Of a stretch of 64,000 bases of DNA, positions 1 to 64,000 are shown one piece after another. The stretch is from Aquabacterium sp. J223 (GTDB lineage: Bacteria; Pseudomonadota; Gammaproteobacteria; Burkholderiales; Burkholderiaceae_C): positions 310,001 to 374,000 of the forward strand of contig NZ_CP088297.1 in NCBI RefSeq assembly GCF_024666615.1. Reading direction: 5' to 3'. The notes under the pieces were generated by a model. The model worked only from the letters and a program-made list of their open reading frames with translations, made no database searches and was not told the origin of the DNA. Numbering within the stretch: position 1 is the first letter of the stretch; the number at the start of each line of letters is the position of its first letter. The translations under genes were made by a program, and so were the position numbers.

Positions 1-220
1 CGGAGCGCGCCTGCCGGCTCGAGCCGCCGTGCGACTGGTTGATCACCTGGTCCTCGCCGGCGGTCTTCTTCCAGTGAGCGGCGAAGGCCCTGTTGTAGTC
101 CTTGTAGAACTCCCGCGACACGTCGTAGCTGACGTTGAGCAGCGGCGGCGCGGCCTGCGCCAGCGGCAGGACGGCAACCAGCGCGAGGGCAAGCAGGGCG
201 CGGCGGGGAAGCAGGGTCAT
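1..220 (-). CDS. sbp: Sulfate ABC transporter substrate-binding protein, N-terminal fragment
   Basis: This is the first 73 codons of a periplasmic sulfate-binding protein; the rest lies beyond the left edge. The ATG is followed by a signal peptide (two Arg, hydrophobic stretch, Ala-X-Ala cleavage near residue 24). The mature start [17 protein letters not shown] and the [13 protein letters not shown]-type segment are hallmarks of the Sbp/CysP family, which delivers sulfate or thiosulfate to the CysTWA permease. The cys permease genes would be expected downstream, outside the window. CysB control is known for such genes elsewhere; here I see only an AT-rich patch near 318-345 that could be its promoter. 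Family assignment is strong; Sbp versus CysP cannot be settled from this part. Confidence 0.85.
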
Positions 221-417
221 GGACGGGGTTCCAGGGTTCGGCGGAGGTCGACCTGGCGGCAACCGGCCCGCCAGGGGCGCGCATGCTAAAGCCAGGCACG
301 CCGTCACGGAACGATTCAGTGCCTATTTGCTTATGCGCGGACCAATGAAGACGCCTCGCTGGACGAGGCGCATCGCCGCCCTGGGCGGGACGGCGCCTGC
401 GCCGTCCCCTCGGCTCG
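221..417. other. Intergenic region between sbp and the DUF4142 gene
   Basis: No gene is visible. An AT-rich patch (about 318-345) would suit a leftward promoter for sbp. A strong perfect hairpin (387-408, nine-base arms, GGGACGGCG pairing with CGCCGTCCC) lies just after the stop codon of the leftward DUF4142 gene. It lacks a clear T tract on the transcribed side, so intrinsic termination is only possible. Confidence 0.4.
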
Positions 418-1074
418 CTACTGCCGGGTCGTCGCCTTGTCGGCGCTGGCGGACTTCTCGCCGCCGCCCACCTTCGCGTTCACGTCCTTGGCCATCTGCA
501 GGTGGTGCTGCAGCGACGGCAGCATCTTGGTTGCCCAGGCCTTGACCTGCGGGTCCTGAGCGCTCTGCGAAGCCTTCTGGAACAGCTTGACGGTGTCCTC
601 GTGCGCCTTGACGCCGATCTGCTCCGAATAGCGGCGGTCGAACTTGTCGCCGTCGCTGGCCTCGAGCAGCTTCATCTTCGCCTTCTGGGCCACCGAGGGC
701 TCCTTCGGCACCTCCAGGCCCTTGCTCTGCGCCAGCTGCATCAGCTCGGCGTTGGCTTTGGTGTGGTCGTCGATCATCTGGCTGGCGAAGGCCTTGACGT
801 CGGCGCTGGTGGCCTTGCTCTGGGCCAGCTTGCTGGCCTCCACCTCGGCCAGGCTGTTCTGCGCGGCCTGCTTGAGGAAGCCGGCGTCGGCCCGGGGCAG
901 CTTGGCCTCGCCGCCGCGGCGGTTGTCGTCGTTGGCCGTCTGGCGGGCGGCGCCGCCGGGGGTGGCTGCGGCGTTGCCGCTGGTGCTGCTGCCGGTCGTG
1001 CCGGACTGGGCGTGCACCACGCCGGCCGCGGCCATCGCCGCCACCAGGGCCAGGGTGCGCAGGCTGTTGTTCAT
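418..1074 (-). CDS. DUF4142 periplasmic protein
   Basis: This 218-residue protein has a signal peptide (MNNSLRTLALVAAMAAAG...HAQ), a low-complexity Ser/Thr/Gly/Ala linker to about residue 50, and then a DUF4142 four-helix domain. The domain begins near DAGFLKQAAQNSLAEVEASK and runs to HLQMAKDVNAK. DUF4142 is a ferritin-like all-helical fold of unknown function, often near stress or outer-membrane genes. The ATG is chosen because a good Shine-Dalgarno sequence (AAGGAGAT) precedes it and the signal peptide starts there. The gene lies alone between sbp and the thioredoxin-like gene, on the same strand as both. Substrate and role are unknown. Confidence 0.8.
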   Translation of the reverse strand: MNNSLRTLALVAAMAAAGVVHAQSGTTGSSTSGNAAATPGGAARQTANDDNRRGGEAKLPRADAGFLKQAAQNSLAEVEASKLAQSKATSADVKAFASQMIDDHTKANAELMQLAQSKGLEVPKEPSVAQKAKMKLLEASDGDKFDRRYSEQIGVKAHEDTVKLFQKASQSAQDPQVKAWATKMLPSLQHHLQMAKDVNAKVGGGEKSASADKATTRQ

Positions 1075-1160
1075 GTCGATCTCCTTCGGGGAATGCGCGG
1101 ACCCGCCCGGTTGGCGGGGGCGTCCCCCGAAGTTCGGCAAGCCCCGTTCCCAGGCGATGG

Positions 1161-1517
1161 TCAGCGCAGCGCGCGCACGGCCTGCAGCAGCGCGCCCGCC
1201 GCGGCGGCGCTCAGGCCCGGCGCGGCGGGGGGCAGCGCCCCGGCTTCGGCGGCGGCGAGCAGGCGCTGCAGCGTCGCCGCCTCCGGCGTGAGCGGCCCGA
1301 GGAAGCGCAGCGTGTCGCCCTCGGCGATCAGCAGCGTCGGGAAGTCGTCGACGTCCAGTTCGGCCGGCAGGCGATCGGCCTCGTCCTCGATGTCGACGTA
1401 GACGAAGCGGTGCCCGGCGTGGGCCCGGGCCACGGCGTCGAACAGCGGGCGGTAGGCCTCGCAGGTGCGGCACCAGGCCGCACACAGGCAGGCGACGAGC
1501 AGCGCGGGTGCCGCCAT
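1161..1517 (-). CDS. Thioredoxin-like protein
   Basis: This small 118-residue thioredoxin-fold protein has the redox motif WCRTC (Cys16 and Cys19), followed by YVDIEDEAD and the cis-Pro segment DFPTLL (Pro60). No signal peptide is evident, so it is probably cytosolic and reduces disulfides. It starts about 17 bases after the ssb stop on the same strand, so the two are probably co-transcribed. The ATG is preferred; an in-frame GTG two codons upstream is possible. The CRTC dipeptide differs from the CGPC of true thioredoxin, so its partner is unknown. Confidence 0.78.
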   Translation of the reverse strand: MAAPALLVACLCAAWCRTCEAYRPLFDAVARAHAGHRFVYVDIEDEADRLPAELDVDDFPTLLIAEGDTLRFLGPLTPEAATLQRLLAAAEAGALPPAAPGLSAAAAGALLQAVRALR

Positions 1518-1534
1518 CCCCACCGCGCCCCGGG

Positions 1535-2074
1535 TCAGAAGGGGATGTCGTCGTCCATGTCGTCGAAGCCGGTGTTCGACTTCGGCGCCGGCGCGGGCCG
1601 CGGCGCCGCCGGGGCGCGCGGGGACGGGGCGCTGCGGCGCTGCGGGGCGGCGCCGGCGTCGTCGCCGAAGCCGGCGTCCTGCCGCTCGCGGCCGCCGTAG
1701 CCGCCCTCGTCGCCACCGCCCATGCCACCGCCGGCGCCGTCGCGGCTGCCCAGCAGCTGCATCGTCTCGGCGATGACCTCGGTGGTGTAGTTGTCCTTGC
1801 CGTCCTGGCCCTGCCACTTGCGGGTCTTGAGCCGGCCCTCGACGTAGACCGGGCGGCCCTTCTTCAGGTACTCGCCGGCGATCTCGGCCAGGCGGTCGTA
1901 GAAGACCACCCGGTGCCATTCGGTCTCCTCCTGGCGCTCGCCGCTGTCGCGGTTCTTCCAGTTGCGGGTCGTCGCCACGCTGACGTTGCACACCGCGGCG
2001 CCGCTGGGCGTGTAGCGCAGTTCCGGGTCGCGACCGAGGTTGCCGATGAGGATGACTTTGTTGACGGAGGCCAT
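1535..2074 (-). CDS. ssb: Single-stranded DNA-binding protein
   Basis: This 179-residue SSB matches the usual length of about 178. The OB fold covers residues 1 to about 112 (starting [18 protein letters not shown], with the conserved [21 protein letters not shown]). A Gly/Ala/Pro-rich disordered linker follows, and the acidic tip DDDIPF binds RecQ, PriA, PolIII chi and other partners. The gene is divergent from recQ, and a thioredoxin-like gene follows it. The ATG is preceded by GGAGG. In many bacteria ssb is paired with uvrA; here uvrA is 6 kb away. Confidence 0.97.
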
Positions 2075-2255
2075 GGCGGTTCCTCGGACGGAAAGGACGG
2101 GTTCGGGTGGACCGGCAAGCTTACCAGCGCGACCGACGGCGCCGGCCTCCCACGGCTGCAGCGCACGGCGGCGGACGCCGCCGCGAGGCCGACGGTACGA
2201 TGCCCGGCTTCGCGGGCCTCACGCCCCCTTCGCCGTCCTCCGCCCCCGCCCGCCC

Positions 2256-4241
<1,986 letters not shown>

Positions 4242-4268
4242 AGCCGCCCGGCGCAGGGGCCGGGCAGT

Positions 4269-4286
4269 TGTCAGCAACGGCTGACA
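4269..4286. promoter_or_regulatory. Perfect dyad TGTCAG-N6-CTGACA upstream of the BON operon
   Basis: The two six-base arms are perfect inverted repeats around CAACGG, and the symmetry extends to seven bases per arm. It lies about 160 bases before the BON-protein ATG. The same dyad with a different spacer occurs at 8095-8112, upstream of the NarL-type regulator gene. The nine-base core GACAGCGCT that follows also recurs in that region. Inferred operator for the neighbouring response regulator. As it is only 28 bases after the recQ stop, a role as an RNA hairpin cannot be excluded. Confidence 0.5.
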
Positions 4287-4443
4287 GCGCTTTCAGCCCC
4301 GTGGCCCGGGCCGGTCGGCCCCGGCCGACAGACCGCCTGTGCCGGCGACCGTAGATTCCCCCCACGCCCTCGGCCAGTGGTACGGCGGCGGTCCCTACCG
4401 GGCCGCGCCACCGCACGACGGCTGCTCAACAAGGAGAAACACC

Positions 4444-4776
4444 ATGCCCGCTTTCAAGTCCGCCCTCACCGTCACCGCCCTGTGCGCCGCCCTCGGCGGC
4501 GGCCTGCTCGTGTCCGGCTGCTCGTCCACGCCGACCAGCAAGAGCACCGGCGAGGTCATCGACGACGCCTGGATCACCACCAAGGTGAAGGCCGCGTTCG
4601 TCGAGGACCCGCAGGTAAAGGCGCTGGACATCAAGGTCGACACCTACAAGGGCACCGTGCAGCTCAGCGGCTTCGCCAACAGCGGCGCCGAGATCACCCG
4701 CGCCGCGCAGCTGGCGCGCGGCGTCAAGGGCGTGCAGTCGGTCAAGAACGACATCCGCCTGAAGACCGCCGGCTGA
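4444..4776 (+). CDS. BON-domain lipoprotein (OsmY-like)
   Basis: This 110-residue protein has a lipoprotein signal peptide with lipobox LVSGC (Cys26), a short Ser/Thr linker, then one BON domain (about 40-108: DDAWITTKVKAAF, GTVQLSGFANS, VKGVQSVKNDIR). BON domains bind phospholipid surfaces, and OsmY-type proteins protect the envelope under osmotic stress. The ATG is supported by AAGGAG eight bases upstream. It is the first gene of a rightward set with DUF883, DUF1328 and a histidine kinase. The dyad at 4269-4286 lies upstream, so stress induction through the adjacent two-component system is a reasonable inference. Confidence 0.9.
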   Translation: MPAFKSALTVTALCAALGGGLLVSGCSSTPTSKSTGEVIDDAWITTKVKAAFVEDPQVKALDIKVDTYKGTVQLSGFANSGAEITRAAQLARGVKGVQSVKNDIRLKTAG

Positions 4777-4804
4777 CGCCGGACGAGCCCACGAGGAGAT
4801 TGCG

Positions 4805-5107
4805 ATGAACACCGTGAGAAACGCCCTGCGCCGCGACCTGGACCATGTGATGTCGCGCTTCGACCACCTCATGCACCAGGCCGGCGACGTGGTGCAGGCC
4901 GGCAACAGCAGCTGGCGCAACAAGCTGTCGATGGCCGGCGGTGGGCTGCGCGACAAGTGGAGCGGCATCGACATGCGCCAGCAGGCGCGCGGCGCGGTGC
5001 GCAGCACCGACGAGCTGGTGCATGCGCACGCCTGGAAGGCCGTCGGCATGGGTGCGCTGCTGGGGCTGGCGCTGGGCTTCCTGGCGTCGCGCATGGACCG
5101 GCGCTGA
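4805..5107 (+). CDS. DUF883 (ElaB/YqjD-like) membrane-anchored protein
   Basis: This 100-residue protein has an amphipathic helical body (residues 1 to about 75) and one C-terminal transmembrane helix (about 79-95: VGMGALLGLALGFLASR) ending in Arg residues. This is the layout of the ElaB/YqjD/YgaM family, tail-anchored inner-membrane proteins that bind ribosomes in stationary phase in E. coli. The ATG has AGGAG eight bases upstream (ACGAGGAGATTGCG). It lies 28 bases after the BON gene and 24 bases before the DUF1328 gene, so all three are probably one transcript. Confidence 0.85.
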   Translation: MNTVRNALRRDLDHVMSRFDHLMHQAGDVVQAGNSSWRNKLSMAGGGLRDKWSGIDMRQQARGAVRSTDELVHAHAWKAVGMGALLGLALGFLASRMDRR

Positions 5108-5131
5108 GCGCCCGCCCAGCCACCTGACGCC

Positions 5132-5293
5132 ATGCTGTACTACGCCGCCGTCTTCCTGGTCATCGCGCTGATCGCCGCGGTGTTCGGTTTCGGCGGCATC
5201 GCCGCCGGCGCCGCGGGCATCGCGAAGATCCTGTTCATCATCTTCATCGTCGGCTTCGTCGTGTCGCTGGTGATGGGGCTGATGCGACGGTGA
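5132..5293 (+). CDS. DUF1328 small membrane protein (YtjA-like)
   Basis: This 53-residue protein is almost wholly hydrophobic, with two transmembrane helices: residues 2-20 ([19 protein letters not shown]) and about 31-50. Between them is the Gly/Ala turn [12 protein letters not shown] typical of the DUF1328/YtjA family. The function is unknown; family members commonly occur next to BON and DUF883 stress genes, as here. It ends about 85 bases before the upstream candidate start of the histidine kinase. Confidence 0.85.
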
Positions 5294-5467
5294 CGCCCGC
5301 GCCGCGGGCCGGCGCGACCTGAGACACTGCACCGGCGCTGCCGCCCCGTCGCACCGGCGGGGCGGCAGCGCCACATCCATGCAGAGCCCCGCCTCCGACG
5401 ACAAGACCGCCTCCGCCGCAGCACCCCCGCCCACCACGCCCGCCCGCCCCCCGGCTGGCGGCAGTCG

Positions 5468-6877
5468 GTGCCGCCGCGTGTGCTGCTCATCCTGCTGCTC
5501 ACCGCGCTGATCTCGGTGATCGTGCTGGGCATCTCGGAACTCGCGTTCCTCGAGATCGAGAGCGCCGGCAGCGCCGAGCGCCAGACCACCGAGGCCCGGC
5601 AGCAGCTGGAAGCCATGCGGCAGGCGATGTCGCAGGCCGAATCGGCGCAGCGCGGCTACCTGATCACCGCCGACGAGCGTTACCTGCAGCCCTTCCAGGG
5701 CGCGATCGACCGGCTGCGCCGCAGCCGCGCCGACCTGCTGCGGCTGGCGGCGCTGCTGCCGTCGCTGCGCGAGCCGCTGCAGCAGATGGCGCCGTTGATC
5801 GACGAAAAGCTCGACGAGCTGGCCCTGACGGTGCACTACAGCCAGCAGGGCAACCGCATCGACGCCATCCAGATCGTCGTCTCCAACCGCGGCGTGACGC
5901 TGATGGAGGAGATCGAGAAGCAGGGCCAGCGGCTGCGCGACGAACTCGACCGCCTGGCCCAGGCCCGTGCCGCCGACCTGCACCGCATCTACCTGCTGCA
6001 GCGGCTGGGCGTGGGCCTGATCGTCCTGCTGAACCTGGTCTTCCTCGCCATCCTGGGCGTGCGCACGGTGCGCCACTTCACCGAACGCGACCGCCACCGC
6101 GCGGAGCTCGCCCGGCAGGCGCAGGCGCTGGAGCACACGGTGGCCGAACGCACCGAGGAGCTGTCCTCGCTGTCCAGCTACCTGCAGGCCAGCCACGAGC
6201 GGGAGAAGGGACGCCTCGCCCGCGACCTGCACGACGAGCTGGGCGGCATCCTGACCGCGGCCAAGATCGACGCCTCCTGGCTGGAGGGCTTCGCCGCGGC
6301 CGGCGGGCCGGACGTGCAGCAGCGCATGAAGCGGCTGCAGTCGTCGCTGGACGAGGCGGTGGAGCTCAAGCGCCGCGTCATCGAGCACCTGCGGCCGAGC
6401 CTTCTCGACCACCTCGGCCTCGGGCCGGCGGTGGAGTGGTTCGTGGAGGAAACCTGCGGCAAGGCGGGCCTGGCGCACGAGGTGGTGCTGGAGGACGCCG
6501 ATGCACCGGTGCCGCCGGAACTGGCGATCGCCGTCTACCGCATCGTGCAGGAGAGCATGGCCAACGCCGTGCAGTACGCCAATGCGAAGCGGGTGCGCGT
6601 GGCGCTGGCGATCGGCTTCCACGACCTCACGCTGGCGGTGGAGGACGACGGCGTGGGCATCGCCGACTTCCGGCCCGACCACCTGCCGCAGGGCATCGCC
6701 GGCATGCGCCAGAGGGCGCGGTCCCTGGGCGGCAGCCTCTCGGTCGAGACCGCGCCGGGCCAGGGCACCGCCATCCGCGTGCGCTTCACCCTGCCTCAGA
6801 CGCCGCCCACCCGCGACGACGACGCGACGGCGCACGGAGACGGTGACCTGGCCGCGGCGGCGGCGCCGCCGCCGTAG
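5468..6877 (+). CDS. Membrane sensor histidine kinase (CHASE3, HisKA_3, HATPase)
   Basis: The gene gives 469 residues from GTG 5468. TM1 is at about 4-24, followed by a CHASE3-type four-helix sensor (about 30-175, with AESAQRGYLITADERYLQPF), TM2 at about 183-203, a coiled coil, and a HisKA_3 domain with phosphoacceptor His255 (RLARDLHDELGG). The HATPase_c domain has VEDDGVGI and GIAGMRQRARSLGG, so this is the NarX/UhpB-type class that pairs with NarL-type regulators. An ATG at 5379 begins a plausible leader, but reaching this frame needs one extra base at the C6 tract near 5455. The kinase converges on the receiver-only gene and belongs with the NarL regulator at 7346-7984. The signal is unknown. 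Confidence 0.9.
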   Translation: MPPRVLLILLLTALISVIVLGISELAFLEIESAGSAERQTTEARQQLEAMRQAMSQAESAQRGYLITADERYLQPFQGAIDRLRRSRADLLRLAALLPSLREPLQQMAPLIDEKLDELALTVHYSQQGNRIDAIQIVVSNRGVTLMEEIEKQGQRLRDELDRLAQARAADLHRIYLLQRLGVGLIVLLNLVFLAILGVRTVRHFTERDRHRAELARQAQALEHTVAERTEELSSLSSYLQASHEREKGRLARDLHDELGGILTAAKIDASWLEGFAAAGGPDVQQRMKRLQSSLDEAVELKRRVIEHLRPSLLDHLGLGPAVEWFVEETCGKAGLAHEVVLEDADAPVPPELAIAVYRIVQESMANAVQYANAKRVRVALAIGFHDLTLAVEDDGVGIADFRPDHLPQGIAGMRQRARSLGGSLSVETAPGQGTAIRVRFTLPQTPPTRDDDATAHGDGDLAAAAAPPP

Positions 6878-6884
6878 CGGTGGC

Positions 6885-7310
6885 TCAGCGCTGCTGAGCG
6901 CGCGCCTCGATCAGCACGCGCACCTGGGCGAACTCGCGGCTCTTGTCGAGGAAATGGTCGGCGCCGGCGCGTTCGCAGGCGTGACGCAGCACCGGCAGGG
7001 TGTGGTTGGTCAGCACGATGAGCAGCGGCCGCTGCCCACCCTTGCGCTGCCGGATGCGCTGCAGCACGCCCATCCCGGTGCCGGCGCGCAGGTTGAGGTC
7101 GACCACCACCACGTCGGGCTGCGTGCCGTCGAAGGTGCTCACCGCCTGCTCCTCGCTGTCGGCCACGCCGACGACGTCGAAGCGGCCCGGCTCCTCGATC
7201 AGCTCGCGCAGCATCAGCTGCACCCGCGGCAGGTCCTCGACCAGCAGCACCCGCAACGGCGGCAGGGCGCTGTCGGGCCGGTCGTCATCGGCGACGGGGA
7301 CGACGTGCAT
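6885..7310 (-). CDS. Receiver-only response regulator
   Basis: This 141-residue protein consists of a single REC domain. The acidic pair is Glu25-Asp26, the phospho-accepting residue Asp71 (VVVVDLNL), the switch Thr101 (VLTNH) and the conserved Lys123 (FLDKS). There is no output domain, and the C-terminus ends soon after the fold (EARAQQR), so it probably acts by protein contact or as a phosphate sink. It starts 35 bases after the stop of the NarL-type regulator on the same strand, so the two are likely co-transcribed, and it converges on the kinase gene. The ATG start is likely; upstream in-frame codons exist. Confidence 0.85.
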   Translation of the reverse strand: MHVVPVADDDRPDSALPPLRVLLVEDLPRVQLMLRELIEEPGRFDVVGVADSEEQAVSTFDGTQPDVVVVDLNLRAGTGMGVLQRIRQRKGGQRPLLIVLTNHTLPVLRHACERAGADHFLDKSREFAQVRVLIEARAQQR

Positions 7311-7345
7311 GCGGGGTGTCACGGTGGCGTGGCGAGGACCGGGCG

Positions 7346-7984
7346 TCACGGGATGAGGTCGTTCTTGACCGCGTACTGCGTCAGCTCGGCGTTGGTGCGG
7401 AAGCCCATCTTCTCCAGCACCCGCGCCCGGTAGGTGCTGACCGTCTTCGACGACAGGCACAGGTCGTCGGCAATCTCGGTCACGCTGCGGCCGACCACCA
7501 GCTTGGAGAAGATCTGGAACTCGCGCTCCGACAGCCGCAGGTGCATCGGCTGCTCGATGTCGTGCGTCAGCCCGGCGGCCAGCTTCTCCGCCAGCTTGGG
7601 GCTGATGTAGCGCCGGCCGGCGGCCACCGTGCGCACCGCGGCGACCAGCTGGTCGGGCGCCAGTTCCTTGCTCAGGAAGCCGCTGGCGCCGGCCTTCAGC
7701 ACGTTCAGGCCGTACTGGTCTTCCGAGTACGCCGACAGGATGAGGATGGCCACGTCCGGCTGGCCGGCCTTGGCCTGGCGCAGCACGTCGATGCCCGAGA
7801 GGTCCGGCAGCGACAGGTCGACCAGGCAGACGTCGAGCTTGCCGGTGCGGATGGCCGTGAGCGCCTCGCGGCCGGTGCCGCCCTCCGCCTCGATGACGAT
7901 GTCGCTGTGCTGGGTGAGGATGTAGCGAAACCCGGCCCGCACGATGTCGTGGTCGTCGAACAACCCCAATCGGATGGTGAGCAC
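7346..7984 (-). CDS. NarL/FixJ-family response regulator
   Basis: This 212-residue regulator has a REC domain (Asp10, Asp11, phospho-Asp56 in LVDLSLP, Ser84, Lys106 in GFLSKE) and a LuxR-type helix-turn-helix (about 145-205, [17 protein letters not shown] and [16 protein letters not shown]). The start is GTG 7984, decided by a strong AGGAG six to nine bases upstream; no ATG fits. It is the natural partner of the CHASE3 kinase at 5468-6877. Its own upstream region carries the dyad at 8095-8112 also seen ahead of the BON operon, which suggests autoregulation. Confidence 0.92.
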
Positions 7985-8094
7985 GTCGGTTTCTCCTGCC
8001 CTGCTTGGTGTGGTTGACGGCACTGTACTGCCCGGCCGCGCCGCGCGGCAGCGCCGGCCGCCCGTCAGCGCTGTCGGCCGAGGATGCGAAGCGC

Positions 8095-8112
8095 TGTCAG
8101 GGCCGCCTGACA
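8095..8112. promoter_or_regulatory. Second TGTCAG-N6-CTGACA dyad, upstream of the NarL-type regulator
   Basis: This perfect inverted repeat has the spacer GGCCGC, about 110 bases upstream of the regulator GTG and about 140 bases upstream of uvrA. The arms and spacing are identical to those at 4269-4286. Two further AGCGCTGTC nonamers (8067-8075 and 8090-8098) stand next to it, the reverse complement of the GACAGCGCT that follows the first dyad. Candidate operator for the adjacent regulator. An effect on divergent uvrA is also possible. Confidence 0.5.
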
Positions 8113-8252
8113 TCCCCGCCGACGGGCCTGCCTGCGCCAGGGAGGCCGGGCCGCGGCGGGATCGGCGCCATGGTTGCACGGCGCGGCAGACGCGGTGGCT
8201 ATGATCGACCGTTTGACCCGCCCTTGACCCGGCGCAGCCGTTCGGGACCCTG

Positions 8253-11257
<3,005 letters not shown>

Positions 11258-11258
<1 letters not shown>

Positions 11259-11788
11259 TGGCCCACCGCGCGGCGCCGAAGCGGACGCCGACCGTCGCGG
11301 CGCTGGTGGCGGCCCTGTCGATCGCGCTGCCCGACGCCGCACCGGCGCAGGGCCGGCCCCGCGCCTGCGCCGGAGATCCCGCCGTGTGGCTGTCGCAGCT
11401 CAACGCCTGGCGGGCGCAGCCGCAGCCCTGCGGCGCCGGCTCGGTCGCCGCGCCACCGTTGCAGGCCGACGCCCGGCTGCAGGACAGCGCCCAGGCGCAG
11501 GCGTTGGCGATCGCGGAGCGCGACGACCTGTCGCACCAGGACCAACGCGGGCAGACGTTGGCCGAGCGGCTGCGAGAGCGCGGCATCGTCGTCCGCCAGG
11601 CCGGTGAGGCGGTGGCCGGCGGACAGGATCTTTTCCAGGGGGTGCTGGAGCGCTGGCGCGACAGCCCGGCGCATTGCGCCATCGCCGCCGACCCCCGCTT
11701 CGCCGGCGGCGGCATCGCCTGCGCGGAACGCGAGGGCTCGCGCTACGGCCGCTTCTGGGTGTTGCAGGCGGGCACGACCCGCCGCTGA
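11258..11788 (+). CDS. Secreted CAP-domain protein
   Basis: This 176-residue protein has an N-terminal signal peptide (about 1-31, ending APAQG) and one CAP/SCP-like domain: LNAWRAQPQPCG, PPLQADARLQDSAQAQALAIAERDDLSHQDQRG, and GGIACAEREGSRYGRFWV. The CAP cavity residues His (LSHQD) and Glu/Arg (AERLRERG) are present. Family members bind lipids or act as extracellular factors; the role here is unknown. The ATG overlaps the uvrA stop codon, suggesting translational coupling to a gene with no functional link. The last 46 bases overlap the convergent PEP-CTERM gene. Confidence 0.82.
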
Positions 11789-12717
11789 CGCGCGCGGGCG
11801 GCCAGCATCGCGGCCAGCCCCGCCGCCAGCAGCAGCACGGTAGCGGTTTCGGGCACCGGGGTGACGGCATCGGGCAGCAGCAGGCGGCTGCCGTCGCCGT
11901 CCTCCGGCGTTGCCGGCCGGTTGCCCTCACCACCACCGCCGAACGGGCCGGTCTGCAGCGCGATCTGCGCCGTGCCGCCCTTGCCACCGCCACCACCGGC
12001 CGGCGCACCACCGAAGGCGCCTCCCCCGGCGAAACCGACCGGACCGGCGCCGCCGACGGCGCTGCCGCGCCAGGCCGGCATGCCGCCGACCAGCACCGGC
12101 CCGGCCAGTTGGCCGAAGGAGCCGGGCTGCGCCTCGCCGACGGGCGCCGCCACCAGCGACGGTCCGCCGGCGGCCGGCGGCTCGAATTCCAGCGGGTCGT
12201 CCAGCACCAGCAGCCCGCCGGGCAACAGCGCATCCGGCTCGGCTTCGGCGGTTCGCGCCGGACCGCTGCCCTGCGGCCGCTCGACGATGCGGCTGACGTT
12301 GCGGCACACCGTGGGCACCAGCACGCAGTGGCCGCTGTCGCAGAAGACGAGCCCGCGCTCCTCCTGCTTCTCGTGCCAGCGGGCACGCGTCACCTCGCGG
12401 CAGACGCTGCCGGCGCCGAAGTGCATGTCGCGGATGGCCGGCTCGTACTGCCGCTGGCCGACCACGCTGTCACGTCGGATCACCACCAGGTCGTCGTACT
12501 GGCGGCCGGCCATGCGCGCCTTCAGCCGCTGCCGCACGTCGGCAGGGATGTCGGCATAGCGGTCGACCGCCGCCACCACGTCGCCCATGAAGGGGTTGTG
12601 GCCCGGCCGGTCCCAGCTGCAGCGCGCAAGCGTCTCCTGGGCATGCGCCGGCCCCAGGGCCAGCAGCAGGCCGAAGGCCAGTGCCCACAGGAGGGCGGGG
12701 AGACGGGGCGCTTGCAT
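11743..12717 (-). CDS. MHFG-type PEP-CTERM protein
   Basis: This 324-residue protein has a signal peptide (about 1-26), a conserved Cys-containing N-terminal domain with the MHFG motif (RDMHFGAGSVCREVTRARW) and several paired cysteines, and a Pro/Gly-rich low-complexity middle. It ends in a PEP-CTERM sorting tail: VPETATVLLLAAGLAAM followed by the Arg cluster ARARQRR. The tail directs processing by an exosortase/archaeosortase-type enzyme and is typical of exopolysaccharide-producing betaproteobacteria. No exosortase gene is in the window. About ten residues follow the Arg cluster, which is slightly unusual. Overlaps the CAP gene end. Confidence 0.82.
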   Translation of the reverse strand: MQAPRLPALLWALAFGLLLALGPAHAQETLARCSWDRPGHNPFMGDVVAAVDRYADIPADVRQRLKARMAGRQYDDLVVIRRDSVVGQRQYEPAIRDMHFGAGSVCREVTRARWHEKQEERGLVFCDSGHCVLVPTVCRNVSRIVERPQGSGPARTAEAEPDALLPGGLLVLDDPLEFEPPAAGGPSLVAAPVGEAQPGSFGQLAGPVLVGGMPAWRGSAVGGAGPVGFAGGGAFGGAPAGGGGGKGGTAQIALQTGPFGGGGEGNRPATPEDGDGSRLLLPDAVTPVPETATVLLLAAGLAAMLAARARQRRVVPACNTQKRP

Positions 12718-12857
12718 GGGAGGGGATTGTCAACACCTGAAACATCCTGTAGTGCGCAATGCGCCGCTCGCACGAGGGATCCCTACATGCGCCGTCAAGG
12801 AAGCCGTGAAATCCGGCACGCCCTGCCGCGGACGGCGTCGCTGCTAAGGTCCGCGCC

Positions 12858-13460
12858 ATGGACATCGACTACTACTTCGCGCCCCATTCCCCCTGGAGCT
12901 ACCTGGGCCACCAGCGCCTGTGGGACCTGGCCCGCGCACACCGGGCGACGCTGCACGTGCTGCCGGTGGACCTGGGCGGCAAGGTGTTCCCGGTGTCCGG
13001 CGGGCTGCCGCTGTCCAAGCGGGCGCCGCAACGCCAGGCCTACCGCCTGGTCGAGCTGCGCCGCTTCAGCGAGTGGCTGGGCCAGCCGCTGAACCCGCAG
13101 CCGCGCTTCTTCCCCGTGCAGCCCGACGACGCGGCCCGGCTCATCATCGCCGTCGACCTGCACGACGGCACCGACGCGGCCATGCGCTTCGCCGGCGCGG
13201 TGATGCGCGCGGTGTGGGTGCAGGAGCGCAACATCGCCGACGAGGCGACGCTGGCCGCGCTGCTGACCGAGCAGGACCTGCCGGCCCAGCGGCTGGAGCA
13301 GTCGCATTCGCAGCAGGTGCATGAGCGCTACGAAGCCGACACCCAGCGGGCCATCGACCTCGGCGTGTTCGGCGCGCCGAGTTACGTGATCGACGGCGAG
13401 ATCTTCTGGGGCCAGGACCGGCTCGACTTCGTCGAGCGGAAGTTGAGCCCCCGGCCGTAG
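12858..13460 (+). CDS. 2-hydroxychromene-2-carboxylate isomerase-like (GST kappa/DsbA fold)
   Basis: This 200-residue enzyme of the HCCA isomerase/GST-kappa family has a thioredoxin fold with a helical insertion. The active-site Ser is in HSPWSYLG (Ser11), and the C-terminal cis-Pro loop reads FGAPSYVIDGEIFWGQDRLDF. The prototype isomerises 2-hydroxychromene-2-carboxylate during naphthalene degradation using glutathione. No naphthalene genes are nearby, so the real substrate is open. The ATG follows no strong Shine-Dalgarno sequence, but the family signature begins at once. Monocistronic, with a palindromic repeat directly after the stop codon. Confidence 0.85.
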   Translation: MDIDYYFAPHSPWSYLGHQRLWDLARAHRATLHVLPVDLGGKVFPVSGGLPLSKRAPQRQAYRLVELRRFSEWLGQPLNPQPRFFPVQPDDAARLIIAVDLHDGTDAAMRFAGAVMRAVWVQERNIADEATLAALLTEQDLPAQRLEQSHSQQVHERYEADTQRAIDLGVFGAPSYVIDGEIFWGQDRLDFVERKLSPRP

Positions 13461-13578
13461 GCGGCCGCCCCCGCGGGGGCCACCACGACGGACCGGGGGA
13501 CCCGGATCCGTCGGGGCGCGCTAAGTGGCAGCCCGCCCCTGGTCGCCTGCGGCGACCCGTCCCCATGGGGACGAGTCC
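13461..13578 (-). repeat. Palindromic intergenic repeat, copy 1
   Basis: This repeat of about 118 bases is built of several nested palindromes: GCCCCCGCGGGGGC, a dyad around CCGGATCC, GGTCGCC-TGC-GGCGACC, and GTCCCCATGGGGAC. Read on the minus strand it aligns along its length with copy 2 at 20250-20363. It starts immediately after the isomerase stop and ends next to the stop of the convergent gene, so it may also act as a bidirectional terminator. No transposase or flanking duplication is visible. Confidence 0.75.
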
Positions 13579-13579
13579 T

Positions 13580-14116
13580 TCATGGCGTGCGCTGCCGGTC
13601 GGCCGCCGGGCTCAGCCGGTAGCCGAAGCGGCCCGGCATCTCGGCGAAGGGCAAGACCTGCGGCGCCGGCCAGCGGCCGGCGTCCAGCGCGTCGGACGCG
13701 GCCAGCGTGTCCAGCGAGAACAGCAGGCCGAAGCCGACGTCGGTGTGGAGGAACAGCCGGTCGGACTCGTCCAGCCAGCAGCCCTGCACCGTCGCCGGCC
13801 GGCCGGTGTGCGACCGCACGGTGCCGTCGGCCGCCAGGCGCCACACCCACGGCGCGGCTTCCAGCTCGACGTAGACCCGCTGCGGTCCGTTCTGGAAGTA
13901 CCAGGCGCCGTGCTCGTCGGCCTGGTAGTTGCGGCCGATGAAGTCGCACAGCCCCTCGTGCTGCAGGCGGCTGCCCTTGACCCGGGCGAAGGGGCCGGCC
14001 GCCTGCGTCGGGTCGTCGCGCAGGTACCAGTCGCCGCGCGCGTCCAGGCCCAGCCAGTCCCAGCAGTGCGGCACCTGGGGCCACTTCTTCAGCGCGGCTT
14101 CGACGATCGGGTCCAT
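13580..14116 (-). CDS. Conserved hypothetical protein
   Basis: This 178-residue soluble protein has no signal peptide or membrane segment. It is rich in Trp, Asp and Gly (WPQVPHCWDWLGLDARG, FIGRNYQADEHGAWYFQNGPQR, ELEAAPWVWRL) and reads like a beta-rich domain of the DUF2946-unrelated kind common in Burkholderiales. I recognise the family pattern but not a function. It stands alone, convergent with the isomerase across the repeat and divergent from the cache-domain gene. Confidence 0.7.
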   Translation of the reverse strand: MDPIVEAALKKWPQVPHCWDWLGLDARGDWYLRDDPTQAAGPFARVKGSRLQHEGLCDFIGRNYQADEHGAWYFQNGPQRVYVELEAAPWVWRLAADGTVRSHTGRPATVQGCWLDESDRLFLHTDVGFGLLFSLDTLAASDALDAGRWPAPQVLPFAEMPGRFGYRLSPAADRQRTP

Positions 14117-14235
14117 GGGCGCACTCTACGACCGAGTCGGTGAAACCGCACGGTCGTGGTGCTCCGTGGTGTCAATGGTCGCGCCGCGCGGCCGATATAC
14201 CGCAGACCCCCAACCCCCATGAAGGATTCGCCGTG

Positions 14236-14685
14236 ATGCATTGGAAGACCACCCTTGCCGCCGTTGTGCTGGCCTGCAACGCCACCGTGGCGACGGCGGA
14301 AACGATGGGCGACGGCAAGGCGCTGCTGGGTGCTGCCGTGGCCGAGCTGAAGACCAAGGGCCCCGACGCCGCGATCCAGGAGTTCAACAGCGGCGGCAAG
14401 TGGGTCAAGGGCAACATGTACGTCGTCATGGCCGACTTCACCGGCGTGATGCTCGTCCATTCGGCGAACCAGAAGATCGTCGGCAAGAACATGTTCGAGG
14501 TGAAGGACGCGACCGGCCGCCTGTTCGTGCAGGAAGCCATCAAGGCCGCCCAGTCGGGTGCCGGCGAGACCGCCATCCCGCTGCGCTGGATGAACCCGAC
14601 GACCAAGAAGATCGACTCCGGCCACATCATCGTCACCCGGGCTTCGGGCAAGGACGCCTACGTCGGCGCGGTGTACTTCGAGTAA
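14236..14685 (+). CDS. Secreted single cache-domain protein
   Basis: This 149-residue protein has a cleavable signal peptide (residues 1-21, ending TATAE-like ATAE) and one sCache domain: ALLGAAVAELKTKGPDAAI, YVVMADFTGVMLVHSANQKIVGKN, DATGRLFVQEAI, and SGHIIVTRASGKDAYVGAVYF. Cache domains bind small ligands such as organic acids, usually within receptors; here the domain is free in the periplasm. ATG 14236 is preferred over the adjoining GTG 14233. A chemoreceptor gene begins 45 bases downstream on the same strand, suggesting that the protein presents a ligand to that receptor. Confidence 0.82.
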   Translation: MHWKTTLAAVVLACNATVATAETMGDGKALLGAAVAELKTKGPDAAIQEFNSGGKWVKGNMYVVMADFTGVMLVHSANQKIVGKNMFEVKDATGRLFVQEAIKAAQSGAGETAIPLRWMNPTTKKIDSGHIIVTRASGKDAYVGAVYFE

Positions 14686-14730
14686 GCCGTCCGCGGCGTC
14701 CACCTTCACCTTGGCACCGAGGAGCCGGCC

Positions 14731-16290
14731 TTGCAATTGTTCGACAACCTTTCGCTGCGGCTGAAGCTGTTGTTGGTGCCCGCGTTCTGCCTGGCCTGTC
14801 TGGTCGGCACGGCGGCGCTGGGCCTGTGGGGGCTGTCCCGTCACGGCCAGGCGCTCACGCTGGTCAGCGAGCAGCGCCTGCCCAGCTATGCCTTCACGTC
14901 GAAGCTGGAGTCCGACCTGCGCGACCTGAACGGACTGGTCAACCAGTCCCTGGTGTTCGAAGCGCTGGAATACGAGGCCAAGCTCATCCAGGCGATCGAC
15001 CGCCGGGTCGGCCAGTTGGGCGGTGACATGTCCAAGGCGCTGGAACAGCGCATCGAGCAGACCGGCGCCGGCGACGAGCGCCAGGCGCTGGAGGCCATGG
15101 CCAAGGCCCTGGGCGCCTACCGCCGCTACGTGACCGACACCCTGGACATCAAGTCCTCCGGGCTGCCGACGGCCGCGACGTTCTTCAGCGCCGCCAGCGC
15201 GGAGTACGAGAAGCTGCTGACGCTGGTGTCACAGGTCAGCGCCGGGCAGTTGCGGCAGACCGCCGCCGACGTCTCCCAGGCCCAGGCCGAGGGGCGGCGG
15301 GTGGAGTGGGTGCTCAGCGTGACGGCACTGCTCACGGTGGTCGTCGCGCTGGCCGGCAGCCTGCTGCTGGTGCGCGCCATGCTGCGCCGCCTGACGGCGT
15401 TGAGCGCGTCGATGCAGGCGCTGGCCTCGGGCGACCTGACGGCCTCGGTGACGGCGGCCGGCCAGGACGAGATCGGGGCCTTGATGCGCGACACCGAAGC
15501 GGTGCGGCAGGGCCTGGCCCAGTCGCTGCGCACGGTGCAGCAGGCGTCCGAGGCGGTGCGGCTGGCGGCAGAGGAAATCGAGGCCGGCACGGCCGACCTC
15601 GGCGCGCGAACGGAAGCGGCCTCCGCATCGCTGCAGGAGACCAGCGGTGCGATGAACCAGCTGGCGAGCGCCGTCAACGGCCATGCAGGCACCGCGGAGC
15701 AGGTGGCCGACAGCGCGCAGCAGGCCGCGCAGCATGCCCGCGACGGCGGCGCCATGGTCGAGCAGGTGGTGCAGACGATGGCCGACATCAGCATCGCCAG
15801 CAAGCGGATCGCCGAGATCACCGGCGTCATCGACGGCATCGCCTTCCAGACGAACATCCTGGCGCTCAACGCCGCCGTGGAAGCCGCGCGGGCCGGCGAG
15901 CAAGGCCGGGGATTCGCCGTCGTGGCGGGCGAGGTGCGCACGCTGGCCCAACGGTCGGCGTCGGCGGCCAAGGAGATCAGCGGCCTGATCAAGGACTCCG
16001 CCGCCCATGTCGAGTCGGGCAGCCGGCTGGTCGGCCAGGCCGGCAGCGCGATCACGCAACTGGTGGATCAGGTCAGCGACGTGTCGGGGCGCGTGGTGCA
16101 CATCCGCGAAGCCATGCTGCAGCAGCGCAGCGACATCGGCGAGATCAACGGCAACCTGAACGGCCTGGACGGCTCGACCCAGCAGAACGCCGCCATGGTG
16201 GAGCAGGCCGGTGCCGCCTCCACCGCGCTGAAGCAGCAGGCCGATCGCCTGGCCTGCGCCGTCCAGCGCTTCAAGCTGGCGCCGACCTGA
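14731..16290 (+). CDS. Methyl-accepting chemotaxis protein
   Basis: This 519-residue receptor starts at TTG 14731 behind GAGGAG. TM1 is at about 13-33, followed by a four-helix periplasmic sensor (about 35-188), TM2 at about 193-215, a HAMP domain (about 216-268), and a cytoplasmic signalling domain. The CheA/CheW-binding tip contains [20 protein letters not shown], followed by [11 protein letters not shown]. The C-terminus lacks the NWETF-type CheR tether. It is preceded by a free cache protein, and no che genes lie nearby. The last 20 bases overlap the convergent YheT-like gene. Ligand unknown. Confidence 0.93.
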
Positions 16291-17305
16291 GCGGCACGGC
16301 GGCCGGACCGGGCGCCGCCCCGGCCTGTTCGGCCAGCCACGCCGTCACCGCCTGCGGCAACGTCACCAGATGCCCCGGCGGCCAGCCGCCGGGGAAGCCG
16401 ACGTGCCCGCCATGCGCCGGCTGCCACAGCGTCACGTGGCGTCCCACCTCGTGCGGCCGCGGCAGCGAGGCGGCGGGGATGAAGGGATCGTTGAGCGGGT
16501 TGAGCAGCAGCGCCGGCAGCCGGATGTCGGCCAGCCGCGGTTTGGACGACGCGCGCGTCCAGTAGTCGTCGACCCCGCCGAAGCCGTGCAGCGGCGCGGT
16601 GAACACGTCGTCGAACTCGTACAGGGTGCGCGCGCGGCGCAGCCGCTCGAGGTCGAACAGCCCCGGGTGCTGCCGCCACTTGGCCACCGCCTTGGGCTTC
16701 ATGGTGTGCAGGAAGAGGCGGGTGTAGACCTGCCGGTTGAAGCCGCGGCCGATGGCATGGCCGCCGGGCGCCATGTCCACCGGCGCGCACACCGCCGCCA
16801 GCGCGGCGACGGTGGCGCGGCCGCCGTCGCCGGCCTCCTCGGCCCAGCGCAGCAGCGCATTGCCGCCCAGCGACACGCCCACCGCGAGCACCGGCCGCCG
16901 CCGGTCCTGGCGCAGCCGCTGCAGCATCCAGCCCACCTCTTCGAAGTCGCCGCAGTGGTAGGCGCGCGGCGCCAGGTTGAGCTCGCCCGAACAGCCGCGG
17001 AAGTGCGGCAGCGCGAAGTCCCAGCCCAACGCGGTCGCCGTGGCGGCGAAGGCCTGCGCGTAGTGGCTGGACGAGGAGCCCTCGAGCCCGTGGAACAGCA
17101 CCAGCAGCGGCGGCTCGTCGCCACCGTCGGCCGCCGGCCGAGGGGCGCTGCAGCGGTCCACGTCGACGAAGTCGCCGTCCGGCGTGGTCCAGCGCTCGCG
17201 CCGCAGGCGAGGCGCCGGCCCGGCGTGGCGGCGCGACCACAGCGCCGGCCAGATGGTCTGCAACTGGCCGCCGATCAGCCAGCGGGGGGCGCGGTACCGC
17301 TCCAT
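16271..17305 (-). CDS. YheT-family alpha/beta hydrolase
   Basis: This 344-residue protein starts at [18 protein letters not shown], the conserved opening of the YheT/EMB8 family. The oxyanion segment [14 protein letters not shown], the nucleophile elbow GVSLGGN (Ser145), the acid loop NPLNDPFIP and the catalytic His in GGHVGFPGG complete an intact triad. The family hydrolyses esters of unknown physiology. It ends in a 20-base overlap with the chemoreceptor gene and starts 22 bases after the NTF2-like gene on the same strand, so it may share the purU transcript. Confidence 0.88.
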
Positions 17306-17327
17306 GCGCAGTGTGGCGCGGCGTCCT

Positions 17328-17783
17328 TCAGTGCAGGACCGAGGGCGCGGGCTCGCCGATCTCCGGCAGTTCGGTCGCCATGGCCGGGCTGGCATGGTGG
17401 GCCAGCAGGCGCCAGCCCTGGTCGGTCTTGAGGTAGACGTTGGTGGCCGCCACCCAGGCCGGCTCGCGGGCCTCGGCCGGACCGATCTCCACCCGCACCA
17501 GCAGGTGGTGCACCGCGAAGGAGGGCTGGCTGACGCGGCGCACCTTGTCGCCCTGCACCGGGATGCCGCCATTGGCGAACACCGACTCGAAGCCGGCGCG
17601 GATGGCGTGGTGGCCGACCAGCCGCGGGCCGCCGGGCAGCACGCAGGCCACGTCCTCGTCGTCGGCCCACACCGCCATCAGCTTGTCCAGGTCGGCCTGC
17701 TGCAGCGCCTCGTAGAACTGCGCCTCGATGTCGTCGGGCGACGCGAACAGCGCGGCCTGCGGCGGCGGGCGGCGAGCCGTCAC
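17328..17783 (-). CDS. NTF2-like (SnoaL/DUF4440-type) protein
   Basis: This 151-residue NTF2-fold protein contains ASPDDIEAQFYEALQQADLDKLMAVWADDEDV, GPRLVGHHAIRAGFESVF, and TNVYLKTDQGWRLLAHHAS. No catalytic set is obvious, so it may bind a small molecule. GTG 17783 is the start because it overlaps the purU stop in the classic GTGA arrangement, which implies translational coupling. Function unknown; the tight link to purU hints at one-carbon or purine metabolism. Confidence 0.8.
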   Translation of the reverse strand: MTARRPPPQAALFASPDDIEAQFYEALQQADLDKLMAVWADDEDVACVLPGGPRLVGHHAIRAGFESVFANGGIPVQGDKVRRVSQPSFAVHHLLVRVEIGPAEAREPAWVAATNVYLKTDQGWRLLAHHASPAMATELPEIGEPAPSVLH

Positions 17784-18676
17784 CGGAACACCACGCACTT
17801 GTGGCCGTTCATGAGGACCCGGTGCTCGACGTGCCAGCGCACGGCGCGGGCCAGCACCACGCACTCGATGTCGCGGCCGACGGCGGTGAAGTCCTCGGCG
17901 CTGAGGGTGTGGTCCACCCGCTCGACGTCCTGCTCGATGATCGGGCCCTCGTCGAGCTCGGCGGTGACGTAGTGCGCGGTGGCGCCGATCAGCTTGACCC
18001 CGCGCGCGTGCGCCTGGAAGTACGGCTTCGCGCCCTTGAAGCTGGGCAGGAAGCTGTGGTGGATGTTGATGGCGCGGCCCTTGAGCTGCGCGCAGAACTC
18101 GGCGCTGAGGATCTGCATGTAGCGCGCCAGCACCACCAGGTCGATGCGTTCGCGTTCGACCAGCGCCATCACCTGCTGCTCCTGGGCGCGCTTGGCCTCG
18201 GCGTCGACGGCGGCATCGCCCGTCTTCTTCAACGGCAGGTGGTGGAAGGGAATGCCGTAGCCCGCGGCCAGTTCGGCGTAGTCCGGGTGGTTGGAGACGA
18301 TGGCCGGGATGTCCACCGGCAGCTGGCCCGAGCGCCAGCGGAACAGCAGGTCGTTCAGGCAGTGGCCGTGCTGGCTGACCATCAGCAGCAGGCGCGGCCG
18401 GTCGCCCACCGCGTGGAAGGCGAGGTCCATGCGGTGCTGGCCACGCGCATGGGCGAACAGCGTCTGCAGCGTCGCCACCGTGGACAAATGCTCGGGCGCC
18501 TGGAAATGCACCCGCATGAAGAACAGGCCGGTTGCATCCGCACCGTCCAGGTCGCCGTACTGCTGGGAGTCGATGATGTTGCAGCCGGCCTGGTAGAGCA
18601 GGCCGCTGACGGTGTAGACGATGCCCTTGGCGTCGGGACAGGAGAGGGTGAGGATGAACTCGTTGTGGCGCGGCAT
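17780..18676 (-). CDS. purU: Formyltetrahydrofolate deformylase
   Basis: PurU hydrolyses 10-formyl-THF to formate and THF, balancing one-carbon pools. The 298 residues comprise an N-terminal ACT domain (about 5-85, FILTLSCPDAKGIVYTVSGLL) and a formyltransferase-like domain with NHPDY, the catalytic NIHHSFLPSFKG and AHYVTAELDEGPII. The length matches the family (about 280-300). ATG 18676 has AAGGAT upstream; an in-frame ATG 14 codons earlier is less likely. Its TGA overlaps the GTG of the NTF2-like gene. Confidence 0.95.
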   Translation of the reverse strand: MPRHNEFILTLSCPDAKGIVYTVSGLLYQAGCNIIDSQQYGDLDGADATGLFFMRVHFQAPEHLSTVATLQTLFAHARGQHRMDLAFHAVGDRPRLLLMVSQHGHCLNDLLFRWRSGQLPVDIPAIVSNHPDYAELAAGYGIPFHHLPLKKTGDAAVDAEAKRAQEQQVMALVERERIDLVVLARYMQILSAEFCAQLKGRAINIHHSFLPSFKGAKPYFQAHARGVKLIGATAHYVTAELDEGPIIEQDVERVDHTLSAEDFTAVGRDIECVVLARAVRWHVEHRVLMNGHKCVVFR

Positions 18677-18788
18677 GGACGGCGATCCTTGCCCGGGATT
18701 GTAGGGATCCGACATCATGGGGCTGCACACCGCGGAGTCGATCCGCCTGCCGTCCAGCCCGGGCGCCCCGCGCCGCCGTGAAAGACCG

Positions 18789-19466
18789 ATGAAGACCGAC
18801 CACGACGCCTGGCCCCAGAAGAGCCACGACCTGTCGCAGCTGCTGGCGCGCACCGCGCTCGGCGACCGCGTGGCCTTCGCCTCGCTGTACCGCCGCACCA
18901 GCGGCCACCTGCTGGCGGTGGTGCTGCGCATCCAGCGCGACCGCGCGCTGGCCGAGGAGCTGCTGCAGGAGGTCTACGTCAGCGTGTGGAAGGCGGCCGG
19001 CGGCTTCGACGCCGCGCAGAGCCAGCCGCTGACCTGGCTGACCAGCATCGCCCGCAACCGCGCGATCGACAGCCTGCGCCGCGCGGCCACGCAGCCGCAG
19101 ACGGTGAGCGCCACCCGCGACGAGGACGATGAACGGCCCGACGAAAGCGAGGCGCGGGCCGACGGCGCCCCCGGTCCCGCCGAGCTGCTCGACCGCGCCA
19201 GCGAGGCCCGTCAGCTGGCGCTGTGCATGCAGGACCTGAGCGCCGTGCAACGCCAGAGCGTGGCGCTGGCCTTCTTCGACGGCCTGTCGCATGCCGAGGT
19301 GGCCGAGCACCTGCGGCAGCCGCTGGGCACGGTGAAGTCCTGGGTGCGGCGCGCGCTGATCTCGCTGCGCGCCTGCCTGGAGCGCGCGGTCCAGCGCGAG
19401 CAGCAGGGCCCACCGACGGCCGGCGCCGGCGACGCACTCCACCGGGCCAAGGCCCAGAAGGCATAG
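18789..19466 (+). CDS. ECF-type RNA polymerase sigma factor (SigK-like)
   Basis: This 225-residue sigma factor has region 2 at about 30-95 (ALGDRVAFASLYRRT, AEELLQEVYVSVWKAAGGFD, LTWLTSIARNRAIDSLRR), an acidic linker, and region 4 at about 160-210 (LSAVQRQSVALAFFDGLSHAEVAEHL, PLGTVKSWVRRALISLR). A Gly/Ala-rich tail follows. The ATG is chosen for its position; the 24-codon upstream extension looks non-conserved. A cognate anti-sigma gene follows after 63 bases. Such pairs usually answer oxidative or envelope stress. The target regulon is unknown. Confidence 0.93.
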   Translation: MKTDHDAWPQKSHDLSQLLARTALGDRVAFASLYRRTSGHLLAVVLRIQRDRALAEELLQEVYVSVWKAAGGFDAAQSQPLTWLTSIARNRAIDSLRRAATQPQTVSATRDEDDERPDESEARADGAPGPAELLDRASEARQLALCMQDLSAVQRQSVALAFFDGLSHAEVAEHLRQPLGTVKSWVRRALISLRACLERAVQREQQGPPTAGAGDALHRAKAQKA

Positions 19467-19529
19467 ACATGACGCCCGCACGTTCACCGTCTTTCGCCGC
19501 GCGGCCCGTGACGGCCTGGGGCCGTTGAG

Positions 19530-20228
19530 ATGGACTACGCCCGTCCCGAACTCATCGAGGCCCTGGCCTCCCAGTACGTGGCCGGCACGCTGCGCGGGCG
19601 GGCCCGGCGGCGCTTCGAGTCGCTGCTGCAGGCCCACCCCGCCCTGCGCCAGGCGGTGTCGCGCTGGAACGACTGGCTGATGCCGCTGACCGTGGCGCTG
19701 CCACCGGTCGAGCCGTCGGACGCGGTGTGGGACGGCATCGAGCGCCGGTTGTGGCCGAAGGCCGTCGTCGCGCCGCCGCCCTGGTGGCAACGCCTCACGC
19801 TGTGGCGAGGGGTGTCGGCGGTGGCCGGCCTGGCGGTGCTGGTGCTGGCCGGCCTGCTCGCCCGGCCCCAGGAGACGCAGGCCCCGATCGTCGTGGTGTT
19901 GCAGGGCACCGGCACCGCGGCCGCGTCGCCGGCCTTCGTCGCCAGCCTGAGCGCCGACGGCCGTGCTCTGGTCACCCGACCGGTCCAGCCGGTGGCGATG
20001 CCGCAGGACCAGGTGCTGGAACTGTGGTCGGTGCCGGCGCAGGGCGCACCGCGTTCGCTGGGGTTGATCTCGCCGCAGGGCCTGACGGTGGTGCCGCGTC
20101 GGCTGCTGGGCGATGCGGTGGCCAAGGGCGAGACGGCCGCCTTGGCGGTGACGGTGGAACCGCCCGGCGGTGCCGCCAGCCCGCAGGCGCACGGGCCGAT
20201 CGTCTACCTCGGCAAGCTGCAGCTATGA
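19530..20228 (+). CDS. Anti-sigma factor (RskA-like)
   Basis: This 232-residue protein has an N-terminal cytoplasmic anti-sigma helix region (about 1-85, LIEALASQYVAGTLRGRARRRFE), a single TM helix (about 94-110, VSAVAGLAVLVLAGLLA), and a periplasmic RskA C-terminal domain (VVVLQ, DQVLELWSVPAQGAPRSLGLI, VEPPGG). It therefore holds the preceding sigma factor at the membrane. No HXXXCXXC zinc motif is present, so the family's metal-free type is likely. It follows the sigma gene and is followed by a palindromic repeat. Confidence 0.92.
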   Translation: MDYARPELIEALASQYVAGTLRGRARRRFESLLQAHPALRQAVSRWNDWLMPLTVALPPVEPSDAVWDGIERRLWPKAVVAPPPWWQRLTLWRGVSAVAGLAVLVLAGLLARPQETQAPIVVVLQGTGTAAASPAFVASLSADGRALVTRPVQPVAMPQDQVLELWSVPAQGAPRSLGLISPQGLTVVPRRLLGDAVAKGETAALAVTVEPPGGAASPQAHGPIVYLGKLQL

Positions 20229-20249
20229 AGCGGAACCGCAGCCAGTTCA

Positions 20250-20363
20250 AGCCCCAAGGGGGACAGGTCGCCGCAGGCGACCAGGGGGCGGGCTCTGCCG
20301 TAGTGAGCCCGAACGGATCCGGGTCCCCCGGTCCGTTTGGGTAGCCCCTCGGGGGCGGCCGCC
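20250..20363 (+). repeat. Palindromic intergenic repeat, copy 2
   Basis: It aligns with the reverse complement of 13461-13578. Shared landmarks in order are GGTCGCC-GCA-GGCGACC, CAGGGG-CGGGCT, the CGGATCCGGGTCCCCCGGTC core, and a GCCCC-GGGGGCGGCCGCC end. Several internal hairpins are possible. It lies between the anti-sigma gene and the convergent tRNA-Arg gene. No transposase-related sequence is present. Confidence 0.75.
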
Positions 20364-20387
20364 AGACGGCCGGGGTCAACAGTTCAA

Positions 20388-20463
20388 TGGCGCGCCCGGC
20401 TGGGATCGAACCAGCGACCCTTGGCTTCGGAGGCCAATACTCTATCCACTGAGCTACGGGCGC
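20388..20463 (-). tRNA. tRNA-Arg (anticodon CCG)
   Basis: This is a complete 76-nt cloverleaf on the minus strand. The acceptor stem is GCGCCCG/CGGGCGC, with a D arm GCTC...GAGT, anticodon stem TTGGC/GCCAA with loop CTCCGAA (anticodon CCG), T arm GCTGG-TTCGATC-CCAGC, discriminator G and an encoded CCA end. It reads CGG codons, frequent in this GC-rich genome. A palindromic repeat flanks its 3' side; no integrase or attachment-site duplication is seen. Confidence 0.97.
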
Positions 20464-20536
20464 GCGAAGCGGCGCATTGTACGCAGGCTGTGCGCAGGCG
20501 CCCCCCGCGGCCGCCGGCCGCTGCCATCATCGGCCC

Positions 20537-21853
20537 ATGCCCTTCGTCCCGCCCCTTCCCGCCACCGTCGCTGCCGACCCGGCCGGCTTCCTTCGCACGA
20601 TGTTCCAGGCCGCGGTGGAACGCGCGATGCCGCAGCGGGTGCTGCCGTCGCACCTGCCGCCTCCGCCACGCGGCCGCACGCTGGTGATCGGCGCCGGCAA
20701 GGCCGGCGGCGCGATGGCGGCGGCGGTCGACGCGCTGTGGCCGGCCGAGGCGCCGTTGTCGGGCCTGGTCATCACCCGCTACGGCCACGTGCCGCCCGCC
20801 TACCGGGCCGCGCCGGGCCGCATCGAGGTGGTCGAGGCCGCGCATCCGGTGCCCGATGCCGCCGGGCTGGCGGCCAGCCAGCGGCTGCTGTCCATGACAC
20901 ACGGCCTCACGGCACACGACCTGGTGCTGTGCCTCATCTCCGGCGGCGGGTCGTCGCTGCTCACCGTGCCGGCCGAGGGCCTGACGCTCGCCGACAAGCA
21001 GCGCGTCAACCAGCAGTTGCTGGCCAGCGGCGCCGCCATCGACGAGATGAACTGCGTGCGCAAGCACCTGTCGGCGATCAAGGGCGGCCGGCTGGCGGCG
21101 CGCTGCGCCCCGGCGCAGGTGCTGACGCTGCTGATCTCCGACGTGCCGGGCGACGACCCGGCCGTCATCGCCAGCGGCCCGACGGTGCCGGACCCGACCA
21201 CCTGCGCCGATGCGCTGGCGGTCGTGGACCGGCACGGCATCGACTTGCCACCCGCCGCGCGAGCGGCCTTGTCCGAGGGCCGCTGGGAATCGCCCAAGCC
21301 CGGCGACCCGCGGCTGGCCGGCCAGCAGGTGCGCGTGGTCGCCACGCCGCGCGCCAGCCTGCAGGCCGCGGCGGAACTGGCGCAGCGGCACGGTCTGGCA
21401 GCGCATGTGCTGGGCGACGACCTGGAGGGCGAATCGCGGCAGGTCGGCGCACTGCACGCCGCCATGGCGCGGTCGGTCCGCCGGCATGGCACGCCGTTCG
21501 CGGCGCCCTGCGTGCTGCTGTCCGGCGGCGAGACCACCGTGACGGTGAAGCGGGCCGGCGGCCGCGGCGGCCGGGCCGGCGAGTTCGCGCTCGGCTGCCT
21601 GCAGGGCCTGGCCGGCGAACCCGGCGTGTGGGCCCTGGCCGCCGACACCGACGGCATCGACGGCAGCGAAGGCAACGCCGGTGCGCTGGTGAGGCCGGAC
21701 AGCGCCGACCGTGCCGCGGCCCTGGGGCTGTCGCTGCGCGACCACCTCGACCGGCACGACAGCTACGGCTGGTTCCAGCGCCTGGACGACCTGGTCGACA
21801 CCGGCCCCACCTTCACCAACGTGAACGACTTCCGCGCGCTGCTGATCGCGTGA
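20537..21853 (+). CDS. Glycerate 2-kinase / hydroxypyruvate reductase family (MOFRL)
   Basis: This 438-residue protein is of the DUF4147/MOFRL glycerate-kinase family (TtuD/GckA). The N-terminal domain has VIGAGKAGGAMA, ITRYGHVPP, EAAHPVPDAAG and LISGGGSSLL; the C-terminal MOFRL domain has LSGGETTVTV, RGGRAGEFAL and ADTDGIDGSEGNAGA. It phosphorylates glycerate to 2-phosphoglycerate and often acts in tartrate, glyoxylate or serine-cycle metabolism. It stands alone here, so its pathway cannot be read from context. The ATG at 20537 fits the family start. Confidence 0.92.
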   Translation: MPFVPPLPATVAADPAGFLRTMFQAAVERAMPQRVLPSHLPPPPRGRTLVIGAGKAGGAMAAAVDALWPAEAPLSGLVITRYGHVPPAYRAAPGRIEVVEAAHPVPDAAGLAASQRLLSMTHGLTAHDLVLCLISGGGSSLLTVPAEGLTLADKQRVNQQLLASGAAIDEMNCVRKHLSAIKGGRLAARCAPAQVLTLLISDVPGDDPAVIASGPTVPDPTTCADALAVVDRHGIDLPPAARAALSEGRWESPKPGDPRLAGQQVRVVATPRASLQAAAELAQRHGLAAHVLGDDLEGESRQVGALHAAMARSVRRHGTPFAAPCVLLSGGETTVTVKRAGGRGGRAGEFALGCLQGLAGEPGVWALAADTDGIDGSEGNAGALVRPDSADRAAALGLSLRDHLDRHDSYGWFQRLDDLVDTGPTFTNVNDFRALLIA

Positions 21854-21890
21854 ACGCGCGCTCGCGGCTCGCGTTCAGGCGGTCGGCCTT

Positions 21891-22115
21891 TCAGCCGTCG
21901 GCCTGCCCTGCAGCGCCGCCGGCGGTGAGGTGGTCCTTCACCCGATCCACCCGCGGCCCGACGGCCTGCACCGCGGCAAGCAGCGTCTGCGGCGGCACGC
22001 CGAGTTCGCGCGCCCAATGCTCCAGCCGGCCCGGCCCGTGGACGTCGATCTCGGTGGTCGACGCGGCGTGCGGGGCCGGCAGGTCGTCGGAGGCTCGGTC
22101 GGCATCGGCGGACAT
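21891..22115 (-). CDS. DUF3606 small protein
   Basis: This 74-residue protein contains the DUF3606 pattern: an acidic N-terminal tail, then IDVHGPGRLEHWARELGVPPQTLLAAVQAVGPRVDRVKDHL. It is a short helical protein of unknown function found in many proteobacteria, often stress-related. It is convergent with the glycerate kinase and divergent from the cytochrome gene. Confidence 0.75.
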   Translation of the reverse strand: MSADADRASDDLPAPHAASTTEIDVHGPGRLEHWARELGVPPQTLLAAVQAVGPRVDRVKDHLTAGGAAGQADG

Positions 22116-22236
22116 GGTTCGCTCCAGTTCAAGAGGCATCGCCATGGCGGCGGCGCCTGGTTTGGCACTGCCCGGCGCGGCAAGCCCCATGCCGTGCGCC
22201 ATCGCCGACGGGTCCGGTCGCCGAGGGGTCGGCGTC

Positions 22237-22242
22237 TATAAT
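22237..22242 (+). promoter_or_regulatory. Candidate -10 element for the diheme cytochrome gene
   Basis: A perfect TATAAT stands out in GC-rich sequence, 140 bases before the cytochrome ATG. No good -35 hexamer is found 16-18 bases upstream (TCCGGT is the closest), so this is a likely but unproven promoter. Confidence 0.4.
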
Positions 22243-22381
22243 CCACGGGTTTTGCACCCGGCCCGGCAGGCCTTTCAGGTTTGCCACCGCGGTCCGCGAT
22301 TTACGCGGCCCGCCTGCCCGGCAACGCCGCGCAGTCACCCCTCACCCGCTTCTTTTGCCACCGGCCGGCATCGAGGATTTC

Positions 22382-23281
22382 ATGAGCGACGACGCCCGAC
22401 ACACCGACTCCGACGCCCACGACGCGCACGAGGGCCCGATCAAGACCCCGAAGCAACTCGCGCTGGCCGTCTTCTGGGCCTTCGTCATTCCGATCGTCGC
22501 CATCCTGCTGCTGGTGACCTACGTCGAGGTCGGCGACCGCGAAGGCGCCGGCAGCGAGGGCCAGACCGCGGAGGCGATCGCCCGCCGCATCCAGCCGGTC
22601 GGCACGGTGGAGGTCAAGGACGTCACCGACGTCGCCTCACTGAAGACCGGCGAGCAGGTCTACACCGCCCAATGCGTCGCCTGCCACGGCAGCGGCGCGG
22701 CCGGCGCGCCGAAGCTCGGCGATGGTGGCGCCTGGTCCGCGCGCCTCAAGGAAGGCTACGAGCACCTGCTCGCCGCGGCCCTGAAGGGCAAGGGCAACAT
22801 GCCGCCGCAGGGTGGTGGTGACTTCACCGACTTCGAGATCGGGCGGGCGGTGGTCTACATGGCCAACCAGTCCGGCGGCAAGCTGGCCGAGCCGCAGCCG
22901 CCGGCACCGGGCGCGGCACCGCAGGCCGCCGCACCAGCCGCGGCCGACACCAACGCCGCCGGCGCTGCCGCCGCACAGCAGGTGGCCGCTGCGCTGGCCA
23001 GCACGCAGAAGCCGGCCGCGGCCGCGGCCGCGCCGGCCGCCGGTGCGGTGCCCGCGCTGTACACCCAGGCCTGCCAGGTCTGCCATGCGGCCGGCGTGGC
23101 CGGCGCCCCGAAGATCGGCGACAAGGCCGCGTGGGCGCCGCGTCTCGGGCAGGGGCTGGACGCGCTGACCGCCAGCGTGATCAAGGGCAAGGGCGCCATG
23201 CCGCCGAAGGGCGGTGCGGCCAACGCCAGCGACGCCGACCTGCGCGCCGTCGTCAGCTACATGGTCGGCAGCGTCAAGTAG
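22382..23281 (+). CDS. Membrane-anchored diheme cytochrome c (c5 type)
   Basis: This 299-residue protein has a short cytoplasmic His/Asp-rich N-terminus, one TM anchor (about 25-48, LAVFWAFVIPIVAILLLVTYV), and two cytochrome c5-like domains joined by a long Ala/Pro linker. The heme motifs are CVACH (about 98-102) and CQVCH (about 231-235). Each is followed by a Met ligand in the pattern GKG-MPP(Q/K)G. It would carry electrons at the periplasmic face to a terminal oxidase. A rho-independent terminator follows directly. No oxidase genes are adjacent. Confidence 0.92.
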   Translation: MSDDARHTDSDAHDAHEGPIKTPKQLALAVFWAFVIPIVAILLLVTYVEVGDREGAGSEGQTAEAIARRIQPVGTVEVKDVTDVASLKTGEQVYTAQCVACHGSGAAGAPKLGDGGAWSARLKEGYEHLLAAALKGKGNMPPQGGGDFTDFEIGRAVVYMANQSGGKLAEPQPPAPGAAPQAAAPAAADTNAAGAAAAQQVAAALASTQKPAAAAAAPAAGAVPALYTQACQVCHAAGVAGAPKIGDKAAWAPRLGQGLDALTASVIKGKGAMPPKGGAANASDADLRAVVSYMVGSVK

Positions 23282-23303
23282 CCGCACCCGCCGTCTCGAC
23301 GAA

Positions 23304-23327
23304 GGCCGCCCGAGAGGCGGCCTTTTT
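23304..23327 (+). terminator. Intrinsic terminator of the cytochrome c gene
   Basis: Stem GGCCGCC/GGCGGCC with a CGAGA loop followed by TTTTT, 23 bases after the stop codon. Confidence 0.9.
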
Positions 23328-23365
23328 CTTGTCCGTGACCGGCGGCCCATCGGTGGCCGTCGCAT

Positions 23366-23394
23366 GAAAAAGGGCCGGTGCGTGGCACCGGCCC
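23366..23394 (-). terminator. Intrinsic terminator of the SWIB gene
   Basis: On the minus strand, stem GGGCCGGTGC/GCACCGGCCC with a three-base loop is followed by TTTTT. It lies 43 bases after the SWIB stop codon. Confidence 0.9.
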
Positions 23395-23437
23395 TGTCGT
23401 CGATGCGCCCCGCCTGCGCGGGGCGTCAAGCGCCTCG

Positions 23438-23809
23438 TCAGCTCAGGTGGCCGTTGATCAGCTTGGTCATCTCGAACATCGACACCTGGGGCTTCTTGAA
23501 GATTTCCTTCAGCTTGGCGTCGGCGTTGATCATCGTCTTCTGGTTCTTGTCCTGAAGACCGTTCTTCTTGATGTACTCCCAGACCTTCTTCGTCACCTCG
23601 GTGCGCGGGGCCGGCTTGTCGCCGATCACCGCCGCGAGTTGCGGGCTGGGGGTCATCGCCTTCATGAACGCCGCATTCGGCGCCCGCTTCGCAGCGGCCT
23701 TCTTCGCCGGTGCCTTGGCGGGTGCCGCCTTCTTGGCCGGTGCCTTCTTCGCAGGCGCGGCCTTCTTGGCAGCGGCCTTCTTCGCCGGCGCCTTCTTCGC
23801 AGTTGCCAT
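23438..23809 (-). CDS. SWIB/MDM2-domain protein with histone H1-like tail
   Basis: This 123-residue protein has residues 1-43 as AKKA/PAKK repeats like the C-terminal tail of histone H1, followed by a SWIB/MDM2 domain (about 48-123, MTPSPQLAAVIGDKPAPRTEVTKK, VWEYIKKNGLQD, MINADAKLKEIF, VSMFEMTKLINGHL). The basic tail should bind DNA, and the SWIB fold binds proteins in eukaryotic chromatin remodelling. It is therefore probably a nucleoid-associated protein. ATG 23809 is chosen because GGAGAG lies eight bases upstream; an earlier in-frame ATG overlaps that site. Single gene with its own terminator. Confidence 0.9.
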   Translation of the reverse strand: MATAKKAPAKKAAAKKAAPAKKAPAKKAAPAKAPAKKAAAKRAPNAAFMKAMTPSPQLAAVIGDKPAPRTEVTKKVWEYIKKNGLQDKNQKTMINADAKLKEIFKKPQVSMFEMTKLINGHLS

Positions 23810-24030
23810 TTTGAATCTCTCCATCAAGGGTTGATTGATGTGCGGGGTCCGGGTGCGGCCGCGTGAGCCTGCATTTCTCTCTTGATCCCCACCGGCGCGA
23901 ATGGTAATGCCTGCCATAGGGGTTGAGAAGCCGGTTTCCCTCTGAAAACGGCCTCGTTGGCCCTGAGTAATGGCCAATGTCGCCACAGCGCATCAAGAAA
24001 CTGCGCTGCCACCGCAGCCTGCGACGAGTT

Positions 24031-25095
24031 TCAGGCGAGCAGGTCGCGGTCGACGTCGTCCAGCCGCGCGCAGCCGCACTGCGCCATCGCCATCCTCAAT
24101 TCGTCCGTGAGCAGGCGCAGCACATGGGCCACGCCATGCGCGCCGGCCACCGCCAGACCATGCACCTGCGGCCGTCCGATCAGCACCGCGCTGGCGCCGA
24201 GCGCGACCGCCTTGAGCACATCGGTGCCGCGGCGGATGCCGCCATCGACCAGCAGCGGCACGCTGCCGTGCATCGCGTCGGCGATGCGCGGCAGCGCCCA
24301 AGCGGTGCTGACCGCGGTGTCGAGCGTGCGCCCGCCGTGGTTGGACACGACGAGGCCGGACACGCCGAGCGCCACCGCCTGCCGCGCGTCGTCGGCCCGC
24401 AGCACACCCTTGAGCAGCAGCGGCAGGCGCGTCTGCGTGCGCAACCATTCGACGTCGCGCCACGTCGGCGCGTGCGCGAGCAGGTCGTCGATCGCGCTCG
24501 CGGGGCGACCGGCCTCGCCCTGCACGGCCTCGTCCTGCGGGCGGAGGTTGACCGCGCGCACGCCGGCCGGCAAGGTGAAGCGTGCCGGCCGCACGGCCGC
24601 ATCGACCGTGAGCACCAGCGCCTCGAAGCCGGCCGCCTCCGCGCGCTGCACCAGCTCGCGGGTCACGCCGCGATCGGGTTGAAGGTAGAGCTGGAACCAC
24701 AGCGGGCCGCGGCCGGCGTCGCCGATCACCACGCGGGCCACGTCCTCCAGCGCCGTGCTGGCCAGCGTGCTCAGCACCACGCCTGCGCCCAGCGCCGACG
24801 CCGCGAGGGCGCTCGCCAGTTCGCCGTCGGCATGGGCCAGCCGCTGATAGGCCACCGGCGCCAGCAGCACCGGATGGGCGAGGCGGCGGCCGAACAGCTC
24901 GGTGGCCGGGTCGCTGAGACGCAGGTCGCGCAGCAGGCGCGGCAGCAGCCGCAGCGCGCTCCAGTCGCCGCCGTTGGCGCGCAGCGTGTGGCCGTCGTCG
25001 GCGCCACCCGCCAGGTACGACCACACCGCCGGGTCGAGCCGCTGGCGCGCGGCGGCCTCGTGATCGGCCAGGCTGGTGATGCCGGGCGGGATCAT
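24031..25095 (-). CDS. FMN-dependent alpha-hydroxy-acid oxidizing protein
   Basis: This 354-residue TIM-barrel flavoenzyme of the LldD/glycolate oxidase family contains LAPVAYQRLAHADGE, STLASTALEDVA, WFQLYLQPDRG, LLLKGVLRADDA, the catalytic VSNHGGRTLD and the phosphate-binding VPLLVDGGIRRGTDVLKA, ALGASAVLIGRP. It oxidises an L-2-hydroxy acid such as lactate to the keto acid. It lies downstream of, and on the same strand as, the piuC-like gene, separated by 132 bases. Substrate unproven. Confidence 0.9.
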   Translation of the reverse strand: MIPPGITSLADHEAAARQRLDPAVWSYLAGGADDGHTLRANGGDWSALRLLPRLLRDLRLSDPATELFGRRLAHPVLLAPVAYQRLAHADGELASALAASALGAGVVLSTLASTALEDVARVVIGDAGRGPLWFQLYLQPDRGVTRELVQRAEAAGFEALVLTVDAAVRPARFTLPAGVRAVNLRPQDEAVQGEAGRPASAIDDLLAHAPTWRDVEWLRTQTRLPLLLKGVLRADDARQAVALGVSGLVVSNHGGRTLDTAVSTAWALPRIADAMHGSVPLLVDGGIRRGTDVLKAVALGASAVLIGRPQVHGLAVAGAHGVAHVLRLLTDELRMAMAQCGCARLDDVDRDLLA

Positions 25096-25227
25096 GTCGG
25101 CCCCTCGCCCGCCGGGTTCGTCGGCCGATCCCCCGCAGGGATGGCGGGCCGGCTTGGGAGCGGCCCGGCGCTCGGCCCGTCACTCGGCCGGCCCGCACCT
25201 CGCCGCATGGTGTCTTTCATGCCGGAC

Positions 25228-25905
25228 TCAGGTCTCGGCCCAGAGCCGCAGCAGGTTGTGGTACGTGCCGGTCAGCGCGACCGCTTCGGGGGTCTCGCCA
25301 TGGCGCTCGCGCAGCCGCATCAGGCTCATGTCCATGTCGTAGAGCAGCCGGCGCTGCTCGTCGCTGCGCACCAGGCTCTCGACCCAGAAGAAGCTCGCCA
25401 GGCGCAGGCCGCGCGTGACAGGGCGAACCTCGTGGACCGAGGTGCCCGGGTAGAGCACGGCCTGGCCCGCCGGCAACTTGAGGCTGGTGCGCTCCTGCGG
25501 TCCCTGGATCACCAACTCGCCCCCGTCGTAGGCCTCGGGGTCGGACAGGAAGAGGGTGCACGACAGGTCGGTGCGCAACCGCACGCCCGGCTGCGGGAAG
25601 CGGATGGCCGAGTCGACATGGGGACCGTAGGCGTTGCCGTCGCCGCCGTAGCGGTTGAACGACGGCGGGAACACCTTGCGCGGCAGCGCGGCGGTGAGGA
25701 ACTGCGGCGAGCGGTCGATGGCGCGCAGCACCAGCTGCTGCAGCGCGTGCACGGCGGGGTCGTCGCCGCTCAGCTGCTCGTTGCGCTTGACCTGCTCGGC
25801 CTGGTCGCCGGCGGTGGCGCGGCCATCGATCCAGCGGGCCCGGTCCAGCCGTTGGCGTGCCTCGCGCACTTCGTCGTCGGTCAACAGCGGCAGCGTGAGG
25901 ATCAT
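25228..25905 (-). CDS. piuC: PKHD-type Fe(II)/2-oxoglutarate hydroxylase
   Basis: This 225-residue protein is of the PiuC/YbiX family. The 2-oxoglutarate/iron core is HVDSAIRFP (His and Asp ligands), [28 protein letters not shown] (second His, then the Arg for 2-oxoglutarate) and [10 protein letters not shown]. The family is routinely encoded beside Fiu/PiuA-type siderophore receptors and induced under iron limitation. Here it follows such a receptor by 58 bases. The substrate is unknown; modification of a catechol siderophore is the usual guess. Confidence 0.92.
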
Positions 25906-25963
25906 GGCGTCACAACGGAAAAGGGCGGGCCGCCACGGCCCGCCCCGAACGCCCCACGACCGG

Positions 25964-28354
25964 TCAGAAGCGACCGATCAGCGAGGCCTGCACCAGACGG
26001 CCGGCACCGGGCACGTAGTGGCCGCGGTACAGCGCGTCGGCATAGTACTTGTCACCGACGTTGATCACGTTGGCCTTGACCGACACGTTGTCCGACACCC
26101 GGTACTCGGCCATCAGGTCGAGCGTGGCGAAGCCGGGGGCGGTCCAGGCCGGCGCCGTCACGTCGGCCGGCGCCTGCTTGCTGCGGAAGTTGACCCCGGC
26201 GCCGAGCCGCAGGCGCGGCAGCACCTGGTAGGTGGACCAGACGGTGCCGCTGTGCTTGGGGCTCAGGCCCGGCCGGTCGCCGACGCGGTTGCCGACGGTG
26301 GCTTGCAGACAGGTCGGCGGCGTGGTGGCCGGCGGTACCGCGGCAGGGCACGGCGCCGCCGCGTCCACCTTGGCGTCGAACAACCACATGTAGGAGCCGA
26401 ACACCTCCCACTTCGGCGTCAGCCGGCCGGTGACGTCGGCCTCGATGCCGGTGGCGTGGCGCTTGCCGGACAGCAGGAGCCGGTCGGCGGCGGTGTCCAC
26501 GTCGGTGTTGCGCTCGTTCGTCTTGGTCGTGCGGAACAGCGCGAAGCGGGTGGTGAAGCGCCGGTCCTCGGTGTCGAGCCGTGCGCCGAGTTCGATGTTC
26601 TGGCTTTCCTCCGGCGGCGTGTTGGCGTTCTGCGTGTTGTACGAGTAGGTGTCGCCCGAGGTGTTGAACGACGTGCCCCACGAGAAGTGGAAGGACTGCA
26701 GCGGCGTCGGCTGGTAGAGCACGCCCAAGCGCTTGCTCACGGCAGAGATGCGCTGCTGGTACGGCACGGTGGTGACCGGGCCGGCCGCATTCGTGGGGAT
26801 GTTGAAGACGTTGTAGCTGCCGTCGAGGTTGTCGTAGCGCAGGCCGCCGATGACCTTCCACGCCGGCGCCACCTGCACGACGTCCTGCACGAAGGCGCCA
26901 TAGCCCTTGGCGACGAAGGCGTTGTTGTCGCGCAGGATGCGGCTGTCCTCGTCGACCCATGCGCCGTCCCCCGGGGTGCCGGCGGTGGTGGTCGGCTTGG
27001 TGAGGTTGACGCCGCCCTGCGCCGCGGTGCGGGGGATGTAGACGTCCTTGGCCTCGCGGGTGAAGTCGACGCCGGCCAGCAGTTCGTGGCGAACGCCGAG
27101 CGCGTCGAACGCGGTGCTCAGGTCGCTCTGGACGTGCAGCGTGTCGACGTCCTGGATCTTGTAGTTGCTGCCGCGCGTGAAGACGGTGTTCGGGCCGAAG
27201 TTGTTGAGGCCGATGGCCGCTGCGCCGGGCTGCTGCGCGGCGCCGGCGAAGCGGATCGCGCTGGCCCGCAGGTCGCGCTTGAACTCGCCCTTGCGCACCT
27301 GGGTGCGCAGTTCGGTGGTGCCGCTGAAGCGGTGGATGTGCGACAGCGTGACCATGCGCGCGCCGCCATGGTTGCGGTCGCTTGCCATGCCGTAGTAGGC
27401 CTGCGGCTTCAGGCCCGGGATGATGGTGTTCTCGGCGCTGGACGACGCGGCCGTCGGCCGGATCCACGGAATGCCGTAGTTGATGCCGTTCTCATTGTCC
27501 AGCCAGTAGGCGCTGACCTGGAATTCGTCGCGGGTCCCGATGCCCCAGCGGAAGGCGCCGGCCAGGCCCGACTTGTCGATCGAGCTGCCGGAGCCGTTGT
27601 TGTCCGCGGTCGTGCGCATGACGTTCAGCCGCACCGCCGCGTTCTCGCCGGTCACGAGGTTGAAGTCGCCGGTCAGCCGCCGGTAGTTGAAGTTGCCGAC
27701 GGTGGCCGTGACCTCGTTCTGGTTGAGCAGCCGTGGCGCCTTCGTCACCTGGTTGACCGCACCGCCGGTGGAGCCGCGGCCGAACAGCATCGACGCGGAG
27801 CCGCGCAGCAGCTCGATGCGGTCGTTGTTGAAGGTGTCGCGATCGTAGAAGGCGGGGTCCCGCATGCCGTCGATGAAGATGTCGCCGGTGCCCTGCAGCG
27901 AGAAGCCGCGCAGGCGGATGTCCTCCTCCGCGCCTTCGGCCGCCTGGAAGGTGACGCCCGCGGTGTTGCGCAGCACGTCGCGCACGGTGTCGAGGTTGCG
28001 GTCGTCGATCAGCCGTTCGGTGACGACCGTGATCGACTGCGGGATGTCGCGCAACTGCTGCGTGCCGCGGCCGATGTTGGTCGTCGTCGCCCGCAGGCTG
28101 TCCTTGCCGCTGCTGTCGGCCTGCGCGCGGGTGCGCACCACGGGCAGCGCGGCGTCCGGCTCGGCGGGGGCCACCGCGGCGGGCGGCGCGGCCGGAGCAC
28201 CGGACTGCGCCGTGGCCAGTCCCGCGAAGCCGAAGCCGGCCGCCAGCGCGCCCAGCGGCAGCAGGCCGGCCGCCGCGCGGGCGGGCGGCTTGGCGGCGGG
28301 TTCGAGGGGCGTCGGGCGGTGGCGCGGCTTGGCGCGTGAGGTGGGTCGGCGCAT
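25964..28354 (-). CDS. TonB-dependent siderophore receptor (Fiu/PiuA-like)
   Basis: This 796-residue outer-membrane receptor has an unusually long Arg/Pro-rich signal region (about 1-50), a plug domain (about 95-210, [25 protein letters not shown]-like [36 protein letters not shown]), and a 22-strand barrel ending in [12 protein letters not shown] with the terminal Phe. It imports ferric catecholate-type siderophores using TonB-ExbBD energy. It is clustered with piuC downstream and exbD-exbB-tonB upstream, all on one strand. Exact siderophore unknown. Confidence 0.93.
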
Positions 28355-28427
28355 GTCGGTCGTTCCTTGGGCGGTGGTCGTTGTCGTTCGAGGGATCGGG
28401 GCTCGGCGGGCGGCGGCAGCCGATCGA

Positions 28428-28492
28428 CCGGACCGCGAGGTCCGGCCGGCGGGACAGCAAGGGGTGAGGGACGGGCGACGCCTCAGCGTCGC
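28428..28492 (-). other. Two hairpins between exbD and the receptor gene
   Basis: CCGGACC-GCGA-GGTCCGG (28428-28445) and GCGACGC-CTCA-GCGTCGC (28475-28492) are perfect stems with tetraloops in the 160-base gap. They have no T tract. They could stabilise the exbD mRNA end or attenuate read-through into the receptor gene. Confidence 0.35.
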
Positions 28493-28514
28493 GCGACGGC
28501 GGTGCGGCGGCGGC

Positions 28515-28934
28515 TCACTTCGCCTCCGGCTCGCTGATGAAGCCGATCTTGTGCAGCCCGGCCTGGCCGGCGTCGGCCAGCGTCTGCGCCACCTCGCGGT
28601 AGGCCACCGACTGGTCGGCGCGCAGGTGCACCTCGGGCTGGGTGGGCTTCCGGCCTTCCAGCGCGAAGCGGCGCGCGGCCTCGGCGCGGTCGACCTTCTC
28701 GCCGTTCCAGTAGCGCTGGCCGGTGGCGTCGATGGCGAACTCGATCTTGTCGGGCTGCTGCACGTTCGGCGCCGAGCTGGCCTGCGGCAGCTCCAGCTTC
28801 ACCGCATGGGTGAGCAGCGGGGCGGTGACGATGAAGATCACCAGCAGCACCAGCATCACGTCGATGAGCGGAACCATGTTGATCTCGGCCATCGGCGCGC
28901 CGGACCGCTTGTCGTCGAAGGAGGCGAAGGCCAT
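28515..28934 (-). CDS. exbD: Biopolymer transport protein ExbD
   Basis: This 139-residue inner-membrane protein has one TM helix (about 17-37, INMVPLIDVMLVLLVIFIVT, with the proton-path Asp in LIDVMLVLL) and a periplasmic domain ending IGFISEPEAK. With ExbB it uses the proton gradient to energise TonB. It follows exbB by 19 bases. The length is normal (about 140). Confidence 0.94.
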   Translation of the reverse strand: MAFASFDDKRSGAPMAEINMVPLIDVMLVLLVIFIVTAPLLTHAVKLELPQASSAPNVQQPDKIEFAIDATGQRYWNGEKVDRAEAARRFALEGRKPTQPEVHLRADQSVAYREVAQTLADAGQAGLHKIGFISEPEAK

Positions 28935-28953
28935 GGCAGCGTGTCCTTCGGCC

Positions 28954-29700
28954 TCAGGCGTTGGCCACCGCGGGCTTCAGCGGCCGCACGTTCGGCATCA
29001 CGGGCGCGGCCGCGCCGGGCGCCTCGCCCATGGTCAGGAAGCTGTGCAGCTCGTAGGCGAAGGCGTCCAGCCGCGCGGCCAGCACCCGGTTGCTGCGGGT
29101 GATGGCGTTGTAGGCCATGACCGCGGGAATGGCGACCGCCAGGCCGATGCCGGTCATGATCAGCGCCTCGCCCACCGGGCCGGCGACCTTGTCCAGCGTG
29201 CCGGCGCCGCTCATGCCGATGGCCACCAGCGCGTGGTAGACGCCCCAGACGGTGCCGAACAGGCCGACGAAGGGGGCGGTGGCGCCGATGGTGGCCAGCG
29301 TGGTGAGGCCGCTTTCCAGCCGCGTGGTCTCCTCGTCCAGCACCTTCTTGATGGTGCGGGTGATGAAGTCGGTGGCGCTGCCGGCTTCGGACAGCTTGGC
29401 CGCGCCGTGTTTGGCATGGTGCTGCTGGGCGTGCAGCGCATGCGCCGTCAGGTGGCTGAAGGGCTCCCGCGCGCCGTGCGTGGCGATCTCGTGCTGCACG
29501 GCGTCCAGCGAGCGGGCGTTCCAGAACAGCTCGAGGAAGGCGGCGCTGCGGCGGCCGCGCAGCCAGGCCACCAGGCCCTTGCGGACGATCAGCGCCCATG
29601 ACAGCGCCGACATGATCACGAGGATGCCCAGCAGCGTCTTGCCCACCGCATCGCTTTGCGCGATGAAGTGGCCGAAGCCGAGGGGGGAGGTCGGTTCCAT
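28954..29700 (-). CDS. exbB: Biopolymer transport protein ExbB (MotA/TolQ family)
   Basis: This 248-residue protein has three TM helices (about 22-40, 125-148, 170-192) and the MotA/TolQ/ExbB core LATIGATAPFVGLFGTVWG, YHALVAIG, VGEALIMTGIGLAVAIPAVMAYN. Five ExbB subunits surround an ExbD dimer to form the proton-driven stator. It begins three bases after the tonB stop codon, so translation is probably coupled. Confidence 0.94.
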   Translation of the reverse strand: MEPTSPLGFGHFIAQSDAVGKTLLGILVIMSALSWALIVRKGLVAWLRGRRSAAFLELFWNARSLDAVQHEIATHGAREPFSHLTAHALHAQQHHAKHGAAKLSEAGSATDFITRTIKKVLDEETTRLESGLTTLATIGATAPFVGLFGTVWGVYHALVAIGMSGAGTLDKVAGPVGEALIMTGIGLAVAIPAVMAYNAITRSNRVLAARLDAFAYELHSFLTMGEAPGAAAPVMPNVRPLKPAVANA

Positions 29701-29703
29701 GGG

Positions 29704-30387
29704 TCAGTTCTCCAGTTCGTAGGCGAGGGCGGCGCTCGATTCGCATTCGATCGGCGCGCCGTTGTCCATGCAGGGTTGGAAGCGCGCCTGGCGCATGGCC
29801 GACAGGGCCTGCTCGTCCAGCCGCGGGAAGCCGGAAGAGCGCTGCAGGGCGATCTGCCGCGGCAGCCCCCGGGTGTCCACCACCACGCGCAGCACCACGG
29901 TGCCCTCTTCGCGCAGCCGCTGCGAGGCCGGCGGAAAGGCGATCGGTGGCTGGACCAGGTAGCGCAGCGCGCTGGGCGGCACCTTCTTCGGCGACGGCGG
30001 CGGAGGCGCCGGCGGGGCGGGCGGCGCGGCGGCGACGACCGGCGCGGGCGGCTCGACCGGCGCGGGCGGCGCCGGCTCAGGCGGCGGAGGCGGCGTGACG
30101 AAGGGCGCCGGCGCCGGGCTGGGCGCGGCGGCGATCACGGGCTTGGGCGGCGGGGGCGTGCGCGGCTTGGGCGCTGCGGGGGGCGGCGGTGGCGGCGGCG
30201 GTCGCACCGGCTCGGGCGGCGCGATCATCTCCACCATCAGCGGCGCCACGGAGGCCATGGCCTCGCGCACCGGCTGCACCTGCATCAACGCCCACAGCGC
30301 GCCCACGTGCGCGCCCGCCACGGCCACGACCAGGCCGCGGCGGAAGGCCGGCGGCAGGTCGTCCTGGGCAGCGCGCGGGGGGATCAT
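29704..30387 (-). CDS. tonB: Energy transducer TonB
   Basis: This 227-residue protein has a short cytoplasmic start, one TM anchor (about 16-35), a long Pro/Ala-rich periplasmic spacer (about 50-145), and a C-terminal TonB box-binding domain (about 150-227, PIAFPPASQRLREEGTVVLRV, GLPRQIALQRSSGFPRLDEQAL, ARFQPCMDNGAPIE). It is the first gene of the iron operon, with a Fur-like box 23 bases upstream of its start. The ATG is immediately followed by Pro-Pro codons. Confidence 0.93.
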   Translation of the reverse strand: MIPPRAAQDDLPPAFRRGLVVAVAGAHVGALWALMQVQPVREAMASVAPLMVEMIAPPEPVRPPPPPPPPAAPKPRTPPPPKPVIAAAPSPAPAPFVTPPPPPEPAPPAPVEPPAPVVAAAPPAPPAPPPPSPKKVPPSALRYLVQPPIAFPPASQRLREEGTVVLRVVVDTRGLPRQIALQRSSGFPRLDEQALSAMRQARFQPCMDNGAPIECESSAALAYELEN

Positions 30388-30409
30388 CGGGGGAAAGCGG
30401 ATTGTTGTT

Positions 30410-30428
30410 GCGAGCTATTCTCATTCGC
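30410..30428 (-). promoter_or_regulatory. fur box: Fur-like box upstream of tonB
   Basis: On the minus strand, GCGAATGAGAATAGCTCGC is a near-palindrome centred between the AATGAGAAT half and its partner. It matches the Fur half-site AATGAGAAT, lies in an AT-rich patch, and sits just before tonB, where iron repression of tonB-exbB-exbD is expected. Confidence 0.65.
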
Positions 30429-30515
30429 TTTCCTAATCAACGCAATAGCAACACCGGTCGGCGTGCACCGGCCGCCACAGCGTCCCGTGCGCCCCGGCGG
30501 GCTATGCTCCGCCGC

Positions 30516-30866
30516 ATGAAGCTGATCGTTCGCTGGCTGTTGCTCGCCGCCGCCCTGCTGCTGGTGGCCCACCTCTATCCGGGTGTCGTGGTGCAGAGCT
30601 TCGGCTCGGCCCTCATCGCCGCCGTCGTGCTCGGCCTGCTGAACACGCTGCTGCGGCCGCTGCTGGTGCTGCTGACGCTGCCGGTCACGCTGCTGACGCT
30701 GGGCCTGTTCCTCTTCGTCATCAACGCGGTGATCTTCTGGGCCGCCGCCTCCCTGCTGCCGGGGCTGCACGTGCAGGGCTTCGTCGCCGCGCTGATCGGC
30801 TCGCTGATCTACAGCCTGTGCGGCATGGTGATCGACGTCGCCATGGAGCGCGTCTTCTCGGACTGA
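30516..30866 (+). CDS. Phage-holin-family (PF04020) membrane protein
   Basis: This 116-residue protein has four TM helices (about 5-22, 30-50, 55-78, 88-108). The family core is VVLGLLNTLLRPLLVLLTLP, LGLFLFVINAVIFW, LPGLHVQGF and GSLIYSLCG. Despite the family name it is a chromosomal housekeeping protein in most proteobacteria, and nothing here suggests a prophage. Function unknown. It runs opposite to the iron operon and ends eight bases before a terminator shared with the glycerol operon. Confidence 0.85.
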   Translation: MKLIVRWLLLAAALLLVAHLYPGVVVQSFGSALIAAVVLGLLNTLLRPLLVLLTLPVTLLTLGLFLFVINAVIFWAAASLLPGLHVQGFVAALIGSLIYSLCGMVIDVAMERVFSD

Positions 30867-30873
30867 CGCCCAA

Positions 30874-30898
30874 GAAAAAGGCCGCGCATTGCGCGGCC
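30874..30898 (-). terminator. Intrinsic terminator of the glycerol transport operon
   Basis: On the minus strand, stem GGCCGCGC/GCGCGGCC with a three-base loop is followed by TTTTT, 22 bases after the glpV stop. It may also work for the convergent holin-family gene. Confidence 0.88.
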
Positions 30899-30920
30899 TC
30901 AGGGTCGGCGGAGGTCGGCG

Positions 30921-32648
<1,728 letters not shown>

Positions 32649-32690
32649 GGTTGTCTCCTTCTCAGCGCCCCCGAAGCTCTCAGCGGTCTG

Positions 32691-32711
32691 GGTGCGGCCC
32701 CGGGGGGCACC
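32691..32711 (-). other. Hairpin in the glpU-glpV gap
   Basis: GGTGC...GCACC arms enclose a GC-rich loop (GGCCCCGGGGG) in the 92-base gap. There is no T tract. A stem in this place could protect or set the level of the distal binding-protein message; this is inference. Confidence 0.3.
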
Positions 32712-32740
32712 GGGCCGAGTCCCGTCAATCGATGGTTCCT

Positions 32741-33050
32741 TCAGCCCTTGCGCAGGACGACCGCGAGCAGTGCCATCGACGCGACGAAGCTGATCCACAC
32801 GCTCGGCTCCTCGGCCAGCGACAGCCAGCCGGCGATGCGCCCGGCCAGGCCGACGAAGGCGAGGTTGAGGTAGGCCGCGGCCAGCAGCCCGATGAACAGC
32901 CGGTCGCCACGGGTGGTGGCCATCGGCAGGAAGCCCTTGCGCGAGGCGGTGGGGGGACTTGATCTCCCACACGGTCATGCCCACCAGCATCAGCACCACG
33001 CAGCCGAAGAAGACGGCCACCGGGGTGGTCCAGACCATCCAGTCGAACAT
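32741..33050 (-). pseudogene. glpU: DUF2160 membrane protein of the glycerol transporter, frameshifted as read
   Basis: The start MFDWMVWTTPVAVFFGCVVL...MTVWEIKSP lies in one frame. The remainder, KGFLPMATTRGDRLFIGLLAAAY to the stop, lies in the next, and the two join at a run of six G at 32951-32956. With five G the product is a normal 102-residue DUF2160 protein with three TM helices, found in all glpSTPQUV-type loci. It sits between glpQ and glpV. The shift is probably a base-calling error, since three other genes in the window show the same kind of extra base. If real, it truncates the transporter's accessory subunit. Confidence 0.85.
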
Positions 33051-33060
33051 GTCGTGCCTC

Positions 33061-34746
<1,686 letters not shown>

Positions 34747-34750
<4 letters not shown>

Positions 34751-35859
34751 GTCGATGGAACTCCGGCGGCGATCAGCCGCTCGTCGGCGCCGTAGCAGCG
34801 GGTGTGGGGGCCGAGCAGCGGCAGCCACACGGCCTGGCCCACCGCCGGCACGGCCGCTTCGCCGGGCAGCCGGGCGCGCAGCGGCGGCAGGTCCTGGCCG
34901 CCCTCGAGTTCGGCCGTCAGCAGCCAGCTGGTGCCCAGGTCCTGCAGCCTTTGCACGCGCGCCGGTGCCGCGCCCGGCGCACCGGCCTCGGCCAGCGCCA
35001 GGTGCTCGGGCCGGATGCCGAGGGTGAAGCCGCCGGCGTGCGAGGCCAGTTCCGGCGGCGCAGCGCCCAACCGGCGACCGGCGATCAGCACCGCGCCGTC
35101 GGCCACCGCGGCGGGCAGGAAGTTCATGCCGGGCGAGCCGATGAAGTGGCCGACGAAGCGGTGCTCGGGCCGCTCGAACAGCGCGCTGGCGTCGCCCACC
35201 TGCACCGCCCGGCCGCGGGTCATCACCACCACCTCCTCGGCGAAGGTCAGCGCCTCGACCTGGTCGTGGGTGACGTAGATGAGCGTGAGCTTGAGCTCCT
35301 GGTGGATCTGCTTCAGCTTGCGCCGCAGCTGCCACTTCAGGTGCGGGTCGATCACCGTCAGCGGCTCGTCGAACAGCACGGCCGACACGTCCTCGCGCAC
35401 CAGGCCGCGGCCGAGGGAGATCTTCTGCTTCTGGTCGGCGCTCAACTGCGCGGCGCGGCGGTCGAGTTCGCCCGACAGCTCCAGCATCTCGGCGATGCGG
35501 CCCACGCGCGCCCGGATGCGGTCGGGCGCCACGCCGCGGTTCTTCAGCGGGAAGGCGAGGTTCTGCGCCACGGTCATCGTGTCGTAGATGACCGGGAACT
35601 GGAACACCTGCGCGATGTTGCGCTGCTGCGGGCTGCGGCGGGTGACGTCCACGCCGTCGAAGCGCAAGCTGCCCTGCGAGGGCGCCACCAGCCCTGAGAC
35701 GATGTTGAGCAGCGTCGACTTGCCGCAGCCGGACGGTCCGAGCAACGCGTAGGCACCGCCGTCGCGGAAGCGCATCCGCAGCGGCAGCAGCGCATAGTCC
35801 TCGTCGGCCTGCGGACGCGGCTTGTACGAGTGGGCGAGGTCGAGCTCGATCAGGGCCAT
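34747..35859 (-). CDS. glpT: Glycerol ABC transporter ATPase with degenerate signature motif
   Basis: This 370-residue MalK-type ATPase has Walker A GPSGCGKST (41-49), Walker B VLFDEP (Asp164, Glu165), an intact switch His198 (YVTHDQ) and a C-terminal TOBE-like regulatory domain. The ABC signature reads LSADQ (139-143) instead of LSGGQ. It pairs with GlpS, whose signature is normal but whose switch His is missing, so the heterodimer should have one working and one crippled ATP site. It lies five bases after glpS. The gene symbol follows the Rhizobium glycerol importer, not the E. coli glycerol-3-phosphate antiporter GlpT. Confidence 0.92.
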
Positions 35860-35864
35860 GGGCG

Positions 35865-36946
<1,082 letters not shown>

Positions 36947-36956
<10 letters not shown>

Positions 36957-38608
36957 GAGGCCTCCCGCGCGGCCGGTGCGGCGGGCGGCCGCAGGGCCGT
37001 GTCGAACCAGTCCGCCACCGCCTGCCGCTGGTCGGCCGTCAGGTGCAGGCCCAGCTTGCTGCGGCGCCAGAGCATGTCGTCGGCGCTGCGCGCCCATTCG
37101 TGGCGGACGAGGTAGCGCAGCTCGGCCTCGTGCACGCCGGGCGCCACCTCGCGGCCCAGCCCGTCGGCGTCGTCGAGCAGGTGCTGCACCCGGCTGCCGT
37201 AGGCCCGCGCCCAGCGGCGCAGCAGCCGGGGATCGAGGGCGGGGCGGGCCTGGCCGAGCGCGGTGACGAAACGCTCGAAGTCCATGTCCGGCCGCCGCGG
37301 CGGGCCGATCCAGGCCGACAGGTCGCCGCCCGGCAGCAGCGCGTCGGCTGTCCAGGCGGCGCCGCCGCCGACCAGCGGCGCGAGCCGGTCGCCGGCCTCT
37401 TCGGCCAGCTTGCGGAAGGTGGTGATCTTGCCGCCCCAGACCGAGAGCAACGGCGCCCCGGCGTCGCCGTCCAGCGCCAGCACGTAGTCGCGCGTCACCG
37501 ACGCCGCGCTGCCCTCCTCATCGAGCAGCGGCCGCACGCCGGCGTAGGTCCACACCACGTCGGCCGGTGTCAGGCGGCGCTCGAAGTAGCGGCTGGCCTG
37601 CTCGCACAGGTAGGCGATCTCGTCGGCGCCGGCGCGCACCTCGTCGTCGGCGCCGCCGGGGTGGTCGACGTCGGTGGTGCCGATGAGGGTGAAGTCGCCT
37701 TCGTAGGGGATGGCGAAGATGATGCGCTTGTCGGGGTTCTGCAGGATGTAGGCGTGGTCGTGCTGGAACAGGCGCGGCACCACGATGTGGCTGCCCTTGA
37801 CCAGGCGCAGCGCCTTGGTCTCGGCATGGCGGGCGACGCCGCGGCGCAGGAACTGCTCGGCCCAGGGGCCGGCGGCGTTGACCAGCGCGCGCGCCTGCAG
37901 CGGCCACTCCGCGCCGTCGGCCGACTGCAGGCGCACCCGCCAGCCGCTCGCGTCGCGCTGCGCGGCGCTGCAGCGGCAGCGGGTGAGCACGGCCGCGCCG
38001 TGGGCCGCCGCATCGACCGCGTTGAGCACCACCAGCCGCGCGTCGTCCACCCAGCCGTCGGAATAGACGAAGCCCTTGGTGAAGCGCTTGTGCAGCGGCG
38101 CGCCGGCCGGATGCCGGGTGAGGTCGACGGTGCGGGAGGCCGGCAGCAGCTCGCGCCGCGCCAGGTGGTCGTAGAGGAAGAGCCCGGCGCGCACCATCCA
38201 CACCGGCCGCATGGAAGGGTCGTGCGGCATGACGAAGCGCAGCGGCCACATGATGTGCGGCGCACTCCTGAGCAGCCGCTCGCGCTCGGCCAGCGCCTTG
38301 CGCACCAGGCCGAACTCGTAGTACTCCAGATACCGCAGGCCACCATGGATGAGCTTGGTGGACGCCGACGACGTGTGCTGCGCCAGGTCGTGCTGCTCGA
38401 CCAGCACCACGCTCACCCCGCGGCCGGCCAGGTCGCGGGCGATGCCCGCGCCGTTGATGCCGCCGCCGACCACGAGCACGTCGCAGTGCGTGGGGCGGGC
38501 AGGCTCGCGGTGGGTGTTGGCGAACGCGGTGGACGGCACAGGTGGGGCGCAGGTTGGGCGAACGGGTCCGGTGGTCGGTGTTCTTTTTGCCGCCTTTATG
38601 GCGTGCAT
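36947..38608 (-). CDS. glpD: Aerobic glycerol-3-phosphate dehydrogenase
   Basis: This FAD-dependent enzyme at the inner membrane oxidises glycerol-3-phosphate to dihydroxyacetone phosphate and passes electrons to quinone. It has 553 residues from ATG 38608. The FAD-binding motif VVGGGINGAGIARDLAGRG starts near residue 46; further marks are STKLIHGGLRYLE, VNAAGPWA, LIGTTDVDH and WGGKITTFRKLAEEAG. The first 40 residues are not conserved-looking, so a GTG at 38539 is an alternative start, though neither has a strong ribosome site. First gene of the leftward glp operon. Confidence 0.95.
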
Positions 38609-38609
38609 T

Positions 38610-38629
38610 TGTGTTCGCTTCTTTTCGTT
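38610..38629. promoter_or_regulatory. Candidate GlpR operator (two tandem half-sites)
   Basis: Two decamers spaced exactly ten bases apart, at 38610-38619 and 38620-38629, each match 8 of 10 positions of the E. coli GlpR half-site WATKYTCGWW as I align them. They sit in the only AT-rich stretch of the glpD-glpR gap. This would let GlpR repress the transport operon and its own gene. Inference from the DeoR-family rule and position only. Confidence 0.4.
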
Positions 38630-38746
38630 TTATCGCAGCATCCGCGCGTTCGCAAGCCGGGGAAGCCTCGTGGTGTTCCCGCAGGCCGGCTGCGCTACCC
38701 TGCCGCCCGCCCGGCCGGTGGCCCTGCCGGCAGCACCCGAACGACC

Positions 38747-39537
38747 GTGCCGACCGCCCACGACTTCACCCCCAACCCACGGCAGGACCAGCTGCTGGCG
38801 GTGGTGCGCGAACGCGGCATGGCGACGGTGGAGGCGCTGGCGGAGCGCTTCGGCGTCACGCTGCAGACGGTGCGCCGCGACGTGAAGCTGCTGGCCGACG
38901 CCGGCCTGCTGGCGCGCTACCACGGCGGGGTCCGGCTGCCGGGCTCGACCACCGAGAACATCGCCTACCGGCAGCGCCAGCAGCTGCAGGCCGATGCCAA
39001 GCGGCGCATCGCGCGGGCCATCGCGCAGCGGGTGCCGGAAGGCTGCTCGCTGATCCTCAACATCGGCACCACCACCGAGGCCGTGGCGCATGAGCTGATG
39101 CAGCACCGCGGACTGCGCGTCATCACCAACAACCTGAACGTGGCGGCGCTGCTGTCGGACAACCGCGACTGCGAGGTCATCGTCGCCGGCGGCGTGGTGC
39201 GCGCGCGCGACCGCGGCATCGTCGGCGAGGCCACGGTGGACTTCATCCGCCAGTTCCGCGTCGACATCGGGCTGATCGGCATCTCGGGCATCGAGGCCGA
39301 CGGCACGCTGCGCGACTTCGACTACCGCGAGGTCAGCGTGGCCAAGGCCATCCTGGCGCAGTCCCGCGAGGTGTGGCTGGCCGCCGACCACAGCAAGTTC
39401 AACCGCCCGGCGATGGTCGAGCTGGGCCGGCTGTCGCAGGTGGACCTGCTGTTCACCGACCAGGCACCGCCGGCGTCGTTCGATGCGTTGCTTGCGGAGG
39501 CCGGCGTGCAAGTGGTGACCCCTGACGACCCCAAGCC

Positions 39538-39541
<4 letters not shown>
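38747..39541 (+). CDS. glpR: Glycerol-3-phosphate regulon repressor (DeoR family)
   Basis: This 264-residue DeoR-type repressor has an N-terminal helix-turn-helix (about 10-60, [41 protein letters not shown]) and a C-terminal ligand domain with [20 protein letters not shown] and [11 protein letters not shown]. Glycerol-3-phosphate is the expected inducer. GTG 38747 is chosen because the conserved domain follows at once. Its stop overlaps the glpK start by four bases (ATGA), so the repressor and kinase are co-expressed. Confidence 0.93.
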
Positions 39542-41031
<1,490 letters not shown>

Positions 41032-41047
41032 GCGGCCGGTCGTCGGC

Positions 41048-43106
41048 TCAGATCGCGAGCGGGTCGACGTCCACCGCCCAGCGGGCGATGCCGCGGTGCC
41101 GGCCGCGCAGCACATGCCAGTCGGGCAGCGCGGCCCGCAGCACGTGCTGCAAGGCGGCCCGCGACGGCGACTCCAGCAGCAGCTGGCGCCGCTCGGTGTC
41201 GGCCACGCGCGAGATCGGCGGCGCCACCGCGGGGTAGGCGATGAGCGAGGCGCCGGCCTCCGCCGCCCGCGCTTCGGCCTGCTGCCCGGCCTCCGCCAGG
41301 AAGGCCTCCGCCACCGCGCCGTCGCGCGCCTCGGCACGCAGCAGGGCCAGGCTGGCGAAGGGCGGCAGGCCGGCGCCGCGCCGTTCGGCCAGTTGCGCGG
41401 CGGCGAAGCGCGGGTAGTCGTGGTCGCGCAGCGCCGCGTACAGCGGGTGCTGCGGATGCCAGGTCTGCAGCCACATTTCGCTGGGCCCCATCGCCGCGTC
41501 GCGGCCGGCGCGGCCGGCCGCCTGCATCAGCAGGGCGAACAGCCGCTCGGCCGCGCGGAAGTCGCTGCTGAACAGCGCGCCGTCGGGGTTGACCGCGGCC
41601 ACCAGCGTCATGCGGCGGAAGTCGTGACCCTTTGGCCACCATCTGCGTGCCGACCAGCACGTCGACCTCGCCGGCATGCACCGCCTGCAGCCGCGCCTGC
41701 AGCTCCCCCTTGGCACGGGTGCTGTCCGCGTCGATGCGGCCGATGCGGGCGCCGGGCAGCAGGTCGGCGAGCTGCTCCTCCAGCCGCTCGGTGCCGCGGC
41801 CCAGGGCATGCAGGTCCAGGTCGCCGCACTGCGGGCAGGCCTGCGGCACGCGCGCCGCCGCCGCGCAGTGGTGGCAGCGCAGCACCCGCTCGGCCTTGTG
41901 GAAGACCTGCCAGGCGCTGCAGTGCGGGCAGCCGCTCTTCCAGCCGCAGGAGGTGCAGTGCAGCACCGGCGCATAGCCGCGACGGTTGAGCAGCAGCAGG
42001 CTCTGCTCCCCGCGTTCCAGCCGCAGGCGCAGCGCCTCGAGCAGCGGCGGGGCGATGGCGCTGGGCGGGCCCTTCGGCTTGGGGAGCTGGTTCCAGTCGA
42101 CCAGCCGCACCCGCGGCAGCGCCGCGGCGCCGACGCGCGCCGCCAGCGTCAGGCGCCGGTAGCGGCCTTCCTCGGCGCGCTGCCAGGTCTCCAGCGACGG
42201 CGTCGCCGAGCCCAGCACCACCGGCAGCCGCTCGGACTGCCCACGCCACACCGCCAGGTCGCGCGCCGAGTAGCGCGCCCCCTCCTGCTGCTTGTAGGAG
42301 GGATCGTGCTCCTCGTCGACCACGATCAGGCCGAGCCGCGGCATCGAGGCGAAGACGGCCAGCCGGGTGCCGAGCACCAGGTCGGCGTCGCCGGTGTGCG
42401 CGGCGAGCCAGTGCTGCAGCCGCTGCGCCGGGGTGAGGCCGCTGTGCAGGGTGACCAGCCGCCGGCCGGCGAAGCGCCGGGCCAGCCGCTCGGTGAGCTG
42501 CGGCGTGAGGTTGATCTCCGGCACCATCACCAGCACCTGACGACCCGCGGCCAGCGCCTGCGCGGCCGCGTGCAGGTAGACCTCGGTCTTGCCGCTGCCG
42601 GTGACGCCGTGCAGCAGCAGCGGCTGCGACGCGGCCGGACCGTCGGACAGCGCGGACGCGATGGCGGCCACCGCGGTGGCCTGCTCCTGGTTCAGCGGCG
42701 GCGGCTGGTCGGCGTCGGCGACCGGTGGCGCGCGGCGCTTGCGCCGCCGTCGGCGCTCCAGCGCGGCGTCGTCGAGCTGGCGCAGCTCGGGCGGCAGCAC
42801 GGCCAGCGCCAGTTCTCCCAGCCCCCGCTGGTAGTAGCCGGCGGCGAACGACACCAGCCGCCGCCAGCTTTCGCCAAGGGGAGGCAGGCCGGTCAGCACG
42901 GCGGCCACCGCCTTGACGGTCCAGTCGTCGCCCTCCGGCGACGGCGCCTCCGCGGGATCCCAGACGATGCCGCACACCTCGCGCCGGCCGAGCGGCACCC
43001 GCACCAGCGTGCCGGCGGCCAGGGCCCGCCCGCTTTCGTAGTCGAGCACGCCCCCGAGCCCGCTGTGCTGGGGTGCCTCCACCGCGACACGCAGCCGCAG
43101 GCTCAT
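41048..43106 (-). pseudogene. priA: Primosomal replication protein PriA, frameshifted as read
   Basis: The N-terminal part (from MSLRLRVAVEAP; Walker A GVTGSGKTE, DEEH box, zinc clusters CTSCGWKSGCPHC and CHHC...CPQC) runs in one frame up to QMVAKG. The rest, HDFRRMTLVAAVNPDGALF through AAGRAGRD to the end, is in the next frame. One surplus base in CCCTTTGG near 41628-41633 accounts for this; without it the protein is 685 residues and complete. PriA restarts stalled forks and is seldom dispensable, so a sequencing error is likelier than a true mutation. The start ATG has GGTGGG upstream. Confidence 0.9.
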
Positions 43107-43455
43107 CCACCCACCGCCCGGCACTTCCACCAAATCACATGAGAAAAGGCGCCTAAGCCCATGATTCGAATCGGTTTTTCAAGCTGTCCACTCGTTCTGT
43201 GGATAACTTTGTGGGCAAGGGTCTGATGGCGCCGCTAAACGCTTGATCTGCTTGGGTTCCGCTTGCAATGCCGCCTTTTCGGGCAGGGACGGCTTCTCAA
43301 TGAAATCAAGCACTTACGAAGGCCGAAGGAGCGCGCTCTACCGCTTTGCAGCAATTGTTACCGTGTGCCCTTGGCAAACCGCTTTTTGGGGATAAGTCAA
43401 GCCCTGTGACGCCAATCTCTTCCACTTACCGACTTGACGGGACGGGCGGCAGGCC
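43107..43455. other. AT-enriched intergenic region between hemE and priA
   Basis: About 350 bases without a gene, clearly less GC-rich than its surroundings. It holds one perfect DnaA box on the minus strand (43198-43206), a two-mismatch copy 12 bases on (43210-43218) and a one-mismatch TTATCCCCA (43387-43395, minus strand). It should also hold the priA promoter. It could be a replication-related DnaA-binding region or simply a DnaA-regulated promoter. Confidence 0.5.
43198..43206 (-). promoter_or_regulatory. Perfect DnaA box
   Basis: TTATCCACA on the minus strand, identical to the E. coli consensus R1 box, followed 12 bases away by TTGCCCACA with the same orientation. Confidence 0.65.
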
Positions 43456-44550
43456 TCAATCGGCCGCGGCGCGAAGGCGGCGCGAATGGCCGTGCACGGC
43501 CTCCACCAGCGCCTGCACATGCTCCGGCGGCGTGTGCTGGCTGATGCCGTGTCCGAGGTTGAAGATGTGGCCGGCCCAGCGCCCGTCCGGACCCTGCGGC
43601 GGGCCGAAGGCGTCCAGCACCGCCCTGGCTTCGGCCGCCACCGCGTCCGGCGGCGCGAAGAGCGCCGCGGGGTCGAGGTTGCCCTGCAGCGCCACGCGGT
43701 CGCCGACCCGGCGACGGGCCTGGGCCAGGTCCACCGTCCAGTCCACCCCGACCACGTCGCAGCCGGTGTCGGCGATGGCCTCCAGCCACAGGCCGCCGCC
43801 CTTGGTGAAGACGATCACCGGCACCTCACGGCCGTCCGCATGCCGGGTGAGCGACTGCACCACCTGCCGTGTGTAGGCCAGGCTGAAGCGGCGGAAGGCG
43901 GGGTCCGAGAGCACCCCGCCCCAGCTGTCGAACACCATCAGCGCCTGGGCGCCGGCCTCCACCTGCGCATTGAGGTAGGCCGCCACGGCGCGGGCGTTGA
44001 CCTCGAGCAGCCGGTGCATCAGGTCGGGGCGGCTGTAGAGCAGGGTCTTGACGGTGCGGTAGTCGTCGGAACCGCCGCCTTCGACCATGTAGCAGGCCAG
44101 CGTCCACGGGCTGCCCGAAAAACCGATCAGCGGCACCCGGCCGTTCAGCGCGCGGCGGATGCTCGAGACCGCGTCGAAGACGTAGCGCAGCCGGTCGAGG
44201 TCCGGCACCTGCAGCGCCGCGATGGCCGCCTCGTCGCGCAGCGGGCGGGCGAAACGCGGGCCCTCGCCTTCCGCGAAGGACAGGCCCAGGCCCATCGCAT
44301 CGGGCACGGTGAGGATGTCGGAGAACAGGATGGCCGCGTCCAGCGGGTAGCGTTCGAGCGGCTGCAGCGTCACCTCGGTGGCATGGCCGGGATCGGTGGC
44401 CAGCCCCATGAAGCTGCCGGCCTTGGCGCGGGTGGCGCGGTATTCGGGCAGGTAGCGTCCGGCCTGGCGCATCAGCCAGACGGGGGTATGGTCGGTGGGC
44501 CGGCGCAGGCAGGCGCGCAGGAAGCTGTCGTTGATCAGCGGGGCGGGCAT
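43456..44550 (-). CDS. hemE: Uroporphyrinogen decarboxylase
   Basis: This enzyme decarboxylates uroporphyrinogen III to coproporphyrinogen III in heme synthesis. The 364 residues match the family: substrate-binding [11 protein letters not shown] near residue 28, catalytic Asp in [43 protein letters not shown] and [15 protein letters not shown]. It lies upstream of priA on the same strand, a pairing usual next to the ATP synthase operon in Burkholderiales. Confidence 0.97.
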
Positions 44551-44700
44551 CGACGGATTATCGGGGCCGCCCTTCGTCCGACCGGGCATGTGCACCGCGC
44601 CCGACACTTGAAACCCCGGCCCGCGCCGGAACCTTGCGGGCACGGGCGGGGGGCACATGCCTTGCACCCACCGCCCGCCAACCCGAAGGAGCACCGCACC

Positions 44701-45339
44701 ATGACCGTCCTGAGACGGGCCGCCACCGCGGCCGTCCTGCTGTTCTCCCTGGCCCTCACCGGCTGCGGCTACAACGACTTCCAGCGCCAGGACGAACAGG
44801 TCACCGCCGCCTGGTCCGAGGTGCTGAACCAGTACCAGCGGCGGGCCGACCTGGTGCCCAACCTGGTCGCCACCGTCAAGGGCGAGGCCAACTTCGAGCA
44901 GGACACGTTGACGCGCGTGGTCGAGGCGCGCGCCAAGGCGACCAGCATCCAGGCGACGCCCGAGCTGGTCAACGACCCGCAGGCCTTCCAGCGCTTCCAG
45001 CAGGCGCAGGGGGAGTTGTCCAGCGCGCTGAGCCGCCTGCTGGTGGTCACCGAGAACTACCCCAACCTGAAGGCCAACCAGGGCTTCCAGGACCTGCGGG
45101 TGCAGCTCGAGGGCACGGAGAACCGCATCACCGTGGCGCGCAACCGCTACATCAAGACGGTGCAGGACTACAACGTGCTGGCCCGCAGCTTCCCGACCAA
45201 CATCACCGCCAAGGTCTTCGGCTACGCGCCGAAACCCAACTTCTCGGTGCAGAACGAAGGGCAGATCAGCGCACCGCCGACGGTGGACTTCGGCGGCGGC
45301 GCGGCGGCACGGGTGCCCGCGCCCGGGGCGTCCCGCTGA
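44701..45339 (+). CDS. lemA: LemA-family lipoprotein
   Basis: This 212-residue protein has a lipobox LALTGC (Cys22), then the LemA coiled-coil domain ([61 protein letters not shown]). The function is unknown; LemA genes are typically followed by TPM-domain genes, as here. The ATG has AAGGAG eight bases upstream. First of three rightward genes. Confidence 0.92.
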
Positions 45340-45359
45340 CGCTGCGGGCCTTCGGCGCG

Positions 45360-46278
45360 ATGGGTCCCGCGGTGCGGCACTGGCTGCTCGGGCTGCTGCT
45401 GGCGCTGCTGAGCGGCGGCGGCGCCTGGGCGCAGGCAGAGGTTCAGCCGGTGCCGGCGCTCGCCGCCCGCGTCATGGACCAGACGGCCACGCTGAGCGCC
45501 GAGCAGCGTGCCGCGCTGGAGGCGCGGCTGGCCGCCTTCGAGGCCGAAGCCGGCAGCCAGATCGCCGTGCTGCTGGTGCCGACCACCGCGCCGGAAGACA
45601 TCGCCGCCTACGCGCAGCGGGTGGCCGACACCTGGAAGCTGGGCCGCCGCGACGTCGGCGACGGGCTGCTCATCGTGGTGGCGAAGAACGACCGGCGGGT
45701 GCGCATCGAGGTGGCCAAGGCGCTGGAAGGCGCGATCCCCGACCTGGCCGCCCGGCAGGTCATCGACCGCGCGATCACGCCGGCCTTCCGCGCCGGCGAC
45801 TACGCCGGCGGCCTGCAGGCGGCGGTGGACCAGCTCGCCGCCCGCATCCGCGGCGAGGCGCTGCCGGCGCCGCGCGCCGACGGCGAGCCGCCGCTGCGCC
45901 AGGGCCTCGGCTGGGAGGACCTGGCCATCTTCCTCTTCGTCGGCGTGCCGGTGGCCGGGGCCGTGCTCACCGCGGTGCTGGGCCGCAAGCTGGGTTCCCT
46001 CGTCACCGCCGGCGGCACCGGCGCCTTGGCGGCGGCGCTGGGCGGCAGCGTGGTGGTCGGCATCGTCGCCGGCGTGGTCGCGCTGCTGCTGGTCGGCGTC
46101 ATCGGCATCGGCGCCGGTGGCCGCCGCGCGCACGGCCGTCGCGGCGGCTTCGCGGCGGGGGTGCCCCCGATCATCTGGGGCGGCGGCGGGGGTGGCTGGG
46201 GCGGCGGTGGGGGGTGGCGGCTTCAGCTCCGGCGGCGGCGGCGACTTCGGCGGCGGTGGCGCCTCGGGGAATTGGTGA
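45360..46278 (+). pseudogene. TPM-domain (YgcG-like) membrane protein, frameshifted as read
   Basis: It has a signal peptide (about 1-24), a TPM domain (about 25-170, [38 protein letters not shown]), two TM helices (about 185-240) and a Gly-rich tail. The tail FSSGGGGDFGGGGASGNW, universal in this family, lies one frame away, reached by dropping one base from the six G at 46209-46214. The corrected product is 305 residues and its stop overlaps the next ATG. As read, the frame instead runs on into the downstream gene, fusing both TPM domains. Probably a sequencing error. Confidence 0.88.
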
Positions 46279-46787
46279 TGGCGAACCGTTGGCTGCGTTT
46301 GATCAGGCACCGGCTGTTCGACGAGCGCGACGCGCGCCGGGCGCTGGACGACGCGGCGCTCGAACGCCTGCAGCAGCAGGTGGCGGCGAGCGAGGCGGCA
46401 CATTCCGGCGAGATCCGGCTGTGCATCGAACCCGGCCTGCCACTGTCCTACCTGCTGCGCGACGCCAGCCCGCGCGAACGGGCACTGGCCATGTTCGCCA
46501 AGCTGCGGGTGTGGGACACCGAGCACAACAACGGCGTGCTCATCTACCTGCTGCTGGCCGAGCACGCCATCGAGGTGGTGGCCGACCGCGGCTTGGCGCG
46601 CCGCGTGCCGCAGGCCGAATGGCAGCGCATCGTGGACGTGCTGCGCACCGCCTGCGCCGACGGCCGCTTCGAAGCCGGGCTGAGCGAGGCCATCGTCGCG
46701 GTGGACGGTCTGCTGCGCCAGCACTTTGCGCTGGCCGACGGCGAAGCGAACCCGAACGAGTTGCCGGACGCGCCCTTCAGGGCCTGA
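46278..46787 (+). CDS. Second TPM-domain protein
   Basis: This 169-residue protein has no signal peptide: a basic start, then a TPM domain (HSGEIRLCIEPGLPLSYLLRDASPRERALAMF, NNGVLIYLLLAEHAIEVVADRGLARRV, WQRIVDVLRTACADGRFEAGL). Its ATG overlaps the stop of the first TPM gene. LemA, TPM with membrane anchor, and soluble TPM is a recurrent trio; its biochemistry is not settled (acid phosphatase activity is reported for plant and some bacterial TPM proteins). It is convergent with atpC across a terminator. Confidence 0.88.
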   Translation: MANRWLRLIRHRLFDERDARRALDDAALERLQQQVAASEAAHSGEIRLCIEPGLPLSYLLRDASPRERALAMFAKLRVWDTEHNNGVLIYLLLAEHAIEVVADRGLARRVPQAEWQRIVDVLRTACADGRFEAGLSEAIVAVDGLLRQHFALADGEANPNELPDAPFRA

Positions 46788-46824
46788 GGCGCCGCCCAAC
46801 CGACCGGCCACGCAGCCGACCAGG

Positions 46825-46860
46825 CAAAAGGCCCGCGGCTTTCGCTCGCGGGCCCTTCTT
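46825..46860. terminator. Bidirectional intrinsic terminator (TPM genes / ATP synthase operon)
   Basis: Stem GGCCCGCG/CGCGGGCC with a nine-base loop has TTTT on the minus-strand side, 38 bases beyond the atpC stop, and CTTCTTCTT on the plus side. Best suited to end the leftward ATP synthase transcript. Confidence 0.8.
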
Positions 46861-46898
46861 CTTCCCGGTTCGCCGGTGCGACCGGCTGGCCGAGCGAC

Positions 46899-47315
46899 CT
46901 ACTTGCGCCGCAGCTTCTGGATCGCCGCGATCTGCGCCGCCATCATGGCGAACTCGCTCTGGGCGCGGGCGAAGTCGATGTCGCTCTTTGCGTTCTTCAT
47001 CGCCTCTTCTGCCGCGCGCTTGGCCTCGTTGGCCTTGGCCTCGTCGAGGTCATGGCCGCGGATGGCGGTGTCGGCCAGCACGGTGACCGCGTTCGGCTGC
47101 ACCTCGAGGATGCCGCCGGCCACGAAGACGAACTCCTCCTGGCCGTTGTCGGCGCGCTCGATGCGCACGGCACCCGGCTTGATGCGCGTGATCAGCGGCG
47201 TGTGGCGGGGCAGGATGCCCAGCTCGCCGTTCTCGCCCGGCAGCGCGACGAACTTCGCCTCGCCGCTGAAGATGCTCGCTTCGGCGGAGACGACGTCGAC
47301 GTGGATGGTGGCCAT
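46899..47315 (-). CDS. atpC: ATP synthase F1 subunit epsilon
   Basis: This 138-residue epsilon subunit has the N-terminal beta sandwich [58 protein letters not shown] and the C-terminal helical hairpin (residues about 88-138) that inhibits ATP hydrolysis. Last gene of the operon, 21 bases after atpD. Confidence 0.97.
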
Positions 47316-47336
47316 GATGGAACTCCGGTGTGCCGC

Positions 47337-49647
<2,311 letters not shown>

Positions 49648-49670
49648 GGTCAGGGCTCCTTAAAGAGAGG

Positions 49671-51224
<1,554 letters not shown>

Positions 51225-51305
51225 TGCTTGCTCCCAGACGGCGTTTGAGGCGGCCTGATGGGGTGATCGATCCGTGGGCGGTGGCGCTGGCGTCGGGTGA
51301 GGGGC

Positions 51306-51845
51306 TCAGGCCGTCAGCGCGGCCTTCATCTGCTCGAGCCGGGCCTTGACCGAGGTGTCCAGCACCTCGTCGCCGACCACGACCCGGATGCCGCCGATCA
51401 GCTCGGGGTCGACCTCGACGCTGCGGATCGCCAGCCGACGGCCGAAGCGGCGCTCCAGCGCCTGGCCGATCTCGGCGCGCTGGGCGTCGTCGATCGGGAA
51501 GGCGCTGGTGACCACCGCATCGGCCACGCCGGTGCGCTCGTTGATCAGCGCCTGGAACTGGCGGGCGACCTCGGGCAGGGCGTCCAGGCGGTCGTTGTCG
51601 ACCACCGCCGCCAGCAGGTTCGCCACCGGCGGCGACAGCGGCCCGCCCTGCTGCTGCGTGGCGAGGTCGGCGAGCAGTTGCACCACCTGCTCGCGCGGCA
51701 CGCCCGGGTGGTGGGCGAACGCGCGCAGGCCGGGGTCGCCGGCCAGCGCGCCCAGCAGCTGCAGCTGGGTCGACGTGGCCTGGTCGCCGCCGGCCTTCAG
51801 CAGCGCTTCGGCGTAGGGACGGGCGATGGTGGCGATTTCGGCCAT
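51306..51845 (-). CDS. atpH: ATP synthase F1 subunit delta
   Basis: This 179-residue peripheral-stalk subunit has the N-terminal helical domain MAEIATIARPYAEALLKAG and the C-terminal motif of the family, ELIGGIRVVVGDEVLDTSVKARL. It attaches AtpF to the top of F1. Four bases separate it from atpF. Confidence 0.97.
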   Translation of the reverse strand: MAEIATIARPYAEALLKAGGDQATSTQLQLLGALAGDPGLRAFAHHPGVPREQVVQLLADLATQQQGGPLSPPVANLLAAVVDNDRLDALPEVARQFQALINERTGVADAVVTSAFPIDDAQRAEIGQALERRFGRRLAIRSVEVDPELIGGIRVVVGDEVLDTSVKARLEQMKAALTA

Positions 51846-51849
51846 GGGG

Positions 51850-52320
51850 TCAGAGCTCGCTCTTCAGACGGCCCAGCAGCTCGGCGTGGACCTGCGGGTT
51901 GACCTCGCGGCGCAGGATGGCCTCGGCGCCCTTGACGGCCAGTGCGGCCACCTCGTCGCGCAGCGCCTCGCGGGCACGGATCGACTGCTGCTCGGCCTCG
52001 GCCTTGGCAGCGGCGACGATCTTGGCGCCCTCTTCCTCGGCACGGCGCTTCGCGTCCTCGACCAGGCCCTGGGCCATGCGCTCGGCGTCGGCGATGCGCT
52101 TGCCCGCCTCGTCGCGGGTGGCGGCCAGCTGCTCCTCGACCTTGCGGTTGGCCTGCGCCAGTTCGCTCTTGGCCTTGTCGGCGGCGGCCAGTCCGGCAGC
52201 GATCTTGGCGGCGCGCTCGTCCAGCGCCTTCGTGATCGGCGGCCAGATGAAGCGCATGGTGAACCAGACCAGGATCGCGAAGACGATCGCCTGCAGGAAC
52301 AGGGTTGCGTTGATGTTCAC
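51850..52320 (-). CDS. atpF: ATP synthase Fo subunit b
   Basis: This 156-residue protein has a single N-terminal TM helix (about 5-26, [20 protein letters not shown]), followed by a long charged coiled coil forming the peripheral stalk. The start is GTG 52320, decided by the conserved [10 protein letters not shown] opening. Length as in E. coli (156). Confidence 0.97.
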
Positions 52321-52360
52321 GGCACGATCCTTTCGGTCGTGGGCTTCGCGGCGGCGGCGA

Positions 52361-52621
<261 letters not shown>

Positions 52622-52668
52622 TTAGAGGACGAGAGAAACGAACGAACGGAGGGGAAGGGAACCGCAGG

Positions 52669-53538
52669 TCAGTGCGCGTCGTGCGCCTGGCCCACGTAGA
52701 TCAGCGCGAGCATCATGAAGATGAACGCCTGCAGCGTGATCACGAGGATGTGGAACAGCGTCCACACGGTGCCGGCGACGACGTGGCCGATGGCCAGGCC
52801 GATGCCGGTGGCCGACAGCGTGAAGGCGCCGCCCATCAGCGCGATCAGCATGAAGACGAGTTCGCCGGCGAACATGTTGCCGAACAGCCGCATGCCGTGC
52901 GAAACGGTCTTGGCCAGGAACTCGATCATCTGCATGAGGAAGTTGAACGGCCACAGCGCCCAGTGCGCGCCGAACGGGGCCGAGATCAGCTCGTGGCCCC
53001 AGCCGCCCAGGCCCTTGATCTTGATGTTGTAGAACAGGCAGACCAGCAGCACGCTCACCGACAGGCCGAGCGTGGTGGAGAGGTCGGCGGTGGGCACCAC
53101 GCGCAGGTAGTCGCTGTGGCCCAGGGCCGGACCGGCGACGTGCCAGATGCCGGGCAGCAGGTCCACCGGCAGCATGTCCATGAAGTTCATCAGGAAGATC
53201 CAGACGAACACGGTCAGCGCCAGCGGCGAGACCAGCTTGCGGCTCTTCTCGTTGTGGATCACGCCCTTGGCCTGGCTCTCGACCATCTCGGCCAGGATCT
53301 CCACCGCCGCCTGGAAGCGGCCCGGCACGCCGGAGGTGGCCTTGCGCGCCGCGCGCCACAGCAGGAAGCAGCCGATGGCGCCGAGCACCAGCGAGAAGAA
53401 GACGCTGTCGAGGTTGAAGACGCTGAAGTCGACGATGGACTTCTGGCTCACGTTCTCGAACGAGAAGTCCTTCTGCAGGTGCCGAAGGTGGTGCTGGATG
53501 TACTCGCCAGCGGTGGGCGCATTCGCGTCGGCTGCCAT
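52669..53538 (-). CDS. atpB: ATP synthase Fo subunit a
   Basis: This 289-residue integral protein has about six TM helices. The essential Arg is in the conserved helix SHGMRLFGNMFAGELVFMLI, and the C-terminal helix LQAFIFMMLALIYVGQAHD carries the conserved Gln. It provides the proton half-channels beside the c ring. Length typical of betaproteobacteria. Confidence 0.97.
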   Translation of the reverse strand: MAADANAPTAGEYIQHHLRHLQKDFSFENVSQKSIVDFSVFNLDSVFFSLVLGAIGCFLLWRAARKATSGVPGRFQAAVEILAEMVESQAKGVIHNEKSRKLVSPLALTVFVWIFLMNFMDMLPVDLLPGIWHVAGPALGHSDYLRVVPTADLSTTLGLSVSVLLVCLFYNIKIKGLGGWGHELISAPFGAHWALWPFNFLMQMIEFLAKTVSHGMRLFGNMFAGELVFMLIALMGGAFTLSATGIGLAIGHVVAGTVWTLFHILVITLQAFIFMMLALIYVGQAHDAH

Positions 53539-53551
53539 CTTTCCTAGAACC

Positions 53552-54064
53552 TCAAGCGTCGTTTGACTTCACCCGGCCCCGCCACAGCAGGGCCAGCCAG
53601 TTGACCTTCATGCACAGCACCAGGGCCGCCAGCAGCGCAGGCCAGCTGAGCGGCACCACCAGCTTCGGCGCCAACAACAGCAGGCCGACCGAGGCCCCGA
53701 GCTTGACGAACTCCCACGCCAGGAAGCGAAGGGCCATCGCGCCCGCATTCGGGACATTCGATTTGCCGGACAGGCCGATGACCATCAGGGCGGTCGGTGC
53801 GGTCACCGCGAAAGCGCCATAAAGCGCCGACGCGGCCACCGAGCCCCGGCCCGACCAGCCCCACGCCAGCACGGCGACGAGAGCCCCGACGGCGGCCTGG
53901 GCCGCCACCAGCCGCCACAGTGACAGTGGCGGCTGACCGGCGCGAAGACGCTGCGCTTCGTCGCGCGTCAGCGGCCGGATCGGTTCGTCGTCGTGCTCGT
54001 CCTCGGCCGTCTCGTGGTCCCGCCAGGCCGTGGCCCGCAAGGGGCGCGGCATCTGTTGGGGCAT
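53552..54064 (-). CDS. atpI: ATP synthase accessory protein I
   Basis: This 170-residue protein has an acidic cytoplasmic N-terminus (about 1-45) and four TM helices (about 48-66, 72-92, 108-128, 134-150). First gene of the atp operon, as in most proteobacteria. AtpI aids c-ring assembly. The start is 13 bases before the next conserved gene. The promoter should lie in the AT-richer stretch just upstream (54065-54150). Confidence 0.92.
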   Translation of the reverse strand: MPQQMPRPLRATAWRDHETAEDEHDDEPIRPLTRDEAQRLRAGQPPLSLWRLVAAQAAVGALVAVLAWGWSGRGSVAASALYGAFAVTAPTALMVIGLSGKSNVPNAGAMALRFLAWEFVKLGASVGLLLLAPKLVVPLSWPALLAALVLCMKVNWLALLWRGRVKSNDA

Positions 54065-54316
54065 GGGAAGGCGTTGGAGGGGGCTGCGAACAGCAAAGCC
54101 TAGGGATTATACGTGGTAACCACCGCGCATCGACAGCCTTTAGAAAGGATGCACCAGCGCCCACGCACCAGCGTGCGGCATCGGCACCACAGCGCAGCAC
54201 GACGGCGGCGCTGGCGGCCGGGCCGCCCGCCCGCGCGCTGCACGGGCCGCCCGGTCGCTGCATCATGCGGCCCCATGCCGACCGCCCCCCTGGCCCGACC
54301 GCAGCGCCGATCGCCG

Positions 54317-55444
54317 ATGGCATGCACCGCACCGGTCCGCTGGCGCGCCATGCGGACGCTGGCCGGCCTGATGGCCTGCCTGTCGCTCGCCGGCTGCGGC
54401 AGCGCCGGGCCGCTGCCCGAGACGACGGGCGAGGGTGCGCGCCGCGAGGACGGCCGCTACCAGAACCGGCAGCCCGGCTTCGAGCCCAAGGCGTTCACCG
54501 AGCTGCTGCGCTGGCGCTGGCAGGCGCTGCGCGAGGGCCTGCCCAAACCACCGCGCGAGCCCATCCCCACCGAAGCGCCCGACACCGCCTTCATCCGGGC
54601 CAACGCCGGCGCCGGTGCGGCGATGGTGCCGGCGGTGACGTGGATCGGCCACGCCACCGTGCTGGTGCAGGCGGGCGGGCTCAACCTGCTCACCGACCCC
54701 GTCTTCTCGGAGCGCGCCTCGCCGCTGACGTGGATCGGCCCGAAGCGCGCGCAGCCGCCGGCCCTCGACCCCGGCACGCTGCCCCGCATCGACGTGGTCG
54801 TGATCTCGCACAACCACTACGACCACCTCGACGAGGCCAGCGTGAAGGCACTGGCCGCCCAGCGCGGCGGCTCGCCGCTGTTCGTCGTGCCGCTGGGCCT
54901 GAAGGCCTGGCTGGCCGAACACGGCATCACCAACGCCGTCGAGCTGGACTGGTGGCAGGGCCACCGCATCGGCGACACCGAGGTCGTGCTGACGCCGGTG
55001 CAGCACTGGTCGGCGCGCGGCCTCGGCGACCGCATGAAGACGCTGTGGGGCGGCTATGCGGTGCTGCAACCCGGCTTCCGCTGGTTCTTCGCCGGGGACA
55101 CCGGCTACTCGCAGGACTTCCAGGAGATCGCCGGCCGGCTGGCGCCGCGCCTGGGCGGTGTCGGCTTCGACCTCGCGCTGCTGCCCATCGGCGCCTACGA
55201 GCCGCGCTGGTTCATGCAGCCCCAGCACGTCAACCCTGCCGAGGCGGTGCAGATCCACCGCGACCTCGGGGCGCGCCGCTCGCTCGGCATCCATTGGGGA
55301 ACCTTCGCGCTGACAGACGAATCGTTGGACGAGCCGCCGCGGGCGCTGGCGCTCGCGCGTCGGGCCGCCGGTCTGGCGGACGACACCTTCTTCGTCACGC
55401 CGATCGGCCGCACGCAACGGCTGGACTCGCGCCCCGCGCCATGA
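54317..55444 (+). CDS. MBL-fold metallohydrolase lipoprotein (NAPE-PLD/UlaG-like)
   Basis: About 375 residues from ATG 54317; an alternative ATG at 54350 gives 364 and a cleaner lipoprotein signal (lipobox SLAGC). The metallo-beta-lactamase fold has metal ligands HNHYDHLD, GHATVLV, VQHWSARG (His), FFAGDTGYS (Asp) and IHWGTFAL (His), an intact binuclear zinc set. It resembles NAPE-phospholipase D-like enzymes, so a phospholipid-type phosphodiester substrate is possible. Its stop overlaps the DsbD-like start (ATGA). Confidence 0.88.
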   Translation: MACTAPVRWRAMRTLAGLMACLSLAGCGSAGPLPETTGEGARREDGRYQNRQPGFEPKAFTELLRWRWQALREGLPKPPREPIPTEAPDTAFIRANAGAGAAMVPAVTWIGHATVLVQAGGLNLLTDPVFSERASPLTWIGPKRAQPPALDPGTLPRIDVVVISHNHYDHLDEASVKALAAQRGGSPLFVVPLGLKAWLAEHGITNAVELDWWQGHRIGDTEVVLTPVQHWSARGLGDRMKTLWGGYAVLQPGFRWFFAGDTGYSQDFQEIAGRLAPRLGGVGFDLALLPIGAYEPRWFMQPQHVNPAEAVQIHRDLGARRSLGIHWGTFALTDESLDEPPRALALARRAAGLADDTFFVTPIGRTQRLDSRPAP

Positions 55445-57603
55445 CGGCCGGAACCCGCCGCCCGGCCGCCCTTCCAAACCGCATGCCCTTTCCCGCCCTG
55501 CGCTTCGTCGTCCCGGCCGTCCTGCTCGCCGCCCTGCTGCCCGCGACCTCGCGGGCGCAGACGACCACGGTCACCACCGAGCAGGTCCGCGCCGAACTGG
55601 TCGCCGACGCACCGCAGGGCGTGGTGCCCGGCGCGCCGGTGATGCTGGGCCTGCGGCTGCAGCACGCGCCGCACTGGCACACCTACTGGAAGAACCCGGG
55701 CGACTCCGGCCTGCCGACCCTGCTGACCTGGACGCTGCCGCTCGGCGTCGAAGCCGGCGACATCGAATGGCCACTGCCGAAGCGGCTGCCGGTGGGCCCG
55801 CTGATGAACCACGGCTACGAAGGCGAAGTGCTGCTGCCGGTGCCGCTCACCGTGCCGCCCGGCTTCGCGGCGCCGACGCTCGACGTCCGGCTCAAGGCCG
55901 AATGGCTGGTGTGCAAGGAGGTCTGCATCCCGCAGTCCGGCGAGTTCCGGCTGCAGCTGCCGACACAGGCCGCCACCGCCGGCCACCGCGCGCTGTTCGA
56001 CGCCGCGCGGCGCGCGCTGCCGCAGCCGCTGGCCGATGCCCGCGCCGAGGCCCGCCTCGAGGACCACGCGCTGGTGCTGGAGGTCGGCGCACTGCCGGCC
56101 GCCTGGCGTGGCCAGTCGCTGCAGTTGCTGCCCGAGACGCCCGCGGTGCTGGCCGCGGCGGCCACGCCGCAGCAGCAGTGGCAGGCCGAGCGCTACACCG
56201 CCCGCCTGCCGCTCGCGCCCGAGCGCGCCGAGGCGCCGGCCATGCTGCCGCTGGTGCTCGCCACCGCCGCCGGCCAGTCGGTGCGCATCGAGGTGCCGGT
56301 GCGGGGCCCCTGGCCGGCCCCCGGCAGCACGCCGGCGCCGGCGCCGTCGGCGGAGCCGATCGGCGCCGTGCCGACCGACGGCGCGCTGCCCGCCACGCTG
56401 GCACTGGCCTTCCTCGGCGGCCTGCTGCTCAACCTCATGCCCTGCGTGTTCCCGGTGCTGTCGTTGAAGCTGCTGTCCTTCGCCGCCCGCCGCGACAGCG
56501 GCCGCCAGCGGGTGGCCGGCGCGCTGGCCTACGGCGCGGGCGTGCTGGCGTCCATGCTGGCGCTGGCCGCGCTGCTGCTGGCGCTGCGCGCCGGCGGCGA
56601 GCAGCTGGGCTGGGGCTTCCAGCTGCAGTCGCCCACCTTCGTCGCGGCGCTGGCGGCGCTGTTCACCCTGATCGGCCTGAACCTGGTGGGCGCCTACGGC
56701 CTGGGCGGCGCGCTGACCGGCCGCCTGGCGGGGCTGCAGGCCCGGCATCCGCTGGCCGACCAGGCGCTCACCGGCGTGCTCGCGGTCGTCGTCGCCTCGC
56801 CCTGCAGCGCCCCGTTCATGGGGGCGGCGCTCGGCGCGGCGCTCACCCTCGACACGCTGTCCGCCCTGTCGGTGTTCGCCGCGCTCGGCCTCGGCCTGGC
56901 GGCGCCCTACGTGGCGGCGGCGGCCTGGCCGCGGCTGGCGCGACGGCTGCCGCGCCCGGGGGCGTGGATGGCGACGCTGAAGACGCTGCTCGCCTTCCCG
57001 ATCTTCGCCACCGTGGTCTGGTTGCTGTGGGTGCTGGGCCAGCAGGTGGGGCTGGACGGCGCGATGGCCTGGCTGGGCGTGCTGCTGGCGCTGGCCTTCT
57101 GCGCCTGGGCGTGGGCCGGGGCGGCGCTGGCGCGCGGCGGGCGGCTGGTGCTGGGCGGGCTGTCGCTGGCGGTGCTGGTGTGGGCCACCGCGGCCAGCCT
57201 GGCCTGGCTGGACACTGCGGAGCCGGCCGCGCCCGCGGTGGCGGCCGACACCCGCTGGCGGCCCTGGAGCCGCGCCGCCGTGGACGAGGCTCGCGGCCAG
57301 GGCCGGCCGGTGTTCGTCGACTTCACCGCGGCCTGGTGCGTCAGCTGCCAGGTCAACAAGCTGACCACGCTGTCGCGGCCCGAGTTGCTGGCCGACTTCG
57401 CCGACCGCCGCGTGCTGCTGCTGCGCGCCGACTGGACCCGCCGCGACGCCGCCATCACCGCCGAGCTGCAGCGCCTGGGCCGCAGCGGCGTGCCGGTCTA
57501 CGTGCTGTACGGCACGGGCACCGAGCCGCCGCACCTGCTGCCGGAGGTGCTCACGGTCGCCGGCGTGCGGCAGGCGTTGTCCGGCTTGGCGCCGGCGCCC
57601 TGA
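55441..57603 (+). CDS. DsbD/ScsB-family thiol:disulfide reductase
   Basis: This 720-residue protein has a signal peptide (about 15-40), an N-terminal periplasmic domain with the redox pair CKEVC (near 158), a core of about eight TM helices with the pair MPCVFPVL (near 334) and SPCSAPFM (near 454), and a C-terminal thioredoxin domain with WCVSCQ (near 633). This full relay carries electrons from cytoplasmic thioredoxin to periplasmic partners. It is longer than classical DsbD (about 565) because of the enlarged N-terminal domain, as in ScsB. ATG 55483 is an alternative start. Confidence 0.92.
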   Translation: MTAGTRRPAALPNRMPFPALRFVVPAVLLAALLPATSRAQTTTVTTEQVRAELVADAPQGVVPGAPVMLGLRLQHAPHWHTYWKNPGDSGLPTLLTWTLPLGVEAGDIEWPLPKRLPVGPLMNHGYEGEVLLPVPLTVPPGFAAPTLDVRLKAEWLVCKEVCIPQSGEFRLQLPTQAATAGHRALFDAARRALPQPLADARAEARLEDHALVLEVGALPAAWRGQSLQLLPETPAVLAAAATPQQQWQAERYTARLPLAPERAEAPAMLPLVLATAAGQSVRIEVPVRGPWPAPGSTPAPAPSAEPIGAVPTDGALPATLALAFLGGLLLNLMPCVFPVLSLKLLSFAARRDSGRQRVAGALAYGAGVLASMLALAALLLALRAGGEQLGWGFQLQSPTFVAALAALFTLIGLNLVGAYGLGGALTGRLAGLQARHPLADQALTGVLAVVVASPCSAPFMGAALGAALTLDTLSALSVFAALGLGLAAPYVAAAAWPRLARRLPRPGAWMATLKTLLAFPIFATVVWLLWVLGQQVGLDGAMAWLGVLLALAFCAWAWAGAALARGGRLVLGGLSLAVLVWATAASLAWLDTAEPAAPAVAADTRWRPWSRAAVDEARGQGRPVFVDFTAAWCVSCQVNKLTTLSRPELLADFADRRVLLLRADWTRRDAAITAELQRLGRSGVPVYVLYGTGTEPPHLLPEVLTVAGVRQALSGLAPAP

Positions 57604-57613
57604 CGGGCCGCGC

Positions 57614-58520
57614 TCAGCCCAGCGCGACGAAGTTCACCGGCAGGCCGGGCACCTGCACCGACAACTGCAGCACGGCGCCCGACCAGGGGTGGCGCAGCAC
57701 CTCGGCCTGCGGCCGGCCCTGCCGGGCGCTGGTGACGTAAAGGGTGCGCAGGTCCGGCCCACCGAAGCACGGCATGGTGGGGCAGCGCACCGGCAGCTCG
57801 ATGGCCTGCAGCACCTCGCCGCCGGGGGGACAGCCGCAGCAGCCGGCCGCCCTCGTACATCGCCACCCAGAGGCAGCCGTCGCTGTCCATGGCGGCGCCG
57901 TCCGGCCGGCCGCCGTAGGGGACGGTGGGCTCGGCGCCAGGCGCCGGCTTGGGCGCGAAGCGGGCGAAGGGCCGGCGCCGCGACAGGCTGCCGTCGGCCG
58001 GCTCGAGATCGAAGGCGTCGATGGCGTGGGCGGTGGTGTCGGCCCAGAACAGCGTGCGGCCGTCGGGGCTGAAGGCCAGCCCATTGCCGACGGTGGCGCC
58101 GCCGGCCACCCGCTGCAGGCCGTCGAGGTCCAGCCGGTACAGCGAGGCCTCGCCCGGGCGCCGGGCGTCGTCCAACGTCGCCACCCAGAAGCGACCCTGC
58201 GGGTCGGCCTTGCCGTCGTTGAAGCGCTGCTGCGCCGGGTCGTAGGGAGGCCTGGCCAGGCGCCACTGGCGTCCGCTGTCCGGCTCGAAGCGCCAGAGGC
58301 CATCGCGCCGCGCCATCAGCAGGCCGCCCCCGAGCACCGGCGCCACGCAGGCGGGCTCGCTGTCGAAGGACCACTCGCGGTGGTCGCCGCGGGCCGGGTC
58401 GAAGCGGTTCAGCCGCCGACCGTCGATGTCGCACCAGTACAGCGCCGCCTCGCCGGGATGCCAGAACGGCGATTCACCGAGCGCGGACGGCGCGACGGGC
58501 AGGGCGACGGCTTCGTTCAC
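57614..58520 (-). pseudogene. SMP-30/gluconolactonase-type protein, frameshifted as read
   Basis: The six-bladed propeller protein opens with APSALGESPFWHPGEAALYWCDI and continues with GNGLAFSPDGRTLFWADTTAHAIDAF. After RLLRLSP the next residues, GGEVLQAIELPVRCPTMPCFGG to VQVPGLPVNFVALG, are in the next frame, separated by one surplus base in six G at 57824-57829. Corrected length is about 301, normal for the family. Metal ligands (Glu in ALGESPFW, Asn in GNGLAF) are present. Likely a lactonase. GTG 58520 overlaps the GNAT stop (GTGA). Confidence 0.85.
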
Positions 58521-59044
58521 GGCGCGCGGTCCAGCTCGGCCTTCAGGTAGTGCGAGCCCGCCACCGGGTTGAAGTAGTACGGCGGGATCTCCTCGAAGCC
58601 CAGCGACGCATAGAGCTCGCGCGCCGCTTCCATGTCGTCCAGCGTGTCGAGCAGCATCACCGAGAAGCCGGCGCTGCGCGCATGGTCCATCAGCGCCTGC
58701 GCCAGCTGGCGCCCCAGGCCGAAACGACGGAAGGCCCGGCGCACGTACAACCGCTTCATCTCGCAGGCGTTCGCATAGTCGCTGGCGGGCAAGGGGCGGA
58801 CCGCGCCGCAGCCGGCCAGGGCGCCGTCCACCTCGGCCAGCAGCAGGGTGCCCAGCGGTGCCGCGTAGTCGCCGGGCAGGTCGGCCAGTTCGGCCTCGAA
58901 GCCCTGGAAGCCGAGGTCGATGCCGAGCGAGTCGCCGTATTCGCGAACGATCTGGCGCGCCTCGTCGAGCTCGGCCGGCGACCGCGGCTCGCGCAGCTGG
59001 ATGACCGGGCCATCGTCGGCGCCGGCCGCCCGTCGTGGCTTCAC
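58517..59044 (-). CDS. GNAT-family N-acetyltransferase
   Basis: This 175-residue acetyltransferase has GALAGCGAVRPL, KRLYVRRAFRRFGLGRQLAQAL (acetyl-CoA loop of the R/Q-X-X-G-X-G type) and ARELYASLGFEEIPPYYFNPV. The last motif resembles the amino-acid or phosphinothricin-like acetyltransferase class. GTG 59044 overlaps the cytochrome b561 stop (GTGA), and its own stop overlaps the SMP-30-like start, so three unrelated-looking genes are translationally chained. Confidence 0.85.
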   Translation of the reverse strand: MKPRRAAGADDGPVIQLREPRSPAELDEARQIVREYGDSLGIDLGFQGFEAELADLPGDYAAPLGTLLLAEVDGALAGCGAVRPLPASDYANACEMKRLYVRRAFRRFGLGRQLAQALMDHARSAGFSVMLLDTLDDMEAARELYASLGFEEIPPYYFNPVAGSHYLKAELDRAP

Positions 59045-59763
59045 AGCTGCAATACCCAGACCGCCAGCGCGGCGCAGCCGAACGCCAGCGCCAGCGCCAG
59101 CAGGCGCTGCGCGATGCCGTCCTGCGAGGCCGGCAGCGCATGCCCGGCCGGCGCCCACTGGTCGCCGTGCAGCATCGGCCCGATCAGGTTGCGCCGCTTG
59201 ACCAGCAGGTAGGCGAACACCGCCACCACGTGCAGCACGGCCAGCGCGATGACCAGCCACTGCCCCGCCGCCTTGTGCCACCCGGTCGCGGCACTGGCCG
59301 TGGCCGTGGCGACGAAGCGGTTGAGCGGACCGATGTTGGCGATCTCGTCGTCGGCCACCAGGCCGGTGGCCACCTGCACCGCGAGCACCGCGAGCAGCCC
59401 CCACACCGACAGGCTGCCCAGCGGGCTGTGGCCCCAGTCGAAGCGGTCGCCGGGCGCCGGCCGGCCGCGCAGGTAGCGCCACAGCGCACCGGGTCCGTAG
59501 AAGAAGGTGCCGAAGCGCGACCAATGGCCGCCGAGCACGCCCCACAGCAGCCGGAACACCAGCAGCGCCATCACCGTCACCCCGAGGCGGAAATGCCAGA
59601 CCATGGCGTTGCCGCCCACCTTGGCGGTCACGATGGCGCCGATGACGCAGACCGCCAGCGCCCAGTGGAACAGGCGTGTCGGCAGGTCCCAGACGCGCAG
59701 CCGGGTGCGCGACGGCGACACCGTGGAGGAGGGGCTGGCAGCGGAAGAAACGGTCGGGTTCAT
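59041..59763 (-). CDS. Cytochrome b561
   Basis: This 240-residue membrane protein has four TM helices (about 30-50, 60-80, 108-128, 165-188) plus a C-terminal one. Heme-ligand histidines lie in RLFHWALAV, VWHFRLGV, GWHKAAGQW and VLHVVAVFAY. It passes electrons from quinol to periplasmic acceptors. It is divergent from the cytochrome c' gene, a pair often seen together in betaproteobacteria. Confidence 0.92.
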   Translation of the reverse strand: MNPTVSSAASPSSTVSPSRTRLRVWDLPTRLFHWALAVCVIGAIVTAKVGGNAMVWHFRLGVTVMALLVFRLLWGVLGGHWSRFGTFFYGPGALWRYLRGRPAPGDRFDWGHSPLGSLSVWGLLAVLAVQVATGLVADDEIANIGPLNRFVATATASAATGWHKAAGQWLVIALAVLHVVAVFAYLLVKRRNLIGPMLHGDQWAPAGHALPASQDGIAQRLLALALAFGCAALAVWVLQL

Positions 59764-59943
59764 GGTGGCGTGTGGGCCCGGCCCTCGGCCGGCGAGGCCG
59801 CAACGATAGCGCCTGTCGCCGCGCGCGGCACCATGGAAGAAACTGCGGCCCGCGGTCGTATACCGTGCAGGGGAGGGAGGGCGACCGCCTGCCCGCCTCG
59901 GCTTCGCCGGCGTCGCCGGTGCTCAATACGGAGAATCTCCTTC

Positions 59944-60399
59944 ATGAAGCAGACCCTTCTCGCCGGCGTGCTGGCCGTGGCCGGCCTGAGCGCCGCGGTG
60001 CCCGCCGCCGCCCAGTTCCAGAAACCGGAAGACGCAGTGAAGTACCGCCAGAGCGCCTTCACGGTGATGGGCACCCACTTCGGCCGTCTGGGCGCCATGG
60101 CCAACGGCCGCGTGCCGTTCGACGCCAGCGTCGCGCAGGCCAACGCCGACATCGTCTTCACCATGTCCCGCCTGCCGTGGCCGGCCTTCGGCGAGGGCAC
60201 CAACGTCGGCAACACCAAGGCCAAGCCGGAAATCTGGAGCGAGAACGACAAGTTCCGCGCCGCCGCGCAGAAGCTGCAGGAAGAGGCCGGCAAGCTGCAG
60301 GTGGCCGCGCGCAGCGGCAACCTGGACCAGATCAAGGCCGCCTTCGGGGCCACCGCGCAGAGCTGCAAGGCCTGCCACGACAACTACCGCAAGGAGTGA
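59944..60399 (+). CDS. Cytochrome c'
   Basis: This 151-residue protein has a signal peptide (about 1-23, ending AAAQ) and a four-helix cytochrome c' domain: KYRQSAFTVMGTHFGRLGAM, then the C-terminal heme motif CKACH (about 141-145) in SCKACHDNYRKE. This class binds NO and CO at a five-coordinate heme and protects against NO. The ATG follows a Shine-Dalgarno-like GGAGA. Divergent from cytochrome b561, with 180 bases between. Confidence 0.94.
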   Translation: MKQTLLAGVLAVAGLSAAVPAAAQFQKPEDAVKYRQSAFTVMGTHFGRLGAMANGRVPFDASVAQANADIVFTMSRLPWPAFGEGTNVGNTKAKPEIWSENDKFRAAAQKLQEEAGKLQVAARSGNLDQIKAAFGATAQSCKACHDNYRKE

Positions 60400-60449
60400 C
60401 GTCGGCCCCCGGCCCTTCGTCTACAGGGGGGTCACGCCCCGCGGGGGTG

Positions 60450-60484
60450 CTCAGCCGGGTCGGGGCGACCCGGCGCCGGCTGAG
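60450..60484. repeat. GC-rich inverted repeat after cytochrome c'
   Basis: Arms CTCAGCCGG and CCGGCTGAG (nine bases, perfect) enclose a loop with its own GTCG/CGAC complement. It lies between the convergent cytochrome c' and PhzF genes and may end transcription from either side, although no T tract is present. Confidence 0.5.
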
Positions 60485-60506
60485 CCGCACCCGACCCGGT
60501 CCTCGG

Positions 60507-61364
60507 TCAACGGGGCTGCAGCAGCACCCGGCCCTCGACCAGCGGCTGCACCCGGCCGCCCACCCACAGCGTACCGTCGTCGTCTTCCTGAAGGACCACG
60601 CGGCCGTCGGCGCCGACGCAGCGGCCCTGCGCGGCGACGTAGCGACGCGGCAGGCGGCCGTCGGCCATCAGCCAGCGCGCCAGGTTGGCCTGCAGGCTGC
60701 CGGTGACCGGGTCCTCCGGGATGCCGATCATGGCGGCGAAGAAGCGCACCTCGACGTCGGCCGGGCCGCCCGGCCGGTGGCGGCCGACCACGCCCACCTT
60801 GGCCAGGGTCTTCAGTGCCGCATGGTCGGGCTGCAGGCCCAGCACCCGGTCGGCGCTGTCCAGTTCCAGCGCCAGCTGCGCAAAGCCGCTGTCCAGCCAG
60901 GCCACCGCCCGCACCGCCTCGGGCGACAGCCCGAGCGCCCGCAGTACCGCGTCCACCACCGCGGCGTCGGCCGGCCGCACCACCACCGGCGGGGCGGCGA
61001 AGGCCAGGCCATCGTCCTCGCGCCGCACCCGCACCCGACCGACGGCGCATTGCTGCACCACCTCCGTCGGCCGCCGCGGCCGACCGCCGGCGGCCAGCCA
61101 GGCGTGGCAGGACCCGAGCGTCGGGTGGCCGGCGAAGGGCAGCTCGCCACCCGGGGTGAAGATGCGCACCCGGTAGTCCGCCTCGGCGTCGGTGGGCGGC
61201 AGCAGGAAGGTCGTTTCCGACAGCCGGGTCCAGCCGGCGAACGCCTGCATCGCCTCGTCGCTCAGGCCCACTGCGTCGTGCACGACCGCCAACGGGTTGC
61301 CGGCCAGCGGCCGCGGTGCGAAAACATCGACCTGGTCGAAACGGCGGGTGATCGCAGGGGCCAT
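60507..61364 (-). CDS. PhzF-family isomerase
   Basis: This 285-residue PhzF/DUF4 family protein contains FDQVDVFAPRPLAGNPLAVVHDA, the catalytic Glu region LSETTFLLPP, RIFTPGGELPFAGHPTLGS and EDPVTGSLQANLARWL. The prototype isomerises a phenazine precursor. Housekeeping members like this one have unknown substrates, and no phenazine genes are present. Confidence 0.9.
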   Translation of the reverse strand: MAPAITRRFDQVDVFAPRPLAGNPLAVVHDAVGLSDEAMQAFAGWTRLSETTFLLPPTDAEADYRVRIFTPGGELPFAGHPTLGSCHAWLAAGGRPRRPTEVVQQCAVGRVRVRREDDGLAFAAPPVVVRPADAAVVDAVLRALGLSPEAVRAVAWLDSGFAQLALELDSADRVLGLQPDHAALKTLAKVGVVGRHRPGGPADVEVRFFAAMIGIPEDPVTGSLQANLARWLMADGRLPRRYVAAQGRCVGADGRVVLQEDDDGTLWVGGRVQPLVEGRVLLQPR

Positions 61365-61456
61365 GCGGGATTGTGCGCACGCCTTGGCGGCGCGATTGCC
61401 CCCGTTGCCAGCGCCGTCAACTGCAAGCAAACGTGTTCGTCGTAACATCCACCGCG

Positions 61457-62233
61457 ATGTCGCAGTTCCCATCCAGCCGCGCCCTGCCCCAGGACGCGGA
61501 GGCCTTCAGGTCCACCCTGCCGCTCGGCGAAGCGGACCTGGTGCGGCTCAGCGACTTCCAGCGCTACCTGCGCGAGGTGGCCACCGACGACGACCCCGAC
61601 ACCGGCGGCACCCGGCTGACCTCGCTCAGCCCCTCGCTGCTGGCCGACCTGCAGCGCTTCACCCAGCCCGGCCGCCAGACCGAACTGCTCGAGGTGGTGG
61701 CCGCCTGCATGCGCCATGCGCGGCCGCTGAGCATCCACCTCGGGCAGGACGAACGGGTCCTGCGCCTGAGCCTGTTCCCGCTGGAGCGGGTGGCGCACTG
61801 CACGCTGCCGATGGCCGAGTTCCTGCAGAGCCGCCTGCTGGAACTGCAGGTGCTGCACGTGGAACCCGCGGTGATACCGGCGCCCGGGCAGCGTTTCGGC
61901 GCGCTGGTGGCCGAGGCCGACCAGTTCCACCCGCTGGCGCCGCTGACCTGGCACCTGGCGCTGCACGGCTCTCGCGAGGAGCTGCTGCCCGAGATCGCCG
62001 GCCTGGCGGCCTACCGCGTCGCGCCCGGCGTGGACCTGGCGCCGCTGGCGCTCGGCGGCGTGCTGCGCACGGCGGTCGAACGGCTGCAGCGGCAGAGCAC
62101 CAACCTGCGCGCGCTGGCCGAATGGCCGGGCTTCGACCGCGGCCGCGCCACCCGGCTGCTCAACGCGCTGTACCTGCAGGCCGGGCTGATCGTCAGCCGC
62201 AGCCACCCCGCGGCGGCCGGCGAACCGAGCTGA
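61457..62233 (+). CDS. Conserved hypothetical protein
   Basis: This 258-residue soluble protein has no signal peptide or TM helix. It has an all-alpha/beta character with repeated amphipathic segments (LLADLQRFTQPGRQTELLE, RVLRLSLFPLERVAHC, TAVERLQRQSTNLRAL, GRATRLLNALYLQAGLI). I recognise no domain with confidence. It is divergent from phzF and convergent with the transporter gene. The ATG is chosen as the earliest start consistent with coding character. Confidence 0.65.
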   Translation: MSQFPSSRALPQDAEAFRSTLPLGEADLVRLSDFQRYLREVATDDDPDTGGTRLTSLSPSLLADLQRFTQPGRQTELLEVVAACMRHARPLSIHLGQDERVLRLSLFPLERVAHCTLPMAEFLQSRLLELQVLHVEPAVIPAPGQRFGALVAEADQFHPLAPLTWHLALHGSREELLPEIAGLAAYRVAPGVDLAPLALGGVLRTAVERLQRQSTNLRALAEWPGFDRGRATRLLNALYLQAGLIVSRSHPAAAGEPS

Positions 62234-62245
62234 GGCTTCGGCCCC

Positions 62246-63424
62246 TCAAGCGGCCGGGGACAACGCGCGCTGCCGCGTCGCCAGCACGGCCGCCAGCCCC
62301 AGCACCGCCGCCGACGCCACCAGGCCGCGCGCCAGCCCGGCACCGTCGGACAACCAGCCGGTCCACAGCGGACCGATCACCTGTCCGAGCGCGAACACCA
62401 CGGTGAACGCGGCGATGCCGCCGCTCCAGCCGGCCGGCGGCGTGTTCAGCCGCACCAGCGCCGTCGTGGCGCCCGGCACCTGCAGGAAGATGGCACCGAA
62501 GCCCAGGCCGGAGGCGAACACCGCCCACGGCGCGGCGCTCAGCGCCGGCAGCACGCAGGCCACCGCCAGCAGCGCGTTGAGCAGCGCCATCGGCCGCCCG
62601 CTGCGGTGGCGCTGCAGCAGCCCCGACCAGAGGAAGGACGAGGCCACCACGCCGGCGCCCAGCAGAGCGTAGAACACCGTGACCTGCGCTGACGGCAGGC
62701 CCTGCTCGCGCAGCAGCGCGACGACGAAGGTCATGTAGCCGATGTAGCCGATGCCGAACCCGGCGTAGGACAGCAGCCCGAAGACGAAGTCGCGCCAGCG
62801 GAAGGCCGCCGGGGTGCCGGCGGCGGGCGACGGCGCGGCCGCCGGCACCTGCGCCACCGGCCGGCGCAGGGCCAGCGTGGCCGCGGCGCAAGCCAGGCCG
62901 AGCACCGCCCAGGCCAGCGGCCAGGCCGGACCGCCCCCTCGCGCGGCCATCAGCGCCTCGCAGGCCGGCACCGCCAGCGCCGCCAGCAGGATGCCGAAGC
63001 CGGTGCCGCCGTAGTAGAGCGCCAGCAGCAACCCGCCGCGCGACCCGGCACCGGCGGCCAGCCGCGCCGCCAGCAGGCCGCCGCTGACGAAGACCAGCGC
63101 GCTGGCCACGCCGGTGAGCCCGCGCAGCGCCATCAGCACCGCGGTGTCGCGCGAGGCGGCGGTGGCCAGCAGGCCGAGGCTCGCGGCGGCGGACCCGAGG
63201 AGCAGGCTGCGGCCGTCGCCAAGCCGGCGCATCGCCGCCGGTGCGAGCAGCGCACCCACCAGGTAACCCAGCGCGTTGGCGGTGTTCAGCGCGCCGGCCA
63301 CCGTGTAGCTCCACTGCAGGTCGGCGCGCATCGGCGGCAGCAGCAGCGCGTAGGCGAACCGCGCGATGCCGAGCGACACCGCCGCTGCCAGCGACAGCCG
63401 CAGCGCGGTGCCGACGCCCTGCAC
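62246..63424 (-). CDS. YbfB/YjiJ-family MFS transporter
   Basis: This 392-residue protein has twelve TM helices. The opening RLSLAAAVSLGIARFAYALLLPPM and the following WSYTVAGALNTANALGYLVGALL are the YbfB/YjiJ signature. The substrate is unknown. GTG 63424 is the start; it lies three bases after the xdhC stop, so the two are co-transcribed. Confidence 0.9.
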   Translation of the reverse strand: MQGVGTALRLSLAAAVSLGIARFAYALLLPPMRADLQWSYTVAGALNTANALGYLVGALLAPAAMRRLGDGRSLLLGSAAASLGLLATAASRDTAVLMALRGLTGVASALVFVSGGLLAARLAAGAGSRGGLLLALYYGGTGFGILLAALAVPACEALMAARGGGPAWPLAWAVLGLACAAATLALRRPVAQVPAAAPSPAAGTPAAFRWRDFVFGLLSYAGFGIGYIGYMTFVVALLREQGLPSAQVTVFYALLGAGVVASSFLWSGLLQRHRSGRPMALLNALLAVACVLPALSAAPWAVFASGLGFGAIFLQVPGATTALVRLNTPPAGWSGGIAAFTVVFALGQVIGPLWTGWLSDGAGLARGLVASAAVLGLAAVLATRQRALSPAA

Positions 63425-63427
63425 CGG

Positions 63428-64000
63428 CTACAGCGCGCAGCCGGATTCGCCGGGCGCCGGATCGGCCTGGCGCAGGTCCACGCCGTAGCGCACCGCCGTC
63501 AGCTCGGCCAGGATGGACACCGCGATCTCCGGCGGCGTGCGCGCGCCGTTCTTGATGCCCACCGGCCCATGCAACCGGTCGAGCTGCGGGTCGGTGAGGC
63601 CGAAGTGCTCCTTCAGCCGCGCCCGGCGCTTGGCCTGGTTGACGCGCGAGCCGATGGCGCCGACGTAGAAGCAGGGGCTGGCCAGCGCCTCCATCAGCGC
63701 GAGGTCGTCCAGCTTGGGGTCGTGGGTCAGCGCCACCACGGCGGTGTGGCCGTCGGGTTTCAATTCCACCAGCACGTCGTCGGGCATGCCGCGCAGCAGC
63801 CGCGCACCGGGCACCTCGAAGCCGCTGGCGTACTCCTCGCGCGGGTCGCAGATCAGCACCTCGTAGTCCAGCGCGCGCGCCATGGTGGCGAGGTAGTGCG
63901 TCATCTGCCCTGCACCGATGACCACCAGCCGCCACCGCGGGCCGTGGGTGGTGACCAGCCGCTGGTCGTCGAGCTGCAGTTCGTCGCTGCCGCCGGCCGG
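63428..64000 (-). CDS. XdhC-family protein, 3' portion
   Basis: The last 190 codons of a gene that continues past the right edge. The Rossmann domain of the XdhC/CoxI family is clear: VVIGAGQMTHYLATMARALDYEV, DPREEYASG, LTHDPKLDDLAL, GAIGSRVNQAKRRARL, LHGPVGIKNGARTPPEIAVSILAELTAVR. XdhC inserts the sulfurated molybdenum cofactor into xanthine-dehydrogenase-type enzymes. The frame is open to base 64000. Molybdoenzyme genes may lie just outside the window. Confidence 0.9.
   Translation of the reverse strand, partial: PAGGSDELQLDDQRLVTTHGPRWRLVVIGAGQMTHYLATMARALDYEVLICDPREEYASGFEVPGARLLRGMPDDVLVELKPDGHTAVVALTHDPKLDDLALMEALASPCFYVGAIGSRVNQAKRRARLKEHFGLTDPQLDRLHGPVGIKNGARTPPEIAVSILAELTAVRYGVDLRQADPAPGESGCAL

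Follow-up and report, generated by a model that had tools for sequence, protein, structure and literature searches.

Genes and motifs of the hemE-priA gap

The stretch of DNA analysed (the window, 64,000 bp in length) comprises positions 310001-374000 of the 4,656,067-bp contig of Aquabacterium sp. J223. Within it, two leftward genes, hemE and priA, flank an intergenic gap of 349 bp (43107-43455) with a GC content of 0.556, against 0.720 window-wide. The hemE gene (43456-44571, minus strand) was assigned by HemE matching and open reading frames, its open frame extending to 44694. The first part of priA (41628-43106, minus strand; start codon at 43104-43106) was assigned from its translation and open reading frames, up to an apparent frame change at about 41,620-41,640. 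The front of priA lies in the frame of the open reading frame 40872-43133 and the remainder in that of 41048-41974, which may reflect a sequencing error or a genuine mutation.

Three DnaA boxes, TTATCCACA, TTGCCCACA and TTATCCCCA, have been located in the gap, all on the minus strand. Box A, TTATCCCCA, lies at 43387-43395 and the perfect box TTATCCACA, termed box I, at 43198-43206, about 92 bp upstream of the priA start codon. The weak box TTGCCCACA (43210-43218), also found by motif matching, departs from TTATCCACA by two mismatches and starts 12 bp from it. The initial annotation, which had reported a perfect box, a weaker same-strand copy 12 bases off and a one-mismatch box in a gap of lower GC, is thus confirmed in each of these points. 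Box I is the first box of a core resembling that of a DnaA-reactivating sequence (DARS). A box II-like motif (43184-43192, plus strand) stands opposed to it after 5 bp and carries six of the nine letters of the inverted consensus, and a possible box III-like stretch (43175-43183, plus strand; CTTGAAAAA on the minus strand) has been picked out by eye in comparison with Escherichia coli DARS2. The gap also holds three matches to the IHF consensus, quoted as WATCAAnnnnTTR in PMC10380432: an exact site, WATCARNNNNTTR, at 43304-43316 on the plus strand, and two sites with one mismatch each on the minus strand, at 43236-43248 and 43154-43166. The first of these coincides with a conserved block of the alignment described below, and the last with the conserved block AATCA....CTTAG. 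Three genes of the IHF/HU family are present in the genome, with IHF and HU not separated. A TTGACT motif beside box A has been noted by eye as a candidate for a sigma-70 promoter.

Judged on the window alone, the number of DnaA boxes is not striking, with four matches at up to one mismatch against 1.39 expected, and four or more in 6 of 100 shuffles. Across the whole 4.66-Mb genome, perfect TTATCCACA occurs five times (at 353,198, in the hemE-priA gap, and at 412,970, 581,210, 1,200,768 and 1,267,822) and a reversed control pattern once; one of the five perfect sites lies immediately upstream of dnaA. A chance origin of the boxes in the gap is unlikely chiefly because of their conservation in relatives, more than because of these counts.

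Conservation and distribution of the element

HemE was sought in 100 genomes of the same family, one per genus, and was matched in 98; the 30 best-scoring of these 98 loci were read. Perfect TTATCCACA is present in the gap at 27 of the 30, the other three carrying a box with one mismatch, and an upstream TTATCCCCA or TTATGCACA is found in 29. With 13 extra hemE-priA loci, taken from genomes whose chromosome is in a single contig, a total of 43 loci yielded 52 units of the element, 44 of them with box A, which lies on the strand of box I and some 189 bp upstream of it. The spacing between the two boxes is 186-192 bp in 37 units, 198-199 bp in six and 179 bp in one, so that successive groups of values differ by roughly one turn of the helix. 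Tandem tripling of the element has been detected at two loci (L031, 489-1475, and L042, 2604-3509; genera G061 and G077), and at least two units occur in several other genomes, complete ones among them.

An alignment of 40 genera, A1, was made from these loci, omitting three without box A at the searched distance (L035, L102 and L107) as well as second and third tandem units. Its conserved blocks are box A, AAGTnnTTGAT, ACAAAGTTATCCACA and AATCA....CTT. The conservation of boxes A and I in A1 is partly a matter of selection, since both patterns were required for entry; no such requirement applied to IHF sites or box II. At least one exact IHF site is nonetheless found in 40 of 40 elements, at 1.57 exact WATCARNNNNTTR sites per element compared with 0.01 in dinucleotide shuffles. 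Upstream of box A, a GTGAGTGAGCGCTCAGG-like block with a palindromic middle has been observed in a subset of genera (A1 columns 1-20; L024, L025, L028 and L032).

A sequence-only profile, R1, was built from A1; it matches the window at 43144-43415 on the minus strand, the window's own locus being one of the 40 used in its construction. Of 200 genomes taken from the order, 196 gave matches, spread over 51 labelled families, the four genomes without a match to R1 being G117, G158, G208 and G226. Neighbouring genes were examined for 56 R1 loci, where HemE and PriA were found together at 37, PriA only at three, XseA with ExbB at seven, XseA only at two, and none of these at seven. The element therefore sits beside priA in 40 of the 56 loci and beside xseA in nine. 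At the 27 loci from outside the family, which had no share in building the profile, the corresponding numbers are 18 for HemE with PriA, one for PriA, four for XseA with ExbB, one for XseA and three for none.

The second copy, beside xseA, is present in all 17 same-family genomes examined, including that of J223, and retains the core, with box A mostly absent. In J223 this copy (3,260,857-3,261,008; L193, about 3,860-4,010) is degenerate, with TTGTCCACA and a poor box II. Taking dnaA as a proxy for the origin, the priA copy lies at a median of 9.7% of the chromosome from dnaA (range 1.3-18.6) and the xseA copy at 38.4% (2.3-49.1), a paired difference over the 17 genomes with p=3e-5 (Wilcoxon). 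The priA copy keeps to the dnaA-proximal half of the chromosome, and the xseA copy is mostly remote from dnaA, with three nearer exceptions (G015, 18.4%; G017, 2.3%; G026, 17.7%). A further full-length copy occurs in G074 (L337, about 4585) and G007 (L338, about 5174) between genes read by eye as metG and minC. Perfect DnaA boxes also occur as other same-strand pairs, spaced by 124-156 bp, in G003, G004 and G018 (L343, L344 and L345) near an apparent ribB, likewise named by eye, where R1 matches are weak.

A scan of named genomes with the core pattern returned at least 119 stretches. Among those listed, at least 29 neighbour HemE and PriA, at least 16 PriA, at least two XseA and ExbB and at least seven UvrB, while at least 65 have none of the ten proteins tested. 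The matches listed place the pattern between hemE and priA in Acidovorax, Comamonas, Ralstonia, Collimonas and Roseateles, between xseA and exbB in Rubrivivax gelatinosus, at priA in Cycloclasticus and, with priA within the stretch, in Dyella; among them, it is also found in two Rodentibacter species at uvrB, the location of DARS1 in E. coli.

Comparison with the E. coli DnaA-regulating sites

Boxes I and II of DARS are opposed (PMC8682772), and E. coli DARS1 and DARS2 are situated in the promoter regions of uvrB and mutH (PMC5835720). Their cores read TTATCCACT-N5-TGTGGATAA in DARS1 and TTATCCACA-N5-CTGGGATAA in DARS2, and that of the window TTATCCACA-N5-AGTGGACAG. When an inverted box was slid along the aligned priA-side elements (n=40), the mean agreement peaked at an offset of +14, with 4.70 of 9 letters, the next best offset reaching 3.80. 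At the xseA locus the peak likewise fell at +14, with 6.33 letters against an offset mean of 2.22 (n=12 of 14, with two copies left out that lack the box I pattern, that of J223 among them). The opposed boxes thus recur at the E. coli spacing at both loci, with box II often weak: only eight of the 40 priA-side copies have seven or more of its nine letters, and some have next to none.

The profile was run on 12 sources, three E. coli K-12 loci among them. Apart from the window, it scored highest at the E. coli DARS2 locus (18.3 bits, E 1.2e-4), where 172 E. coli bases align with 173 model positions across the core and an IHF-like site. Under default filters the E. coli DARS1 and datA stretches gave no hit at E values up to 10. 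In an unfiltered nhmmer comparison of four E. coli stretches, the scores were 12.9 bits for DARS1, 11.1 for DARS2, 4.0 for datA and 3.7 for oriC, and 300 shuffled versions of the DARS2 stretch reached at most 9.2 bits.

Taken together, these comparisons point to a candidate betaproteobacterial DARS in the hemE-priA gap, a reading that we regard as probable, although still short of firm. It draws on the match of the core geometry to DARS1 and DARS2, with the +14 peak at both loci, on the ranking of both above datA, oriC and the shuffles, on the IHF sites and the three IHF/HU genes, and on the breadth of occurrence in the order and the core beside uvrB in Rodentibacter. The element shares with DARS2 the opposed boxes with 5 bp between them and an IHF-like site almost equally far from the core, and the exact IHF sites in every aligned element agree with the DARS2 subtype; it differs in its place at priA instead of mutH, in the extra same-strand box A and in the weaker box II of many copies. 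DARS1 has the same opposed boxes 5 bp apart, but lies elsewhere and escaped the profile at default filters, and the available descriptions ascribe no IHF site to it. Against the reading stand this miss of DARS1, the weak box II of many copies, the degenerate xseA copy of J223 itself, the datA-like combination of box A with IHF sites, and the situation in E. coli, where no DnaA box with up to one mismatch occurs in the 4 kb around priA. The E. coli xseA stretch does contain a perfect box, but inside guaB.

That datA-like combination makes datA the main rival. Under this explanation DnaA would bind the same-strand boxes A and I, joined by IHF bending, and its ATP would be hydrolysed, restraining re-initiation shortly after origin firing. 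The same-strand boxes with IHF sites between them at a set spacing of about 189 bp do recall the minimal E. coli datA, for which reviews give a length of 183-187 bp, boxes that share one direction and a single IHF site (PMC5742627, PMC10380432), and the median distance of the priA copy from dnaA resembles the approximately 10 centisomes indicated for datA in PMC4585315. Yet the profile score for datA is below the best shuffle of the DARS2 stretch and below both DARS sites, the opposed box at +14 is foreign to datA, where no such core is described, and the xseA-side locus keeps the core mostly without box A. Having been the initial identity considered, datA was demoted to a rival once the profile matched DARS, and it now appears improbable.

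The boxes might instead mainly regulate priA, as a promoter controlled by DnaA and IHF that leaves the DnaA nucleotide unaffected. The distance of box I from the priA start codon is in keeping with this, as is the constancy of the neighbour, the element staying with priA in 40 of 40 priA-type loci, of which 37 also have HemE. The same core and IHF block recurs, however, at xseA in each of the 17 genomes examined and between the apparent metG and minC in two others, which leaves exclusive promoter control with a slender chance. Promoter and DARS functions are compatible with each other, both E. coli sites likewise lying in promoter regions (PMC5835720). Plain titration, in which the site merely binds DnaA and shrinks the free pool, would accommodate the tandem copies, three at each of two loci and at least two in a number of complete genomes. 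It is very improbable, accounting by itself neither for an opposed core of fixed geometry nor for the phasing of the boxes and the presence of IHF sites. The initial annotation had offered a DnaA-controlled promoter or a titration site as the modest option; it was right in kind, as a DnaA site outside the origin, and the anatomy argues for a DARS-like DnaA/IHF site over either of the two functions named.

Position of the replication origin and implications

In Caulobacter the replication origin adjoins hemE, and on this basis the initial annotation had raised an origin in the gap. The gap and the Caulobacter origin have in common the hemE neighbour, the DnaA boxes and the IHF-like sites. The parallel now looks incidental, since the element follows priA and not hemE, HemE being the sole neighbour in none of the 40 priA-type loci. 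The dnaA gene of J223 (413,040-414,497) is 60 kb away from the site, a distance of 91-673 kb in 16 relatives. GC skew in J223, followed over 200-600 kb, is too weak for a decision.

GC skew was also followed in two relatives. Across 20 windows, each of 20 kb, G003 has a mean of -0.0210 to the left of a cluster of boxes at 3.27 Mb (seven windows, SE 0.0046), +0.0309 from the cluster up to the hemE-priA site, which lies at 3.895 Mb (eight windows, SE 0.0115), and +0.0298 beyond the site (five windows, SE 0.0133). The sign is therefore positive on either side of the site and the turn lies 0.4-0.7 Mb off, bounded only to about 3.2-3.5 Mb because skew is close to zero in the windows immediately to the right of the cluster; dnaA, at 3.325 Mb, falls inside this interval. 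In G071 the skew leans negative at 110-390 kb and positive at 440-850 kb, with a noisy turn near 0.40 Mb, single contradicting windows and two positive windows at the far left; box clusters lie at 395 kb and 399 kb, and the hemE-priA site, at 754 kb, is probably away from the turn.

KOPS-like motifs (GGGHAGGG) are too few in J223 for an origin test. In G071 they lean forward at 370-740 kb (28:6), consistent with a turn near 0.4 Mb. In G003 their ratios of 14:17 on the left, 18:24 between and 14:3 on the right indicate a turn near 3.6-3.7 Mb, at neither the box cluster nor the hemE-priA site. The motifs were dropped as an origin test on account of this disagreement with GC skew in G003, which, together with the default-filter miss of DARS1, has lowered our confidence in the DARS reading.

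Clusters of perfect boxes were examined in seven genomes, where they lie at a distance of 2-50 kb from parS. At up to one mismatch they share one arrangement in all seven, in either direction: a minus-strand box is followed after 28 or 40 bp by a plus-strand box, and this after 116 or 119 bp by another plus-strand box. In J223, parS sites were found at 511.6 and 512.8 kb, and the dnaA-dnaN gap contains degenerate DnaA boxes at 414,613 (minus), 414,641 (plus) and 414,760 (plus), spanning 414,613-414,768 (L013, 14,613-14,768). Their order, minus/28/plus/119/plus, is that of the clusters near parS in the relatives, which makes the dnaA-dnaN gap, 61 kb from the hemE-priA site, the likeliest origin of J223 as judged from sequence. 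The position of parS serves as support only: with a stricter pattern parS was found in 15 of 20 genomes, and in G017 it lies 1 Mb from dnaA. Origins of related organisms are described in two papers, one placing the skew transition of Cupriavidus metallidurans about 90 kb from dnaA, beside three perfect boxes (PMC2864759), and the other leaving the exact origin of Burkholderia cenocepacia chromosome 1 uncertain (PMC4948915).

The hemE-priA gap is thus probably not where the chromosome starts to replicate, and an origin of the Caulobacter kind, although suggested by the DnaA boxes, IHF-like sites and lowered GC and uncontradicted by the weak skew of J223, is rejected as highly improbable on the skew of G003 and, more weakly, G071, on the box clusters elsewhere, including the pattern recurring near parS and in the dnaA-dnaN gap, and on the direction of the atp operon, which would oppose the fork, a counter-argument that the initial annotation had soundly made.

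If the gap does act as a DARS outside the origin, its working can be pictured from the E. coli model (PMC5742627, PMC10380432 and PMC4585315). ADP-DnaA would assemble on boxes I and II, IHF would bend the DNA, and ADP would be released so that DnaA could reload ATP. The resulting rise in DnaA-ATP would serve the following round of initiation, at an origin located outside the hemE-priA gap and in J223 probably between dnaA and dnaN.

Concerning the reach of such sites, one review considers sequences like DARS1 and DARS2 to be conserved in many proteobacteria (PMC10380432); another gives beta- or gammaproteobacteria (PMC5742627), and the paper cited there says gammaproteobacteria (PMC4245941). 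A literature search found neither priA nor xseA described as the location of a DARS, and any claim of novelty is limited accordingly, since most subscription papers fall outside its coverage.

Like uvrB and mutH, priA and xseA serve in DNA repair or restart, a parallel that may carry meaning or be due to coincidence. A wider scheme, possible but doubtful, would have an order-wide pair of DARS, early-replicating at priA and late-replicating at xseA, that form a DnaA-ATP clock set by how far each lies from the origin, with DARS placed systematically in repair or restart promoters; the priA copy might then switch between recharging and hydrolysis, conceivably through its extra same-strand box and an IHF loop. 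If true, DARS in the promoters of such genes would couple DnaA recharging to repair.

The findings also carry a caution, in that DnaA boxes near hemE are insufficient for calling an origin. Control of the DnaA nucleotide by chromosomal sites has been worked out in E. coli, and an element present in 196 of 200 genomes, in two syntenic places at differing distances from dnaA, would allow this scheme to be put to the test in a further group and raises the question of why such sites occupy the promoters of repair genes.
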